Assembly: GCA_026399075.1 (NCBI GenBank) | Contig: JAPLRR010000079.1 | Location: forward strand, 1-64,000 | Direction: 5' to 3' | From: Methylococcales bacterium | Lineage (GTDB): Bacteria; Pseudomonadota; Gammaproteobacteria; Methylococcales; Methylomonadaceae | Length of the DNA stretch: 64,000 bases | Shown: piece by piece, positions 1 through 64,000 of the stretch | How the letters are laid out: every line of letters begins with the position of its first letter | Numbering within the stretch: the first letter of the stretch is position 1 | Notes under the pieces: generated by a model | What the model was told of the DNA's origin: nothing | The model's input: the letters and a program-made list of their open reading frames with translations, nothing else | The model's database searches: none | Position numbers and translations under genes: made by a program

Positions 1-244
1 GGGGTCATGATGATCTCCTCGGAAAAACAGGGAACATTCCCTGATTTCCAAGGTAACCGTTTTTTTGAGTCAACCCAACAGAGTCATTAACCGAAATGCT
101 GAGGGGAACTGCCACCGCGTCAGCGGTTTAGTTCAACTATAGTTAGACATAATACTAAATATCATCAACAGACGCTTTCATTACATAAATATAATACAGC
201 AGGAAAAATTATCTTGGAACTTTACAACTAAGCAAGGAACTACT

Positions 245-880
245 TTGGCAACGCGAAAAATGGGGGAGTCTCAAAATATTGATTTTTTCTCTACTGCACT
301 AAGAAATGAATTACTTATCAAGTTCGGAAAAAATGCAGCTTACTCGATCGGAAATTTCTCCGGTAGTCAAGATAGAAAATTTGCAGATTTTTTTGCAGGC
401 ACGTGTTCCTCTTGCATATTAATTGAGTTCAAAGAGTTTAGCTCAGAAATTTCCGATGAGCAAAAAAAGCCACTTCGGGAAAAACTATGTCAGGAGCTTT
501 CAATAGATACCGCGCTTCTGTCAAGAAGCAGTCACTTTATTGCATATAGATCGCCAAAAAATTCGATGCAAATACAATTAGCCCCATATGTTGATGTAGT
601 TTGTCCATTATTCTCGATTGGCATTCCACCTCTCGCCCGTATACAAACAAATCAGCATACAGATTTCATCGACGATTTCTTATCAGGGACAAAAGGGACA
701 GCTTACGATAATTTTCTAAGATATGTCGGCCATCTGAATACAACAGCGGGAGGCATCGCTAATGGTTCTGCTGTACCGTTCAAATCAATTCTTTATAGTC
801 GCAATGTACAAGGAAAGGTTATTGGTACAATTTTTGACTCCCTGGGAGAATTGAGGAAATTACTAAATCTAAGCCCGTAG
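245..880 (+). CDS. hypothetical protein (orphan, AT-rich)
   Basis: 211-aa ORF with TTG start in AT-rich DNA; no family recognised. Confidence 0.5.
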   Translation: MATRKMGESQNIDFFSTALRNELLIKFGKNAAYSIGNFSGSQDRKFADFFAGTCSSCILIEFKEFSSEISDEQKKPLREKLCQELSIDTALLSRSSHFIAYRSPKNSMQIQLAPYVDVVCPLFSIGIPPLARIQTNQHTDFIDDFLSGTKGTAYDNFLRYVGHLNTTAGGIANGSAVPFKSILYSRNVQGKVIGTIFDSLGELRKLLNLSP

Positions 881-896
881 GGTGTATAAGCGCCAG

Positions 897-1014
897 AGAT
901 TGTGAAAGTTTTCCTAAATTAGGCAAAAATATGCTTTTCGATAACAAAAAATCAATAACTTACAGCATGTTTTCCGCTGTTTTTAGTAATTTCTGACAAT
1001 ACTTTCACAGTCTC
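897..1014. repeat. element bounded by inverted repeats GAGATTGTGAAAGT (897-910) and ACTTTCACAGTCTC (1001-1014)
   Basis: 14-bp arms with one mismatch read directly, in the intergenic gap between the orphan ORF and the PIN gene. Confidence 0.5.
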
Positions 1015-1093
1015 GCGGGAGCGAGAAAACCTAACGCTCCACCAGTGGGGCTTCCGGTAACTGCGATAGCGAAAGTATTCAAAAAATCATAAA

Positions 1094-1567
1094 ATGAAAC
1101 CCTATATTTATATTGAAACCTCAGTAGTCAGTTATCTTACGGCAAGACCTAGCAAGGATTTAGTTAAATTGGCCTGTCAGCAAATTACACAGTCTTGGTG
1201 GAATACTGGACGGCTTGTAACATCGCATTTTATTTCGCCCTATGTCATTGAAGAAGCTAATGCCGGAGACCCTGATGCTGCATCTGAACGTATTAAAGCA
1301 ATACAAACTATTTCAGTTTTGCCTATCGCACCTGAAATTCCTGCGTTAGCTGAGTTTTTGCTATTAGGTGGTGGGCTACCATCAAAAGCAAAATTAGATG
1401 CTTTGCATATTGCTTGCGCCGCTTATCATGAAATGGATGTTCTTCTGACTTGGAATTGCACACATATTGCTAATCCAGTGCAATTGCCTGTAATGCGTGG
1501 CTTGTGTGCCGCCAAAGGATATAAGTTGCCTGAATTAGTGACCCCTTTTGAGCTTATGGAGACTTGA
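1094..1567 (+). CDS. PIN-domain protein (VapC-like toxin candidate)
   Basis: N-terminal IYIETSVVSYLTARPS, central KLDALHIACAAYHEMDVLLTWNCTHIAN typical of PIN nucleases. Confidence 0.8.
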   Translation: MKPYIYIETSVVSYLTARPSKDLVKLACQQITQSWWNTGRLVTSHFISPYVIEEANAGDPDAASERIKAIQTISVLPIAPEIPALAEFLLLGGGLPSKAKLDALHIACAAYHEMDVLLTWNCTHIANPVQLPVMRGLCAAKGYKLPELVTPFELMET

Positions 1568-1569
1568 CA

Positions 1570-1773
1570 ATGAACACCATACAACCTTACCAAGATTCAA
1601 TTGTTGATGAAATCCACACTACGAGGGAACAACTTGCAGAGCTATACCATAATGATTTGCTTGCATATTCACAAGCAGCGCAAGAACATTGTCTTGCATT
1701 AGGGTTTAGCCTAGTAGATAGCCCACGTTTGCGACATTGGGCTGAAATCGAAAAGAAAGTAGTTAATGCCTAA
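1570..1773 (+). CDS. small partner protein of PIN toxin (putative antitoxin-like)
   Basis: ATG at 1570, 3 bp after the PIN gene stop; ~67 aa; function inferred from adjacency. Confidence 0.55.
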   Translation: MNTIQPYQDSIVDEIHTTREQLAELYHNDLLAYSQAAQEHCLALGFSLVDSPRLRHWAEIEKKVVNA

Positions 1774-1829
1774 GTCAACGCTTTAGCGGAGCTGATCAAA
1801 AAGCGCGCAACCCTCTTAGTCCTATGGTC

Positions 1830-1937
1830 GGAATAAGCCGTTTTGAGCGCAAGCGAAATGGGTTATTTCCGGTAAATCGTGGGTGCGATGAGCCGGAAAC
1901 GCCCCTTTTCACTCACGTTCAAACTGCCTTATTGCGG
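1830..1937. repeat. imperfect long palindrome (MITE/REP-like)
   Basis: cggaataagccgttttgagcg...cgttcaaactgccttattgcgg, with inner CCGG-N20-CCGG centre. Confidence 0.55.
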
Positions 1938-1979
1938 CCTACAGGGCTGATTCGCATTATGGTGCTTTAGGTATTCTTG

Positions 1980-3167
1980 CTAACTGGCGAAATACCGGTT
2001 CGACATTTCAATAAATTCATCAGCAGCGATAAACGACATGGATAAGGTGTATTTAATGCCTAAAGAGTCCCTTAGATTGGCAGCCAGATTTTGGTCATAT
2101 ATTCTTAAAACTACCCGTAACTCCGGCCTGGCGGTTCTTGCATTAAGCCCAATCTCCAGATTGGTTAAATCATCTTGGGTTGCACAGATAATAACCTTAC
2201 ATCTGCCTAAACCTGCCCGGTACAGATTGGCGACATCCTGTGCATTACCAACCAGATACGGTATTTTATGGCTTATTGCCTGCTGACTGTATCTACCATC
2301 GAGGGTTTTATCGAGGATGACGGCTTTCTCGTTCATTTGGGTCAATAGTCTGGCTACATTAAAACCAACAGAGCCGCTACCAATGACTAACACGTGACCA
2401 TTCCCTTTGTATCTCGATAATACCATGCTCAATTCTTTTCTTTTGCGGATAATATTATCAGAGACCAGCGCAAATATAATCGCTGTTCCCGTTATGCTTA
2501 ATAGCATAATAATACTGCCTACTATTTTTGATAAGTTGGAATTGTCTTTCAGCGAATAATCACCAAATCCAACCGTAGCCATCATGGTTACGGTAAAATA
2601 AAATGAATCAATCCACGGTAAATTATCATAATAGTGAAAAAACAATACCGATATAGACATGGTACCCAATATGAATATCAGTGCTTTTTTTACCAGTACA
2701 TCGAGTTTAAATTCAATTCTTTTCCATTTAAACGTTTCTTCGCCAATATCCTCAAGATTATCAAGCGCAGTTTTAACAAACTGTATGGCTGCCTGTTTTG
2801 CAGGATTTATATAATGAAAATTGGGTAAATAGTGTGAAACCTTGTCGCCTAGTGACTCCTCGGCAAGCATGGTAAATATCTGGGCATTATTATGTAATTT
2901 ATTGATGGCAAGGCATAATCTTATATTGGCACTATCCTCATCGAAAGTTACAAAATAACACAAGGCTTCACGCATAATGGCATCATCCATAATACTGACC
3001 TGATAATAAAATTCTTTTATCAGTCTGTCAGGGCAGGTTTTGGTATCTATCAATAATACCGGCAGGGAAAGCGCCGTTAATTTTTTCGCAAGACTGATGC
3101 CCGTATGGGTTGCACCTATAATAATGTATTTTTTTTCGGATTCCATAAGGTTTAATAAGGTAATCAA
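1980..3167 (-). CDS. potassium channel with N- and C-terminal TrkA/RCK NAD-binding domains
   Basis: selectivity filter TVGFGD; Rossmann motifs YIIIGATHTGISLAKKL and HVLVIGSGSVGFNVARLL on both sides of the membrane segment; an internal start at 3146 is possible. Confidence 0.85.
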   Translation of the reverse strand: MITLLNLMESEKKYIIIGATHTGISLAKKLTALSLPVLLIDTKTCPDRLIKEFYYQVSIMDDAIMREALCYFVTFDEDSANIRLCLAINKLHNNAQIFTMLAEESLGDKVSHYLPNFHYINPAKQAAIQFVKTALDNLEDIGEETFKWKRIEFKLDVLVKKALIFILGTMSISVLFFHYYDNLPWIDSFYFTVTMMATVGFGDYSLKDNSNLSKIVGSIIMLLSITGTAIIFALVSDNIIRKRKELSMVLSRYKGNGHVLVIGSGSVGFNVARLLTQMNEKAVILDKTLDGRYSQQAISHKIPYLVGNAQDVANLYRAGLGRCKVIICATQDDLTNLEIGLNARTARPELRVVLRIYDQNLAANLRDSLGIKYTLSMSFIAADEFIEMSNRYFAS

Positions 3168-3175
3168 TCAACCAT

Positions 3176-3199
3176 GTTGGGTTGTGCTAGGCACCCAAC
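3176..3199. repeat. GTTGGGT-N10-ACCCAAC hairpin
   Basis: perfect 7-bp arms between two minus-strand genes. Confidence 0.45.
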
Positions 3200-3221
3200 A
3201 AATAACGTGTATCTTAATAAG

Positions 3222-4079
3222 CTAAACCAAGCAGCCATTTTTATAATCGGCGATGGCTTGTTCGATTTCTTCGCGGGTATTCATGACAAACGGCCCGTAT
3301 TGGGCGATGGGTTCGTTCAGGGGTTTGGCAGCCAGCAATAATAAGCCTACGCCTTCATTGCCCGCATGAATGTCTATGCTATCACCCTTGCTTAGGATGC
3401 CTACCGACTGGGCTGCCAGTGGGCGGCTTGATGCGGCTGCGCCAATGTTACAATGGCCTTGGTATGGGTAAACAAAGGCATTGTGGTCGTTGGCCAGTGG
3501 CAAGGTAAAATGCCCGCCTGAGGCAATGCGGACATCCAGATACAACAAGTCCGTGCTTAAGCCTTGGATGGGGCCATCAGTGCGGATACCTGCAATGTCG
3601 GCCTGTCCGGCTATCACTTTGAGTTGACCGCCATCAGGTAGCGCTACGACTGGGATGGCATCCGCCTGGATGTCACGATAAGCGGCGGTTTGCATTTTTT
3701 CGCTGGCGGGTAAATTTACCCACAGTTGAAAACCCTGTAGTCGGCCTTGGTCTTGTTGGGGCATTTCTGAATGGATAATGCCACGACCCGCCCGCATCCA
3801 TTGCACACCACCGCTTTTGAGATGGCCTTGGTTGCCTAGGTGGTCGCTGTGCAACATGTGCCCTTCCAGCAGATAGGTGACGGTTTCAAAACCACGGTGG
3901 GGATGCTCAGGAAAGCCCGCAATATAGTCGTCGGGATTGATGGATGAAAACTCATCCAGCATCAAAAACGGGTCTAGGCGCAATGTTTGTGTTTGCCCTA
4001 AGCTACGCCGCAGTTTGACACCGCCACCATCCGAGGTGGCAACGGATTGGATGATTTGTTGTATGGTGCGGGTGGTCAT
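3222..4079 (-). CDS. pirin family protein
   Basis: DPFLMLDEF, GFPEHPHRGFETVTYLLEG, MRAGRGIIHSE motifs of pirin cupins. Confidence 0.95.
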   Translation of the reverse strand: MTTRTIQQIIQSVATSDGGGVKLRRSLGQTQTLRLDPFLMLDEFSSINPDDYIAGFPEHPHRGFETVTYLLEGHMLHSDHLGNQGHLKSGGVQWMRAGRGIIHSEMPQQDQGRLQGFQLWVNLPASEKMQTAAYRDIQADAIPVVALPDGGQLKVIAGQADIAGIRTDGPIQGLSTDLLYLDVRIASGGHFTLPLANDHNAFVYPYQGHCNIGAAASSRPLAAQSVGILSKGDSIDIHAGNEGVGLLLLAAKPLNEPIAQYGPFVMNTREEIEQAIADYKNGCLV

Positions 4080-4098
4080 TGCTTTCTTCCAGTCTGGT

Positions 4099-4671
4099 TT
4101 AGATGAGATCTTTGGTGGCTTCGACCGGGATGTCTATGGTGACTTCATCACTGACATTCGGGGCGTATTTGCCCATATTAAAATCGCTGCGTTTGACGAC
4201 TGTGGCCGCATTCGCCCCACAGGCCTCTTTCAGGTATATCGGGTGCGGCATACACTTAAAGGAAGTGACTTTTAAGGTGACGGGTTTGCTTATGCCTTTT
4301 AAGGTCAATATGCCATCAACTGCCACCAGTTGTTCCCCAGAAAACGTCAGCTGGCTGGATTTAAAGCTTGCTGTTGGAAAGTGGGCGGTGTCCAGGAAAT
4401 CGGCACCTTGGATATGTTCATTAAAAAGGGTGTAGCCTGTATCAACGGATGTGGTGTCTATGCTGACTTCAATTGAACCTGTTTTGGCGGCGCGGTCTAG
4501 GACAATTTTGCCGGTGGTTTTATCAAAGCGGCTAAGCTGGGTTGAGTAGCCAAAATGGCTATAAGAGAAACGCGGCAAGGTATGGTTACCATCAATCGTA
4601 TAGGTTTCGGTGGCCGCTGTTGCTGTGCTGGCGAGTGTGCTGGCTAAGGCAATAATAAGGATGTATTTCAT
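4099..4671 (-). CDS. YceI family periplasmic protein
   Basis: signal peptide; YTIDGNHTLPRFSYSHFGYS...GKIVLD...LTLKGISKPVTL. Confidence 0.92.
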   Translation of the reverse strand: MKYILIIALASTLASTATAATETYTIDGNHTLPRFSYSHFGYSTQLSRFDKTTGKIVLDRAAKTGSIEVSIDTTSVDTGYTLFNEHIQGADFLDTAHFPTASFKSSQLTFSGEQLVAVDGILTLKGISKPVTLKVTSFKCMPHPIYLKEACGANAATVVKRSDFNMGKYAPNVSDEVTIDIPVEATKDLI

Positions 4672-4765
4672 GGGTGGGTTCCGAAGTTTTGTAGGGGTTT
4701 GGGGCCAGCCAGAGGTGTTGGTGTTCTGGACGTGTTATTTTTTCGCATTTTTGGACAGATTCACC

Positions 4766-7063
4766 TTATAGGCTATCGCTGTCATCATTATTAACCACCC
4801 GAATTTCCAAGGGCTCGCTGGTGTCAATGTGGATGTCGCGTTGTGCGAACGCCATGCAGATATTATGTTCGGCCAAGGTTTTGTTGATCATGTAGCGTAA
4901 GTCGCTGGTGACCACTGTCCACGACACTTCCGGTTTTAGTTCCACCCAGACATAGAGGCCAAAGATCAGTGCATTGTCACCAAAATCTTCAAATTGCACT
5001 AAGGGTTTAGGGTCTTTTTCGACCAATCCGTGACGGTCTGCAACCTCTAGCAGCAAATCGGTCACTTCCTTGACTGGCGAGCCATAGGCAACGCCTATTT
5101 TGACGACGATACGTACGGATTGGTTGCTTAGCGTCCAGTTGGTGACGTTTTGTTCAATGAAGGTGCTGTTGGGGATTAACGTTTCTATGCCATTGCCGTC
5201 GCGGATATGCGAGCTGCGGACGCCTATGTCTATGACCCGGCCCCGGATGCCGCCAACTTCCACTAAATCCCCAGGTCGGAAGGGGCGCTCAAACAATAGC
5301 ATCAGCCCGCTGATGAGGTTTTTGAGCATGTTTTGCATCCCAAAACCGGTGCCTATGGCTAAAGCACCACCCATGAAGGCAAAAATGGTTAATGGAATCC
5401 TGACCACCATCATACTGGCCACCACTAACAGGATGACTTCAATAAACAATATCCAACGCCGCGCTATACGGGCAAGGCTGGGTTCCATGCTTAAGCGCGT
5501 CACGAAAAGGCGCTCAAACAGATGGGCAACGCGCACGGCAAACCAGAAGCCTACAATGAGGATGGCCAATGCGGTTAGGGTTTTACTAACGGTGATGCTG
5601 CGTTTGCCGCTAATGGTTTGGCCATCTACTACGATGCTGTCATCAACGGCAAACAGTTCAAATTGCCAAATTTGCGCCATAAATTCCTTGCTTGCCTGTA
5701 ACCCTTCAGCGAGGTAATCCGCAACGGTTTTGACTTGAAAACGTTCGTCCAACTCTTGTTGGCAGCGATCCAATAAATTTTTGGTGGATTCAATGATCCC
5801 CATCAGCCGTGAATAGTAAACCACCTGCTCCAAGCCGAGGTTTCTCAGGCTGATGCCTACGTTTTCAGGGCCGATGATAGTGGGGTCGATTTCTTGTACC
5901 GTTGACCGGGTGACATCTGCCAGCAAATGATGGCGTAGTTGGCTGATATAATCATGGACGGCATCAAGGACAGCCTGGTTTTGGGTGATTTTTTCATAAG
6001 CCACGGCGGCTTTTTCCCGGTCAGTCACTTTGGAGTAAAGTAACCGTAGATTCCATATGTCACGCTGCATTTGCAGATACACCAACATTCTGTTGAGCGC
6101 TTGGCGTTTGGTATCGGTGGTGTCTTGTTTGGCCAGGATTAACGCGGATGGATTGGCAGTTTGGGCCTCTTTAGTTGGGCTTTCTGATGAATCCAATTGT
6201 TTTAGTTCAGCGATGATATTTTGGCTTTCAAGTTCGATGTTTTTTAATACTTGATCCAAGTCTTGTTGGCTAAATTCGCTATGCTCGGAGGCTAGACCCA
6301 GTTGTTTTTTGGCCAGTTCCAGCTTAGCTTGGTTTGCCTGTAAATCTTCTTGGATGGCTTGTTTTTCAATTTGGAAGCCCATGGCCCGTGCCAAATCGAT
6401 TTGGTTTTGCAGGATCAGTATATCCCGTCCCCTATCCAATTCGCCTTGTTGGTCACCGCTGGCTTTAACCGCCTGTTCCACAGCCTCGTCGGCTTGTCTT
6501 AAATTAACGGTGGACTCTTCTGCCGCTTTTACGACTTGTGCTTCTTCTTGGCCAATTTTGGGTAGCCATAATTCCAGCTCATCAATCCGGTGGCCAAGGC
6601 TAGTCACCGTTCCCCTTAATTCATCAGCCCGTAGAAAAGGGTGGGTTGTTGTTTCCGAAAAGCCAGCCCAGTTTGCTGTTTGGGCTTGTTGTTCAAGATA
6701 GCGTTCGTGGTTACGTTGTAAGTTAGCTAGACGTGATAGTTGGCCTTGATAAAGGAAAACTAATTGCCTGAGTTTTAGCCGTCGGCTATAAACGGAGGTA
6801 TTATCCGCTAAATTGTCGGCAGTCGGGTCTTTAGCCATTTCTGCTGGCAACTGGGCTAGTTCAGCTGTCCTTGCCTCCAATTTTGCCTTGATTTCTGTGC
6901 TAAGGGCAACAAAATCCAAGCTTTGTGCAGTTGGGTTGGCTTGGGTGGTGGGATCTTGCAAGATACCGTCGAGCAAGACTGAACTGGGGGCGGCAGAAAC
7001 TGGGGCTATCACTAATAACAACAGGCCAGTCAATAAGTAAAATAGCGGGGATTTTAGGCGCAT
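4766..7063 (-). CDS. mechanosensitive ion channel (MscS family, large N-terminal domain)
   Basis: C-terminal MscS core GFGMQNMLKNLISGLMLLFERPFRPGDLVEVGGIRGRVIDIGVRSS; long coiled periplasmic N-terminus. Confidence 0.93.
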   Translation of the reverse strand: MRLKSPLFYLLTGLLLLVIAPVSAAPSSVLLDGILQDPTTQANPTAQSLDFVALSTEIKAKLEARTAELAQLPAEMAKDPTADNLADNTSVYSRRLKLRQLVFLYQGQLSRLANLQRNHERYLEQQAQTANWAGFSETTTHPFLRADELRGTVTSLGHRIDELELWLPKIGQEEAQVVKAAEESTVNLRQADEAVEQAVKASGDQQGELDRGRDILILQNQIDLARAMGFQIEKQAIQEDLQANQAKLELAKKQLGLASEHSEFSQQDLDQVLKNIELESQNIIAELKQLDSSESPTKEAQTANPSALILAKQDTTDTKRQALNRMLVYLQMQRDIWNLRLLYSKVTDREKAAVAYEKITQNQAVLDAVHDYISQLRHHLLADVTRSTVQEIDPTIIGPENVGISLRNLGLEQVVYYSRLMGIIESTKNLLDRCQQELDERFQVKTVADYLAEGLQASKEFMAQIWQFELFAVDDSIVVDGQTISGKRSITVSKTLTALAILIVGFWFAVRVAHLFERLFVTRLSMEPSLARIARRWILFIEVILLVVASMMVVRIPLTIFAFMGGALAIGTGFGMQNMLKNLISGLMLLFERPFRPGDLVEVGGIRGRVIDIGVRSSHIRDGNGIETLIPNSTFIEQNVTNWTLSNQSVRIVVKIGVAYGSPVKEVTDLLLEVADRHGLVEKDPKPLVQFEDFGDNALIFGLYVWVELKPEVSWTVVTSDLRYMINKTLAEHNICMAFAQRDIHIDTSEPLEIRVVNNDDSDSL

Positions 7064-7138
7064 AGCGGCGGGAAATTGTGCATATCGGGAAGATTTCCAA
7101 TAGCCAATCGGCTATTTTAATTTAAGGTTTTAAGGGAT

Positions 7139-7206
7139 GGCCACGCCCGCGAAATGAGTGCTTATTGCCTTTTTCGCGGGTATGGCCGTCACCTTCATGC
7201 GAAGGT
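7139..7206. repeat. intergenic hairpins
   Basis: GGCCACGCCCGCGAAA (7139-7154) pairs with TTTCGCGGGTATGGCC (7172-7187), 2 mismatches; second perfect hairpin ACCTTC-ATGC-GAAGGT (7191-7206). Confidence 0.6.
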
Positions 7207-7232
7207 TTATCGGCACAGGCCTGATGGCTTAG

Positions 7233-7607
7233 TTACCGGCTCCAAGAGGCTGTCCCGCCATGCGCGCCGGTGGCAGAACCAGAGCCGTCGCTCCAGCTAG
7301 CCGAACCTCCCCGTGCACCGGTCGCCTCTCCAGAACCATGGCTCCAGGCCGCAGAGCCACCATAAGCACCTTGGGCTGAGCCGCTGCCGTGGTTCCATTC
7401 AGCGCTACCCCCATAAGCACCTTGGGCGGAGCCTGTACCATGGTTCCATTCGGCACTGCCCCCATACGCGCCGTAAGCTGCGCCTGAACCGCCGCCACCC
7501 ACGGCAACCCCCCGGTAACCTGCGGCCATCCACGCATTGGCCGGCAGTGATGCTGACATTATCGAGGCTAAGCCTAGCAGCATTGCGGTTGCTTTTATTC
7601 TATTCAT
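7233..7607 (-). CDS. secreted glycine-rich protein with five 17-aa repeats
   Basis: signal peptide MNRIKATAMLLGLASIMSASLPANA; repeats GSGSAQGAYGGSAEWNH etc.; RBS AGGGAGA upstream of the ATG at 7607. Confidence 0.8.
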   Translation of the reverse strand: MNRIKATAMLLGLASIMSASLPANAWMAAGYRGVAVGGGGSGAAYGAYGGSAEWNHGTGSAQGAYGGSAEWNHGSGSAQGAYGGSAAWSHGSGEATGARGGSASWSDGSGSATGAHGGTASWSR

Positions 7608-7620
7608 GGCTTTTCTCCCT

Positions 7621-8484
7621 TCATTTGGCTTGGGTTTGACCGTTCGCGACAGGGGCGAACTCAATCAGTTTGGCATCAGCGGGAATTTTAAACACAAAGG
7701 TGTCCGCCTTTAGTTTAGGTTTTAGGTTCCAGTCTGAGAACTCAACGAGGAACCTAGGGAAATTAGCCACTTGTTTATAGGTCATCGCCAAACGTAGGGG
7801 GAGGGCAGTTTTACCGGACGCTATCCATATTTCCCAATTGATGCCGGGTTCCATATAAGCAAAATGCTCACAAGGTACGCCATTGACTTTTGATTTCCCC
7901 ACCACAATGGCATGGGTGAGGTTTTTGGTCATCACAGCATAGGGGTTGCTATACAAAAAATCCGCAGAGGGGAAGTTGATTTGCGCCTTGCCCATCACAA
8001 AGTCCAGCATCTCGTCAATTGTCGCGAGTTGTGGCGAGGCTGAATGCAGGTTTTTTTGTGGGTCAAAGGCAGAGAGTTTGCTGCCATCATAATAAAGATG
8101 AATGCTGGGCACATCGCCTTCAATATGGGCATACAATTTATTGGGTCGTTGCAAGGCAATGTTTGAATCCGCAAAAAATGTTAAAAATTGCCCGGTGACC
8201 GCCTGTAGTTCAATGGAACTATTGGCATGGTAAGTAAACGAAGGCGTGGCAGCCAGTTGTTCACTCATTTGCTTAAGCCGGTCTAGGGCAGCTTGTTGGA
8301 TGATGGGGGCGGGTGGCGGGGCAGGGGTTTGTGCTGCCACTGCCGCTGGCGGTGGGGTTGCGGCTGGAGCCTGTACCGCAACTGGCTTGGCTTCGTTTTG
8401 CGCACAGCCTTGGCCGAAAATTGCAAGCACGATGGCGAATAATAGCGGTTTTTTTGATCCGGGGGGCAGGGTAATTTTTTTCAT
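7621..8484 (-). CDS. DUF2092-like lipoprotein
   Basis: lipobox FGQGCAQ; Pro/Ala linker; ALDRLKQMSEQLAATPSFTYHANSSIELQA... Confidence 0.75.
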   Translation of the reverse strand: MKKITLPPGSKKPLLFAIVLAIFGQGCAQNEAKPVAVQAPAATPPPAAVAAQTPAPPPAPIIQQAALDRLKQMSEQLAATPSFTYHANSSIELQAVTGQFLTFFADSNIALQRPNKLYAHIEGDVPSIHLYYDGSKLSAFDPQKNLHSASPQLATIDEMLDFVMGKAQINFPSADFLYSNPYAVMTKNLTHAIVVGKSKVNGVPCEHFAYMEPGINWEIWIASGKTALPLRLAMTYKQVANFPRFLVEFSDWNLKPKLKADTFVFKIPADAKLIEFAPVANGQTQAK

Positions 8485-8550
8485 GGTGAACCTTCTTGAA
8501 TGAGTGACGTTAGCTAGCCTTAGGGGCTTTGTTATTAATTACGCGCTCTG

Positions 8551-9231
8551 TTAAGGCGCGGGCACCACTTGGTAATAAGCACCATTGCTACCAAAATAAG
8601 GCTTGAACCAGTTCATGCCACATTGGTAATAGGTGCTTGAATTAATATTTAAGTTTGTACAGCCACTTGGTAAGTAACTTAAGGTGGTGCCCAAGGGTAA
8701 AGACCCAGATTGCGGTTGTTGGGCGACTACGGTTGGCGGCGGTGCGGACTGGGAGGCTGCCGCTGCGCCGACCATTGCGCCCACCGCCAGTCCAGCTATC
8801 CCCGCCGCCGCGACATCGCCGCCGCTATAGCCACTGTTGTAGCTGCCACCGTAATACACTGGGGGGTGGTAACCATAAGCGGGGGGATGCGACCATGCCG
8901 CTGAACCGCCATAAGCACCGTGGGCATAGCCAGAACCATTGCTCCACGCCGCTGAACCACCATACGCGCCTTGGGCAGAACCTGAGCCATCACTCCAGTT
9001 GGCAGTGCCGCCCCTAGCCCCCGTTGCTGAACCTGAGCCATCACTCCAACTGGCAGTGCCGCCCCTAGCCCCGGTTGCCGAACCTGAACCATCACTCCAA
9101 GATGCAGAGCCGCCATACCGACCTGTGGCTGAGCCACTGCCGCCGTAACTTCGCCAGGCGTTGCTTTGTGTCGATAAAGTGGCCATACACAGGGCAGTGG
9201 CCATAAGAATGTAAGCGTTGGGTTTGATCAT
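8551..9231 (-). CDS. secreted glycine-rich protein with five 17-aa repeats, paralog of 7233-7607
   Basis: signal peptide; repeats GSGSATGARGGTASWSD etc.; C-terminal TTLSYLPSGCTNLNINSSTYYQCGMNWFKPYFGSNGAYYQVV. Confidence 0.8.
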   Translation of the reverse strand: MIKPNAYILMATALCMATLSTQSNAWRSYGGSGSATGRYGGSASWSDGSGSATGARGGTASWSDGSGSATGARGGTANWSDGSGSAQGAYGGSAAWSNGSGYAHGAYGGSAAWSHPPAYGYHPPVYYGGSYNSGYSGGDVAAAGIAGLAVGAMVGAAAASQSAPPPTVVAQQPQSGSLPLGTTLSYLPSGCTNLNINSSTYYQCGMNWFKPYFGSNGAYYQVVPAP

Positions 9232-9370
9232 ACTGTTTACCTCTACAAGTGTGTGGGTTGATGTCACCTAAGGCATACGTGGATTAGGCTAGTCGACGGT
9301 GATTGTAAAATATCCAGTCTGGTGTTTCAAAAGGGGGACTGGATTTAACGGGTTAATCTAGTGGGTACCA

Positions 9371-9787
9371 CTATTGGCCAAATTGCTGAATCCCACTGTT
9401 TCCAGCAAACGCATTGCAATTGTCGGGATCGCGGCACATAGTTTCAAAAACGGCTTGTTTGCCACACCCCCGAATGCCGATGGTATATTCCGTCCATTCA
9501 TAGCCACCGCCGCCACCCATGCCCATACCGATGCCATTAATATAGGTGACTTTTTGTGAAAGCACTGACCCTGTAGCTTGTGGACAATTTAGCTCAAACC
9601 GTCCTCTGGCAAGGGCAGTATTTAATGCCGCAGGGGCATTTTGTGAGAGGAATTGGGCTTCTGTCGCACAGGCGCTTATTAGGACAGGTAGGGCCAAGGC
9701 AGCTACGGCGACCCGAACCCCATGGTTTAGTTTGGATGATGTTGCTAATTGACGATAGATAGGGTCGACTATATTTAAATTTTTCAT
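9371..9787 (-). CDS. hypothetical lipoprotein
   Basis: hydrophobic segment with lipobox LISACAT; 138 aa. Confidence 0.65.
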   Translation of the reverse strand: MKNLNIVDPIYRQLATSSKLNHGVRVAVAALALPVLISACATEAQFLSQNAPAALNTALARGRFELNCPQATGSVLSQKVTYINGIGMGMGGGGGYEWTEYTIGIRGCGKQAVFETMCRDPDNCNAFAGNSGIQQFGQ

Positions 9788-9915
9788 GGTTGCTTACTCC
9801 AATTTATTTGAATACCGCCAATCGCACTATTTTCATCTGGCGGTGTTTAATAACGTCCTTGCGGATGTGCTCCAAAACCGGCGGCTCTTTCGGATCGACT
9901 AGCCGTAGGTTGTTC

Positions 9916-10746
9916 TTACCAATATCCCGCCAACCCGATATAGGCACCGTGCATCAGGACATCTGTGGTCAGGATAGGCTTGTCTACTTTTATACTGAGT
10001 GCCTTATAACCCACTTCCATGGAGGTGGGGATGTCAAACAAGGTGGTGCGATAGCCGATAGTGCCTAAGGCGGAACCCGAAAAATCGACATTATCCACGC
10101 CAAACCCGCCAATGCTGCCATCGAGTGAGGCATACCAATGCGGGGAGAATTCCACGATGACCTTGCTACCTATCAGTGGCATGGAGACGGATTTGTCGTT
10201 GGAAACTTTGCCGATACCCACAAAGGTAGCTTCATTACCTATCCATAGGGTGCGGCCACCGACATAAACTTCGAAAATATTGGAATTCGATTTTTCGTCC
10301 CAGTGGGCGACCCGTTCTGCGGCTGAAGGGCCAAACAGGCGGTATCGTGCCCCATATTCCATAATGCCCATGCGGCTGGACAAGCCGCTACTGTATATCG
10401 AGTTGACGATGGGCCGAAAATCCATGCCCATGTAGTTGCCCTCCAGATAAAACGCCACCCGCTCATAATTCGCTTCAAAGTGCCCATTGAAAGCCATGGG
10501 GAAATTCCGCATTTTGCCGGCGATATCAAGAAAACCGAAATCATTCGATTTGTTAAATGGCCCGGCTGTAAAATCCCCATAGACACTGGGCAGCCACAGG
10601 TAAGTGGAGAGGTTGAACGACCACGGGCTTTGCGGGGCGGTGTTGCTGCTGGGATTTTCTGCGGCTTGGGCGTTGGCGGTAAGCGCCATTGCAGCCACCA
10701 GCGCCAACGGTTTAAGATGTTGCGATAAGTGAGGTTTTATTGTCAT
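9916..10746 (-). CDS. hypothetical outer-membrane/periplasmic protein
   Basis: signal peptide LVAAMALTANAQAAE; beta-rich sequence; RBS AGGAA before the ATG at 10746. Confidence 0.65.
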   Translation of the reverse strand: MTIKPHLSQHLKPLALVAAMALTANAQAAENPSSNTAPQSPWSFNLSTYLWLPSVYGDFTAGPFNKSNDFGFLDIAGKMRNFPMAFNGHFEANYERVAFYLEGNYMGMDFRPIVNSIYSSGLSSRMGIMEYGARYRLFGPSAAERVAHWDEKSNSNIFEVYVGGRTLWIGNEATFVGIGKVSNDKSVSMPLIGSKVIVEFSPHWYASLDGSIGGFGVDNVDFSGSALGTIGYRTTLFDIPTSMEVGYKALSIKVDKPILTTDVLMHGAYIGLAGYW

Positions 10747-10870
10747 GATAATGTTCCTGTTTATATGGGATGTATGGTTTATTCCGTTGTTACTTGGGCT
10801 TAACATGTTAGATACTAGGCTGTACTCTATAAAAAAGGACCAATAATCGCTTGCTAAGCAAAGATCATTG

Positions 10871-12274
10871 TTAATTAACTCGTTTTACGGCTGGCGGGTT
10901 CCAACGGCCATCCAAGGCATTGGCTTTGGGTGCATATAAACGCATGGTTACACCCAGTTTGCCTTTATCCGGCGCGGGTAGCCAATTGGCTTCTTTGTCA
11001 GTCCCCGGATTGGCGTTTTGTATGTATAAGTCTAGTGAACCGTCCGCATTATACTTAAACGGCATCCAAGAACTAACTGCAAAACGGTTGATCGGGTTGG
11101 TGACTTGGTAGCCTTTTTCGTCATACATGGTCAGTGACCAGAACGCTTCTGCCGGAGGCAGTTCGTCCTTGCTGAAGTGCAACACATAGTTTTGCCCGCC
11201 CATCATGGGTTTGCCGTCGGCATCCGCAATGTTCATCGGATAGATGGCATCCATAGGCTGGTTGGCACCTAGTCCCAGCACCGCAACCATTGCCCGTTTT
11301 AGGTAATAGTTGCCATAAACGCCCATGGTGTCGGTGTTCATAGACCACCCATTGACAACGGTGGCCAGGCTAGGAGCCTTCCATTTCATTAATGCTTGGC
11401 TGTCCGCAGGTGCTTTATCCAAGGCGGTTTTTACCACTGGGTCAAGTTTGTCGTAGTTAAAATCCTTGCCAGGTTCGATGCCGATTTTCTTCAATTGTGC
11501 CACCATTGACCAGTCAGTCAAGTGTGGCGGATTGATCTTCAACACGTTAGCGGCATAGTTGAAATAAGCGGCGGCAGATAATTGGTTGACCTGTTCCAAG
11601 GGCGGTGTTTCCATATTTACGCTAGTGTCAATAACCAGCTTGGCAGGCTTGGGATTTTTTCCCCATTGTGAAAGTGGTGTTAGCTTATAGCCTTCCTGTA
11701 CTTTATGGACTGCCGGATAATCTGACGGGCCGTTGGTTTGGGTGCGGCCTATCACCCAAATTTGCGGGGTAGGCGCATCTATGCGTTGCACCCCTTTGGG
11801 AAGCTTGCCTTTCCAGCCTTGGGGCACTACTGCATAATTGGCCGCTTGTGTGCCTGAAGTCCGTTTGCCAGGTACCGCAAAAACATCTGTCCACATGTCT
11901 AGCAACGGCATTAGGTAGTAACGGTCTGCGGTGTCGGGTAGCGATAAAATGATGGGTTCTTTGGTCACGTCTAACCACGCAACCGAGTACAAGGTGTCAA
12001 AGTTGGGCCGCACCACCACTTTCAAATCTGCTGGTGGGTATTCGGCAACATGGGAAAAGGTATTGACGGGCCCGTAGCCTGGTTTGTTGCCAGTTTCGGT
12101 GTTGGTCATTTGTTTACGGGTAACATCCATGGTCACCAGTGGGTAAAAATATAAATAGGCATTAACGCCGATTTCCTTAGCTTCTTGTTCAGTCAGTGCT
12201 GCATTGACAGGGCCAGTAGTCGTCAGTGTTGCCGCCAGCAGCAGGCTGGCGCCGATAGTCTTTATCCGGTTCAT
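10871..12274 (-). CDS. DUF1254/DUF1214 domain-containing protein
   Basis: NAYLYFYPLVTMDVTRKQMTN, RPNFDTLYSVAWLDVTKEPIILSLPDTADRYYLMPLLDMWTDVFA, DELPPAEAFWSLTMYD; RBS AGGAG. Confidence 0.92.
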   Translation of the reverse strand: MNRIKTIGASLLLAATLTTTGPVNAALTEQEAKEIGVNAYLYFYPLVTMDVTRKQMTNTETGNKPGYGPVNTFSHVAEYPPADLKVVVRPNFDTLYSVAWLDVTKEPIILSLPDTADRYYLMPLLDMWTDVFAVPGKRTSGTQAANYAVVPQGWKGKLPKGVQRIDAPTPQIWVIGRTQTNGPSDYPAVHKVQEGYKLTPLSQWGKNPKPAKLVIDTSVNMETPPLEQVNQLSAAAYFNYAANVLKINPPHLTDWSMVAQLKKIGIEPGKDFNYDKLDPVVKTALDKAPADSQALMKWKAPSLATVVNGWSMNTDTMGVYGNYYLKRAMVAVLGLGANQPMDAIYPMNIADADGKPMMGGQNYVLHFSKDELPPAEAFWSLTMYDEKGYQVTNPINRFAVSSWMPFKYNADGSLDLYIQNANPGTDKEANWLPAPDKGKLGVTMRLYAPKANALDGRWNPPAVKRVN

Positions 12275-12331
12275 AATGATTTCTCCTAAAGAATAACTCA
12301 GTGTAGTCTGATGCCATTGTTAGATTAAAAA

Positions 12332-14824
12332 TTACTTTTCGCTTTCCAGTTCTGTAACCAACTGCTGTATGTCTTTATTTTCCGGCAAGGCCACCAAGGC
12401 TTTTTTGGCGTAAGCCAGTGCCGCTTTATTGTCACCCGTTTCACGCTGTATCGAGATCAGTGCGCTGAGTAGGTTCAGCTCATAAGGCTGGCGGCTGTTT
12501 GCCGCTTTTAATACCGCCAAAGCCTCGCGAGGCTTGCCGGTGGAATTCAAGGCGATTGCATAAACATAAGCGTAGCGGGCATTTTCCGGTGCTAGTTTTG
12601 CAGCCAGTGCCAGTTCTTGCAAGGCCGTTGTTTGGTCGGCTTTACGTACCAACAGCAAGCCCAGGGCATGGTGTAAATCTGCCGCCTTGGGCGATAAGGC
12701 CAAACCTTTTTGTAATTGATTTTCACCTTCGCCGTCAAGGCCTTGTTGGCGGTAAGCGTCAGCGAGGTTGATATAAGCACCGATGAAACGCGGATCCATG
12801 GAAATTGCACGTTGATAGGCAGTAATGGCCTCTGCACTATTGCCTTGGCGTAAATAAAGGTTGCCTAAGTTGACATTTTCCGCTGGCCAGTCGGCATTAA
12901 GCGTTAAATAGGCCAAATAATCTGCCATTGCATTTTTTCGGGCATTAATGCGACTGTCTGGAATTTGGCTATCGGGTACGTCAGCCAAGATGCGCGCGGC
13001 CTCAATACGCACGCCGCGCACCGGATCTTCAAGGGCGGGTGAGGCTGACAAGATGCGGTTGACCGGATCGACTGATTCAATCAGTGAAAGGGCTGCAATA
13101 CGCACGGATGGATCGGCATCTTGCAATTGCTGCCTAGCAAAACCCAGCAGGTCTGGGCTCATCATCGGCGCAGCCAAGGTGGTTGCGGTGGCGCGGACTA
13201 TTGCTGGGATGCTTGGATTTTTAGCCAGCTCGGTTAGCTCTGGTAAGGCTTTAATGCCTTGTGTCGTTACTTTGTCTAGCACCATCCCATAATGGGGGCG
13301 CCCACGCCAATCCTTGCCATACCATTTGTCTAGGGTAGTGGCAGCCCATTCAGGTTTTTGTTGTTGATGGCATTGTGTACATGCATTTGGGCTACCCAGC
13401 GTTAAGGACAAATCCGGTCTGGGCAAGCGAAAGCTGTGGTCGTGCCGCCCATCAACCACCATATAGTTTTGCTCGGGCGCATGGCAATCCATGCACACCG
13501 CACCTTTTGAGCCGGGTTTATGGTGGTGATGGCTTATTGTGTCAAATTTGTCAGCTTGGTGGCAACGCGTACAGAGGGCATTACCTTCGGCGCGGAGTTT
13601 AAGTGCGTGTGGTTCATGGCAGTCCATGCAGGTGACACCATTTTGGAACATTTTACTCTGCCGGAATGAACCCCAGGTATAGTCCTCGTCACGCTGTTGG
13701 CCATCGGCATAATAGGTGGGTTGGGTCAGCAAGGCCGGATGGTGGCTGTCTTCCAACGGCAAACCGGGTAAGTTGCCCTCCACCAAGGTTGAGCGGCGGG
13801 CATGGCAAGCCCAACAGGTGTTCATCAAGGTGTCGTTGGCCAATTCACTACGTTGTGCGTATAAGGCATCGGTTGTGGGGAAGTGCCAAGCTTCTTGCCA
13901 ATGGCTGGCCAAGTTGACCGCCAAGCCTTTGTCTTCAGCATACGGTTGTTGCGCTTGTTTTGCCCAGCTGACATGTTGTGAGGCTGGGCCGTGGCAAGTT
14001 TCACAGGCCACATTGATTTCGCTGAACGTGGTCGTATAGCTGTCAGTAGCGGCATCGTAGCCTTTTGTCAGCTTCGTGGAATGGCATTCGGCGCATTCCA
14101 TATTCCAGTTTTGGTAACGGCCTGTCCAGTGCAATTGGTCGGTGTGATCCATTTTTTCTTTGGGATAAAGATGGAACCAGCGTTGCCCACCTTCGGTTTT
14201 TGGGCGGCTATCCCATGCGATGCTAAGCGCTTGGTAACGGCCTCCAGGAAAGGCGATCAAGTATTGCTGCAAAGGTGTCACGCCAAATGTATAACTGATT
14301 GCGTAATCAGTCAGCTTGCCATCCGGGCCGTCGGTGCGCACCATATACTTTCCGTCACGTTTAAAGAAAGTGGTTTCTACCTTTTGGTGCGTGAATTTAA
14401 CGTCATTAAAATCGCCCAGCACTGTTTGCGTATTGGCTTCTTGCATGGCCAATTGATGGTGCGATCCTTGCCATGCCTCAAACTCAGGCAGATGACATTG
14501 TTTACATACAGCCGCACCGACAAATTCTTTGGCAGCCACATTGGCGGACGGTGTCGGTTTAGTGGCTGGTGGTGTTGTGGGGGGAATTGCCGTTACTGGA
14601 CGGGGGAGGGATAGATAAATGCCGCCTATGGCCAATCCGACTACGATAAAAACTAACAGCAACAACAGCATGCCCCGTTTGCCAAACCGATTGGCAGAAT
14701 CATTGGGCTTGTTAAATGTGGCTTTTGGGGGCTTGCTGCTGGTCATTGTGGGCTGTAGTCCTAGTGGGGTTAAGGTTTGTAGGCATTGCTTGGGTTGCCG
14801 ATGGCATGACAACCCAGGCTTCAT
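12332..14824 (-). CDS. multihaem (8 CXXCH) cytochrome c with HEAT-like and TPR repeats
   Basis: CXXCH motifs CKQCH, CAECH, CETCH, CWACH, CMDCH, CTRCH, CMDCH, CTQCH; C-terminal TPR (NLGNLYLRQGNSAEAITAYQRAISMDP); alternative start at 14746. Confidence 0.88.
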   Translation of the reverse strand: MKPGLSCHRQPKQCLQTLTPLGLQPTMTSSKPPKATFNKPNDSANRFGKRGMLLLLLVFIVVGLAIGGIYLSLPRPVTAIPPTTPPATKPTPSANVAAKEFVGAAVCKQCHLPEFEAWQGSHHQLAMQEANTQTVLGDFNDVKFTHQKVETTFFKRDGKYMVRTDGPDGKLTDYAISYTFGVTPLQQYLIAFPGGRYQALSIAWDSRPKTEGGQRWFHLYPKEKMDHTDQLHWTGRYQNWNMECAECHSTKLTKGYDAATDSYTTTFSEINVACETCHGPASQHVSWAKQAQQPYAEDKGLAVNLASHWQEAWHFPTTDALYAQRSELANDTLMNTCWACHARRSTLVEGNLPGLPLEDSHHPALLTQPTYYADGQQRDEDYTWGSFRQSKMFQNGVTCMDCHEPHALKLRAEGNALCTRCHQADKFDTISHHHHKPGSKGAVCMDCHAPEQNYMVVDGRHDHSFRLPRPDLSLTLGSPNACTQCHQQQKPEWAATTLDKWYGKDWRGRPHYGMVLDKVTTQGIKALPELTELAKNPSIPAIVRATATTLAAPMMSPDLLGFARQQLQDADPSVRIAALSLIESVDPVNRILSASPALEDPVRGVRIEAARILADVPDSQIPDSRINARKNAMADYLAYLTLNADWPAENVNLGNLYLRQGNSAEAITAYQRAISMDPRFIGAYINLADAYRQQGLDGEGENQLQKGLALSPKAADLHHALGLLLVRKADQTTALQELALAAKLAPENARYAYVYAIALNSTGKPREALAVLKAANSRQPYELNLLSALISIQRETGDNKAALAYAKKALVALPENKDIQQLVTELESEK

Positions 14825-14870
14825 GGCTAGTTTAGTGGAAGTCTAGCCATCACCGCAAAACCGGACAGTG

Positions 14871-15443
14871 TTAATTGGGATCAATACGGCTAATTTTAGA
14901 GCCTTGTAATCCTAGTCCCGCCATCAAGCCTTTTTGGTCAAAGATGAACGCATAAACGCCCTCTTGTGCTGTGGTGGTTGATAATGATTTCGCGACGCCT
15001 TGGTCTACAATAACAACACTGGGGCCGACACCAATTTCCCAACCTTCACTGCGGTTAAGATAGCTCAACGACGATTTGTCCATGAAAAAAAGCGCATATC
15101 CGAACGATTGCACCCCAGCTTGCAGGCCATAAGACCCTGCAACTATATTGTAATACCCTGCTGTCCTGCCATTTTTAAACAGGGCGCCGCCGTTGCCATA
15201 TTGCGCACCCACTAAAAAACCCGCCTTAACAATCCGTGGGAACACCAATATGCCTTTGGCCCGTTTAGCCAGTATTTTGGCTTCCGGGTTGTTGGCATAA
15301 AGATACTGTAGTGCGGAATTAGAATCCTGGGTAATTTGTGATGCAGAACCTGCCAACTGGCCACCTGTCGATTGGCAACCAACGAGCGCTAGCAGGCTGA
15401 TCAAAAAAAGGCTTATTAATTTATTATTTAACATACACGTCAC
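14871..15443 (-). CDS. YSC84-related / SYLF-domain lipoprotein
   Basis: lipobox LVGCQ; KGILVFPRIVKAGFLVGAQYGNGGALFKNGRTAGYYNIVAGSYGLQAGVQSFGYALFFM. Confidence 0.9.
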   Translation of the reverse strand: MTCMLNNKLISLFLISLLALVGCQSTGGQLAGSASQITQDSNSALQYLYANNPEAKILAKRAKGILVFPRIVKAGFLVGAQYGNGGALFKNGRTAGYYNIVAGSYGLQAGVQSFGYALFFMDKSSLSYLNRSEGWEIGVGPSVVIVDQGVAKSLSTTTAQEGVYAFIFDQKGLMAGLGLQGSKISRIDPN

Positions 15444-15666
15444 CTGTCATGGAAAGTTTATTGGAGGTATTGGGGATTTTCTGTTTGCCAAGCAATGTTG
15501 ATCCCCAACAAGTTTCGCAACGCCAGTATTGCGACCTGAGTTGTTTGATCTGGCTTAGGGCAGGGCACAGTAAACAAGGGGCTTAAATTACTTACCTGCT
15601 GTTTATTGTTTAATGGAACAAGTGAATAAATAAAGGTTGATGCCGCTGTTATTTTAACAACAACGT

Positions 15667-16968
15667 TCACTGTACTTCCTTGGTAAATTCACAACGTTGT
15701 TTAACCAGTGCAGAGGTGGCCGGATTGCCGATACCCTCAGCGATCAGGGAAACGACACGGTCATCGGTATCATAACCCACATGGGCTTCCATGGGATTGG
15801 CCAGCTCGACAATCCCAAAAGCATCCATGATTTTGGCTATATTGATATTAACATTAGTGATATCGGCACAAAGCCGGGAATCAATATATTTTTCAGAAAA
15901 TCCGGGTGGTATCCCATAACTTAACAAGTCATTAGGGTCACTAAAGGCAATAATATTGGTTTTGCTGACCATGCGTTTATTATAGTTAGCGCCTTTGGGG
16001 TCGCAATAGGTTGCCCCCTGACCGGCCACTTCGGGAAGTTCCCGCCCTAATTGCAGCATAGGGAGTTGATTGGAGAGCATAAAAAGGGTGATGTGCTTTT
16101 GTTGCAATGCCGCAATGGTTTTTGGCGACAGCTTGATATTTTTGTTTGTGTTTAAATATTTTTGTGGGGCAGCCAGCATTTCGGCAATCCTTTGCATACC
16201 GTCAATCGCAATACGGCTACCCAAACTATGGGAAACGACGACATAATTATCTTTGGCAATCAGTTCGGCTTTTGAGTCATTCAAGTCGATACAGGCATGT
16301 TTGCCACTTGCGGGCAAATCTCCCCAATTTCTGGTCGCCATCCAACAAAATGACTGGGCATAAGCGGCTAAAATAAGCTCCCGGCTTTGCCCCAGATAAA
16401 TGATAGGGTCAGGGCCGGTGTCGTTACTGAATTTTTTCAACAGGCCATTGATGCCTGCGCGGCGGAATTGATACTCACCGGAGGTGTCAAAATCCAATAA
16501 GGACTTTTCTGCCCGGGTAATTTCAGACCAAGTTAATTCGTAAAAAGTCAGTTCTTTGCCATTTTGTTCATTGAGCAAATGGCTAATCCGCAGATTGCCA
16601 AGATTTTTGCCGGGCAGCAAAGGGGTGTTTAGGGCAATATCGATTTGATTTTCCGAGCGTACATTTAAGTTCAGTTCTTTGCCTAATTTCTCCAAAAACT
16701 GGGTAGTGTAGCCAGGAAGATGGTCACCGACGCCGTGCACAAACAGTACTTTAGTTTTACTTGGCTTTTTGGCCAGATCAGCGGCAATGCCCAGAAATGG
16801 CTTGCCCCACACTTGGCATTGGCGGGTATCTTGACTATCTGCTTGTTCCAGCACCGCTTCCGCCGCACCCTTGCCCAGACTGGCACAGCCGGACAAAAGT
16901 ATGGCGAATGTTAGTGAAGGTAACAGCCAACTGGATTTTATAATCAAAGGCTTGGTGAGCTTATTCAT
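15667..16968 (-). CDS. lipoprotein with alpha/beta-hydrolase motifs
   Basis: lipobox LLSGCAS; VLFVHGVGDH and nucleophile elbow VVSHSLGSRIAIDG. Confidence 0.7.
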   Translation of the reverse strand: MNKLTKPLIIKSSWLLPSLTFAILLSGCASLGKGAAEAVLEQADSQDTRQCQVWGKPFLGIAADLAKKPSKTKVLFVHGVGDHLPGYTTQFLEKLGKELNLNVRSENQIDIALNTPLLPGKNLGNLRISHLLNEQNGKELTFYELTWSEITRAEKSLLDFDTSGEYQFRRAGINGLLKKFSNDTGPDPIIYLGQSRELILAAYAQSFCWMATRNWGDLPASGKHACIDLNDSKAELIAKDNYVVVSHSLGSRIAIDGMQRIAEMLAAPQKYLNTNKNIKLSPKTIAALQQKHITLFMLSNQLPMLQLGRELPEVAGQGATYCDPKGANYNKRMVSKTNIIAFSDPNDLLSYGIPPGFSEKYIDSRLCADITNVNINIAKIMDAFGIVELANPMEAHVGYDTDDRVVSLIAEGIGNPATSALVKQRCEFTKEVQ

Positions 16969-17998
16969 AGATTTTTTCTACCGCGTTATTAGGGAGAATG
17001 GATGGCTCTAGGTTGCTACGGATTTGTCGCGAAAAATCTGCTGACAAGCCGACAGTGTGTGCCATACGGTTAATATAAGCTTGCTTTTGCAATGTTTCAA
17101 ATGGAATGTGGCTGGCAAATGCGTTTGCTTCATAAAGATACTCAGGTAAATAACCGCTCAGCAAAATTTTCCACGAAAACGGTAAATGCCCGGGGTTGAC
17201 CCGCGTATTAAACCAAATGGCGGTGGTGCAATTGTCCAATAAAGTGTTATAAAACGCCGGCTTTTCATGTAGTCCGTTAATTTCTTTAATATATTCCATA
17301 AACAAGCGATGCAGGTTAGCTTTGGGCGGATGTAGCTGGTAAAGATAAACGTCCTCAACCGGATCCTTACGGTAATTGGTGCGCAAGCGGATGACATCCC
17401 GTTCGTCCGCTACGATATAAGTGAGTTCGTATTGCCTAAAAAACCCCTTAATCGTCGAATAACCCTCACCAAGCTCTTTACGGGCTTCTATGGAGACCGC
17501 CAGATAGCCTTGGTCGCCAAAATTAAAACTTACAATAGTATGGGCAATGGCCGGCCCCATCCAATAAATGGCGAACAAGTCCAAGCCTTCTAGCTTATTC
17601 ACATCAAATTTTTTGCTGTAGTAGGCGGGTGAAAAATCAACTTCGGTGCGGTAATCAACATTGCGGATGTTATGCACGGTGACGGCATCCCCTTCGACAA
17701 TAGCATAAGGCAATTTTGCCAAATCAGCTTGCCATTGCCGATCATTTAAGGGTTTAACAGCAAACCACCAGCCAACCAGCACCACAACAAATAACACGGC
17801 ATAGCTGAGTAAGAAACTACTGCGCCATCGGACAAAGCCTAGGCTGACCAAAGTCATTAGGCCAAAAATACCGAATAAGGTAGCCCCGCACGTTTGTAAA
17901 AGACTGCCGTGGGAATCGCCGAAGTAAATTGCCAACACTGACCAAGTGGTAGTTCCAACCAGCAGGAATGCCAACAATGACCAACTGATAAACCTCAA
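16961..17998 (-). CDS. DUF4105-like membrane protein
   Basis: TM segments; AIYWMGPAIAHTIVSFNFGDQGYLAVSIEARKE...YNTLLDNCTTAIW; 8-bp overlap with the preceding CDS. Confidence 0.75.
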   Translation of the reverse strand: MRFISWSLLAFLLVGTTTWSVLAIYFGDSHGSLLQTCGATLFGIFGLMTLVSLGFVRWRSSFLLSYAVLFVVVLVGWWFAVKPLNDRQWQADLAKLPYAIVEGDAVTVHNIRNVDYRTEVDFSPAYYSKKFDVNKLEGLDLFAIYWMGPAIAHTIVSFNFGDQGYLAVSIEARKELGEGYSTIKGFFRQYELTYIVADERDVIRLRTNYRKDPVEDVYLYQLHPPKANLHRLFMEYIKEINGLHEKPAFYNTLLDNCTTAIWFNTRVNPGHLPFSWKILLSGYLPEYLYEANAFASHIPFETLQKQAYINRMAHTVGLSADFSRQIRSNLEPSILPNNAVEKIYE

Positions 17999-18109
17999 TT
18001 TGAATGCCCTGTTGTATTCACTGTGTGATTATCCGCTTCCCACATACTGATCATCGTTATCTTCATAAGATTTAAAAACAATAACAACATTAAGTTACAA
18101 AGTGCATAG

Positions 18110-18204
18110 CTCCCTCTTCTTTAGGGAGAGGGCTGGGGTGAGGTGTGGTTAATCAAGTAGTTAAATCCCCTCATCCCAGCCTTCTCCCAAAGGGAGAAGG
18201 GGCT
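18110..18204. repeat. palindromic repeat (CCCTCxxCCCAGCC / GGGAGAGGGCTGGGGTGAGG type)
   Basis: two inverted copies read directly: tccctcttctttagggagagggctggggtgagg and cccctcatcccagccttctcccaaagggagaagggg. Confidence 0.8.
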
Positions 18205-18309
18205 TTTGACTTGTGTAGGAATCTATGTCTTCTGCTAAGGAAGTCAATGCCTGAAAGCAAGGACGGTAGGCCACGCACCGTCCCGTCGCATATCCTAGCC
18301 GTATAACCA

Positions 18310-18951
18310 CTATTTAGTCGGGGCACTAACTTCAATTGAGGCTGCCCGCGTCAAACGCGCTACCACAGTGTCCCCAACTTTGACTTCGTTGAGACGTTTT
18401 ACTTCGGGGCCTGCTATCATTTTAACGGTTTTTCCATCGGGGCCTTTGAGTTTCACTTCCCTGGTTTGGTAGTCGATGGCAACTACACTGGCTGATACCT
18501 CAACGGCTTTAACTGCCGCAAATCCGGGCTTGCTGCCCAAAGGTGCCCGTCCGGCTGCGATGGCACCATCCGCAGAAGGCACATCCGCTGCGCTAACAAA
18601 CAACTCGACGGTTTCAAGGAATGAGGTGGTGACTATGTCGCCAACACGAATTTGGGCAAAATTACGGACTTCAGGCCCGCATTTCACTTCTGACTCTTTA
18701 CCGTCGGGCTGTGTTAAAGTGACCACCCGGTCTTTTTTATTGATGGCCTTTACGGTTGCCGTTACGACGACCAGCTCACCTTCAAGCCTTCCGGGTTTGT
18801 CAGTGGCAGGTGTTGTTGCGACCATGGCTTGGCTGGTCATTGCCGAAGCGTCAGCTTGGTCTTTGCTGCCCGTGCTTGAGCAAGCCACTAACAGCGAAGC
18901 GGTGACTAAACCGGTAAGGCTAAGGGCGAGAAACTGTTTTTTATCGTTCAT
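18310..18951 (-). CDS. lipoprotein with two internal OB-like repeats
   Basis: lipobox LLVACSS; repeats VKAINKKDRVVTLTQPDGKESEVKCGPEVRNFAQIRVGD and VVAIDYQTREVKLKGPDGKTVKMIAGPEVKRLNEVKVGD. Confidence 0.75.
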   Translation of the reverse strand: MNDKKQFLALSLTGLVTASLLVACSSTGSKDQADASAMTSQAMVATTPATDKPGRLEGELVVVTATVKAINKKDRVVTLTQPDGKESEVKCGPEVRNFAQIRVGDIVTTSFLETVELFVSAADVPSADGAIAAGRAPLGSKPGFAAVKAVEVSASVVAIDYQTREVKLKGPDGKTVKMIAGPEVKRLNEVKVGDTVVARLTRAASIEVSAPTK

Positions 18952-18987
18952 AAGTAATCCTTATTGGGTTGGTTGATTTGTTGTTGT

Positions 18988-19104
18988 GTAAGTATTCAGT
19001 CCCCCTCTTTGGAAAAGTCGGGATAGGGGAGATTTTATTAGATAAATCCCCCTTAGTCCCCCTTTTTCAAAGGGGGAGAGTTTGCGAGGGGGCAAAATAC
19101 TTAC
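18988..19104. repeat. palindromic MITE-like repeat with 9-bp terminal inverted repeats GTAAGTATT/AATACTTAC
   Basis: TIRs at 18988-18996 and 19096-19104 enclosing inverted tccccctcttt.../...aaagggggag arms. Confidence 0.7.
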
Positions 19105-19156
19105 GTTGTTGTTAGTTTATTGACTGGGTTGCGATTGGCATAACCCAGCCAAGTGA

Positions 19157-21520
19157 CTATTTTTTCGCTGGCACATTCTCAATCGTCACTTTTTGAACCT
19201 TGCCAGTGAATTTATTGTCGCCTTCTTTGTAATCTTCTGATACTGGGGTTTCGTGGTCAGCTCCTACGTTAATACCTTCATCCATTGACTGCAAATAGGG
19301 ATGAGTTCTTGGAATTTTACCCTCGACTATTTTCTCGCCATTGACGAACAATACGGCTGTACCTCCTGCCCCCGCTTTGGCTTCATCGATAGTGAACTCG
19401 TATTTAACGATATGGTGTCCAGCAGCCAAGGGCTTGGTCGCGGCGATATTGCTCCGCTCCAGTCCCAAGTAGTTATATTCATGGTGGACAATGCCATCCT
19501 TCATATACAGCGACCAACCACCAAAACGCCCCCCTTGTGAAATAACTACGCCATTGTTTGTTTCATTGGCTAAATCAATGTCGGCAGTGACCGTGTAAGA
19601 ATGGTTTTTGGTATTAATCGACGCACCTTCTGAGACATCCATGCCATCATAAAGCGTTAATGCGGTGCGTTTACCCATCAAATCGGGCCTACCTGCTATT
19701 TCTGGGTTAAGACGTTCGAGAGAGCGGTCATCAATCGGCAATACGTTATATTTAACGGCTTCTTTCAAAAACACTTTTTGTAATTCTTGCAACTTTTTGG
19801 GGTTTGTTGCTGCCAAGTCATTGGCTTCGCTAAAGTCTTCGTCTACATGGAATAATTGCCAGACATCTTTATCTAAGGTCGTGCGGGGTTTAAACTCCCA
19901 TGCAGCCCTATGGACAGTTCGTGCTACCCAGCCATCTTGATAAATGGCACGATTGCCCGTCATTTCAAAATATTGGGTGGTGTGTTTAGTTGGACTCTTT
20001 GCATTATCAAATGAATACAATAGACTCTTGCCTTCAATTGGCCGTTGGACTATGCCATTGACTACTTTAGGCGCAGGTATTTTCACGGCTTCGTAAACGG
20101 TAGGTGCAATGTCTATTACGTGGGTAAATTGGCTGCGTATTTCGTTTTTCGCTTGGATGCCTTTGGGCCAATGCACCACCACACCGTTGCGTGTCCCCCC
20201 AAAATCTGAGGCAACTTGTTTGGTATAAGAAAAAGGCGCGTCACCTGCCACCGCCCAGCCAGCGGCATAATGGGGATAGGTATATGGGCCGCCCCATTGA
20301 TCCCTGTTTTTATAAATATCATCAAAATTTTCAAGAACGCCGTTTAATGCGGCAGTTTCATTAAACACACCCGACATATTACCTTCGGCACTGGAACCAT
20401 TGTCGCCGACAATATAAAAAACCAGCGTGTTATCCAGCACATCCATGGTTTTTAGGGCATCCAACAACCTGCCCACTTCGTGGTCGGTAAATTCAGCAAA
20501 GCCCGCAAATACTTCATATTGATGCGCATACAATTCTTTTTCTTTAGCGGATAAAGATTCCCAGTCTTTGATGGCTTCGGGTTTAGGTGCGAGCTTTGTG
20601 CCTTTAGGGACGATGCCCATTTCAATTTGCTTTGCCAGCGTTTGTTCCCGCAGTTTGTCCCAACCCATAGCAAATTGGCCTTTATACTTTTCTATCCACT
20701 CTTTAGGGGCATGATGTGGGGCATGGGTTGCACCCGTGGCAAAATAAGTAAAGAATGGTTTGTCAGGGGTTAAGGTATGTTGAGCCTGAATCCAGCTAAT
20801 CGCCTGATTCGTCATATCCGTGGTGAAGTGATAATTAGGCGTTCTAGGTGTTTCAATTCGGGTTACCCCGTCATAAATTGTTGGCGACCACTGATTTGTT
20901 TCACCACCGATGAAACCATAGAATTTATCAAAGCCGGAATGCGTAGGCCAACGGTCATACCCGCCTGATACCGATACCTCCCAAGGAGGTGTTTCATGAT
21001 ACTTACCAAACGCTGCTGTACTGTAACCATTTTGGCGCAGCACTTCTGCCATCGGGGTAATCGTTTGCGGACGAACCCCGGTGTTACCCGGAAAGCTAGT
21101 GGCAACTTCAGCGATACCGCCCATGTTATTACTATGATGGTTATAACCAGTCAGCAAAGCAGTCCGGGTGGGCGAACATAAGGCTGTGGTATTGAAGTTA
21201 TTATAACGTAAGCCTTCACTGGCCAATTTGTCGAGTACAGGTTCTTTAACCGGGCCACCAAATGCACTCGAAACCCCAAAGCCTTGGTCATCAATTAAAA
21301 TCACCAACACATTGGGTGCACCTGCGGGGGCTTTTACCTGAAACCGGGGCGGCGCTTTGGCATTGCGGGCATCCAGTATGGTAATGGGTTTGTTGATAGG
21401 TTCGGGAATTGGAAGAACGGTACGGTTTAGCTTTGCATCCGCGACTGGCGCGGCGGCCAATGGGATTATACCTGCACCCAGTGTTAAGCTGAGCGTGGCA
21501 AGCAAGGTTTTAGTTTTCAT
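19157..21520 (-). CDS. arylsulfatase
   Basis: VLVILIDDQGFGV; FGly motif CSPTRTALLTGYN; GKYHETPPWE. Confidence 0.95.
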   Translation of the reverse strand: MKTKTLLATLSLTLGAGIIPLAAAPVADAKLNRTVLPIPEPINKPITILDARNAKAPPRFQVKAPAGAPNVLVILIDDQGFGVSSAFGGPVKEPVLDKLASEGLRYNNFNTTALCSPTRTALLTGYNHHSNNMGGIAEVATSFPGNTGVRPQTITPMAEVLRQNGYSTAAFGKYHETPPWEVSVSGGYDRWPTHSGFDKFYGFIGGETNQWSPTIYDGVTRIETPRTPNYHFTTDMTNQAISWIQAQHTLTPDKPFFTYFATGATHAPHHAPKEWIEKYKGQFAMGWDKLREQTLAKQIEMGIVPKGTKLAPKPEAIKDWESLSAKEKELYAHQYEVFAGFAEFTDHEVGRLLDALKTMDVLDNTLVFYIVGDNGSSAEGNMSGVFNETAALNGVLENFDDIYKNRDQWGGPYTYPHYAAGWAVAGDAPFSYTKQVASDFGGTRNGVVVHWPKGIQAKNEIRSQFTHVIDIAPTVYEAVKIPAPKVVNGIVQRPIEGKSLLYSFDNAKSPTKHTTQYFEMTGNRAIYQDGWVARTVHRAAWEFKPRTTLDKDVWQLFHVDEDFSEANDLAATNPKKLQELQKVFLKEAVKYNVLPIDDRSLERLNPEIAGRPDLMGKRTALTLYDGMDVSEGASINTKNHSYTVTADIDLANETNNGVVISQGGRFGGWSLYMKDGIVHHEYNYLGLERSNIAATKPLAAGHHIVKYEFTIDEAKAGAGGTAVLFVNGEKIVEGKIPRTHPYLQSMDEGINVGADHETPVSEDYKEGDNKFTGKVQKVTIENVPAKK

Positions 21521-21625
21521 GGTTTTCCTTGTTGTGTTGGTTGATTACTTCGTTTGACCGGAATCATATAGTGTACGCGTATATTTTTGTATGACAGCCG
21601 CGTTAAAAGAGGCTTATTTACGCCA

Positions 21626-24604
21626 CTAATCACGCTTTAATTTACTAGGCTTGTTAACTTGTTTAGTTTCCATCGGTGACGCGGTGAGTTTTTGATACAG
21701 CCCAAACAAAAACGCCACCCGCGCCGCGTCGTCTTTTGTTCCCTTATAACCATAAGCCGCATCAATGGCTTTGTCTAGGGCATTATGGGCTTTAAGTAAA
21801 CCAGCGGGCATATTCCCTGCGGCGTATAGGCTGGCGAGTGAGTATTTTTGCCCTTGCTGGGTGCACAGTTCTTCTTCGGCGGTTCGTGCGTTTAAAATCT
21901 GTTGTGCGCCGGTTTCAATTTTGGCATACAAACCAAGGTTTGAACTCCCTGAACTGGAAGACAAACCTTGGTGTGTACAACCTGCTATGTCGGGGAACGG
22001 GAAGTTGTTGTAAACGATGGTGTTTGAATAGCTGTAATCGCTTTTTAGTCGTCCCGCTACCGTTCGCATCCATGCGTTGTGCATATGGCTGGTAAGTATG
22101 CCAAAATGCAATAAACTGGCATTGGCAATAAAAAATAATTTATCGCCACAAATGACATTAGCATCCAAATATCCAATGGGTATGTAAAAGCGATTTTCTG
22201 AGGAAACTTTAGGTATTGCTAAATAAGGTTGGTCAGTTTGGCGGATTTCACCAAACAAATACGGTGTTTCGGCTAATTTTTGCGTGGCTTCACGGTTACT
22301 TTTTAAACGATTTTTTTTGACTAAAGCAAGGCGCTTTTTAATTTCAGGCGAGTTAATACGGTCATTTGAGGAGCTATCTTTTAGCCATAAACAATAACGT
22401 GGAATGTTGTTAATAAATTCATTGCCCATCAAAAATGGGCGTATGTATTTAGCGGCAATCGGATCATTTTTACGAATAGTGTCGGCTTCTTCTTGTGACA
22501 ACAGTAAATGTCCACCATCGTTGGGCATATTGCCGAAAACCATTTCAGGCACATTAGGATTTAATGGCTTACGGCGTTTTTCAACCAACACGGTGGGTGC
22601 GTCCACCAGATAGGGATTAATTTGCGTGGCTTTGATTTCAGTCGGTTCACCTTTGATGTTGTCGCCATAATCAAACAAGCGGCAATTTATGTAGGTCGGG
22701 TTAGGCGTTAGCCGTAACCCGACATTTTCCGCTGTGTGTCGGGTTACGCTATCGCTAACTTCGGTATTTATTGGCGTATATTCACAATGAAACCCCATAA
22801 TCACACAATGCACCGCCGCTACACCCCGCCCTTCGTTATTCCATTGAAAAGTCCGATGGGCAAAATGTAGTTTGATGTTGAACTTTAGCAATCCCGTCCA
22901 CAAAATCGCAACTTGTTCGCCTTGCGTTAAGCTGTTGGTGGACACAAACGCGACAGGAATAGACAGGTTGGCTTGAATATACTGCGCCGCTTTAATATGC
23001 CACGCGGCGACTAAATCCAACACGCCTGCGCCATTCATGCCTTGAAAAACCAAGGCTAAATCCGATTTTTGTTCAACCGTTTGGTATTGCCTACCCACAA
23101 ACGGCGGATTCCCCATAATAAAACTGCACTCGCCAGGTTCAATCACGTTTTCCCAATCCAGCCGCAAGGCATTGGCACAGACGATATTGGCTTTTTTCAC
23201 TAAGGGAATGCGGTGGTAATACGTGCCTAATACCTTGACGCGCAAATTCATTTGATGGTCAACCAGCCATAAGGCCAGCGTGGCAATTTGTACCGCGCTT
23301 TCGTCTATATCTATGCCATGAAATTGATGCACATTGCATAAAATTAGCGTATCAACATCCAGTTGCGCGACTTGACTATCACCAAATTGGGCGTTAATGA
23401 CAGCCAGTTCCAGCAAGCGCAATTCCCGATAAGCAATAATTAAAAAATTACCGCAGCCACAGGCAGGGTCAAAAAAATTTAAACGGGCGAGTTTTTGATG
23501 AAAGGCGGCGAGTTTGGTCTTACTGGTTTTGCATTTGGCAAATTCGGCATGCAAGCCATCCATAAACAAGGGGTTGATGGTTTTTAAAATATTTTCTTCA
23601 GAGGTGTAATGTGCGCCAAACTCGCGGCGTTTTTTGGTTTTAGCATGGGCGGCTTCATCGTCAAAGTGCATAATCGCTTGAAACAATGAGCCGAAAATCG
23701 CGGGGCTGATTTCGCTCCAATCCAGTTTGGCACATTCAATCAATATGGCGCGTGAGCTTTCATCAAATTGGCAATGTGACAATGTGCCTTCAAACAACGC
23801 GCCATTGATATAAGGGAATTTGTTGAGATGTTCAGACAAGTTATTGAGGCGTTTTTGCCCGTTATAATGCGGGTGATAGGCCAAATAATCGGGGTCTGGT
23901 TTATTGAGGGTATCGAATAAGCCAGATAAGGCACCATGTAAGTCTGAGCCATCGGCTTTGGTATGGTTGTGCAGATAATCCAAAAATGAACCGTTTTCAC
24001 CAAATAGCCCGGTGTCTTCGGCAAATAAGCAAAACAATAAACGCACTAAATAGGTTTCTAAATCTTTGCCGTTATAGCCCGTGGCTTTAATGACATCATG
24101 CAAATCCGCCATTTTTTCAGCAGCGAGTTTGTTGATACGTTCTTGCTTTTCAATGGCGAGTTTTTCATATCCTGCCAGAAATAAAAACGGCTCTATGTTT
24201 TGTGGCAAATCAGCGAGTTTTATTTCAATACGCGGTTCACCTGTGACGCGATTGTATAAATGCAGGTTAGCAAAATCACTGACCAGCACGTAATCAGGCT
24301 GATGGCTGGCTTTGATTAAGCCAATGTAGCCCGTCGCTTGTTGGTAAGCTTCATCTAAATTTTTGCCTGCGGATTTCATTTCGATTAACAAAATACCTGT
24401 TATTAAGCCGTCTATCCATAAAGTGGATTTGTTGGCTTTCACCGGATATTGCCATTCAATGCGCTGTGAGGTCACCCCAAAAATGGCGTAAAACTCACGC
24501 ATAAAATCTTGGTCATGTTGCTTTTCAGCCGTGATAAGGGCGAATTTTTTCGCAAATGCGGCTGCGCGGTTGCGGAGGGTGTCGATACTGAGGTTTGTAC
24601 TCAT
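21626..24604 (-). CDS. MmeI-like Type IIL/IIG restriction-modification enzyme (fused nuclease and N6-adenine methyltransferase)
   Basis: N-terminal D-X9-E-X-K (DGLITGILLIEMK); SAM motif FFDPACGCGNFLIIAYREL; catalytic NPPF in FIMGNPPFVGRQYQ. Confidence 0.9.
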   Translation of the reverse strand: MSTNLSIDTLRNRAAAFAKKFALITAEKQHDQDFMREFYAIFGVTSQRIEWQYPVKANKSTLWIDGLITGILLIEMKSAGKNLDEAYQQATGYIGLIKASHQPDYVLVSDFANLHLYNRVTGEPRIEIKLADLPQNIEPFLFLAGYEKLAIEKQERINKLAAEKMADLHDVIKATGYNGKDLETYLVRLLFCLFAEDTGLFGENGSFLDYLHNHTKADGSDLHGALSGLFDTLNKPDPDYLAYHPHYNGQKRLNNLSEHLNKFPYINGALFEGTLSHCQFDESSRAILIECAKLDWSEISPAIFGSLFQAIMHFDDEAAHAKTKKRREFGAHYTSEENILKTINPLFMDGLHAEFAKCKTSKTKLAAFHQKLARLNFFDPACGCGNFLIIAYRELRLLELAVINAQFGDSQVAQLDVDTLILCNVHQFHGIDIDESAVQIATLALWLVDHQMNLRVKVLGTYYHRIPLVKKANIVCANALRLDWENVIEPGECSFIMGNPPFVGRQYQTVEQKSDLALVFQGMNGAGVLDLVAAWHIKAAQYIQANLSIPVAFVSTNSLTQGEQVAILWTGLLKFNIKLHFAHRTFQWNNEGRGVAAVHCVIMGFHCEYTPINTEVSDSVTRHTAENVGLRLTPNPTYINCRLFDYGDNIKGEPTEIKATQINPYLVDAPTVLVEKRRKPLNPNVPEMVFGNMPNDGGHLLLSQEEADTIRKNDPIAAKYIRPFLMGNEFINNIPRYCLWLKDSSSNDRINSPEIKKRLALVKKNRLKSNREATQKLAETPYLFGEIRQTDQPYLAIPKVSSENRFYIPIGYLDANVICGDKLFFIANASLLHFGILTSHMHNAWMRTVAGRLKSDYSYSNTIVYNNFPFPDIAGCTHQGLSSSSGSSNLGLYAKIETGAQQILNARTAEEELCTQQGQKYSLASLYAAGNMPAGLLKAHNALDKAIDAAYGYKGTKDDAARVAFLFGLYQKLTASPMETKQVNKPSKLKRD
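21932..21972. repeat. palindromic repeat inside the RM gene
   Basis: perfect 11-bp arms ACCAAGGTTTG (21932-21942) / CAAACCTTGGT (21962-21972), 19-bp spacer. Confidence 0.85.
22695..22764. repeat. REP-like doublet inside the RM gene
   Basis: GTCGGGTTAGGCGTTAGCCGTAACCCGAC (22695-22723) followed by a degenerate GTCGGGTTACGCTATCGCTAACTTCGG. Confidence 0.85.
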
Positions 24605-24620
24605 GTATTAAGTTTTGTTG

Positions 24621-24692
24621 GTCGGGTTAGCATAGCGTAACCCGACATTTGTGGCTGGTTATTGTCGGGTTACGGCTAACGCCTAACCCGAC
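24621..24692. repeat. REP-like doublet upstream of the RM gene
   Basis: GTCGGGTTAGCATAGCGTAACCCGAC (24621-24646) and GTCGGGTTACGGCTAACGCCTAACCCGAC (24664-24692); inverted relative to the intragenic copy. Confidence 0.9.
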
Positions 24693-24791
24693 GAGGCTAT
24701 AAAATCAATGTGAAAGGTACGCATAGCGTACGGTAAATTATAAAAGGCGATAACTTGACCGTTCACCTTATAGCTGCGTGTTAACGCTAGA

Positions 24792-25589
24792 TTAGAATGG
24801 TTTAAGCGTGAAAGCAGTCGGGTCGCCAATGACTTCACCGGGCTTGCGGTTGGCGATTTGCACGAACTGTTTGGCCCACATATCCATGATGCCTTTGGCA
24901 GGCCCGTACCAAGTCAGGCGCGTCAAGTCCAATGGGCCTATATCCTGCATATTGCGGTCTGCGAAAGTTGCCACAATCTCGTTAGTCTGCAAATCCCGCA
25001 AACGGCCTTCAAATGCCGCCCGACGTTGGTTGACCATGCCGACAGCAGAACCTGTACCAATTGGGCCTGCCCAGCTGAGTGCATGTAAAACGGGGGTTGA
25101 AGGGTCTATTTCGACTAAGGCAAGTTCCAAACGCAAAGCCGGTTGGTCTGGCTTTGCGGGGGGCTCAATGATTTGGAAGCGTTGGTTAGGGTCTTCTTCG
25201 AAATTTTTCACCACTTGGTCATGGAAGTATTTTGCCAATTCGGCAATATCACTTTGGACATTGCCCATCCAGGTGGCCGAACTCATGTCATGTAGCCAAT
25301 CCATTTTTAGCATGTGCTGGGTGTCAACCGGGGCGACGACCAGTTGCTGATAGCCACTCTTGTCAAAGCCCGGTTTGATCCAAACCCGTTGGAAAGGCAA
25401 ATAAGCGATTTTTACATCCCGTTCTGGATTTGCAATAAACCCGGCATTCGGTGCAGGCTCAACGGCCACTGTCTTTAATTCGTTGCTTTCATCCTGAAAA
25501 ATGGAACAGCCTGATAAGGTAAGGATGGCAGATAACAGCAGCGCTGATTTTTTGGTATGCCTTGGTAATGGGTGTTTATTGATGTTCAT
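24792..25589 (-). CDS. DUF3313-like lipoprotein
   Basis: lipobox LSGCSIF; paralogous in style to 29927-30616 (LALVEIDPSTPVLHALSWAGPIGTGSAVGMVNQRRAAFEGRLRDLQTNEIVATFADR). Confidence 0.78.
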   Translation of the reverse strand: MNINKHPLPRHTKKSALLLSAILTLSGCSIFQDESNELKTVAVEPAPNAGFIANPERDVKIAYLPFQRVWIKPGFDKSGYQQLVVAPVDTQHMLKMDWLHDMSSATWMGNVQSDIAELAKYFHDQVVKNFEEDPNQRFQIIEPPAKPDQPALRLELALVEIDPSTPVLHALSWAGPIGTGSAVGMVNQRRAAFEGRLRDLQTNEIVATFADRNMQDIGPLDLTRLTWYGPAKGIMDMWAKQFVQIANRKPGEVIGDPTAFTLKPF

Positions 25590-25691
25590 TTATGCTCCAG
25601 TTTAGATTGGCTCTGTTGGCGGTTTGATCGGTTCTTACAATGGGTTACAAACTTATACAGTAACTTCTCATTAGTTATAGGCAATAGCGGC

Positions 25692-25724
25692 AGACCTGCG
25701 AGGTTTTATAAACCTTGCAGGTCT
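25692..25724. repeat. palindrome AGACCTGCGAGGTTT-TAT-AAACCTTGCAGGTCT
   Basis: 15-bp arms with one mismatch, downstream of pqiC. Confidence 0.8.
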
Positions 25725-25747
25725 AGTTGCCTTATATCCAGTAGTGG

Positions 25748-26377
25748 TTATTTTTGTTGCACCTCAACGACCGCCAAAGCCAGTTGGCGGCTTAGGCCGG
25801 CCAGCAACTTGCTGAGTGCTTGGGTTGCGCTAAAGTAACTGGTGTCTGTTAAAGGTTGTTTGATAGCGGTTTGGCCATTGCTGATTACGGTATGGTTTTT
25901 TTCGGCCATGATAGCCCAGCTGGCTTCAAGAATGGCGGACTTTCCCAGTTGGCTGTCAAAGCGGGTAATATCCACAATAACCCGATAATCGACATTGCCA
26001 TAAACGCTCCATGGATAAGCCCGCACGATGGCATTCGGCAATAAGGCCGACACATTCTTGCTTACCACAGCAATGGCATTGTCTTGTAAGGGCGCTGCCC
26101 ATTGGTCAAACTCAGCCATTTGCAGGCTGTTATTTTGTGCTCGGGTGACAATCTGCTGACGATCCAGTAGCGCGGGCAAATTTAACGGCCCTATCCCAAC
26201 CAAGGGTTTTTTGACCGTGGCCGTTTGGCTGATGGGCGCTGAAGAGACTGCTTCCAGCGTATAGTAATGCGTTTCAGGGGTGCTTGCACAAGCAGTCAGC
26301 AGGGCGGCGCTAACGCAAAGCATGAGGTATCCTTTGGGGTGCTTATTTAACATGATGGCCCTATTGGTTTTTGCCAC
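25748..26377 (-). CDS. pqiC: PqiC-like / ABC-type transport auxiliary lipoprotein
   Basis: lipobox LTACAST; THYYTLEAVSS; VGIGPLNLPALLDRQQIVTR; overlaps pqiB. Confidence 0.85.
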   Translation of the reverse strand: MAKTNRAIMLNKHPKGYLMLCVSAALLTACASTPETHYYTLEAVSSAPISQTATVKKPLVGIGPLNLPALLDRQQIVTRAQNNSLQMAEFDQWAAPLQDNAIAVVSKNVSALLPNAIVRAYPWSVYGNVDYRVIVDITRFDSQLGKSAILEASWAIMAEKNHTVISNGQTAIKQPLTDTSYFSATQALSKLLAGLSRQLALAVVEVQQK

Positions 26378-28022
26378 GGATTAAAGATTCTGGATGTTTT
26401 TCCAAGTAATCGGCGAGCTGCTTAACGGAGCTTGCCGTTTGGGTCAATTCTTGCAGCAATTGGTTAAGTTCATACTGGGTGGTGGAACCCGGCTCTAAGG
26501 TGGTCAACACTTGGTGCGCTGAGTCCAAGGTTTTATCAGCAGATTTTAAGGTGACATCAGCTGTTTTTAAGGTCTTGTCCACGCTACTGAGTGCACCGTC
26601 TGCCGTGTTTAAGGTTTTAGTTGCCGCCCTGCTTGTGCCTTGTAGCGATTCCAAGGTCTTGTTGATTTCGCTAGACATGGTTTCCAAGGGGAGTTTGGCA
26701 ATTTTATCCATGATCGTTTGTGCAGAATCAATGATTTTGTCCATTGCATTGGGTGTTGTTGGAAACTCCATCAATCCGGTATTATTTGGATGGAGTTCCA
26801 CCTTACTTTCCGGAAACAGATCCAAGGCCACGTAAAGTTGGCCTGTCAACAAGCTCCCTGTTTGCAGTTGGGCGCGTAAGCCTTTTTTTACCAGATGCGC
26901 GATATTGTCTTTCGTGGACATGGTTTCTGGGGCATTGATCATTTTGATACGTTCTGGCTCCACTTCAACAATGACGGGGATAAAAATATCTGCGCTTTTT
27001 ACATTTATTTCCAAGTTAATGTCAGTTACCCTACCAATTGGGATGCCGCGTAATAAGACTGGCGCGCCAATAGATAATCCCCGGATTGATTCGCTAAAAT
27101 ACATGACGACTTTAACCGTCCTGTGATAAATGACTTGGGTGGATTGCTCATAGCCTTCGAATAATTGGAAGGATGTATCTTCGGGTACAGTATCCGTCGG
27201 CTTATCTTCGGGGGCGGTTCGAAAAGTGATGCCACCCGTCAATAAGGAAAGCAACGGCCCAGTCCTTACTTTAAAGCCATCCGCTCCAGCTGATAAATCG
27301 ATGCCGCTGTCTATCCAAAAACGGGTGTTGGTGCGAACAAATTGGTCGTAAGGCGAATTGATAAAAACCGATAATTTAATATTGTCGGCATTTTTGGCTA
27401 GATTATAGTCCAGCACTTGGCCAACAGTAATGCCATGAAAGCTAATGGGTGTGCCTGGGCCCATAGAGCCAATATTGGTTGTTTCAAGCACAAATTTTTT
27501 GCCTTGCGTATTGGTTTCCAAAACCGGCGCCACATCCAGTCCGGTAAAATGGCGTTCCCGTTTGCCTTGTTCGGGCTTGATTGAAATATAGGCGCCCGAC
27601 ATCAAGGTGCCCAAGCCAGTTATCCCGCTTAAGCCAATTTTTGGCCGCACTACCCAAAACTGGGTGTTATCCGTTAAGAACACACTGCTTTCCTTGTGCA
27701 TTTCTGCGGTAACTTCTATGGTTTTCATATCATCGTTAATGGCAATATCCGATACTTTGCCAATTTCAACATCAAGGTATTTGATTTTGGTTTTATCCAC
27801 TTCCAGGCCATCGGCACTGGAAAAAGTGATGGTGATCTCCGGGCCTTTTTCGGAAATCGTCTTGTAAATTAGCCACGCGCTGACCAATAGGGCGCACAAA
27901 GGTAGCAGCCAAATTAGCGGCAAGCCGCGTTTTTTGTTGATGGTGGCGTCAGCCGTCTCGTAGGGCGGTTCGATATAATCATTCATAGGCTTTTTGGTGG
28001 TCCCAGAGCAAACGTGGATCAA
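26361..28022 (-). CDS. pqiB: PqiB, MCE/MlaD-domain intermembrane transport protein
   Basis: repeated MCE domains (ITFSSADGLEVDKTKIKYLDVEIGKVSDI; FHGITVGQVLDY; LLRGIPIGRVTDI). Confidence 0.93.
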   Translation of the reverse strand: MIHVCSGTTKKPMNDYIEPPYETADATINKKRGLPLIWLLPLCALLVSAWLIYKTISEKGPEITITFSSADGLEVDKTKIKYLDVEIGKVSDIAINDDMKTIEVTAEMHKESSVFLTDNTQFWVVRPKIGLSGITGLGTLMSGAYISIKPEQGKRERHFTGLDVAPVLETNTQGKKFVLETTNIGSMGPGTPISFHGITVGQVLDYNLAKNADNIKLSVFINSPYDQFVRTNTRFWIDSGIDLSAGADGFKVRTGPLLSLLTGGITFRTAPEDKPTDTVPEDTSFQLFEGYEQSTQVIYHRTVKVVMYFSESIRGLSIGAPVLLRGIPIGRVTDINLEINVKSADIFIPVIVEVEPERIKMINAPETMSTKDNIAHLVKKGLRAQLQTGSLLTGQLYVALDLFPESKVELHPNNTGLMEFPTTPNAMDKIIDSAQTIMDKIAKLPLETMSSEINKTLESLQGTSRAATKTLNTADGALSSVDKTLKTADVTLKSADKTLDSAHQVLTTLEPGSTTQYELNQLLQELTQTASSVKQLADYLEKHPESLIRGKNQ

Positions 28023-28590
28023 AGTTTTCGGCAGCGAACATGGTCAAAATAACGACGGCGGCAAACGCAGTGGCTGCGGGGCCAGCAATGATTTGCACAC
28101 CGCTAAAATTGACCAAATCAACCAGTATGGAGATCATAAATATATCGAGCATAGACCATCGCCCGACGAAGGCAATAATCCGATAGAGGGTCGTCCAGCG
28201 GCGGGCATTGACTTGCCAACGAAAATGCGCGCACAGCAGCAATAGCGCTATACCCACCAGCTTTGAGGTGGGTACCAGAATGCTTGCCACCAATACCAAC
28301 AGCCCGATGGGGATCATGCCACTATCAAATAATTCAACAATGCCACCCGCTATGGTATGCGGATCACCCGCGCCAAATTGGTTGACGGTCATAATCGGAA
28401 AGATATTGGCAGGGATATAAAGGAAAAAACTACTGGCCAAAAAAGCCGCACAGCGTTGTAAGCTTTGGGGCCGACGGGCGTGAAGCTCGCTGTGACAGCG
28501 CGGACAAGATGCGCTATGCTCCGCCGTGCTAATTAATAGGCCACAGTCGTGGCAGCGTACAAAACCTTGTTTCAGTGCATTAGCGGCCAT
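27979..28590 (-). CDS. pqiA: paraquat-inducible protein A (second half)
   Basis: two CxxC zinc-ribbon motifs (CHDCG, CPRCH), TM segments, overlap with pqiB. Confidence 0.9.
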   Translation of the reverse strand: MAANALKQGFVRCHDCGLLISTAEHSASCPRCHSELHARRPQSLQRCAAFLASSFFLYIPANIFPIMTVNQFGAGDPHTIAGGIVELFDSGMIPIGLLVLVASILVPTSKLVGIALLLLCAHFRWQVNARRWTTLYRIIAFVGRWSMLDIFMISILVDLVNFSGVQIIAGPAATAFAAVVILTMFAAENFDPRLLWDHQKAYE

Positions 28591-29209
28591 GGTTATGGCC
28601 TTTTTGCAAAAGTGCGATGTGGTGCCAGAATAATTTTTTATCTAAGCCGGCAGTCAATTGGGTAGTAATAATGAGTAAGGCGATAAACGCATACAAGCCC
28701 CAGCCAAATTGGAGCGGGGCTATTGCCATGAGTTTGACGCAAGCCACGATGATGCCCAGCATATAAACCTCCAACATGACCCACTCATCCAAGTGTTGCA
28801 TCCAGTGCATCCAGTGCACCAGAAAACGGTTGGGGCGGTTAAAATAAAGGTGTCCGCTGATCAGTAGCGACAAACTAAGATGCACTAATGGAAACAGGAT
28901 GCTGGCCAAAAATACCACAATGGCAACTGGCCACATGGATTCCTTAAATAAGGCGATGACCCCAGATAACAATATGCCGGTGTTGGCTGATCCCAAAACG
29001 GTTATGCCCACCATAGGCAACAATAAGCTAGGGAAAAATAATATGAAGCCAGCAATAGACAGGGCAAACGTGCGTTCGACACTTTGTTTTTTGGGGTGTG
29101 ACAGCAACAAGCCACAGCGTGGGCAATAAGCCTTTTCACCTAAACGGGGTGAGCTGTTGTTGAGCAATAAATCACACTCAGGGCAGGCATCGTAGTTTGT
29201 GCAATTCAT
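28580..29209 (-). CDS. pqiA: paraquat-inducible protein A (first half)
   Basis: MNCTNYDACPECDLLL...CPRCGLLLSHPKK; TM segments; overlaps the next pqiA ORF. Confidence 0.9.
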   Translation of the reverse strand: MNCTNYDACPECDLLLNNSSPRLGEKAYCPRCGLLLSHPKKQSVERTFALSIAGFILFFPSLLLPMVGITVLGSANTGILLSGVIALFKESMWPVAIVVFLASILFPLVHLSLSLLISGHLYFNRPNRFLVHWMHWMQHLDEWVMLEVYMLGIIVACVKLMAIAPLQFGWGLYAFIALLIITTQLTAGLDKKLFWHHIALLQKGHNHGR

Positions 29210-29368
29210 GGCTTTGGTGATATTGTCGGGGTGTTGGGTAGTTATACGATAATTGCAAAAATCTATCAAGTGTGGGCTATACCTGCACAAGTAAATCATA
29301 ACGCCACAACCCCGGGGTTGGTGGGCAGGATGGGGGCGAACCACCAAGCCTACCCACTAGTGTCCGTT

Positions 29369-29662
29369 TCAATTACAGCCTTTACTGTAACGGGTTTTGA
29401 CGCAGGTTTTGCCATTTGGGGCTTGAACGACACCCATGCCATTTTTGGTTATGGCTTGGCCACCATTGCTGGTTTGGGTTTTGGTTACGCCATTTTGGTT
29501 GGTCTCAGCTTTAAAGGCATTGCCAGTTTTGGCATTGTAACCAGCCGCTGCACTTTGGCCTTGGTCTGTAGCGCAAACAGTCTTGCCACGTAAATTAGTG
29601 ACGCAACCCGCATAAATCCCAGAAGTATAAAATAGGCAGGCTAAAATAACTAAAATTTTCAT
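29369..29662 (-). CDS. small secreted hypothetical protein
   Basis: signal peptide MKILVILACLFYTSGIYAG; 97 aa; Asn/Gly-rich. Confidence 0.6.
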   Translation of the reverse strand: MKILVILACLFYTSGIYAGCVTNLRGKTVCATDQGQSAAAGYNAKTGNAFKAETNQNGVTKTQTSNGGQAITKNGMGVVQAPNGKTCVKTRYSKGCN

Positions 29663-29804
29663 AGCGGTCTCCGGTATATTGATTATTTTTTATTTTCAGG
29701 CTGGACATGTTGATCGTTCGCCGCCTGTTTTTACTTGGGTATCCCCTGATGCATAAGGTGAGCAGGCGTTAATAGACACTGCGCGGCCTAAAAATAAGTT
29801 TTTG

Positions 29805-29828
29805 TAGGTGCGGCTTAAACCGCACCTA
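29805..29828. repeat. palindrome TAGGTGCGG-CTTAAA-CCGCACCTA
   Basis: perfect 9-bp arms. Confidence 0.8.
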
Positions 29829-29926
29829 ACTGATGACAATAGTTAGTATTTGCCCACGGTGACAAACTCAACAATTGACCGTTTTAAGTTTATCCCGTCC
29901 TACATGAATAGCAAAAGATTGTTGGC

Positions 29927-30616
29927 TTATTGGGGGGTACCAGACGACAAAGAGGCCAACCGGTTAGTTGTTAGTTCAGCCCATTTGTTGATGGCATTTT
30001 CAGCATCACCCCATTGCCATTGAAAACCCGTAGTGATTGAGCCGCCACCAATTCGTTTGTCCACGGCCAAAGCCAGCACTTGGCCTGAAACCGAGTCGGT
30101 CAATTTGGCTTCACCTTGTGCCCCGCCCACAAATGGGAAGGTGCCTGTAGCCAAATATTTGAGGTTCGCTAGCATATGGGCTTGCGGGATGATCATTGAG
30201 ATGCTGCGCAGGACAGGTGTGGCTGCTTCGGCATCGACTATGGCGATGTCAATCTTCATGACACCAGGGCCTGGTTGGTCAACAACCTGGAATTTTTGGC
30301 TAATCTGCGCCTTAAGTTGTTGGTGGGTATAATTGACCAACATGTGTTGGTCTGCGGCGGAAACTTGCGTGCTGCTGCCCCCCCAAAATGTTACCGGGTC
30401 TATCATGACCTTGGTGTACTGGCCCCATTGTACAGCGGGATTAATGTAGCGTAGCCCTGCTTGGTCATTTCCGCCAGCGGTGAGTAAAGCGCAATCATTG
30501 GCAAGGAATGCGCAGTTCATGTCGGCTTGGTTGATGGCCACTTTTTCAGTGGTGGTGCAAGCACTTAGTGCGATAAGGCTGAGGCCTAACAAAGCTTTAA
30601 CAGAGGAATTGCTCAT
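29927..30616 (-). CDS. DUF3313-like lipoprotein
   Basis: lipobox LSACTTT; AIVDAEAATPVLRSISMIIPQAHM...DSVSGQVLALAVDKRIGGG. Confidence 0.78.
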   Translation of the reverse strand: MSNSSVKALLGLSLIALSACTTTEKVAINQADMNCAFLANDCALLTAGGNDQAGLRYINPAVQWGQYTKVMIDPVTFWGGSSTQVSAADQHMLVNYTHQQLKAQISQKFQVVDQPGPGVMKIDIAIVDAEAATPVLRSISMIIPQAHMLANLKYLATGTFPFVGGAQGEAKLTDSVSGQVLALAVDKRIGGGSITTGFQWQWGDAENAINKWAELTTNRLASLSSGTPQ

Positions 30617-30681
30617 AAGTGTTCTCCTTATGGTTTGGTTAAAAATGGTGGGCAATAAACATTGCCCACCGACAGAAAAAA

Positions 30682-32316
30682 TTACTGCCCTTGGTGTTGC
30701 TTCATAGCTTCTTCAATCTTCGCTTTGACTGCTTCGAGGTTGAAGCTAGCGCCTTTTTGCATAGGCGGATAGTCGATGGCTGTCATCGCCAGTTTTGCCA
30801 CTTGTTGCTGTACAAAGACAAAACGCCAGAACTCATATTGGAACCATTGGAAGTAATTTTCTGAACCGTTTAACGTCCCGTTTGCAGGGAAATCCAAGCG
30901 CTCGAAAGGGTCTAGGCGAAGGTTAGTCAGTACAGGCGCGTCAACATGGTCTTTAGCGCCAATCCAACCGCCAGGCTGGTCAATGAAGCGGTATTTGTAG
31001 TCGTCTATGCGCACAGCCCCTAAAGTGCTTTCACCAAAATAGAAAATTTCGTGGCGGTTCGACGGCCCTTTGCCGGTAATCAAGTCCAGTTGGTTGTAGC
31101 CATCCAGATGCACTTTGTATTTGGAGTCGCCGACTTTCTTGCCCTGTTTCAGTTCATCAATAATGCTAGGGTCGCCTGCCGCTGCAACCAGCGTGGGGAA
31201 CCAGTCTAAACCAGAAAAGATACCATTTTCAACTTTGCCTGCGGGTACTTTACCAGGCCAGCGAATAATCGCGGGCGCCCGGAAGCCCCCTTCAAAGATT
31301 GTGCCTTTTTGGCCCCGAAAAGGCGTGTTGCCGCCATCAGGCCAAGTGAAGGTTTCGGTGCCGTTGTCGGTGGTGAACACCACGATGGTATTGTCATCAA
31401 CGCCCATTTCTTTGAGCTTGTTCATCACAATGCCGACATCATCATCCAGCTGTGCCATGCCTGCTTCATGGATAGACCAGCCGTTTTGTGCGTTACGCAA
31501 GGCCTGATACTTTTCTGAGAGGTGGGTGACAATGTGCATGCGCGTTGGGTTAAGCCAGAGGAAGAACGGTTTGCCATCGGCTTTGGCCTTTTCAACAAAA
31601 GCGATAGCCTTGTCACGGATTTCGTCATCCACGGTTTCCATGCGTTTGGGGTAAAGTGTCCCGGCATCTTCGATTTTCTGTTTGCCAATTTTGCCCCAAC
31701 GTGGCATCACGGTTGCATCATCTTTAGTGGTGGCCCAACTATGCACCATGTTGCGTGGACCGACTTTGTCCTTTAGATCTTGCGGGTAATTGGGATGGGC
31801 GGGGTCTTCCATGGCATCCAGGTGGTACAAATAGCCAAAGAATTCATCAAAGCCATGGACAGTCGGCAAAAACTCATTCAAATCACCCAAATGGTTTTTA
31901 CCAAATTGGCCGGTGGCGTAACCCATCGATTTAAGGGTTGTGGCAATAGTGACAGCCTCTTTAGGGAGGCCAATGGGCGACCCTGCTTGACCGACTGTGG
32001 TCATACCCGTGCGGATAGGCAGTTCGCCCGTGATGAAGCTGGCGCGGCCTGCGGTACAGCTGGCTTCTGCATAATAGTCGGTAAAGCGCATCCCTTCGGT
32101 GGCCAGTTTGTCAAGGTTAGGGGTGCGCCCTGCCATCATGCCCTGGTGATAAGCACCAATGTTGAACCAACCGATGTCATCACCCATAATAACAACGATA
32201 TTAGGTTTGGTGCTTTCAGCCGCTTGCGTAACATTGACAAACAAACCAGCCGCCAACAAGGCTAATGCCATTGTTGCTGGTTTAACAAGGCGTTGTCGCC
32301 GAGGTATCGTAATCAT
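30682..32316 (-). CDS. arylsulfatase
   Basis: NIVVIMGDDIGWFNIGAYH; FGly motif CTAGRASFITGE; GKNHLGD; FTTDNGTE; RBS AGGAA before the ATG at 32316. Confidence 0.95.
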   Translation of the reverse strand: MITIPRRQRLVKPATMALALLAAGLFVNVTQAAESTKPNIVVIMGDDIGWFNIGAYHQGMMAGRTPNLDKLATEGMRFTDYYAEASCTAGRASFITGELPIRTGMTTVGQAGSPIGLPKEAVTIATTLKSMGYATGQFGKNHLGDLNEFLPTVHGFDEFFGYLYHLDAMEDPAHPNYPQDLKDKVGPRNMVHSWATTKDDATVMPRWGKIGKQKIEDAGTLYPKRMETVDDEIRDKAIAFVEKAKADGKPFFLWLNPTRMHIVTHLSEKYQALRNAQNGWSIHEAGMAQLDDDVGIVMNKLKEMGVDDNTIVVFTTDNGTETFTWPDGGNTPFRGQKGTIFEGGFRAPAIIRWPGKVPAGKVENGIFSGLDWFPTLVAAAGDPSIIDELKQGKKVGDSKYKVHLDGYNQLDLITGKGPSNRHEIFYFGESTLGAVRIDDYKYRFIDQPGGWIGAKDHVDAPVLTNLRLDPFERLDFPANGTLNGSENYFQWFQYEFWRFVFVQQQVAKLAMTAIDYPPMQKGASFNLEAVKAKIEEAMKQHQGQ

Positions 32317-32663
32317 AGTGTTATTCCTGTTGGTGGAAGGGAACGCATGCCTTGCGTTAAAGGTTTCCTGCTTTGATAATAACAACACTATAAACGAAGT
32401 GCTATAGGACTTTAGGCCTAGTCCGCAGCTTTGGGCTTCTGTTGAAAAATGGGTTGAATATTTCACTGGTAAAAGTAAGCTTAACAAAACAAGTAGCTTG
32501 GATGGGCCACCAAGTCCATAGCGTGTTGAGATTGCAGTCAAAGATTGGCTTGCAACAAGACGTTTGGGCAGGCATACAACTCGGTCTGCGTTGATTACCA
32601 AGTCCTCGTTATAACCTTTCCTTAAGTTTGGGAGTTTTGGTCTATGCCAAAAATAAATAGCTG

Positions 32664-34514
32664 ATGAGTTGGGTTACCGTAATTTGGTCGATGCTGGTGG
32701 CGGTTAGTCTGACCTTAGCCTTGCAACATCTGTTTATTTGGCTTATCCAAGCCCGGCAGTGGGCGCACTTGGCCTTGTCATTAACCGCCTTGGCGGTGGC
32801 TATTATGATCGGTATGGAATATTCAGGTATGAGGGCAGCTAACGTTAACCAGTTGGCAACCATATTACGTTGGGTCCATCTGCCTTTTTTTGTTACTTTT
32901 GTGGCGATGATTTACTTTGTACGCCACTACTTTGGGGTCGGGCGATTATGGCTGGCGTGGACAGCTTGTGGTTTACGGCTGTTTGTTCTGGTCATCAATT
33001 TCACCACCGGACAAAACCTGTTTTTTAAGGAAATCACCCATCTCAAGCCCCTAGTGGTTTTTGGCGGGGAAACCGTCGTGATAGCCCAAGGGGTACTTAA
33101 CCCATGGTATGTCATCGGCCCCATCAGCATTCTGGCGCTAGTGGTGTTTGTGCTGGATGCCTCTTTGATGTTGTGGCGTAAAGGCGGGGGGGCGGGTCGC
33201 TTGTTCGTTTTTAACAGCATCACCTTTTTCATGTTGGCGGCAGTGGTCCACTTAGGCTTGGTCAATGCCGGCTTACTCAATTCGCCCTACTTGGTTAGCT
33301 TGTCCTTCATGCCCGCGCTCATCGCGATGTCGTATACGTTAAGCTACGATGTGATGCGCTCGGTAAAGCTTGCCGACCAATTGCAGGCCAGCGAAACCGA
33401 GCTACGTAAAAATGAGCAACGCATGGCGCTTGCGATAAGTGCCGCTGAATTGGGTGTGTGGGAATGGGATGTTGTCCACGATGAAATATGGAGCAATGAT
33501 AAAGGCCGCGCCTTGTTCGGTATACCAGGGCGGGAACGGATCAGTTTCAGCCGCTTTTTGGGTACGCTACACAAGGATGATCGTGCCCTCCTAAAATGCA
33601 GGGTAGATCAATCTCTGGCAGGTGGTGGGGATTATGAAGGTGAATATCGTGTTGTGCTGCCGGATGGGCAAATACGTTGGTTTACCACCCATTCCCATCT
33701 TGAGTTTGACAGTCACCATTGTCCTTTGCGTATGTATGGTGTTTCAATTGATATTACCCAACGCAAACAAGCAGCACAGGCTTTGATAAAACAAGGTAAC
33801 AAACAGACCCATCTGGCACGCGCAACTTTGCTGGGTGAGCTGTCCATGGCTTTGGCGCATGAGTTGAACCAGCCTTTGGCGGCGATTCTCAGTAATGCCC
33901 AAGCGGCGCAGCGTTTTTTGCTGAGAAAAGAAAGCCAGCTTTGTGAGGTGCAGGAGATTCTCGAAGACATCATTGCCGATAACAAACGCGCCAGTGAAGT
34001 CATCCTGCGTTTACGCTTATTATTAAGGAACGATGAAGTGCAATATCAGCGGCTGGACATCAATGAAGTCGTCGCAGATGTTGTAAAGCTGGTGCGCTTT
34101 GATTTGGAGGGGAGGCATATTAGCATAACAACAACTCTTGCCGAGCAGTTGCCCACTGTCCTCGGTGACCAAGTGTTGCTCCAGCAGGTATTGCTTAATT
34201 TGATTTTAAACGGCAGTGATGCGGCGGCCTCTGTTAGCCATGTTGACCAAACCAGTATCAGTATACGGACGTGTTGTGACGGCAACGTGGTTAAGGTGTG
34301 TGTCGGCGACCAAGGGCCAGGCATCACCACTAAGGATATGGCGCATATTTTTGAGCCGTTTTTTACCACCAAGCCCCATGGCTTGGGCTTGGGGCTTTCC
34401 ATTTGCCGCACTTTGATTAAATCCCATAATGGCCAGCTTTGGGCAGAAAACAACCCTGATGGTGGCGCAAACTTTTATTTTACGTTACCCGCTTATTTTT
34501 GTGAAAGAAGATGA
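32664..34514 (+). CDS. membrane sensor histidine kinase with multi-TM N-terminus and PAS domain
   Basis: GELSMALAHELNQPLAAILSNAQAAQRFL H-box; GDQGPGI and HGLGLGLSICRTLI ATPase motifs. Confidence 0.93.
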   Translation: MSWVTVIWSMLVAVSLTLALQHLFIWLIQARQWAHLALSLTALAVAIMIGMEYSGMRAANVNQLATILRWVHLPFFVTFVAMIYFVRHYFGVGRLWLAWTACGLRLFVLVINFTTGQNLFFKEITHLKPLVVFGGETVVIAQGVLNPWYVIGPISILALVVFVLDASLMLWRKGGGAGRLFVFNSITFFMLAAVVHLGLVNAGLLNSPYLVSLSFMPALIAMSYTLSYDVMRSVKLADQLQASETELRKNEQRMALAISAAELGVWEWDVVHDEIWSNDKGRALFGIPGRERISFSRFLGTLHKDDRALLKCRVDQSLAGGGDYEGEYRVVLPDGQIRWFTTHSHLEFDSHHCPLRMYGVSIDITQRKQAAQALIKQGNKQTHLARATLLGELSMALAHELNQPLAAILSNAQAAQRFLLRKESQLCEVQEILEDIIADNKRASEVILRLRLLLRNDEVQYQRLDINEVVADVVKLVRFDLEGRHISITTTLAEQLPTVLGDQVLLQQVLLNLILNGSDAAASVSHVDQTSISIRTCCDGNVVKVCVGDQGPGITTKDMAHIFEPFFTTKPHGLGLGLSICRTLIKSHNGQLWAENNPDGGANFYFTLPAYFCERR

Positions 34515-35149
34515 ACGACTCTATAGCCACTGTATTTATTGTTGACGACGACCCTTCCGTTGTTAAAGCCCTTGCACGTTTGTTGCGTTCAGCGGGCTTT
34601 AATACCGCCACTTTTGCCTCGGCAGAAGCATTTTTGGCCCTTTACGATAAAGACGCACCGGGATGTTTGGTGCTTGATGTCGCTATGCCGGGTATGAATG
34701 GCTTGGAACTGCAACAGGCGCTCATTGCGCTAGGCAGCGAATTGCCCATTATATTTTTGACCGGCAACGGCGACATTCCCATGAGTGTGCGTGCCATAAA
34801 GCAAGGGGCGGTTGATTTTCTCACCAAGCCGGTACATGACATTGACTTGATTGCCGCCATCCATGAGGGTTTTAAGCGGGATGAAATTACGCGTCAGGCC
34901 CGCATCACATTGAATGGGCTGCAACAGCGTTTGGCTTTGCTGACACCCCGTGAGTTGGAAGTTATGGGCCATGTCGTGTCCGGCAAAAAAAACAAGCAAA
35001 TCGCCGACATCTTGGGTACGGCGGAAAAGACCATAAAAATTCACCGCGCCCATTTGCTGATGAAATTACAAGTGAAATCATTGCCCGAATTGGTGAAGCT
35101 GGCTGAACAACTGGGGGTGGTTGCCGGGACAAACAACCTGTTTATTTAA
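34511..35149 (+). CDS. FixJ-family response regulator (REC + LuxR HTH)
   Basis: VFIVDDDPSVVKALARLL, VLDVAMPGMNGLELQ, LTPRELEVMGHVVSGKKNKQIADILGTAEKTIKIHRAHLL; 4-bp overlap with the kinase. Confidence 0.95.
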   Translation: MNDSIATVFIVDDDPSVVKALARLLRSAGFNTATFASAEAFLALYDKDAPGCLVLDVAMPGMNGLELQQALIALGSELPIIFLTGNGDIPMSVRAIKQGAVDFLTKPVHDIDLIAAIHEGFKRDEITRQARITLNGLQQRLALLTPRELEVMGHVVSGKKNKQIADILGTAEKTIKIHRAHLLMKLQVKSLPELVKLAEQLGVVAGTNNLFI

Positions 35150-35240
35150 GCAAAGATTTGCTAAGGGTCTGTGGAAAATGAATACAGGCCATCATCCGTG
35201 CAGCTAAGTTTGCACTTGTTTTTATACAGAGGTATAGACT

Positions 35241-35828
35241 TTGGTTGCACACAAGACAAAATGCGCCTGGGCGCTCGCCAGCGCTTTGGAAGAGACTTAC
35301 CACGATCTTGAGTGGGGTGTGCCGGTGCATGACGACCGGTTGTTGTTTGAAATGCTGACTTTAGAAGGTGCCCAAGCGGGATTAAGTTGGTTGACCATCC
35401 TCAAAAAACGCGCTGCTTACCAAGCAGCCTTCGACAATTTTGATGTCCATGCCATCGCCCGTTATGACGAAGACAAAATTAATGCGCTGATGGCAAATCT
35501 TGGCATTGTCAGGCATCGGTTAAAGATTAATTCAGTGGTCAGCAATGCGCGGGCTGTTTTAAAGGTGTTGGACAGCTATGAAAGCTTTAATGACTACCTT
35601 TGGTTATTTATCGATGACAGGCCACAACAGTGTGACTGGCAAACGGCGGCTGAAATTCCAAGCAGCAACCGTGTTTCCGAACTTATGAGCCGGGATTTAA
35701 AAAAGCGCGGCTTTAAATTTGTCGGCAGCACCATTTGCTATGCGTTCATGCAGGCCACAGGCATGGTCAATGACCATACCACCGATTGTTTTAGGCACGA
35801 ACCAATAAAATTGGCTAATCTACCTTGA
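35241..35828 (+). CDS. tag: DNA-3-methyladenine glycosylase I
   Basis: YHDLEWGVPVHDDRLLFEMLTLEGAQAGLSWLTILKKRAAYQAAFDNF; FVGSTICYAFMQATGMVNDHTTDCFRH. Confidence 0.95.
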   Translation: MVAHKTKCAWALASALEETYHDLEWGVPVHDDRLLFEMLTLEGAQAGLSWLTILKKRAAYQAAFDNFDVHAIARYDEDKINALMANLGIVRHRLKINSVVSNARAVLKVLDSYESFNDYLWLFIDDRPQQCDWQTAAEIPSSNRVSELMSRDLKKRGFKFVGSTICYAFMQATGMVNDHTTDCFRHEPIKLANLP

Positions 35829-36163
35829 AATTTTGGAGAAATAGACTACCCTTATTAGTTGATATAACTGCTTGATAGATATGGCGCTAATGATGCACAG
35901 TTTAGGTGCAACTTAGGCTGGGGTAGGCTGCTTCTGAATTATCCGCCCACGGTATCTAAAATCGCTTGCCCCCCCCTTAAACAGGAAAAATGGCCAAGGG
36001 TAAGCCGGAATAAGCGGAATTTGGCAGCAGCGGGAACGCTTCCCTTTGCAAGCCCCATCGCGATTTCCAAGTAAGCCGCAGGCCCCAGCCTTCCGGTATA
36101 GGGGTTTAAACCGGGTTGTAAAGTACCCGATAACGTTAATTTGAATTTATAAGGATTACCCCG

Positions 36164-36604
36164 ATGCGCTACCTGCACACCATGATCCGTGTCAGTGACT
36201 TGCAAGCTTCGCTGGATTTTTATTGCGCCAAGCTTGGCTTGATAGAAAGCCACCGCTATGAAAGCGAGCCCGGGCGGTTTACGCTGATTTATCTTTATGC
36301 CCCGGAAGATGCGGGGCAGGCGCTCAACAATCAAGCCCCCTTAATAGAGCTGACTTATAACTGGGATACCGAAGATTACGGGGGAGGGCGCAACTTTGGG
36401 CATCTTGCCTTTGAAGTCGATAATATCTACGAAACATGCCGAAAACTACAAGATGCCGGTGTCTTGATCAACCGCCCGCCGCGTGACGGGCACATGGCTT
36501 TTGTCCGTTCACCTGATGCCATTTCCATAGAGTTTTTGCAAAAAGGCCAGCCGCTAGCCCCCCAAGAGCCTTGGGTGTCTATGGGGAATGTGGGGGTTTG
36601 GTGA
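36164..36604 (+). CDS. gloA: lactoylglutathione lyase (VOC family)
   Basis: [86 protein letters not shown]. Confidence 0.93.
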
Positions 36605-36946
36605 GTTTCAGCAGCTCTAAGCCTTGATATGGTTCAAGGTATTATGTGTAGCCGTTTATTTGGCTTTGGCATCCAAATGGCTAGAAGTTGCCTAACGCGC
36701 CTAATTAATTGATGTTTTTACTATCGGCGCAGGCGGTTGACTTAGGAGTCTTCGGCAACTAAAGGTTTGCAGTGAGTTAACTGGCTGTTATCCGGTTAGC
36801 GTGCTAGCTTAAACAACTTTGGCATTGCGTTATCGTAGGGGCAGTGGTTGTGAATTGCCCAGCTAAGACCAACTACGTTAACAGCCGATGATCAGGTTAC
36901 TTTCTTCCAAAGCATTATTATTAGTGCGTAGTAGGTAGGTGTAGTG

Positions 36947-39900
36947 ATGGCGATAAAGGGTAAACGTTTTTTGTCAGTAGTCATTAACTTGTTATTCGTT
37001 TTTTTGGCGGTGGTTACGGATGTCAGCTCTGCCCCTATTTTGCGTATGGAGGTGGGGCAGCATACCGCCATTATTAACCGGATGGCGGTTGACAAGGAAG
37101 CCAAGTTGTTGGCAACGGTAGCGGATGATAAAACCCTGCGGTTGTGGAATTTGCCAGAAGGTACACTTTACACCACTCTGCGTGTCCCTATCGATGAACA
37201 GTTAAAAGGCGCTTTGTATGCCGTTGCTGTCTCCCCTGATGGTAAAACTGTCATTACGGCAGGGGAAACAATGGATGACCAGAAAAAATTTTCCCTTTAT
37301 GTCTTTGATGTCGAAAAGCGGGTTTTAAAAGCCCGTATTGCCAACCTTCCCAGCGCCATTTTTCATTTGGCTTATTCTAAAGACGGTAAACAGTTTGCCG
37401 CCGCCTTTTCGGGTGGCTTTGGTCTGCGTGTGTGGGATAGCCAAACTGGCAAACTGCTGGCTCAAGACCCCGATTATTCTGAACGCAGCAATTGGTTGGA
37501 TTTTAGCGCGGCTGGTTTGTTGGCCACAGTTTCCCATGATGGTTATGTACGGCTTTACGATGGGCAGTACAAACTGCTTCAAAAAGCCATGCTGAACCCC
37601 CAAGGGAAACCCAGTTCAATTTCGTTTTCAGGCAATGGGCAATTGCTGGCCATTGGTTATGCCAATTTATTGCAAGTGGATATTATTGACCTAAACCTGA
37701 AACCCGTGGCTACTTTACCTGTGGAAAACCTGACGGGTACCAGCGCGTCGATAGTTGAGTGGCAACAAGACAGCAATACGGCCTTGTATGCGGCGGGAGA
37801 CATGAAGACTGCCCAAGGGCGATATGTCATCCGGCATTGGCAGGACATAGGTTCAGCAACCAAAAATTATCGTGATGTGGAAGTCAGCGGCAATATCGTG
37901 ACGGATATTATTGCTTTGCCTAACACTAACGACACTAAAATTGATGTCTTGTTTTCCAGTGCTGACCCCGCTTGGGGAAGCTTGAAAAATGACAGTATGG
38001 TGTATAACAGCCACGCCAACTTATGGGATGCGCGTTTAGTTGAATTGCCCGGAAAAACCTTTGCCATTTCTGAGGACGGTCTGAAAATCGCCTATTCACA
38101 GCATCCAGATGGTGATGATGTCAGTGTTTTCGATATTACCCGCTTAAGCTTGCAAAGCCCTAGCGACAAAGAACTGATAAAGACCTTGTCGCCTGCCATT
38201 ACCGCTAAGCCACACCTTAAAATCACCCATTGGCAGCGTGATGTCCCCGAATTTAATGGGGTAAGGCGGGATTTTGAGGACTATGAAAAATCCTATGCCT
38301 TGGCTATGGAACCCAGTTCAGACCGAGCCTTGATCGGCACTAATTATAATTTGCGTTGGTATGATGGTCAGGGGAAGGCCATTAAAAAAATCCCCGTGAC
38401 TTCGGCTGTCTATGGACTCAGTATTGCAGGGAATGGCAAATTGGCGGTTGCCGCTTTAGGGGATGGGACTCTCCGTTGGTATAGCCTGAGCCCTGGGGAA
38501 GAATTGACCGAATTGGTGGTTTTGTTCCCTTACAACGATAGCAAGGATTGGATCGTTTGGACTAAAGAAGGTTTTTTTGGTAGTTCCGATGGTGGGGGGT
38601 ATCGGTTGGCGGGCTATCATTTAAATAAAGGTGAAACCAAACGACCCGAATGGATAGAATTCTCCCAAATATATCAAGTTTATTATGCACCCGAACTCAT
38701 TTTGCCCAAGTTGTTAAGGCAGGAAGATAAGATTAAGGCCAAGCTAAACACCATTGAAAATGTAGATGACCGCTTCAATAAAAATGCAGTGCCAATCATT
38801 GAACTGGTTGAATATTGCATAAGCCCTAATCATACCGACACCAAAGGTTTTATCAGGACATCACTGGCTAATGAAGTTAAGACGGCAGACTTAGGGTTTA
38901 TGGAAAAGGTCAAGTTGCTCTTGAAGGCCATTGTTGCTTGGATAGACGCATTGTTTGGGGCAGCGCCGCCTGAGTTGGCGCAGCCCGTCCCCCAATTGGC
39001 AAGTGCCGATCCCCTACCCAAAAATCCTATTTGTTACCCCATTACCGGCCAAGGGCAAACCCGGGGGTTTGTCCGTAAAGAAAAAATCCAGGCTACGGTT
39101 TTCCGTAACCAATTGGCCAATAACACTGGCGCTATAGACCTGCATTACGTGGTAAAGCCTAGGGATGGCGGCGTGGGCGATATAGACATTTATGTGAACG
39201 GGCAAATTCAACATAGCCAAAAACAAGTCCAGGCTCTGGCATCTACTGGGCAAACCTTTACCCAAACTATCGCACTAAAAGAAGGTGAAAATGAAATATC
39301 CGTTCATGCTTATGAAAAATCCGGGGGAACTGCCGCCATTTCAGATGCGTTGGACTTGATTAACCCCGCTATACCAAACCGTTCCGCCGAAACAGAAGCG
39401 GCTGATAAGCCAAGGTTGATCGTGGTGGCTGTGGCTATTGACCATTACCAAGCCCCGAACGCCTTGAAATACGCCGTTAAAGATTCTAAGGATTTTTTAG
39501 CCACCGTCAGCGCCAAAAAGAGCCATTCGTATGCTGAGGTTCTGCCATTTCCTTTATTTGATGAGCAGGCGACCTTGGCGAACATAGAAGCGACGTTTGA
39601 TAAAATCGCGGGGCTTATCAATAAGAATGATACCGTTTTGATATATTTGTCTGGACACGGCTTGCGCGATGAGCGGGATTTTTATTTTATACCTTATGAA
39701 GTCAACGACGATAAGCTTGACGAAACGGCATTGTCACAAGGGATTTTAAAGAAAAATATTGCCAAACTATCAATAAGCAACCGGATTTTTATATTTTTGG
39801 ATTCCTGCCATTCAGGAGCGGTTGATTTCGATGGCATTGCCAACGAGGTCACCAGTTTTGACAAAATCAAGCACCAGCTTGGTGATAATGTGTTCATTTT

Positions 39901-40180
39901 GGCGGCTTCAGGCGAAAATCAAGAGGCCCAAGACCAATTTATGTTGGAAAACCATGAGCAAGCCACAAATGGCTTGTTTGCTTATGCGGTTTTGGAAGGC
40001 TTAAACGGACAAGCTCGGCGCTTGGATGACAATATTGTCGATAATTTTAACTTGGGCAATTATGTCCAACGCCGAATTGATGCCATTACCAAAAACCAAA
40101 CCCTTTATAAACAAAAAGCCCGTTTCCAATCTTTGGAAGCGGGGGATGTCTTAAACTTTGATATTACCCATTATGAATAA
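36947..40180 (+). CDS. WD40-repeat protein with C-terminal caspase-fold peptidase domain
   Basis: N-terminal WD40-like blades (LATVADDKTLRLWNLPEG, FGLRVWDSQTGKLLA); catalytic His TVLIYLSGHGLRDE and Cys FIFLDSCHSGAVD. Confidence 0.88.
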   Translation: MAIKGKRFLSVVINLLFVFLAVVTDVSSAPILRMEVGQHTAIINRMAVDKEAKLLATVADDKTLRLWNLPEGTLYTTLRVPIDEQLKGALYAVAVSPDGKTVITAGETMDDQKKFSLYVFDVEKRVLKARIANLPSAIFHLAYSKDGKQFAAAFSGGFGLRVWDSQTGKLLAQDPDYSERSNWLDFSAAGLLATVSHDGYVRLYDGQYKLLQKAMLNPQGKPSSISFSGNGQLLAIGYANLLQVDIIDLNLKPVATLPVENLTGTSASIVEWQQDSNTALYAAGDMKTAQGRYVIRHWQDIGSATKNYRDVEVSGNIVTDIIALPNTNDTKIDVLFSSADPAWGSLKNDSMVYNSHANLWDARLVELPGKTFAISEDGLKIAYSQHPDGDDVSVFDITRLSLQSPSDKELIKTLSPAITAKPHLKITHWQRDVPEFNGVRRDFEDYEKSYALAMEPSSDRALIGTNYNLRWYDGQGKAIKKIPVTSAVYGLSIAGNGKLAVAALGDGTLRWYSLSPGEELTELVVLFPYNDSKDWIVWTKEGFFGSSDGGGYRLAGYHLNKGETKRPEWIEFSQIYQVYYAPELILPKLLRQEDKIKAKLNTIENVDDRFNKNAVPIIELVEYCISPNHTDTKGFIRTSLANEVKTADLGFMEKVKLLLKAIVAWIDALFGAAPPELAQPVPQLASADPLPKNPICYPITGQGQTRGFVRKEKIQATVFRNQLANNTGAIDLHYVVKPRDGGVGDIDIYVNGQIQHSQKQVQALASTGQTFTQTIALKEGENEISVHAYEKSGGTAAISDALDLINPAIPNRSAETEAADKPRLIVVAVAIDHYQAPNALKYAVKDSKDFLATVSAKKSHSYAEVLPFPLFDEQATLANIEATFDKIAGLINKNDTVLIYLSGHGLRDERDFYFIPYEVNDDKLDETALSQGILKKNIAKLSISNRIFIFLDSCHSGAVDFDGIANEVTSFDKIKHQLGDNVFILAASGENQEAQDQFMLENHEQATNGLFAYAVLEGLNGQARRLDDNIVDNFNLGNYVQRRIDAITKNQTLYKQKARFQSLEAGDVLNFDITHYE

Positions 40181-42098
40181 GTCTATTGCAAAACTCCTTG
40201 TTGTCCCCTTGTTGTTGATGGCCCAGCAAACAGCCGCACAAGTGTATGGGATTGTGATTGGCATTGATGCCTATAAAAATGTCAACGGTTTGAATGGCGC
40301 TGTTAATGATGCAAAGATGGTGGCAGATGCCCTAAATTCGATAGCGTCCAAACCCGTGACCTTGCTCCTTGATGGCAACGCCACGCGGGAAAACATCAAG
40401 CAAGCCTGGGATAATGTGTCTAGCCAGGCAAAAAAAGGGGACACCGTGTTTTTTACTTATGCCGGCCATGGTTCCCAAGATCATGAGCGGGTTAAAGGGA
40501 CTGAGGCGGACGGCATGGACGAATTTTATGTGTTGGCCAATTTTGCCGTTTCAGGGCCGGAAACGGCTGAAAGGCTGGTTGATGATGATTTGCAGGAATG
40601 GTTCAGCAAGCGCCCTGATTTATCAATAGTGTTGGTGTCCGATTCATGCCACTCAGGGACTATGACCCGTGCCTATAAAAAATCAAAATTAAAATACCGG
40701 AAAATTGACATATCAGGGCTTACTGATGATGCGTTGCCTGTCCCTACCAACCCCGATATCGTCAATGAGCAGGTGACAAAAATGCCGCATGTGATTTCCT
40801 TTGCAGGGGTGCCTGATAATGAGGAAGTGCCTGAGGTCAATATAGAAAACCAACGCCATGGTGCACTCAGCTGGAGTTTTGCCAAAGGCTTGTCAGGTTT
40901 GGCTGATGGTAATGGCGATGGTGCAGTTTCCGTTTCTGAACTTAAAAATTTCTTGCTTGAAAAAGTGCGCATGTCCACGGAGGGCCAGCAACATCCACAA
41001 ATTTCTTTCGTAAACGATGTCGCATTGGCCCAAAAAGCCAAGCCTAATGCCCCTGCAATAGCGTCTGTCATCACTTTGAGTGTCAGTAATGCCCAAGCTA
41101 ACCCTGGCTTAGTCAAAGACGTTGCCGATAACTTAAAAAACGTCCAGTGGCTCACTACTGGACGGGGGGCTTTGGACTGGGATGTGGCCGCAGGCATAGT
41201 GAAAGATAAGGCGGAAAAACCTGTTTTTACGGTTGCGGGTAAAACGGCGACCAAAGCCTATAAACGAAAAGGCCAGCCTACCGAAGCAATAAGCCCACAA
41301 GAGTTTGTTAAACTTTTTCAGCCTTTGGTTGATGAAATGTTGGCCATTACGCTTGCCACCAGCCAAGTTGGCCTGGCAGGTGGTTTGCAGCCGATTTTTT
41401 TTAGTATTGATCAAAATTCAGGCAATGAGGTTTTTGCGAAACAGGTTGTTGGCAAATTATCAGGGATCCAGTTGGTTGATTCTGACCAGGCGGTTTTAGA
41501 ATGGGATGTCGAGGCGGGGGTTGTCCGTAACCAATTTAATGATAGCGTCTATTCCCTGCCTGCTGACGAAAACCAAGCGGGTACGACGAGGGAAGTCAAT
41601 ATGGCCAAAATGGACATTGCGCCGGAAACTATTGGCAAGCTTCAGGCCGTGATTAATAAGTTCCGTTTGGTTGAGCAGATAAAGTTATTAAGCGATGGCA
41701 GTTTGGCGGTCAAGCTTTTGCCTACCGATAAGTTACATGCCAAGGGCGAAGCGGTGACTTTTGAAGTGGGTCGCCTTAAGTACCCCTATTTTACCTTGAT
41801 AAACTTGGCCGTCGATGGCACGGTTAATTTTTTGTACCCGATAGCCAATGATCCTTTAACGGTTTCCGTAGACTCACCTTACAAATTGGCTGATTTGGAA
41901 GTTTCCGCGCCGTTTGGTGCAGATCATTTTGTGGCGATAGCCAGTGACAAACCTTTATCAACCTTACATGAAACCCTGAAAAAACTGAACAATGCCCCTA
42001 ATTCAGTGGAAGAATTAAGGAAAACACTGGATGCCACGTTAAAAGACACAAAATATCAAATCGGCATACACCCCAGTTTTACAGTAAATTCTTTATAA
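40173..42098 (+). CDS. secreted caspase-family (metacaspase-like) protein with EF-hand-like loop
   Basis: signal peptide; catalytic FFTYAGHGSQD and VLVSDSCHSGTMT; DGNGDGAVSVSELKNFL; ATG overlaps the upstream stop (ATGAATAA). Confidence 0.9.
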   Translation: MNKSIAKLLVVPLLLMAQQTAAQVYGIVIGIDAYKNVNGLNGAVNDAKMVADALNSIASKPVTLLLDGNATRENIKQAWDNVSSQAKKGDTVFFTYAGHGSQDHERVKGTEADGMDEFYVLANFAVSGPETAERLVDDDLQEWFSKRPDLSIVLVSDSCHSGTMTRAYKKSKLKYRKIDISGLTDDALPVPTNPDIVNEQVTKMPHVISFAGVPDNEEVPEVNIENQRHGALSWSFAKGLSGLADGNGDGAVSVSELKNFLLEKVRMSTEGQQHPQISFVNDVALAQKAKPNAPAIASVITLSVSNAQANPGLVKDVADNLKNVQWLTTGRGALDWDVAAGIVKDKAEKPVFTVAGKTATKAYKRKGQPTEAISPQEFVKLFQPLVDEMLAITLATSQVGLAGGLQPIFFSIDQNSGNEVFAKQVVGKLSGIQLVDSDQAVLEWDVEAGVVRNQFNDSVYSLPADENQAGTTREVNMAKMDIAPETIGKLQAVINKFRLVEQIKLLSDGSLAVKLLPTDKLHAKGEAVTFEVGRLKYPYFTLINLAVDGTVNFLYPIANDPLTVSVDSPYKLADLEVSAPFGADHFVAIASDKPLSTLHETLKKLNNAPNSVEELRKTLDATLKDTKYQIGIHPSFTVNSL

Positions 42099-42137
42099 CT
42101 ATTCCTAAATATCATCTACGGCGGGAGAAATAGACCA

Positions 42138-43196
42138 ATGAGAAAACAGACACTAGTAGTTACTTTATCGGCTGCATTTTTGGTGGTTGGTTGTGCAAGC
42201 ATGGGTAAAGAGGGTCGGGTAGGGTTGAATGATGGTAGTGACCCTTGTTTTCTCTATCTTGATAAATTGGATGATACCGCCATTTATTATAAAGACCAGC
42301 GGATGCAAGACATTGCCGCTGGCGTGGTTATTGGCGGCGCAACTGGCGTGATGGTTGGTTTGTTGGCCGGTAAGACGGATACAGCGGCAATAATTGGTGG
42401 GCTGGCAGGGGCGGTGGCGGGTGGCTTTGCAGCTGATGCGTATTGGAAAAACAAACTACAAACTTCTAATAACCAAGCAAATCTGGCGGCCAGATCTATT
42501 GAGGGCGATATAAAATCCGATATAAATCGGCTGACCAGTGTTGATAATGATATTGCTGCGCTAGTGCGCTGTAGGACTTTACAGCGCGATAAAATTAAAA
42601 GGTTGTATGCTGAAAGAAAGTTGACCTTACAACAAGCCCAGCAAGAATGGAAAAAGTGGGGGGATGCCCTACGCAAAGACCGGGAGGAAATGAAATACTT
42701 GAATGAAGCGTTGGACAACGTCAAGAAAATCGAAGAATCTTATAATTATGCCGCCACCGCCTCCGAATCATCATTAGTCATTACTGAAGATATGCGGATC
42801 CAATGGCAACAAGAGCTGAATATAGCAGAAGAAAAAGAGCTGGCAGTTGTTGAAGAGACTTATAAGGAAAAATTATCTTCCAAACGGATTAAGTCAAAAG
42901 AAAAAAAGAAACTTAAAAAAGAAAAGAAACAAAAAGATGAAGAAATTAAAAAGAAGTATGTCAGCAAAAAGGCAGAAATAAAAAATACTAAAGTGAACCC
43001 TAAAGGCAACCCAACAAAATTATTGGTTGCAGCGATTCCTGAAAAAACCGAGTCGATTAAAAAACATCAAGGTGAACATGACAATTTGGCAGTCGAAGCA
43101 GCAAATGATACTGGATTTCAAGACATAAGAGGCCAACTGGTGCCAGGTTATAACGGCCCTGAAATGATGGTGTGCCAAGCAACAATTCTGCCATAG
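42138..43196 (+). CDS. lipoprotein with glycine-zipper segment and charged Lys/Glu coiled coil
   Basis: lipobox VVGCASM; VVIGGATGVMVGLLAGKTDTAAIIGGLAGAVAGGFAAD; KSKEKKKLKKEKKQKDEEIKKK. Confidence 0.75.
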   Translation: MRKQTLVVTLSAAFLVVGCASMGKEGRVGLNDGSDPCFLYLDKLDDTAIYYKDQRMQDIAAGVVIGGATGVMVGLLAGKTDTAAIIGGLAGAVAGGFAADAYWKNKLQTSNNQANLAARSIEGDIKSDINRLTSVDNDIAALVRCRTLQRDKIKRLYAERKLTLQQAQQEWKKWGDALRKDREEMKYLNEALDNVKKIEESYNYAATASESSLVITEDMRIQWQQELNIAEEKELAVVEETYKEKLSSKRIKSKEKKKLKKEKKQKDEEIKKKYVSKKAEIKNTKVNPKGNPTKLLVAAIPEKTESIKKHQGEHDNLAVEAANDTGFQDIRGQLVPGYNGPEMMVCQATILP

Positions 43197-43209
43197 CCAC
43201 TAGCTAAAA

Positions 43210-43239
43210 GCTTGGGTTGCCTATTGTTGCAACCCAAGC
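43210..43239 (-). terminator. stem-loop GCTTGGGTTGC/GCAACCCAAGC with T-run on the minus strand
   Basis: perfect 11-bp stem; on the minus strand followed by TTTTAGC. Confidence 0.5.
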
Positions 43240-43259
43240 AAAAACTGACAAAGAACTTA

Positions 43260-43357
43260 GGCTACCAACTTAAAGCGGGACATTCGCGAAGCTTAACCGT
43301 TCGCCCTTGCTTGTCGAAGGGTGAACGGTCAAGCCGTCCCGCATTAAGTTGGTAGCC
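43260..43357. repeat. 98-bp near-perfect long palindrome
   Basis: outer arms GGCTACCAACTTAA-AGCGGGAC / GTCCCGCATTAAGTTGGTAGCC; inner arms ACCGTTCGCCCTT...AAGGGTGAACGGT. Confidence 0.9.
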
Positions 43358-43368
43358 AGAACTTAAAG

Positions 43369-44550
43369 CTAAATCGCCTGCTTAATCCTCGCCATGGCAT
43401 TTTGCAGGTTTGCCATGCTGGTGGCTATCGAGATTCTGATATGGCCTTCTGAACCAAACGCCGAGCCTGGGACTAAAGCCACGCCGGCTTTTTCGATCAA
43501 ATAGTCCGAAAATTCCAAGTCATTGTTGATGCCATCCAAGCGGGCAATCAGTTTTTCTATATTGGGGAAGACATAAAAAGTGCCGTCGGTTTCCAGACAT
43601 TCAACGCCGTCTATGCTGTTCAATTCGGCCACCACATAATCATGGCGTTTTTTAAATTCCACGCACATATCGGTGATAAAGCTTTGGTCACCTAAAAGTG
43701 CTGCTTCAGCGGCGTACTGTGAAATGGACGTGGGGTTGGAGGTGCTTTGTGACTGGATAGTGCACATTGCTTCTATCAGGTCAGCGGGGCCTGCGGCATA
43801 ACCGATGCGCCATCCGGTCATGGAATAGGCTTTGGAGACGCCATTCATCACCACAGTACGGTCATAAAATTCAGGGTGGGCGTTTAAAATATTAACAAAC
43901 GTGCCTTGCTCCCATAAGATATGTTCATACATATCATCGGTGGCAATGATGATATGGGGGAAATCGGCCAGCACATCGCCCAAGGCTTTGAGTTCTTCCA
44001 AATTATAAGCCACACCGGAGGGGTTGGACGGGCTGTTGATAAAGATCAGCCGGGTTTTGTCGGTGATCGCGGCACGCAACTGGTCTGGTGAAATTTTAAA
44101 ATGTTGCGCTTGGGTGGTTTCAATAATGACGGGCACACCGTCAGCCAATAACACCATATCAGGATATGACACCCAAAATGGCGCGGGAATGATGACTTCG
44201 TCACCCGGATTAATCATCGCCTGAGTCAGGTTGTAAGAGCTTTGTTTGCCGCCACAGGACACTAATATTTGTTTGGCTTGGTAATCTAGGCCATTATCAT
44301 TTTTAAATTTTGCGATAATAGCTTTTTTCAGGCTGGCTGTGCCATCGACGGCGGTATATTTGGTAAAACCACTGTCCATCGCTTTAACGGCGGCAGCTTT
44401 AATGTGGTCTGGCGTGTCAAAGTCAGGTTCGCCAGCGCCCAAGCCAATGATGTCTTTGCCTGCGGCGCGCATTTGTGCTGCCCTTGCGGTGATTGCCAAG
44501 GTCGGTGAAGGTTTAACTGCTTTAACTCGGTTTGATAGTGTGATGCTCAT
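43369..44550 (-). CDS. pyridoxal-phosphate aspartate aminotransferase
   Basis: IGLGAGEPDFDTPDHIK, INSPSNPSGVAY, GVSKAYSMTGWRIGYAAGP. Confidence 0.93.
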   Translation of the reverse strand: MSITLSNRVKAVKPSPTLAITARAAQMRAAGKDIIGLGAGEPDFDTPDHIKAAAVKAMDSGFTKYTAVDGTASLKKAIIAKFKNDNGLDYQAKQILVSCGGKQSSYNLTQAMINPGDEVIIPAPFWVSYPDMVLLADGVPVIIETTQAQHFKISPDQLRAAITDKTRLIFINSPSNPSGVAYNLEELKALGDVLADFPHIIIATDDMYEHILWEQGTFVNILNAHPEFYDRTVVMNGVSKAYSMTGWRIGYAAGPADLIEAMCTIQSQSTSNPTSISQYAAEAALLGDQSFITDMCVEFKKRHDYVVAELNSIDGVECLETDGTFYVFPNIEKLIARLDGINNDLEFSDYLIEKAGVALVPGSAFGSEGHIRISIATSMANLQNAMARIKQAI

Positions 44551-44678
44551 GTTCCGCCGTAAAAAATCAATGTGTGAAATAATGGTGATTATACGCTATG
44601 TGGCGTGGCTTGCTAAGCGGCAAAGGGCAGAAATTTCTTGCCTGGCTGTTGTCCTTTGTCTTTTGTATGGGAAATTAA

Positions 44679-46688
44679 GTGAAAAAACAATTTAAACTCC
44701 ATAGCCGTTTCCAGCCCGCAGGTGACCAGCCCACGGCGATCCAAGCCTTGGTGGACGGCCTGAATGACGGTGAAGTGCATCAAACCTTGCTGGGTGTGAC
44801 GGGTTCGGGCAAAACCTTCACCATTGCCAATGTCATCAACCAAGTGCAGCGCCCGGCGATGATTATGGCGCCCAATAAGACCTTGGCGGCACAGTTATAT
44901 GGTGAAATGAAGGAATTTTTTCCTGAAAACAGCGTCGAATATTTTGTCTCCTATTATGACTATTATCAGCCGGAAGCCTATGTGCCTGCCTCGGATACTT
45001 TTATAGACAAAGATGCCGCCATCAATGAGCATATCGAGCAAATGCGCTTGTCGGCCACTAAGGCGCTGATAGAAAGGGAAGACTCCATTGTGGTGGCAAC
45101 AGTTTCGGCAATTTATGGCTTGGGTGAGCCGGAATCTTACTTCCAGATGGTTTTGCATTTGGTTAAAGGCGATTTGATCAACCAACGCAGCATATTGCGC
45201 CGTTTGGCGGAAATGCAGTACACGCGCAATGATGTCGAATTACGCCGGGCAACTTACCGGGTTCGGGGTGAGGTTATTGACATTTTTCCTGCTGAATCTG
45301 ACAGCGAAGCGTTACGGGTTGAATTATTTGATGATGAGGTGGAACGATTATCCTTGTTTGACCCTCTAACTGGCGAAGTGATTCGGCGACTGGCACGGTA
45401 CACGGTTTATCCAAAAAGCCATTATGTCACGCCGAGGGAACAATTGTTGTCAGCGGTGGAAGCCATCAAGATTGAGCTTAAAGAACGGCTAAAACAACTG
45501 CATTCCTTAAACAAGCTGGTCGAAGCGCAACGCTTGGAGCAACGGACTTTGTTTGACATTGAAATGATCCTTGAAGTGGGTTATTGCTCAGGCATTGAAA
45601 ACTATTCACGCTATCTGTCTGGACGCGAAGCGGGCGAGTCGCCGCCGACCATGTTTGATTATCTGCCCGCCGATGCCTTGGTTATTATTGATGAAAGCCA
45701 CGTCACCGTGCCACAGATAGGCGCCATGTATAAAGGTGACCGTTCACGTAAGGAAACTTTGGTGGAATATGGTTTTAGGCTACCTTCCGCATTGGACAAC
45801 CGACCGTTGATGTTTGCCGAGTTTGAGGCAAAATCACCGCAACGCATTTATGTGTCAGCAACCCCCGGCCCTTATGAACGCGAACATTCCGGCGTGTTTG
45901 CCGAGCAGGTCGTGAGGCCTACTGGCTTGTTGGATCCGGTTGTTGAAGTGCGGCCTGCCAGTAGCCAAGTTGATGATTTGTTATCTGAAATAAATCTGCG
46001 GGTGGAGGTTAACGAACGGGTGTTGGTCACTACCTTGACCAAGCGCATGTCTGAGGACTTGACCGAGTACTTGTCAGAACATGGCATCCGGGTGCGCTAT
46101 CTGCATTCCGATGTGGACACCGTGGAACGGGTTGAGATTATTCGGGATTTAAGGCTGGGCCAGTTTGATGTGCTGGTCGGCATCAATTTATTGCGGGAAG
46201 GTTTGGACATCCCGGAAGTGTCTTTAGTGGCGATATTGGATGCTGACAAAGAAGGTTTTTTGCGGTCAGTGGTGTCTTTAGTGCAAACTATTGGCCGTGC
46301 AGCCCGAAATGTGCACGGCAAGGCGATTTTATACGGGGACAAGATCACCCGCTCCATGCAGCAGGCGATAGACGAAACTGAACGCCGCCGTGACAAACAG
46401 AGCTTGTTTAACACCGCCCATCGGATTGAACCCACCACCATTTATAAGTCGGTCACCGATATACTGCAAGTGGCCATACCCGGCGCAGGTACGGCAGCCA
46501 ATGACCGTAAGCACAGCAAAGTGGCAGAAATACCCGCCGACTATAAGGCCCTGACAGCCAAACAGTTGGGAAAAAAACTCAAGCAACTGGAAGATGCCAT
46601 GTACCGCCATGCAAAAAACCTGGAATTCGAGCAGGCTGCGCGCATCCGGGATGAAATTAAGTTGTTGCAAGAGCAGGTGCTTGTCTAG
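44679..46688 (+). CDS. uvrB: UvrABC excinuclease subunit B
   Basis: [63 protein letters not shown]-terminal UVR motif. Confidence 0.98.
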
Positions 46689-46690
46689 GG

Positions 46691-46747
46691 GGGGGTGTTG
46701 GGTTTGCAGCCCCGGCAATATTATGGGGAGTCGGTGTTTACACCCCC
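46691..46747 (+). terminator. possible terminator or structured element after uvrB
   Basis: GGGGGTGT...ACACCCCC arms with inner CCCC...GGGG immediately downstream of the uvrB stop; no clear T-run. Confidence 0.3.
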
Positions 46748-47071
46748 ACAAACACCTCTCCTTGAAGTCTGTAAGTAGGTGTTCATGCCTAAGTGGCGGG
46801 CGCTAAGGTACAATGGCCACTGTTTCAGGAGTGAAGGTAGTGGGACTGTTTAGCACCATAAAAATTAGTTGCTGAAAAATTTTAGATTTCCCCGCAAATT
46901 GCTTTAATATGACCTATACTTTAAATGGTAAATTAGTGATGTTTTTGCCGTTATTACGGTCGTTTTTTTCTTTTTCCCCCACTTTCGGGTTGATGGGTTA
47001 AAATGTGGGGATGGGCAACAGAAGCTTGTAAGGCAAGAAAATAGCTGTATCGGAATGTTTAATACTTCACC

Positions 47072-47701
47072 TTGACCAATTGTTACTGCCTTGTTTGTAA
47101 GAAATTTCTAATGACCTTGAACAAAAATAAACAACTACACGATAATCAAAATGCCTTGTACAAGCCGCTACAGCGCAGCCAAGGGTTTACCTTGATTGAA
47201 CTGTTGGTGACCCTTGCCATTGCCGGGGTGCTTATCCATGTGGCAATCCCTAGTTTCACTGCAACAATAGCCAGCAACCAAGCGATAGTTAATGCCAACA
47301 AATTGGTGTCAGCCTATAACCTGGCCCGTAGCGAGGCAATCAAACGCGGTCAACAAGTCACAGTCAGGCGTGTTGGCCTACTAGGCCGCCATTGGGAAGC
47401 TGGATGGAATGTGTTTGTTGATGTTGATGGCAACAATGTTTTTAATGATGATGGGGACGCAACATTATGTGAAGCCGGTGAAGATTGTTTATTGCGGACT
47501 TACCCCGCATTGCCGACTGGCTATACCTTAACCTCAAGTGCCACCCTAACAACATACAAAGATTATGCCGCTTTTTTACCGAGTGGTGCCAGTAAGTCCA
47601 TGGTTGCAGATACGATTACTTTGTGTGCACCTACACATACGGCAGTCATTATCAGCATCAATGCAATGGGGCGGCCAAGGGTAGTTGCTGGGACTTGTTA
47701 G
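47072..47701 (+). CDS. GspH/FimT-type minor pseudopilin
   Basis: prepilin motif QGFTLIELLVTLAIAGVL. Confidence 0.88.
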   Translation: MTNCYCLVCKKFLMTLNKNKQLHDNQNALYKPLQRSQGFTLIELLVTLAIAGVLIHVAIPSFTATIASNQAIVNANKLVSAYNLARSEAIKRGQQVTVRRVGLLGRHWEAGWNVFVDVDGNNVFNDDGDATLCEAGEDCLLRTYPALPTGYTLTSSATLTTYKDYAAFLPSGASKSMVADTITLCAPTHTAVIISINAMGRPRVVAGTC

Positions 47702-47721
47702 CACTTCAACACACAGGCACT

Positions 47722-48189
47722 ATGAACAAAAACACTGGATTTACGCTAATAGAAGTTTTAGTTAGCATTATGGTCTTATCGATAGGCTTGTTAGGCTTGG
47801 CGGGTTTGTTGGCAACCAGCCTTAAAAGCAACCAAAGTGCCTATAATCGTAGCCAAGCCGCCCAATTGGCTTATGATTTGGCCGACCGGATGCGCACCAA
47901 TATCGGTGGGATGAACACATATATCACGATAGACCCGGCTGATGCGGCAGCGCAGGCGGCTTGCCTGACGACAGCCGGGTGTAGCCAATCTGAGATGGCC
48001 GAAAATGACCTGTATGAATGGAATTTGCAGGTCACCAACACGTTACCGAATGGTGCCGGCACCCTAACGGTTACCCCGGCACCGCCCCCTGCAGATCCCG
48101 CAGACTGCACGGCGAAGGTTGGTGGCTTATGCATGATCACAATTAACTGGTCTGATGGCAATAGTTTCGAAACGAGTTTTCAGTTATGA
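47722..48189 (+). CDS. pilV: type IV pilus modification protein PilV
   Basis: MNKNTGFTLIEVLVSIMVLSIGLLGLAGL. Confidence 0.92.
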   Translation: MNKNTGFTLIEVLVSIMVLSIGLLGLAGLLATSLKSNQSAYNRSQAAQLAYDLADRMRTNIGGMNTYITIDPADAAAQAACLTTAGCSQSEMAENDLYEWNLQVTNTLPNGAGTLTVTPAPPPADPADCTAKVGGLCMITINWSDGNSFETSFQL

Positions 48190-48947
48190 AAAATAAACGC
48201 CACCAGTTGGGTTTGAGCCTTTTAGAAGTGATGATTGCGTTATTATTGGGCGCTTTTTTGTTGGGTGGTGTTTTAAAGATTTTCATAGGGAGTAACCAGA
48301 CCTATATGATGCAGGAAAACCTGTCCAGATTGCAGGAAAATGGTCGGTTTGCGATGACTTTTATAAGTAGGGACATCCGTATGACGGGTTATTGGGGCTG
48401 TATGAAACCGAGTGCCGTCAATGTGGATGTGACTGGCACCAACGGTGCTTCCGGTGCGCCAGACACCATCACCTTAAGGTCGGCTTTTGTCCGTCCCCCG
48501 ACACTTACTGGTATGTCATGCGGCACCCCAGTCACTGCCGCCGCAACAGAGGCTTGCCCGCAAGGCGGGGTGCCTCCCAATTTATATACTGACAACAGTT
48601 CAGTGATCACCTATTCAATTGTTGCTGGTAGCTTGCGGCGGACAACAAACTGCGTAACTGGCGCAGATGCGGACATTGTCCAAGGCATTGAAAACATGCA
48701 GATCTTATATGGTGCTGATACCGATGGAAATGGTACGCCAAACTATTTTGTGCCTGCGGGTACTTCAGGGCTTAATATGGCGCAAGTTGTCAGTGTGCGT
48801 CTGAGCCTGTTAGTGGTTTCTTTAGACGATAATTTGACCCAGCAACCTTTAGCCTATACCTACAATGGTGCTACCGTTACCCCCGCAGACCGCAGGATCA
48901 GGCGTGTTTTTACCACGACGGTTGCTGTGCGTAACCGTTTGTCGTAG
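48186..48947 (+). CDS. pilW: PilW family minor pilin
   Basis: LGLSLLEVMIALLLGAFLLGGVLKIF; NLSRLQENGRFAMTFISRDIRMTGYWGC. Confidence 0.92.
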   Translation: MKNKRHQLGLSLLEVMIALLLGAFLLGGVLKIFIGSNQTYMMQENLSRLQENGRFAMTFISRDIRMTGYWGCMKPSAVNVDVTGTNGASGAPDTITLRSAFVRPPTLTGMSCGTPVTAAATEACPQGGVPPNLYTDNSSVITYSIVAGSLRRTTNCVTGADADIVQGIENMQILYGADTDGNGTPNYFVPAGTSGLNMAQVVSVRLSLLVVSLDDNLTQQPLAYTYNGATVTPADRRIRRVFTTTVAVRNRLS

Positions 48948-48958
48948 GATAAGACAAT

Positions 48959-49546
48959 ATGAATAAACGGTTAAGCGCGGCAACACCCATCAAGGTTACC
49001 ATACGGGTAGGGCGACAATGCGGTGCAGTGTTGATCGTTAGCTTGATAATATTGACACTATTGACGTTAATCGGCCTCAACAGTATGCAATCGACGATGC
49101 TGGAAGAAAAAATGGCCAATAACCTGCGCCAACATGATCTGGCTTTTCAGGCGGCAGAGGCCGCATTGCGGGATGCCGAAATGTTTATTGAAAGCACAGA
49201 CGCGGCTTTCGTCCCGTTAAAGCTAAGTGGCGGGCCGTTTCAAGGCGGTAGTTGTGCAAATGGATTATGCCCCTATCCCACGACGACTTCGGTTAGTTTT
49301 AATTGGACAACGTATGGCAAGGAATACGGCACACTCGGTGGCGGTTCACCCAAAAAAATTTCGGGGATTAAAAATGACCATCAACCCCGTTACATTATCG
49401 AACTGATCAATACCCAACCCAGCAGTGACTCTGCCCGTCTTTATGCTACTTTTCGCATCACCGCATTTGCCTGGGGTAATGAGACGAATGCAGTGGTGCG
49501 CTTACAGACGATCTATACACTACATGCCAAGTCGTTCGCGTTTTAA
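48959..49546 (+). CDS. pilX: PilX family minor pilin/assembly protein
   Basis: CGAVLIVSLIILTLLTLIGLNSMQSTMLEEKMANNLRQHDLAFQAAEAALRDAE. Confidence 0.92.
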   Translation: MNKRLSAATPIKVTIRVGRQCGAVLIVSLIILTLLTLIGLNSMQSTMLEEKMANNLRQHDLAFQAAEAALRDAEMFIESTDAAFVPLKLSGGPFQGGSCANGLCPYPTTTSVSFNWTTYGKEYGTLGGGSPKKISGIKNDHQPRYIIELINTQPSSDSARLYATFRITAFAWGNETNAVVRLQTIYTLHAKSFAF

Positions 49547-49607
49547 CATGTTCCCAACATTGTCGAATAGTCAACAGACTATCCTTAACCCAACTTTGGA
49601 TGTCGCT

Positions 49608-52600
49608 ATGAAAACTTTAAAGATTACCCTGTTGTTAGTCAGCTTAAGCCTAAGCGTTGATATACAGGCGGCCACCTCCTTCACACCTGAGTCACAACCG
49701 ACTGGATGGGTGGCTGCACCTGGCCTAACAAACGTAGACATCTCATCGGGCACGGAATCGGTATTCCGGTTAAATTACAATAAAAATACCTGGAGCGGTG
49801 AGATCTTTGCCAAATCCATTAATACGCTCGCCGTGCCGGGCAGTACCGGCCCTTGGGATCCCAATACCGCTGCCACATTACTGAACACCTTAAATTATGA
49901 TACCGGCCGTAAGATAGTGACGCGTAACGGTAACACTAACGTGCCTTACCGTTGGGCCAGTTTGTCAACTACCCAGCAAACCAGTTTAGGCACTAGCACC
50001 ACTGGCCCGAATATCCTCAATTATGTGCGGGGCGACCATAGTAACGAAGAGCCATCGGGTGCTTCGTATCGCGCGCGGCAGATAGTCTTGGGCGACATAC
50101 TGCATTCCAATTTGCACTTTTGGAAACACAATGCCACCACCAAACGCCTTTATGTGGGAGCCAATGATGGCATGTTGCATGTTTTTAACGCGGATACTGG
50201 CGCTGAAGTGTTTGCATATATCCCATCTATGGTGATCCCCAACTTGAAATTGTTGACCAGTAAGCCTTATGGACATACCTATTTTGTTGATGGCGGTATT
50301 GCCATAGCCAACGCCACCCTGTCCGGTAGCCTTAAAACCGTATTGGTGGGCGGGTTGGGGGCGGGTGGCAAAGGCTTGTACGCGCTGGATATCACCAACC
50401 CCTCACCGAGCACTGAGACGGCAGCGGCCAGCGCCATCAAGTGGGAAATCACCCCAACTACCACAGGGTTTGGCGATTTGGGTTATACCTTTGGCACACC
50501 GCGTATTGGTAAGCTCAATGACGGCACAACGGTAGCCATCGTTGGCAATGGCTATATGAACGGTGGAACAGGCCATGCGGTTTTATACCTGATCAACTTG
50601 GACACTGGCGTCTTGGTCAAAGCCATAGACACAGGCTCTGGCAGCACAGCAAGCCCTAACGGCCTGTCCACACCGACTTTATACGACGGCAATAGCGATG
50701 GCAAAGTGGATTATGCTTATGCAGGCGACTTGGATGGGCATCTCTGGAAGTTTGACCTTAGTGGTAATGCCCCAGCCAATTATTCCGCCCCGTTACTTTT
50801 TACCACATCACCCGTCCGCGCCATCACCACCGCGCCAGCCGTTGCCCCGCATTCATCGGGTGGCCGTATGGTTGCCTTTGCAACCGGACGCACACTGACT
50901 AGCGGTGATTTGTCCGACACGGCGGTCAATTATGCTTACGGTATTTGGGATGGCGCACCCGTGAGCAATTCCACCTTGTTGACCCAAACCCTGAGCACCA
51001 CAACCTTTGGTTCTGGCAGTGTGCGCACAATCACCGCCAACGTCCCAGACTGGACTTCCGGCCACCATTATGGTTGGCAAGTGGCCTTGCCGGCTGGCGA
51101 ACGGGTGGTTGGTGAAACTCCGTTTGTAAAAGATGGTCGGTTTTGGTTTGTCAGCACCAACCCGACCATCACCCATAACACCCCGCCCAACGGCGATAAC
51201 TGGCTTAACGAGCTGGTGTTTGAAACGGGTGGCTCGCCCAGCGCATCGATATTTGACCTCAATGATGATGGCGACGTGAACAGCTCGGATTTGGCCGATG
51301 CTTGCTCGGTAGCTGGTATTATTACCTGTGTGGCGGTATCCAAAGCCATGGATCCCGGCGTGTTATCCCAGCCCACTTATGTGCTGGGTTCCAGTTTTAG
51401 CAGTGCGCTGTTTACTACCCATCCTGACACCACCGCCGCTTCAGGTAACGCAGCCGTGGTTGATGATCCTGGCGTGTCTGGTGGCCATTTTGACTTTGAC
51501 AACTATTATTACGCGGCGGGTGCCACTACCACGACGATTACGCCAACTAATTTAAGCCAAACTAAAACGATCTGCGCCACAGAGACTTCAGTGGCAAATG
51601 ATTTAAACACTGTTTCAACTAATTTTTGTACTAGCAAAAACGGTTTTTCTAGCGGTTATACATTTTTGTCGGCTTATGTGACAGGTGGTACGGATAAAAA
51701 TTGTAAGAAAAGCGGCAAAAAATACCAAACGATCACTTGCAATACCACCACCTCCACCACCAACACAACGCTTGGCAACTACCAAGGGCCTTATCCCCAA
51801 CAAAGCCCTAAGCAGCCACAGTTACACGTCCATGAATACGATGATATTTATGATGTGACGGGTGTGAATATGCTCAATGCCAGTGATACACGTTTTAACC
51901 TGTCAAATGCAATTTCTAGCACCAGCACGCCCTTTAAAATATTGCTGATGAACCAATACCTAAACCCGGCAGCAAAAATATCGGTGGGTGGGGCGACTTA
52001 TGAAAGCGTTAAAACTTATAAAGATTTGGCCAGCCAAACCAGTGCCTCAACCTTGTTGTCAGGCTTGCCCATCTATACCCGGGCCAATGTCAGCACGTTG
52101 ATTGTCAATTTGCCCTTGGATGCATTTATTGCAAAAGACTGGTGGGGTGATGGCGCGACTATACGGGCGGGCTTGATCCCCACAGTATATAGTTGCGTCT
52201 GTTATGTCAACGCTGACGGTTCTATGGTCAATTCCAATGGTAGAGGCTTGATAGGCCCCAATGGCGAGCGCTTTGACGGGGCCTTGACCATCCAGCTTAT
52301 CAAAGACACGACGCCAGAATCTGCTTTGGAGCTTAACCACAGTGGTGGAGATGTCAAATACGGCTGGCGGGTTAAACTAGCCAACTTTAAAACTTATGTG
52401 CTGGCCGAATACACCATTTATTGGCATCATCCCAATGGTAAGTGTTATGGCCAAACTGGCTGGGTTGCCGCAGCGCCGCAAGATCCGGTTTCTGATGCCA
52501 CACCCGGCACCAAGGCCACCGGTTCCACAGACCCTACCGACGGTATTTTTACTGGGGGGTTTGCGGTAAGCAGTGTGGTTGTGATCACCAACGGTAATAC

Positions 52601-52823
52601 CACGACCACAACGACTACCTATACCGATGGTGGCCGTTACATTAAAGTGGTGGTGACCAATAACGATGGCTCTACGACCACCACCCAAACCATGCGTAAT
52701 GGTACGGTGGTAGTGAGCACCACCGGATCGGTTGGGGTGGCCAATTCGTCTTTAGTCAAGTCCCCCAACCAATCCGCCTCAACCACCAGCATCGGCAGAC
52801 AGTCTTGGTGGGAGATGTTTTAA
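49608..52823 (+). CDS. pilY1: PilY1/PilC-like pilus tip-associated protein
   Basis: GANDGMLHVFNADTGAEVFAYIPS, YFVDGGIAIANA, LVGGLGAGGKGLYALDIT, DGKVDYAYAGDLDGHLWKFDLS; signal peptide from 49608. Confidence 0.93.
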   Translation: MKTLKITLLLVSLSLSVDIQAATSFTPESQPTGWVAAPGLTNVDISSGTESVFRLNYNKNTWSGEIFAKSINTLAVPGSTGPWDPNTAATLLNTLNYDTGRKIVTRNGNTNVPYRWASLSTTQQTSLGTSTTGPNILNYVRGDHSNEEPSGASYRARQIVLGDILHSNLHFWKHNATTKRLYVGANDGMLHVFNADTGAEVFAYIPSMVIPNLKLLTSKPYGHTYFVDGGIAIANATLSGSLKTVLVGGLGAGGKGLYALDITNPSPSTETAAASAIKWEITPTTTGFGDLGYTFGTPRIGKLNDGTTVAIVGNGYMNGGTGHAVLYLINLDTGVLVKAIDTGSGSTASPNGLSTPTLYDGNSDGKVDYAYAGDLDGHLWKFDLSGNAPANYSAPLLFTTSPVRAITTAPAVAPHSSGGRMVAFATGRTLTSGDLSDTAVNYAYGIWDGAPVSNSTLLTQTLSTTTFGSGSVRTITANVPDWTSGHHYGWQVALPAGERVVGETPFVKDGRFWFVSTNPTITHNTPPNGDNWLNELVFETGGSPSASIFDLNDDGDVNSSDLADACSVAGIITCVAVSKAMDPGVLSQPTYVLGSSFSSALFTTHPDTTAASGNAAVVDDPGVSGGHFDFDNYYYAAGATTTTITPTNLSQTKTICATETSVANDLNTVSTNFCTSKNGFSSGYTFLSAYVTGGTDKNCKKSGKKYQTITCNTTTSTTNTTLGNYQGPYPQQSPKQPQLHVHEYDDIYDVTGVNMLNASDTRFNLSNAISSTSTPFKILLMNQYLNPAAKISVGGATYESVKTYKDLASQTSASTLLSGLPIYTRANVSTLIVNLPLDAFIAKDWWGDGATIRAGLIPTVYSCVCYVNADGSMVNSNGRGLIGPNGERFDGALTIQLIKDTTPESALELNHSGGDVKYGWRVKLANFKTYVLAEYTIYWHHPNGKCYGQTGWVAAAPQDPVSDATPGTKATGSTDPTDGIFTGGFAVSSVVVITNGNTTTTTTTYTDGGRYIKVVVTNNDGSTTTTQTMRNGTVVVSTTGSVGVANSSLVKSPNQSASTTSIGRQSWWEMF

Positions 52824-52886
52824 GTGAGTGTCCAATCGTGGGATGGCTTTAGCCGCGAAAATCGTGGCTAGGGCCTGCTGCCTAGG

Positions 52887-53300
52887 TTAGTCTTTAATTT
52901 TTCCCCGCAAGGCCTTAAGTTTGCTTTGCCTGGCTTTGCCGTCCAAGCGTTTAAGCCTTGATCCTTTGGTGGGTTTCGTCGGTTTGCGTTTTTTTGGGAC
53001 GGCCATGGCCTTGTTGACCAGTTCCTGTAGCCTATCGTAGGCAGCTTCCTTGTTTTTTTCTAGGGTGCGAAATTGCTGCGCCTTGATGATGACCACGCCG
53101 TCTTTGGAAATGCGTTGGTCAGCTAAGGCCAACAGCCTTTCTTTATAAACCGCTGGTAGGGATGACGCGTTGATGTCAAAACGTAAATGCACGGCTGTTG
53201 CAACTTTATTGATATTTTGGCCACCTGAACCTTGGGCACGGATGGCAGAAATGTCGATTTCATGGGGAGGAATGTCCAACTGGCTGCTTATGGGTAACAT
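52887..53300 (-). CDS. arfB: alternative ribosome-rescue factor ArfB (peptidyl-tRNA hydrolase)
   Basis: GGQ motif in RAQGSGGQNINKVATAVHLRFD; basic C-terminus. Confidence 0.93.
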   Translation of the reverse strand: MLPISSQLDIPPHEIDISAIRAQGSGGQNINKVATAVHLRFDINASSLPAVYKERLLALADQRISKDGVVIIKAQQFRTLEKNKEAAYDRLQELVNKAMAVPKKRKPTKPTKGSRLKRLDGKARQSKLKALRGKIKD

Positions 53301-53369
53301 TCATTGGCCGCTAATGTTTTCAGCGTGGTGGCTGCGGGGGTTTCAAACAGATGCCCCCACGTCTTTGGC

Positions 53370-55544
53370 TTAGCCTTTAACGCGGGTGATTTTTAACACG
53401 ATAGGCAATTCTTTGAGGCGGCGTATGATTTTGGCAAGATGCACCCGATCTTTGACGGTCAGGGTGATCAGGTCTACACAAACGCGCTCATCTTGTTCGA
53501 CCACAGTGACATTTTCGATGTTGGAGCCCCATTCCGAAATGGTGGAGGCCAATGTTGCCAAAGCGCCGCGTTGGTTGAGCAGCTGGATGCGCAGTTCGGT
53601 GGAAAAATCGCCGACGGCATCTTGGCTCCACTCAACATCCAACCAGTTGATATGTTTTTTTCTGACGATAGTGCGGTTGCGGCATTCGTGATGATGGACG
53701 ACGATGCCTTTGCCTGGGTTAAAGTAGGCAATGATGGCATCCCCAGGGATAGGGCGGCAACATTTGGCCAAGGTGATGACCATGCCTTCTGTGCCCTTGA
53801 TGATCAGCGGCGTTTGCTGGGTTTTGTCAGTGTTATCCAGTTTGATGTTGGCATTGATGTCATCTTGGGTCAGGCGTTTGGCGACTAAAAACGGCATTTT
53901 GTTGCCTAGGCCTATGTCTTCCAGCAAATCGTCCAAAGATGGGCTTGCCACCGTTTTAAGCAAGGCTTGGATACGGTGGTCGTCTATATTGTCTAGGTGC
54001 AAATGCAGCGCTTGCAATTCTTTTTCCAATAAGCGCCGCCCTAAGCTGATGGCTTCTTGTTGCTTAAAATGTTTTAGGTGGTTGCGGATGTTGGAGCGCG
54101 CTTTTACGGTGGTCACATAATTGAGCCAAACCGCGTTGGGCCTTGCCCATGGTGCGGTGATAATTTCAACGGTCATGCCGTTTTCGAGTTTGGTTTGCAA
54201 AGGCACCAATTGCTTGTCTATGCGGGCGGAGATACAGGCATTGCCAATATCGGTATGCACGGCATAGGCAAAATCGATGATGGTGGCTCCCCTGGGGATT
54301 TTAATAATTTCGCCTTTGGGTGTGAATACAAAAACTTCTTGTGGAAACAAGTCCACTTTTAAGTTATCAATGAACTCCAGCGAGTCGCCAGCCGTTTTTT
54401 GTATTTCCAGCAAGTCTTTTAGCCATTCATTGGCGCGTGCCTGAAATTTTTCTGATTTGTCATCATCCGTTTTATAAAGCCAATGCGCGGCGATACCGGA
54501 TTCCGCCATGCGGTGCATTTCGTGGGTGCGGATTTGGATTTCAATCGGGGTGCCATAAGGGCCTATGACGATGGTGTGTAAAGACTGGTAGCCATTCGCC
54601 TTGGGCAGGGCGATATAATCTTTAAAGCGGCCTGGGATCGGTTTATACAAATTGTGGATGACGCCTAAGGCCCGGTAACAGCCATCTAAGTTGTCACAAA
54701 AAATCCGGAAGGCGTAGAGGTCAAAGATGGACGCCAAAGAGACTTTTTTCAGCAGCATTTTTTGGTAAATGCTATAGACGTTTTTTTCACGGCCTGACAC
54801 GACACAAGGAAGTTTGGACTGTTCCAAGCGCGTTGTTATCATGCCCTCAATATTGTCGATAATTTTTTTGCGGTTGCCACGGGCTTTTTTGATGGCCTGG
54901 GTTAAAACGGCAAAACGCATGGGGTACATGGCCTCAAAACTCAGCGATTCGAGTTTGTGGCGGATTTTGTTCATGCCTAGCCGATTGGCGATAGGCGCAT
55001 AAATATCCAAGGTTTCGCGGGCGATGCGGCGTTTTTTTTCTGGCGGCATAACCCCCAAGGTTTGCATATTATGGAGGCGGTCAGCCAGTTTGACCAAGAT
55101 GACGCGTAAATCTTTGCCCATGGCCAGAAACATTTTTCGTACATTTTCGGCTTGTGTTTCGGCTTGGCTTTGTGATTTGCCGTCAATTTTGGTGAGTTTG
55201 GTGACCCCGTCAACCAGTTCAGCCACTTCAGGGCTAAATTGGCTGGCCAGTTCTTTTTTGCTGACTGGGGTATCTTCGATGACATCGTGGAGTATTGCAG
55301 CCATGATGCCGCTGGCATCCATGCGCATTTCGGCCAAGGTGATGGCGACTGAGACCGGATGGCAAATATAGGCTTCGCCACTTTTACGGAATTGGCCTGA
55401 GTGGGCATCCGCGCCAAATTCGTAAGCGCGGACACAATCATCAATTTGGGCGGGGTCCAGATAGCCGGACAGGGTGGCGCATAAACGTCCGATCAGTTCA
55501 TCCTGTAGGCGTTTTGGCCCAACGGTGTCGGCTAAAATCGACAT
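53370..55544 (-). CDS. spoT: bifunctional (p)ppGpp synthetase/hydrolase
   Basis: HD hydrolase AAILHDVIEDT, synthetase YRALGVIHNLYKPIPGRFKDYIALPKANGYQSLHT, TGS and ACT domains; start MSILADTVGPKRL. Confidence 0.96.
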   Translation of the reverse strand: MSILADTVGPKRLQDELIGRLCATLSGYLDPAQIDDCVRAYEFGADAHSGQFRKSGEAYICHPVSVAITLAEMRMDASGIMAAILHDVIEDTPVSKKELASQFSPEVAELVDGVTKLTKIDGKSQSQAETQAENVRKMFLAMGKDLRVILVKLADRLHNMQTLGVMPPEKKRRIARETLDIYAPIANRLGMNKIRHKLESLSFEAMYPMRFAVLTQAIKKARGNRKKIIDNIEGMITTRLEQSKLPCVVSGREKNVYSIYQKMLLKKVSLASIFDLYAFRIFCDNLDGCYRALGVIHNLYKPIPGRFKDYIALPKANGYQSLHTIVIGPYGTPIEIQIRTHEMHRMAESGIAAHWLYKTDDDKSEKFQARANEWLKDLLEIQKTAGDSLEFIDNLKVDLFPQEVFVFTPKGEIIKIPRGATIIDFAYAVHTDIGNACISARIDKQLVPLQTKLENGMTVEIITAPWARPNAVWLNYVTTVKARSNIRNHLKHFKQQEAISLGRRLLEKELQALHLHLDNIDDHRIQALLKTVASPSLDDLLEDIGLGNKMPFLVAKRLTQDDINANIKLDNTDKTQQTPLIIKGTEGMVITLAKCCRPIPGDAIIAYFNPGKGIVVHHHECRNRTIVRKKHINWLDVEWSQDAVGDFSTELRIQLLNQRGALATLASTISEWGSNIENVTVVEQDERVCVDLITLTVKDRVHLAKIIRRLKELPIVLKITRVKG

Positions 55545-55557
55545 GGGTGCAAAGGGT

Positions 55558-55797
55558 TTAGAACATGGGGTTATGGTCGTGGCTGTCGCCGACGCGGTGC
55601 AACAGGTTGATATTGTCTGTGGTGACATGGCCTGCGGCAATCTCGCGCAATGCAAGCACGGTGTCCTTGTCTTTGCCACGCGGCAAAAACTCAGTGGCGC
55701 CGTGGCTTAATTGGCGGGCACGGGTGCTGGCCAATAAAACTAATTTGAAGCGGTTTTCTACATGTTCTAAACAATCTTCGATGGTGACTCTAGCCAT
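55558..55797 (-). CDS. rpoZ: DNA-directed RNA polymerase omega subunit
   Basis: [30 protein letters not shown]; just upstream of spoT. Confidence 0.96.
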
Positions 55798-56004
55798 TAT
55801 TTAACCTAACTAAGTATAAAAAGTAATGTATTTGGTGATACAAGGTACAAGGTACTAGACACAAGGTCAAGTGGCAAAAAATTTGTGCCAGTCAATCTTG
55901 GGCCAGATTTTGGAAGGGTGTATCAAATGGTGGCTTGCAGCCCCCCCCTTTTTTTTTAAAAGAGAGGGGGGTGAACATTTTCGGCTCTTTACAAGGCTTG
56001 TAGT

Positions 56005-57177
56005 TTAGCTACGGGATTTTAAGATGGCCACGGCAGGCAATTCTTTGCCTTCAAGAAATTCTAAGAAGGCACCGCCGCCAGTTGACGTGTACGAAACTTG
56101 GTCGTTAATGCCATATTTGTCGATGGCCGCCAAGGTATCGCCACCGCCAGCAATTGAAAAGGCGTCGCTTTCGGCAATGGCGGTTGCCAAGGATTGGGTG
56201 CCATGGCTAAATTGTTCGATTTCAAACACGCCTACCGGGCCGTTCCAGACTATCGTGCCGGCAGATTTGATCAAAGCGGCATATTGTTTGGCGGTGTCTG
56301 GGCCTATATCCAAGATTAAATCGTCGGCTTCAACATCTGCAACTTTTTTGATGGTGGCGATGGCGGTTTCAGAGAATTCTTTGGCGCAAACCACATCGAC
56401 AGGGATTGGGATATCCGCGCCAGCGGCTTTGGCCGCTGCGATCAGGCGTTGCGCCTCTTCTATCAGATCAGCTTCATAAAGCGATTTACCCACCGGAAAG
56501 CCGGATGCTGCGATAAAGGTGTTGGCAATGCCGCCACCGACAATTAATTGGTCCACTTTTTCAGACAGTGATTTTAATACCGTCAGTTTGGTTGATACCT
56601 TAGAACCGCCAACGATTGCCAGCAATGGTTTGGCAGGTGTTTCCAAGGCTTTACCCAAGGCTTCGAGTTCGCTGGCCAATAAGGGGCCTGCGCAGACTAT
56701 TGGGGCAAATTTGGCAACACTGTGGGTTGATGCTTGCGCCCTATGGGCGGTGCCAAATGCGTCCATCACAAACACATCACACAGCGCAGCCATTTTTTTG
56801 CCCAATTCATCGTTGTTTTTTTCTTCGCCGACATTAAAGCGCACATTTTCACAAAGAACGACTTCACCTGGCGCGATCACTATGCCATCCAGCCACTCTT
56901 TTTCAAGACGCACCGGTTTGCCCAGCAACGATGCCAAACGTTCTGCCACGGGTTTCAAAGAAGAGGCTTCATCATAATGGCCTTCTTCAGGGCGGCCCAA
57001 ATGGGACATCAACATGACGGCAGCCCCACCAGCCAAGGCTTGTTCAATGGTTGGCACACTGGCCTGAATGCGGATATCACTGGTTACGACACCGTTTTTT
57101 ACTGGCACATTTAAGTCTTGGCGGATTAATACCCGTTTTCCTGATAAATTCAGATCAACCATTCTTTGTATCGACAT
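56005..57177 (-). CDS. pgk: phosphoglycerate kinase
   Basis: [61 protein letters not shown]. Confidence 0.98.
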
Positions 57178-57268
57178 ATATTCTCTCTCAGTTTATTAGT
57201 GTTTCGTGTGTTAGTGGTGTCAGTTGCCAATTACCCAAGGGCTTGTCGGTATCCTGTCGGCCTTAGAT

Positions 57269-57820
57269 TTACTTCCATTTTATGGAGCAACCCATACCCG
57301 GTATTTGGTCTTTGGGGCCTATGCCTGTTGTGGCGATCAGTTTCATAGCTTCAAAGAGCTCGCGGCGGGTGTCAGCGGGTGCTGTTTCTTTCCGGCTGGC
57401 ATCGAGACGGCCCCGGTATTGCAATTTTAAATCCGCATTATAACCAAAAAAGTCAGGTGTGCAGACAGCATTGTACTCTTTGGCCACCGCTTGGGTTTCA
57501 TCCAGCAAATAGGGGAAGCTAAAGTTTAGTCGGTTTGCAATCACCTTCATATTTTCGAAATCATCTTCGGGATATTCATCCACGTTATTCGACATAATGG
57601 CAACCGAGTTTATGCCCCATTGTTTTAGTTCCAGAACATCCCGGACTATGCGTTCCTGCACCGCTTTAACGTATGGGCAATGGTTGCAAATAAACATCAC
57701 CAAAAGGCCGTTTTCACCCCGGCATTGTTGTAGCGACCAGGTGCGGCCATCAATGCCGGGTAAGGTAAAATCTATCGCAGGCTGGTTAAAATCACAAATG
57801 GGTGTTTCTATTGATGCCAT
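57269..57820 (-). CDS. thioredoxin-family protein (AhpC/TSA fold)
   Basis: FTLPGIDGRTWSLQQCRGENGLLVMFICNHCPYVKAVQER. Confidence 0.88.
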   Translation of the reverse strand: MASIETPICDFNQPAIDFTLPGIDGRTWSLQQCRGENGLLVMFICNHCPYVKAVQERIVRDVLELKQWGINSVAIMSNNVDEYPEDDFENMKVIANRLNFSFPYLLDETQAVAKEYNAVCTPDFFGYNADLKLQYRGRLDASRKETAPADTRRELFEAMKLIATTGIGPKDQIPGMGCSIKWK

Positions 57821-57856
57821 GTTTGTTCCTTAAGGATAGGGTAGGGCAGTCTCTGG

Positions 57857-59011
57857 TCAATCAGGGTTATGCTTGCTTTGCAAATAGCCTTCCGATTGCA
57901 TCTCAATGAGCCGTGATGCAGTGCGTTTAAATTCAAATGAGCCGTCACCTTCCGTATAGAGCAGGGCGGCAGGCACTTCTGCTGAGCAGACTAATTTTAC
58001 TTTATGTTCATAAAGTGCATCAATCAGGGTCATAAACCGTTTTGCCTCATTCCGTTTATCGGGGCTTAGCTTGGGTATTCCAGCCAAGATTACTGTGCCA
58101 AATTCACGGGCTATCTCTAGGTAATCAGCCGCACCTAAAGCTTGCCCACAGAGTTCATCAAACGAGGATGCGGCGATGTCACCATGTACGGCAGACAAAG
58201 TGACCAATCTTCCTAACACCTGTAATTGGCCAGCCTCCCTAGGGGCAAAATTGGTGAGTTCGTCATAGCTTTGCTGCACGAATTCATCGGCATGGGTATC
58301 AAGCGGATGGTAATACGTTGTCGCTAAGGTTTTTAGGTGCATTAGCCGATAATCGGTATGGGCGGCCAATTCGACTATTTTGGCCTGCGTTTGCAAAAAC
58401 TCGCTAAACGCCAAAAATTGTGCCCTTTGCAGGCCTCCCTGATAAAGTTCGTCTGGATGGCGGTTAGAGGTGATGACCACAAGCAGGCCTAAAGCAAACA
58501 ATTGCCGAAATAGCCTTTCCAGGATCATGGCATCCGCAATGTCGGTCACATGGAACTCATCCAAGCAAAGCACTTGGGTGGATGCCCTGATTTTGTTGGC
58601 CAAGGCCGTAATTGCATCGCCCGAGTTATGTTGCCGCCATTGGTGGGTAAAGGCATGTGCCTCCAGCATAAACACATTAAAGTGCACCCGTTGCTTTTGG
58701 ATAAGTGGGCAGGCCTCAAAAAAAAGTGCCATCAACATCGATTTACCACGCCCCACATCTCCGTACAAATAGACGCTTTGGGCCACTTCTGGCGGTGATG
58801 TAAGCAGTTTGTGGGCAAACGGCAGGCGCTGGTAGTGGTCACTCGCGACACTATAGTCCAATAGGGTTTGTAAGTGTTGCAGGGCGATAAATTGCGCTTT
58901 GTCGTAGTGGATATGGTTTTGCTTCACTTGGAGCTTGTAGCGGTTTTCCAGTAAGCCGGACAAGGCTGGGAAGGGTTCCGGTCTTACCCCATAAAAAATT
59001 TTTTTTAACAT
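57857..59011 (-). CDS. zapE: cell division protein ZapE (AFG1-like ATPase)
   Basis: Walker A YLYGDVGRGKSMLM; LCLDEFHVTDIADAMIL; VVITSNRHPDELY. Confidence 0.95.
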   Translation of the reverse strand: MLKKIFYGVRPEPFPALSGLLENRYKLQVKQNHIHYDKAQFIALQHLQTLLDYSVASDHYQRLPFAHKLLTSPPEVAQSVYLYGDVGRGKSMLMALFFEACPLIQKQRVHFNVFMLEAHAFTHQWRQHNSGDAITALANKIRASTQVLCLDEFHVTDIADAMILERLFRQLFALGLLVVITSNRHPDELYQGGLQRAQFLAFSEFLQTQAKIVELAAHTDYRLMHLKTLATTYYHPLDTHADEFVQQSYDELTNFAPREAGQLQVLGRLVTLSAVHGDIAASSFDELCGQALGAADYLEIAREFGTVILAGIPKLSPDKRNEAKRFMTLIDALYEHKVKLVCSAEVPAALLYTEGDGSFEFKRTASRLIEMQSEGYLQSKHNPD

Positions 59012-59330
59012 GTTGGTATTGGAGAAAGTGATGGCAGGATTAGACTAGCACCCCACGCGTCGTTTAGCCATGCTAAATTAAGCATTTTGATGAAAATAAT
59101 TTAACCTAACAATACCTTGCTTGCCGGTCTTGAGGCAAGGCCCAGATCCTTGGGGGGGCTTAGGCCTTGAATCCTCGGTGTCTTGAACACCCTTAATTTA
59201 AATTGGCGCTGGGGGAGCAGTAAAAGCAATGCCACAATGACAGTTTAAAATAGATTCACTAGCATGGTTAAAAACATATTATGGTATAATTAGCTAATTT
59301 TTGCCCCTTTAAATTGGCGTTATTTACTTT

Positions 59331-60254
59331 ATGATCAAACAGCGAACTTTAAAAAATACCATAAGAGCCACTGGCGTGGGTTTACATACTGGCGCCAAAG
59401 TGTATTTAACCTTGCGCCCAGCTGAACCTAATACGGGGATTAGGTTTCGCCGGGTCGATTTGGATGTTCCCGTCACCATCAGGGCCACGCCGGAAAATGT
59501 TGGCGAAACCGTTTTGTCTACCACTTTGGTTGCTGGCGATGTGAAGATTTCCACTATCGAACATTTGCTTTCCGCTTTTGCTGGATTGGGGATAGATAAC
59601 GCCATTGTCGATGTGAGTGCCGCAGAAGTCCCTATCATGGACGGTAGCGCCGGGCCTTTTGTTTTCTTGTTGCAATCGGCCGGGGTCGAGGAGCAAGATT
59701 GCCCTAAGCAATATATCCGCATTAAACGCAGCATCAGGGTTGATGAAGGCGATAAATGGGCGGAGTTCAATCCATTTGACGGATTTAAAGTGACTTTTAC
59801 GATTGATTTTGAACATCCGGCTTTTGAAGAAGATGTCAAAACTGCGACCATGGATTTTTCTTCCACGACGTTTGTTAAGGAAGTTAGCCGGGCCAGGACG
59901 TTTGGTTTTATGAAAGATATTGATATGCTCAGGGAAAATAACCTGGCCTTGGGTGGCAGCTTGGATAATGCCATTGTCGTTGATGACGACAAAATCCTTA
60001 ATGAAGATGGTTTGCGTTGCGCAGATGAATTTGTAAAGCATAAAATTCTTGACGCGATTGGCGACCTCTATTTGCTGGGTCACAGTTTGATTGGTGAATT
60101 TACTGGTTATAAATCAGGGCATGGATTGAACAACAAGTTGCTCCGCACGTTGTTGGAGGATAAGGATGCTTGGGAAAAAGTCACTTTTTCCAGTGAAGAA
60201 GATGCCCCCATATCTTTTATGCGTTCCGCCGAATCACCGAGAGCCCCTGAATAA
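59331..60254 (+). CDS. lpxC: UDP-3-O-acyl-N-acetylglucosamine deacetylase
   Basis: [84 protein letters not shown]. Confidence 0.98.
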
Positions 60255-60413
60255 GGCGCTTAGCTTACAGTTTGGATTTTTCCCAATAAAAAGTGCTTAC
60301 GTTGTCAACGTTCCCCTGAACAAGCCAGCTAGTTGGACGGGCGGTAGTCTGTGCATTAATTGCAAATACCTGTCCGTTCCCCCATTAATCCCCCCTTATC
60401 TGTGCCGCCTTTG

Positions 60414-60875
60414 TTAGCGGTGATTGGATAACTTTTCCAGTGTGGCGCTCAATTTTTGTAAGGCCAGCCCCAGTTCATTATCGGAAAGCGTCTGGCTTTG
60501 CTTGCGGATAAGGGCTATTTTCTCTAAGGAAGGCAATTTTGCTTGCCGTTGTGGCCCCAAAACGCGCCCGGCTAGGCCGGCAATAATCTTAATTTGCACG
60601 AGGTCTAGTGTGGGTTTGCTTATTGGCCTTAGTGCCATCAGCATCGCGTTGTTGTAAAAGCGCAGTTGTGTGGCCCAGACGGCGGCATCGGTATAAATAA
60701 GTAATTTGGTGTCCCGGATCAGGCAATGGCGCACCTGTTTTGCCAAAGCGTCCGGTAAAACACTGCGGATACGTTGTAACAGCCGTTGTTGTTGCTCAAT
60801 CTGGCTGTAATAATAGGCCATCGTCCTATTGTGGAAGGATAAGGACGCTTTAAATGTTGGTGGTTTTTGGGGCAT
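60414..60875 (-). CDS. DUF721/DciA-like protein
   Basis: LLQRIRSVLPDALAKQVRHCLIRDTKLLIYTDAAVWATQLRFYNNAML; next to lpxC. Confidence 0.75.
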   Translation of the reverse strand: MPQKPPTFKASLSFHNRTMAYYYSQIEQQQRLLQRIRSVLPDALAKQVRHCLIRDTKLLIYTDAAVWATQLRFYNNAMLMALRPISKPTLDLVQIKIIAGLAGRVLGPQRQAKLPSLEKIALIRKQSQTLSDNELGLALQKLSATLEKLSNHR

Positions 60876-61002
60876 GGATGCGGCAAGTTTCTTATTGGGT
60901 AACTAGGCTCAAAAAGATAGCTATCTTTACCAAGGAGGTTTGCGCTTACCCCAAGCTGGTTGTGCCGGGGTCAAGCGCAGGTTACTCATTTTATGCTTGG
61001 TT

Positions 61003-63570
61003 TTAAACGGTTGGTACTTCGCCCGCTAGTTGCCGATAACTGTCCATCTGGTTAAAGTTCAAATAACGGTAAGTGTCTTTAGCGTTAGCATCAATTTGTG
61101 CGGCGTAGTGCATATATTCTTCAATGCTAGGGATTTTACCCAAAATTGAACAGACCGCAGCCAGTTCTGCTGATGCCAGATAAACGTTGGCGCCATTGCC
61201 CAGCCGGTTAGGGAAGTTTCGGGTTGATGTTGACACGACGGTGGCATTTTCCGCAACCCGTGCCTGATTACCCATACACAATGAACAACCTGGCATTTCT
61301 GTTCTGGCACCCGCTTTATCAAAAGTGCGGTAATAACCTTCTTCGGTCAATTGGGTTTGGTCCATTTTGGTGGGTGGTGCGACCCATAATCTTGTCGGCA
61401 ACTCACCTTGCTGTTTTTCCAGCAATTTGCCTGCGGCGCGAAAATGGCCAATATTGGTCATGCACGAGCCTAGGAACACTTCATCAATTTTGGTACCGGC
61501 CACTTCAGACAGGGGTTTTACATCATCGGGGTCATTCGGGCAGGCCAGCAAAGGTTCTTTGATTTCATCCATATCAATCTCGATAATTTCAAAGTATTCG
61601 GCATCGGCATCCGCTTCCAGCAACACGGGGTTTGCCAGCCAAGCTTCCATATCCTTAATGCGGCGCGTAATAGTCCGTGCGTCACCATAACCTTCGGCGA
61701 TCATCCAGTTTAGCAAGGTGATGTTGGAGTTAAGGTACTCGCGGATGGGCGCTTCGTTAAGGCGGATTGTGCAGCCACCTGCTGAGCGTTCTGCGGAGGC
61801 ATCGGACAGTTCAAATGCCTGCTCCACTTTTAAATCAGGCAAGCCTTCAATTTCCAGGATACGTCCAGAAAATACATTCTTTTTGCCTTTTTTGTCTATG
61901 GTCAGCAAACCGCGTTGGATGGCGGCATAAGGGATGGCGTTGACCATATCACGCAAAGTGATGCCGGGCTGCATTTTACCTTTAAAACGGACCAACACAG
62001 ATTCGGGCATGTCCAATGGCATCACCCCAGTTGCCGCCGCAAAAGCCACCAAGCCAGAACCCGCAGGAAAAGAAATTCCAATAGGGAAACGGGTATGGGA
62101 ATCACCACCCGTGCCTACCGTGTCCGGCAATAACATGCGGTTTAGCCAAGAATGGATGATGCCATCACCAGGCCGCAAGGATACGCCACCACGGTTCATA
62201 ATGAAGTCGGGGAGGGTATGTTGCATAACCACGTCTATCGGTTTTGGGTAGGCGGCTGTGTGGCAAAATGATTGTAAAACCAAATCGGCTGAAAAACCTA
62301 GGCAAGCCAAATCCTTGAGTTCGTCACGGGTCATAGGCCCGGTCGTATCTTGGGAGCCGACTGTTGTCATGTGCGGTTCGCAATAGGTGTTGGGGCGCAC
62401 CCCGGCAACGCCGCAGGCTTGGCCGACCATTTTCTGTGCCAAGGTAAAACCTTTGCCGCTGTCTTCTTCTGTTTCAGGCCTGAGGAATACAGGTGATGCT
62501 TCCAAGCCTAAGGATTTTCGGGCACGGTCAGTTAGGCCGCGTCCGATAATCAACGGGATGCGTCCACCAGCCCGGACTTCGTCGAGAATGACATCGGTCT
62601 TTAAGGTAAAGGTACAGATTACATCGTTGCTATCGTGGCGTTTAATGACGCCTTCATAGACATAAATGTCAATGACGTCACCCATATTCAATTGCGATAC
62701 GTCGCATTCGAATGGCAGGGCGCCAGAATCTTCCATGGTGTTAAAGAATATCGGCGCTATTTTGCCACCAATGCACACGCCACCATCGCGCTTATTTGGA
62801 ATAAATGGGATGTCGTTGCCGATATACCATAAAACAGAATTGGTCGCTGATTTGCGAGATGAGCCAGTGCCAACCACATCGCCAACATAAGCAACTGGGA
62901 AACCAAGTTCTTGAAGTTCCGCAATTTGCTGTTCTGCGTTGGTGATGCCTTCACGGGGTATTTTCAACATGGCTTTGGCGTGTAGCGGGATGTCGGGCCT
63001 GGACCAAGCATCCGGTGCTGGCGATAAATCGTCAGTATTGGTTTCACCCGTGACCTTAAAAACGCTGACCGTCATTTTTTCAGGGACGGCGGATTTTTCG
63101 GTAAACCATTTTGCATCCGCCCAAGATTGGATAATTTGGCTTGCAAAGCCATTGCCCGCCTTGGCTTTTTCCTCAATATCATGGAAAGCATCAAACACCA
63201 GCAAGGTGTGTGACAAGCCTTTAGCTGCGATGGGGGCCAGTTCCGGCTTATCCAGCAAATCGACCAAAGGGGCAATATTGTAACCGCCCAGCATAGTACC
63301 CAATAGTTCTGTCGCATCTGCGGCGGTTAAAATGGGCGAGCTAATTTCACCTTTGGCAATGGCTGACAGAAACCCTGCTTTGATATAAGCGGCTTCGTCA
63401 ACGCCGGCAGGGACCCGGTTAGCCAACAAGTTTAAAATAAACGCTTCCTGTCCTTCTGGTGGCTGTTTGATAAGTTCCACCAAGGCCGCCATTTGTTCGG
63501 CATCAATAGGCTTAGGCACAACGCCTTCAGCAGCACGTTCTTCTACATGTTTGCGGTATTGTTCTAGCAT
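61003..63570 (-). CDS. acnB: aconitate hydratase B
   Basis: [82 protein letters not shown]. Confidence 0.98.
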
Positions 63571-64000
63571 GAAAAGCTCCTTGGGAGTTGATATAAATTG
63601 GGTGTTGGCTTAGCGGTGCAATAAGCTTGGTTGTCCGATTCAAATGGACGGTGAATAACGGGTAATGTGGCTGCAAATTATAGGCCGTCTAAAAAAGCAT
63701 AATCCCATACAAGATTCGGAAAGGGGAGCAACCCGCCAAAAATTATGTGCCAAAGTCACATTGCTTGTTTAAGGCTAATTAGTTATCTTAATAAGCAGAT
63801 TAATAAAGCGTAGTTGTTGCCATAGAAATATGTGCCTATCGAGTTTTCCCCATCAAGGGGCTAAACAATTCCTAGTCCAATGATAGCAAAATAATCAAGT
63901 CCCGTTAAAAATGAATGCCTGCTATAACGGGAAACAGTTTGTATCCGATAGATAACCATCGTTTTATGGCCTATAGTTTTGACTTGGTGGCCATATTAAG

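Follow-up and report, generated by a model that had tools for sequence, protein, structure and literature searches.

The window, that is, the whole stretch of 64,000 nt analysed, carries three consecutive open reading frames, all on the + strand, which encode a WD40-propeller protein with a caspase (C14) domain, a second caspase with a C-terminal DUF4384-like domain, and a lipoprotein (Table 1). The initial annotation had described two translationally overlapping caspase ORFs followed by the lipoprotein gene, and both the coordinates and the overlap of the gene 1 stop with the gene 2 start (ATGAATAA at 40173-40180) were confirmed; a gap of 39 nt lies between genes 2 and 3, and gene 1 may start either from GTG at 36944 (giving 1078 aa) or from ATG at 36947. 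Proteins 1 and 2 each have a signal-like N-terminal stretch, and protein 3 carries a lipobox of the sequence LVVGC, in agreement with the envelope site proposed earlier for all three products; these are probably located in the envelope, with the lipoprotein predicted to be in the outer membrane.

Table 1. Positions, within the window, of the three genes and of the domains and residues discussed in the text
Feature	Position	Strand	Basis or remark
Gene 1, exported WD40-propeller caspase (C14) protein	36947..40180	+	signal-like N-terminus MAIKGKRFLSVVINLLFVFLAVVTDVSSA
WD40-like propeller of protein 1 (approximately aa 35-520, the end being inferred)	37046..38503	+	WD40 family matches at aa 35-284, PDB WD40 matches, conservation
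Peptidase_C14 domain of protein 1, aa 828-1061	39425..40126	+	Pfam E=8.4e-10
Codons H905 and C955 of protein 1	39656-39658; 39806-39808	+	dyad residues
Gene 2, exported caspase (C14) with C-terminal DUF4384-like domain	40173..42098	+	641 aa
Caspase domain of protein 2, aa 27-279	40251..41009	+	Pfam C14 E=8e-19; metacaspase fold match
Codons H99 and C159 of protein 2	40467-40469; 40647-40649	+	dyad residues
EF-hand-like loop DGNGDGAVSVSE region, aa 244-261	40902..40955	+	sub-threshold; partly conserved
DUF4384-like region of protein 2, aa 524-594	41742..41954	+	well-predicted C-terminal domain
Gene 3, TagQ-like lipoprotein	42138..43196	+	352 aa
Lipobox Cys19 codon	42192..42194	+	invariant in 30 homologues
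Invariant Cys37 codon	42246..42248	+	alignment of homologues
Glycine-zipper hairpin, aa 60-100	42315..42437	+	conserved zipper columns and model
Cys145 codon	42570-42572	+	possible disulphide with Cys37
Lys/Arg-rich segment, 57% K+R over 30 aa	42882..42971	+	composition

Two caspase-type proteins

The Peptidase_C14 model was matched at 39.2 bits by protein 1 and at 68.7 bits by protein 2 (curated cut-off, 21.4), and the intact His/Cys dyads noted beforehand are present in both, SGHG (H905) and DSCHSG (C955) in protein 1, and AGHG (H99) and DSCHSG (C159) in protein 2. The WD40-like propeller assigned to the N-terminus of protein 1 was also borne out, the WD40 match being above the Pfam cut-off (E=2e-15). 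In the protein 1 alignment A4, H905 and C955 are invariant and D847 and D953 invariant or nearly so, the latter two being the putative acidic pair of the S1 pocket. The caspase fold of protein 1 is suggested by its sequence profile, while the model of protein 2 (mean pLDDT just 63.6) matches 3bij, Yca1, MCA2 and MALT1 at E about 1e-6 or better. The catalytic GHG and D-[SAT]-C-x-[SA]-G motifs were found in all 24 caspase-2 proteins of a wider set and in 76 of 90 WD40-caspases; truncated ORFs account for many of the WD40-caspases without them. D46 and D157 of protein 2 align with D95 and D211 of MCA2, which we take to be its S1-pocket residues for Arg/Lys. Proteins 1 and 2 appear to be two active-looking caspase-fold peptidases, with cleavage after Lys/Arg predicted. 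The DUF4384 model is matched above its cut-off in the homologous regions from two relatives, G480 and G610.

Control of protein 2 by Ca2+ through an EF-hand loop, as first suggested, is weak: EF-hand_5 is sub-threshold (19.3 bits against 25.9), and the DxNxDG segment is missing in several members of the trio family, for which reason the loop was rejected as the defining Ca2+ sensor. A distinct element is the metacaspase Ca2+ site, formed in MCA2 by four Asp, of which three positions are kept in protein 2 (D116, D137 and D138) and the fourth is apparently Thr/Arg. Protein 1 is without the motif of this site.

A lipoprotein related to TagQ

The lipoprotein is, as judged from sequence comparison, a remote homologue of TagQ, which serves the damage-sensing pathway of type VI secretion (T6SS) as a lipoprotein in the outer membrane, and with which it has in common the lipobox, the glycine zipper and a homologous C-terminal region. 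The TagQ model NF041250 gave 38.6 bits (E=7e-10) with this protein and E=7e-10 to 1e-24 with lipoproteins of the trio type, scores far below the equivalog cut-off of 300 bits. The glycine zipper noted in the initial annotation holds as a conserved column block, even though its own score is sub-threshold in Pfam (17.8 against 25). A chance similarity through the zipper was excluded, because an HMM limited to the region after the zipper still recovered two TagQ proteins (1e-10 and 2e-9; next unrelated ORF, 0.2), one of them above the NCBIfam cut-off and both adjoining an FGE-sulfatase (TagR-like) gene; the many class-wide TagQ matches that rested on the zipper alone were discarded. This relationship was absent from the first reading of the sequence. 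A disulphide between Cys37 and Cys145 is possible. The Lys/Arg-rich segment is a candidate region for cleavage at basic residues; as a mark specific to caspase-linked lipoproteins it was rejected, being weaker in homologues and not clearly distinct from TagQ.

Conservation of the trio and its genomic neighbourhood

Genes in the loci of the relatives were identified with HMM scans of all ORFs and with gene calling from codon usage. The trio is present in the relative G126 with 55, 49 and 48% identity, and, rearranged to the order lipoprotein, WD40-caspase and second caspase, in G610, G480, Contendobacter, Competibacteraceae, Magnetococcales, Thiotrichales and Rhodovarius, while the second caspase is divergently placed in Azospirillum. 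In all 56 loci checked, the lipoprotein and WD40-caspase genes lie on the same strand, and the gap between them has a median of 3 nt. On the WD40-caspase tree, the lipoprotein gene adjoins in 51 of 53 clade members, the other two being cut by contig ends, and its presence or absence on the 76-row tree requires just 3 state changes. The set is thus not a chance association but an anciently co-conserved one, recurring in other families and classes; co-conservation, on which the initial annotation had staked its case, was found, and the single operon that it proposed is likewise upheld.

The lipoprotein/WD40-caspase pair recurs within T6SS clusters in genomes of the Methylococcales family, Azospirillum and Acetobacteraceae, the pair lying near VgrG and PAAR in the Acetobacteraceae loci. 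In G099, the genes run TssM-TagF-PP2C-lipoprotein-WD40caspase-kinase(DUF4384)-kinase, with the pair flanked by the PP2C phosphatase on one side and a Ser/Thr kinase on the other. In Pseudomonas, TagQRST likewise adjoins PP2C phosphatase and Ser/Thr kinase genes. T6SS genes lie near 15 of 55 lipoprotein loci against 1 of 35 other WD40-caspase loci (Fisher p=0.004, uncorrected for relatedness), and T6SS adjacency requires at least 8 changes on the tree. At the genome level, T6SS is common in the family (86 of 201 genomes); of the 9 genomes in which the lipoprotein was clearly matched, 7 have it, which is only suggestive of an association. The trio of the window is not beside T6SS genes; the T6SS of its source genome is on another contig, whose kinase is, apart from protein 2, the one place in this genome where DUF4384 is found. 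TssC and TssK were not found in G126 (complete), G610 and G076 (incomplete), though the module genes are present, and G126 gave no match at all to DUF4384. A strictly T6SS-dependent role is weakened, because G126, a complete genome and the closest relative for the trio, lacks T6SS. No FGE-fold TagR partner was seen among the labelled recurrent neighbours, FGE occurring only beside the TagQ pair in G583, nor was TagS or TagT.

A putative envelope-damage relay

These neighbourhoods point to envelope sensing tied to Ser/Thr kinase signalling and T6SS. P. aeruginosa TagQ-TagR-PpkA senses outer-membrane damage (PMC11881912, PMC6657622). We propose, with a probability of about 0.5, that the trio forms a module which senses damage to the envelope and relays the signal, with periplasmic metacaspases standing in for TagR alongside a TagQ-like lipoprotein. 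The lipoprotein would tether or recruit the periplasmic WD40-propeller metacaspase, as TagQ does TagR in Pseudomonas, and a second periplasmic metacaspase with the DUF4384 tail would be co-translated with the first. Envelope damage, the presumed signal, would rearrange the complex and activate the peptidases for cutting, as predicted, after Lys/Arg. In T6SS-bearing hosts the cut signal would probably pass to inner-membrane Ser/Thr kinases with DUF4384 tails, the supposed targets, and on to FHA and T6SS, and in T6SS-less hosts to another output. More tentatively, the threonine-phosphorylation pathway of T6SS may in these bacteria employ periplasmic caspases as sensor and relay, the TagQ-like lipoprotein signalling to them instead of TagR, so as to give a protease-triggered counter-attack, with the cassette re-used as a free-standing envelope alarm where T6SS is absent.

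The persistence of the module in T6SS-less genomes is also what would be expected of envelope quality control, with the propeller recruiting misfolded envelope proteins for degradation or processing by the peptidases, the lipoprotein as a tether and the T6SS link incidental. WD40 is a generic docking domain, and glycine-zipper lipoproteins of other families function in envelope homeostasis, both in keeping with such a role; we consider it unlikely, however, since the recurrent insertion in T6SS clusters beside PP2C, kinase and FHA genes, and the DUF4384 common to protein 2 and the kinases, are left unexplained. Envelope self-destruction, in programmed death or anti-phage defence, where damage or infection triggers a caspase cascade and cleavage of the lipoprotein makes a membrane lesion, is rated somewhat lower still. 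Bacterial gasdermin operons employ C14/CHAT proteases (PMC9612521), the PADLOC caspase model matches both caspase proteins, and the lipoprotein combines a hydrophobic glycine-zipper hairpin with a Lys/Arg-rich segment, a potential cleavage site for a caspase specific for basic residues. The Pfam scan of the trio, however, gave no gasdermin or known effector domain, leaving the gasdermin reading without domain support, and among defence-system models the three proteins matched just the generic PADLOC caspase model and a weak HEAT model. The pore-like partner of the initial annotation was not sustained either: the lipoprotein, a TagQ homologue with an all-helical, mostly confident model, found no match at E<=0.001 in a PDB fold search (ClyA-type matches, E about 1). 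Defence systems are usually cytoplasmic and mobile, unlike this exported module with its stable pair on the tree. Instead of the cell-death module first suggested, the neighbourhoods favour envelope sensing with Ser/Thr kinase signalling and T6SS. VgrG and PAAR in the Acetobacteraceae loci raise the idea that the caspases are T6SS effectors or immunity or accessory cargo, delivered toxins or neutralisers rather than sensors, which is very improbable: the putative signal peptides or N-terminal anchors suggest export by Sec rather than loading into T6SS, the module is also kept in genomes that lack T6SS, and the pair in G099 lies between PP2C and kinase, not beside VgrG.

In the damage relay favoured here, the closest likeness is to TagQ-TagR(-TagS-TagT)/PpkA/PppA of the H1-T6SS of Pseudomonas aeruginosa, with a homologous lipoprotein carrying the lipobox, the glycine zipper and two invariant Cys, and, in the loci of trio relatives, neighbours that both have in common (PP2C, Ser/Thr kinase, FHA/TagH, TssK/L/M and TagF); the trio differs in that the partner is apparently one or two caspases and not the FGE-fold TagR, that TagS/TagT were not seen among the recurrent neighbours, and that the window copy lies away from T6SS, with relatives also in T6SS-less genomes. 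WD40 is the commonest partner domain of prokaryotic metacaspases/orthocaspases (PMC3501461), and the trio agrees with these C14 proteins in the caspase domain, the His/Cys dyad and the acidic S1 residues, but is exported and lipoprotein-linked, and its second caspase has a DUF4384 tail. Neither type VI secretion nor the periplasm is mentioned in the 2012 operon survey. In T6SS clusters of the same family we also identified Sel1-caspase lipoproteins (L218-L225), which resemble the trio in being membrane-anchored envelope caspases whose dyad is intact; they adjoin FHA-TssKLM-TagF, with a Ser/Thr kinase nearby, but have Sel1 repeats, their own lipobox and no TagQ-like partner. Operons of bacterial gasdermins (bGSDM) likewise combine C14/CHAT proteases with a membrane-active candidate, whereas the trio has no gasdermin and is exported, not cytoplasmic.

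The role of prokaryotic caspases is mostly unknown, and local damage sensing upstream of T6SS activation is called unresolved in the P. aeruginosa literature (PMC11881912). A conserved TagQ-like lipoprotein/caspase cassette in the T6SS sensor region joins these two questions, both of which become testable with simple cysteine mutants. If the proposal is true, caspase proteolysis would be placed in the bacterial envelope and not in the cytoplasm; relatives of the trio occupy the usual place of the T6SS damage sensor in several bacteria, and may represent a protease-based damage alarm.

The trio and its lipoprotein

The three ORFs of the window, read in the initial annotation as a caspase operon with a glycine-zipper lipoprotein, were confirmed at their positions by a sequence check (see the table), genes 1 and 2 overlapping by 8 nt and genes 2 and 3 being separated by 39 nt. 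The domain search placed WD40 repeats in protein 1 (Pfam WD40, E=2e-15); in protein 2 it gave an EF-hand-like loop, which stays sub-threshold, and a DUF4384-like region at the C-terminus. In alignments, both caspases keep the metacaspase S1 Asp pair, the residue roles of which we take to be those assigned from MCA2, so that both probably cut after Arg or Lys; three of the four MCA2 Ca2+ ligands are kept in protein 2.

Features of the trio in the window, with two related loci
Feature	Position	Description
Gene 1 (WD40-caspase)	36944/36947-40180	signal-like N-terminus
Protein 1 Peptidase_C14 domain	aa 828-1061 (C-terminal)	E=8e-10; dyad motifs SGHG/DSCHSG
Gene 2 (second caspase)	40173-42098	
Protein 2 C14 domain	aa 27-279	E=8e-19; dyad motifs AGHG/DSCHSG
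Gene 3 (TagQ-like lipoprotein)	42138-43196	lipoprotein with glycine zipper
Inverted repeat 3' of gene 3	43280-43345	ACCGTTCGCCC...GGGTGAACGGT; resembles a repeat element or terminator
Locus L117	7712-10807	WD40-caspase with its own lipobox, as though caspase and lipoprotein anchor were fused
Locus L268 (genome G022)	9316-10821	lipobox-bearing caspase (C14 E=2e-36) directly 5' of FHA-TssK in a T6SS cluster; lipoprotein/WD40-caspase pair elsewhere in the genome

The top NCBIfam match of protein 3 was TagQ (NF041250, E=7e-10), and the lipoproteins of one group of genomes (g22) reached E=1e-24; all scores stay far under the equivalog cut-off of this model, and the L039 and L266 lipoproteins match it weakly or not at all. 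Since most matches of a wider TagQ search were false, drawn by glycine zippers, an HMM was built from the post-zipper region alone, which matched two TagQ proteins (G583, L115; E=1e-10 and 2e-9), the next unrelated ORF following at E=0.2. In G583 the TagQ genes are preceded by a gene for an FGE-sulfatase, the fold that TagR has. All 30 aligned lipoproteins share the lipobox Cys, Cys37, Cys145 and several of the glycines. AlphaFold predicts protein 3 to consist of helices throughout (mean pLDDT 82, low in the zipper region), and a fold search of this model against the PDB gave no significant match.

Conservation of the lipoprotein/WD40-caspase pair

Species-representative genomes were scanned and the resulting loci annotated with HMMs. 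Among the matches listed, the lipoprotein adjoins the WD40-caspase in 45 of 80 loci, many of which also carry the second caspase, and all 56 pairs checked are co-directional with a median gap of 3 nt. The pair was found in Contendobacter, Competibacteraceae, Magnetococcales, Thiotrichales, Azospirillum, Rhodovarius and many Acetobacteraceae. The trio is present in identical gene order in G126 (identities 55/49/48%), the second caspase and lipoprotein are retained on a short contig of G076, the order is lipoprotein, WD40-caspase, second caspase in G610 and G480, and in the g22 genomes and G150 the lipoprotein lies 5' of the WD40-caspase, overlapping or near-adjacent. On a tree of 76 rows, lipoprotein presence changed only three times; 51 of the 53 rows in the clade of the window carry it, the other two (L129, L136) being loci that end at contig ends.

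T6SS clusters and envelope caspases

T6SS genes were found in the retrieved flanks of 15/55 lipoprotein loci versus 1/35 WD40-caspase loci without the lipoprotein (p=0.004, kinship ignored and duplicate genomes included), and on the tree the T6SS label changed at least eight times, in three separate lineages. The genes run lipoprotein, WD40-caspase, VgrG-type gene, DUF6931, PAAR, FHA-type gene, TssK and TssL-type gene in Roseococcus (L147), second caspase, lipoprotein, WD40-caspase, TssL, TssM-like, TagF-like and VgrG in Azospirillum (L140), and lipoprotein, WD40-caspase, TPS, ShlB, CHAT, FHA and TssK in a Methylococcales locus (L190). The clearest example of the module inside a T6SS cluster is G099 (L257/L266), with FHA/TagH, TssJ, TssK, TssL, TssM, TagF, PP2C phosphatase, lipoprotein, WD40-caspase, Ser/Thr kinase with DUF4384 and a second kinase. 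In P. aeruginosa the order is tagQ-tagR-tagS-tagT-pppA-ppkA (PA0070-PA0075); in G099 the lipoprotein/WD40-caspase pair stands between phosphatase and kinase.

T6SS is frequent in the family of the window (86/201 genomes), a point against the link. In the window's own genome it lies on contig C74 (L050, L213, L214). This cluster encodes a Ser/Thr kinase in which a hydrophobic segment precedes a C-terminal DUF4384. It also encodes a two-partner-secretion exoprotein of 2147 aa (ESPR/TPS/MBG/GLUG/WD40/caspase, dyad intact) with TpsB alongside, a second TPS pair including a 1655-aa TPS-like protein, FHA and a CHAT-TPR-like protein. Within this genome (93% complete), only the C74 kinase and protein 2 have DUF4384. 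In eight other clusters of the family, chosen for a caspase near TssK (L218-L225), a Sel1-repeat caspase lipoprotein with intact dyad, near a Ser/Thr kinase, stands immediately 5' of FHA-TssK-TssL-TssM-TagF, or else lies a few genes off, and 5 of 40 T6SS loci sampled regardless of caspases carry one within about 10 kb. Envelope caspases thus recur as accessories of T6SS clusters in this family. Elsewhere, at L126 in G153 and L127 in G079, eCIS-like genes, judged by eye to resemble those for contractile sheath and tube, have two caspase genes and one for a CHAT-TPR protein as neighbours.

Proposed relay and its novelty

No paper joining caspase and TagQ was found in the literature covered, which is mainly open-access. 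Papers joining metacaspase and T6SS appear from title and abstract to be unrelated to this module, those in which C14 or caspase-family proteins occur alongside type VI secretion do not describe it in the passages or abstract covered, and in the principal survey of metacaspase operons in prokaryotes (PMC3501461) the terms 'type VI' and 'periplasm' do not occur. We rate the conserved envelope arrangement as new and its protein families as already known.

TagQ recruits TagR and, upon outer-membrane damage, activates PpkA (PMC6657622, PMC11881912). For the trio, every functional step of which we infer, homology and position indicate that the WD40-caspase would most likely be tethered in the periplasm by the TagQ-like lipoprotein. 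The second caspase is predicted to be co-translated with the WD40-caspase. Against a role tied to T6SS, neither TssC nor TssK was detected in G126, a complete genome carrying the trio, which argues that the trio can act without T6SS; neither was detected in G610 or the incomplete G076, and a DUF4384 search of the G126 genome gave no match. In hosts with T6SS, the output of the module would probably be the kinase and T6SS.
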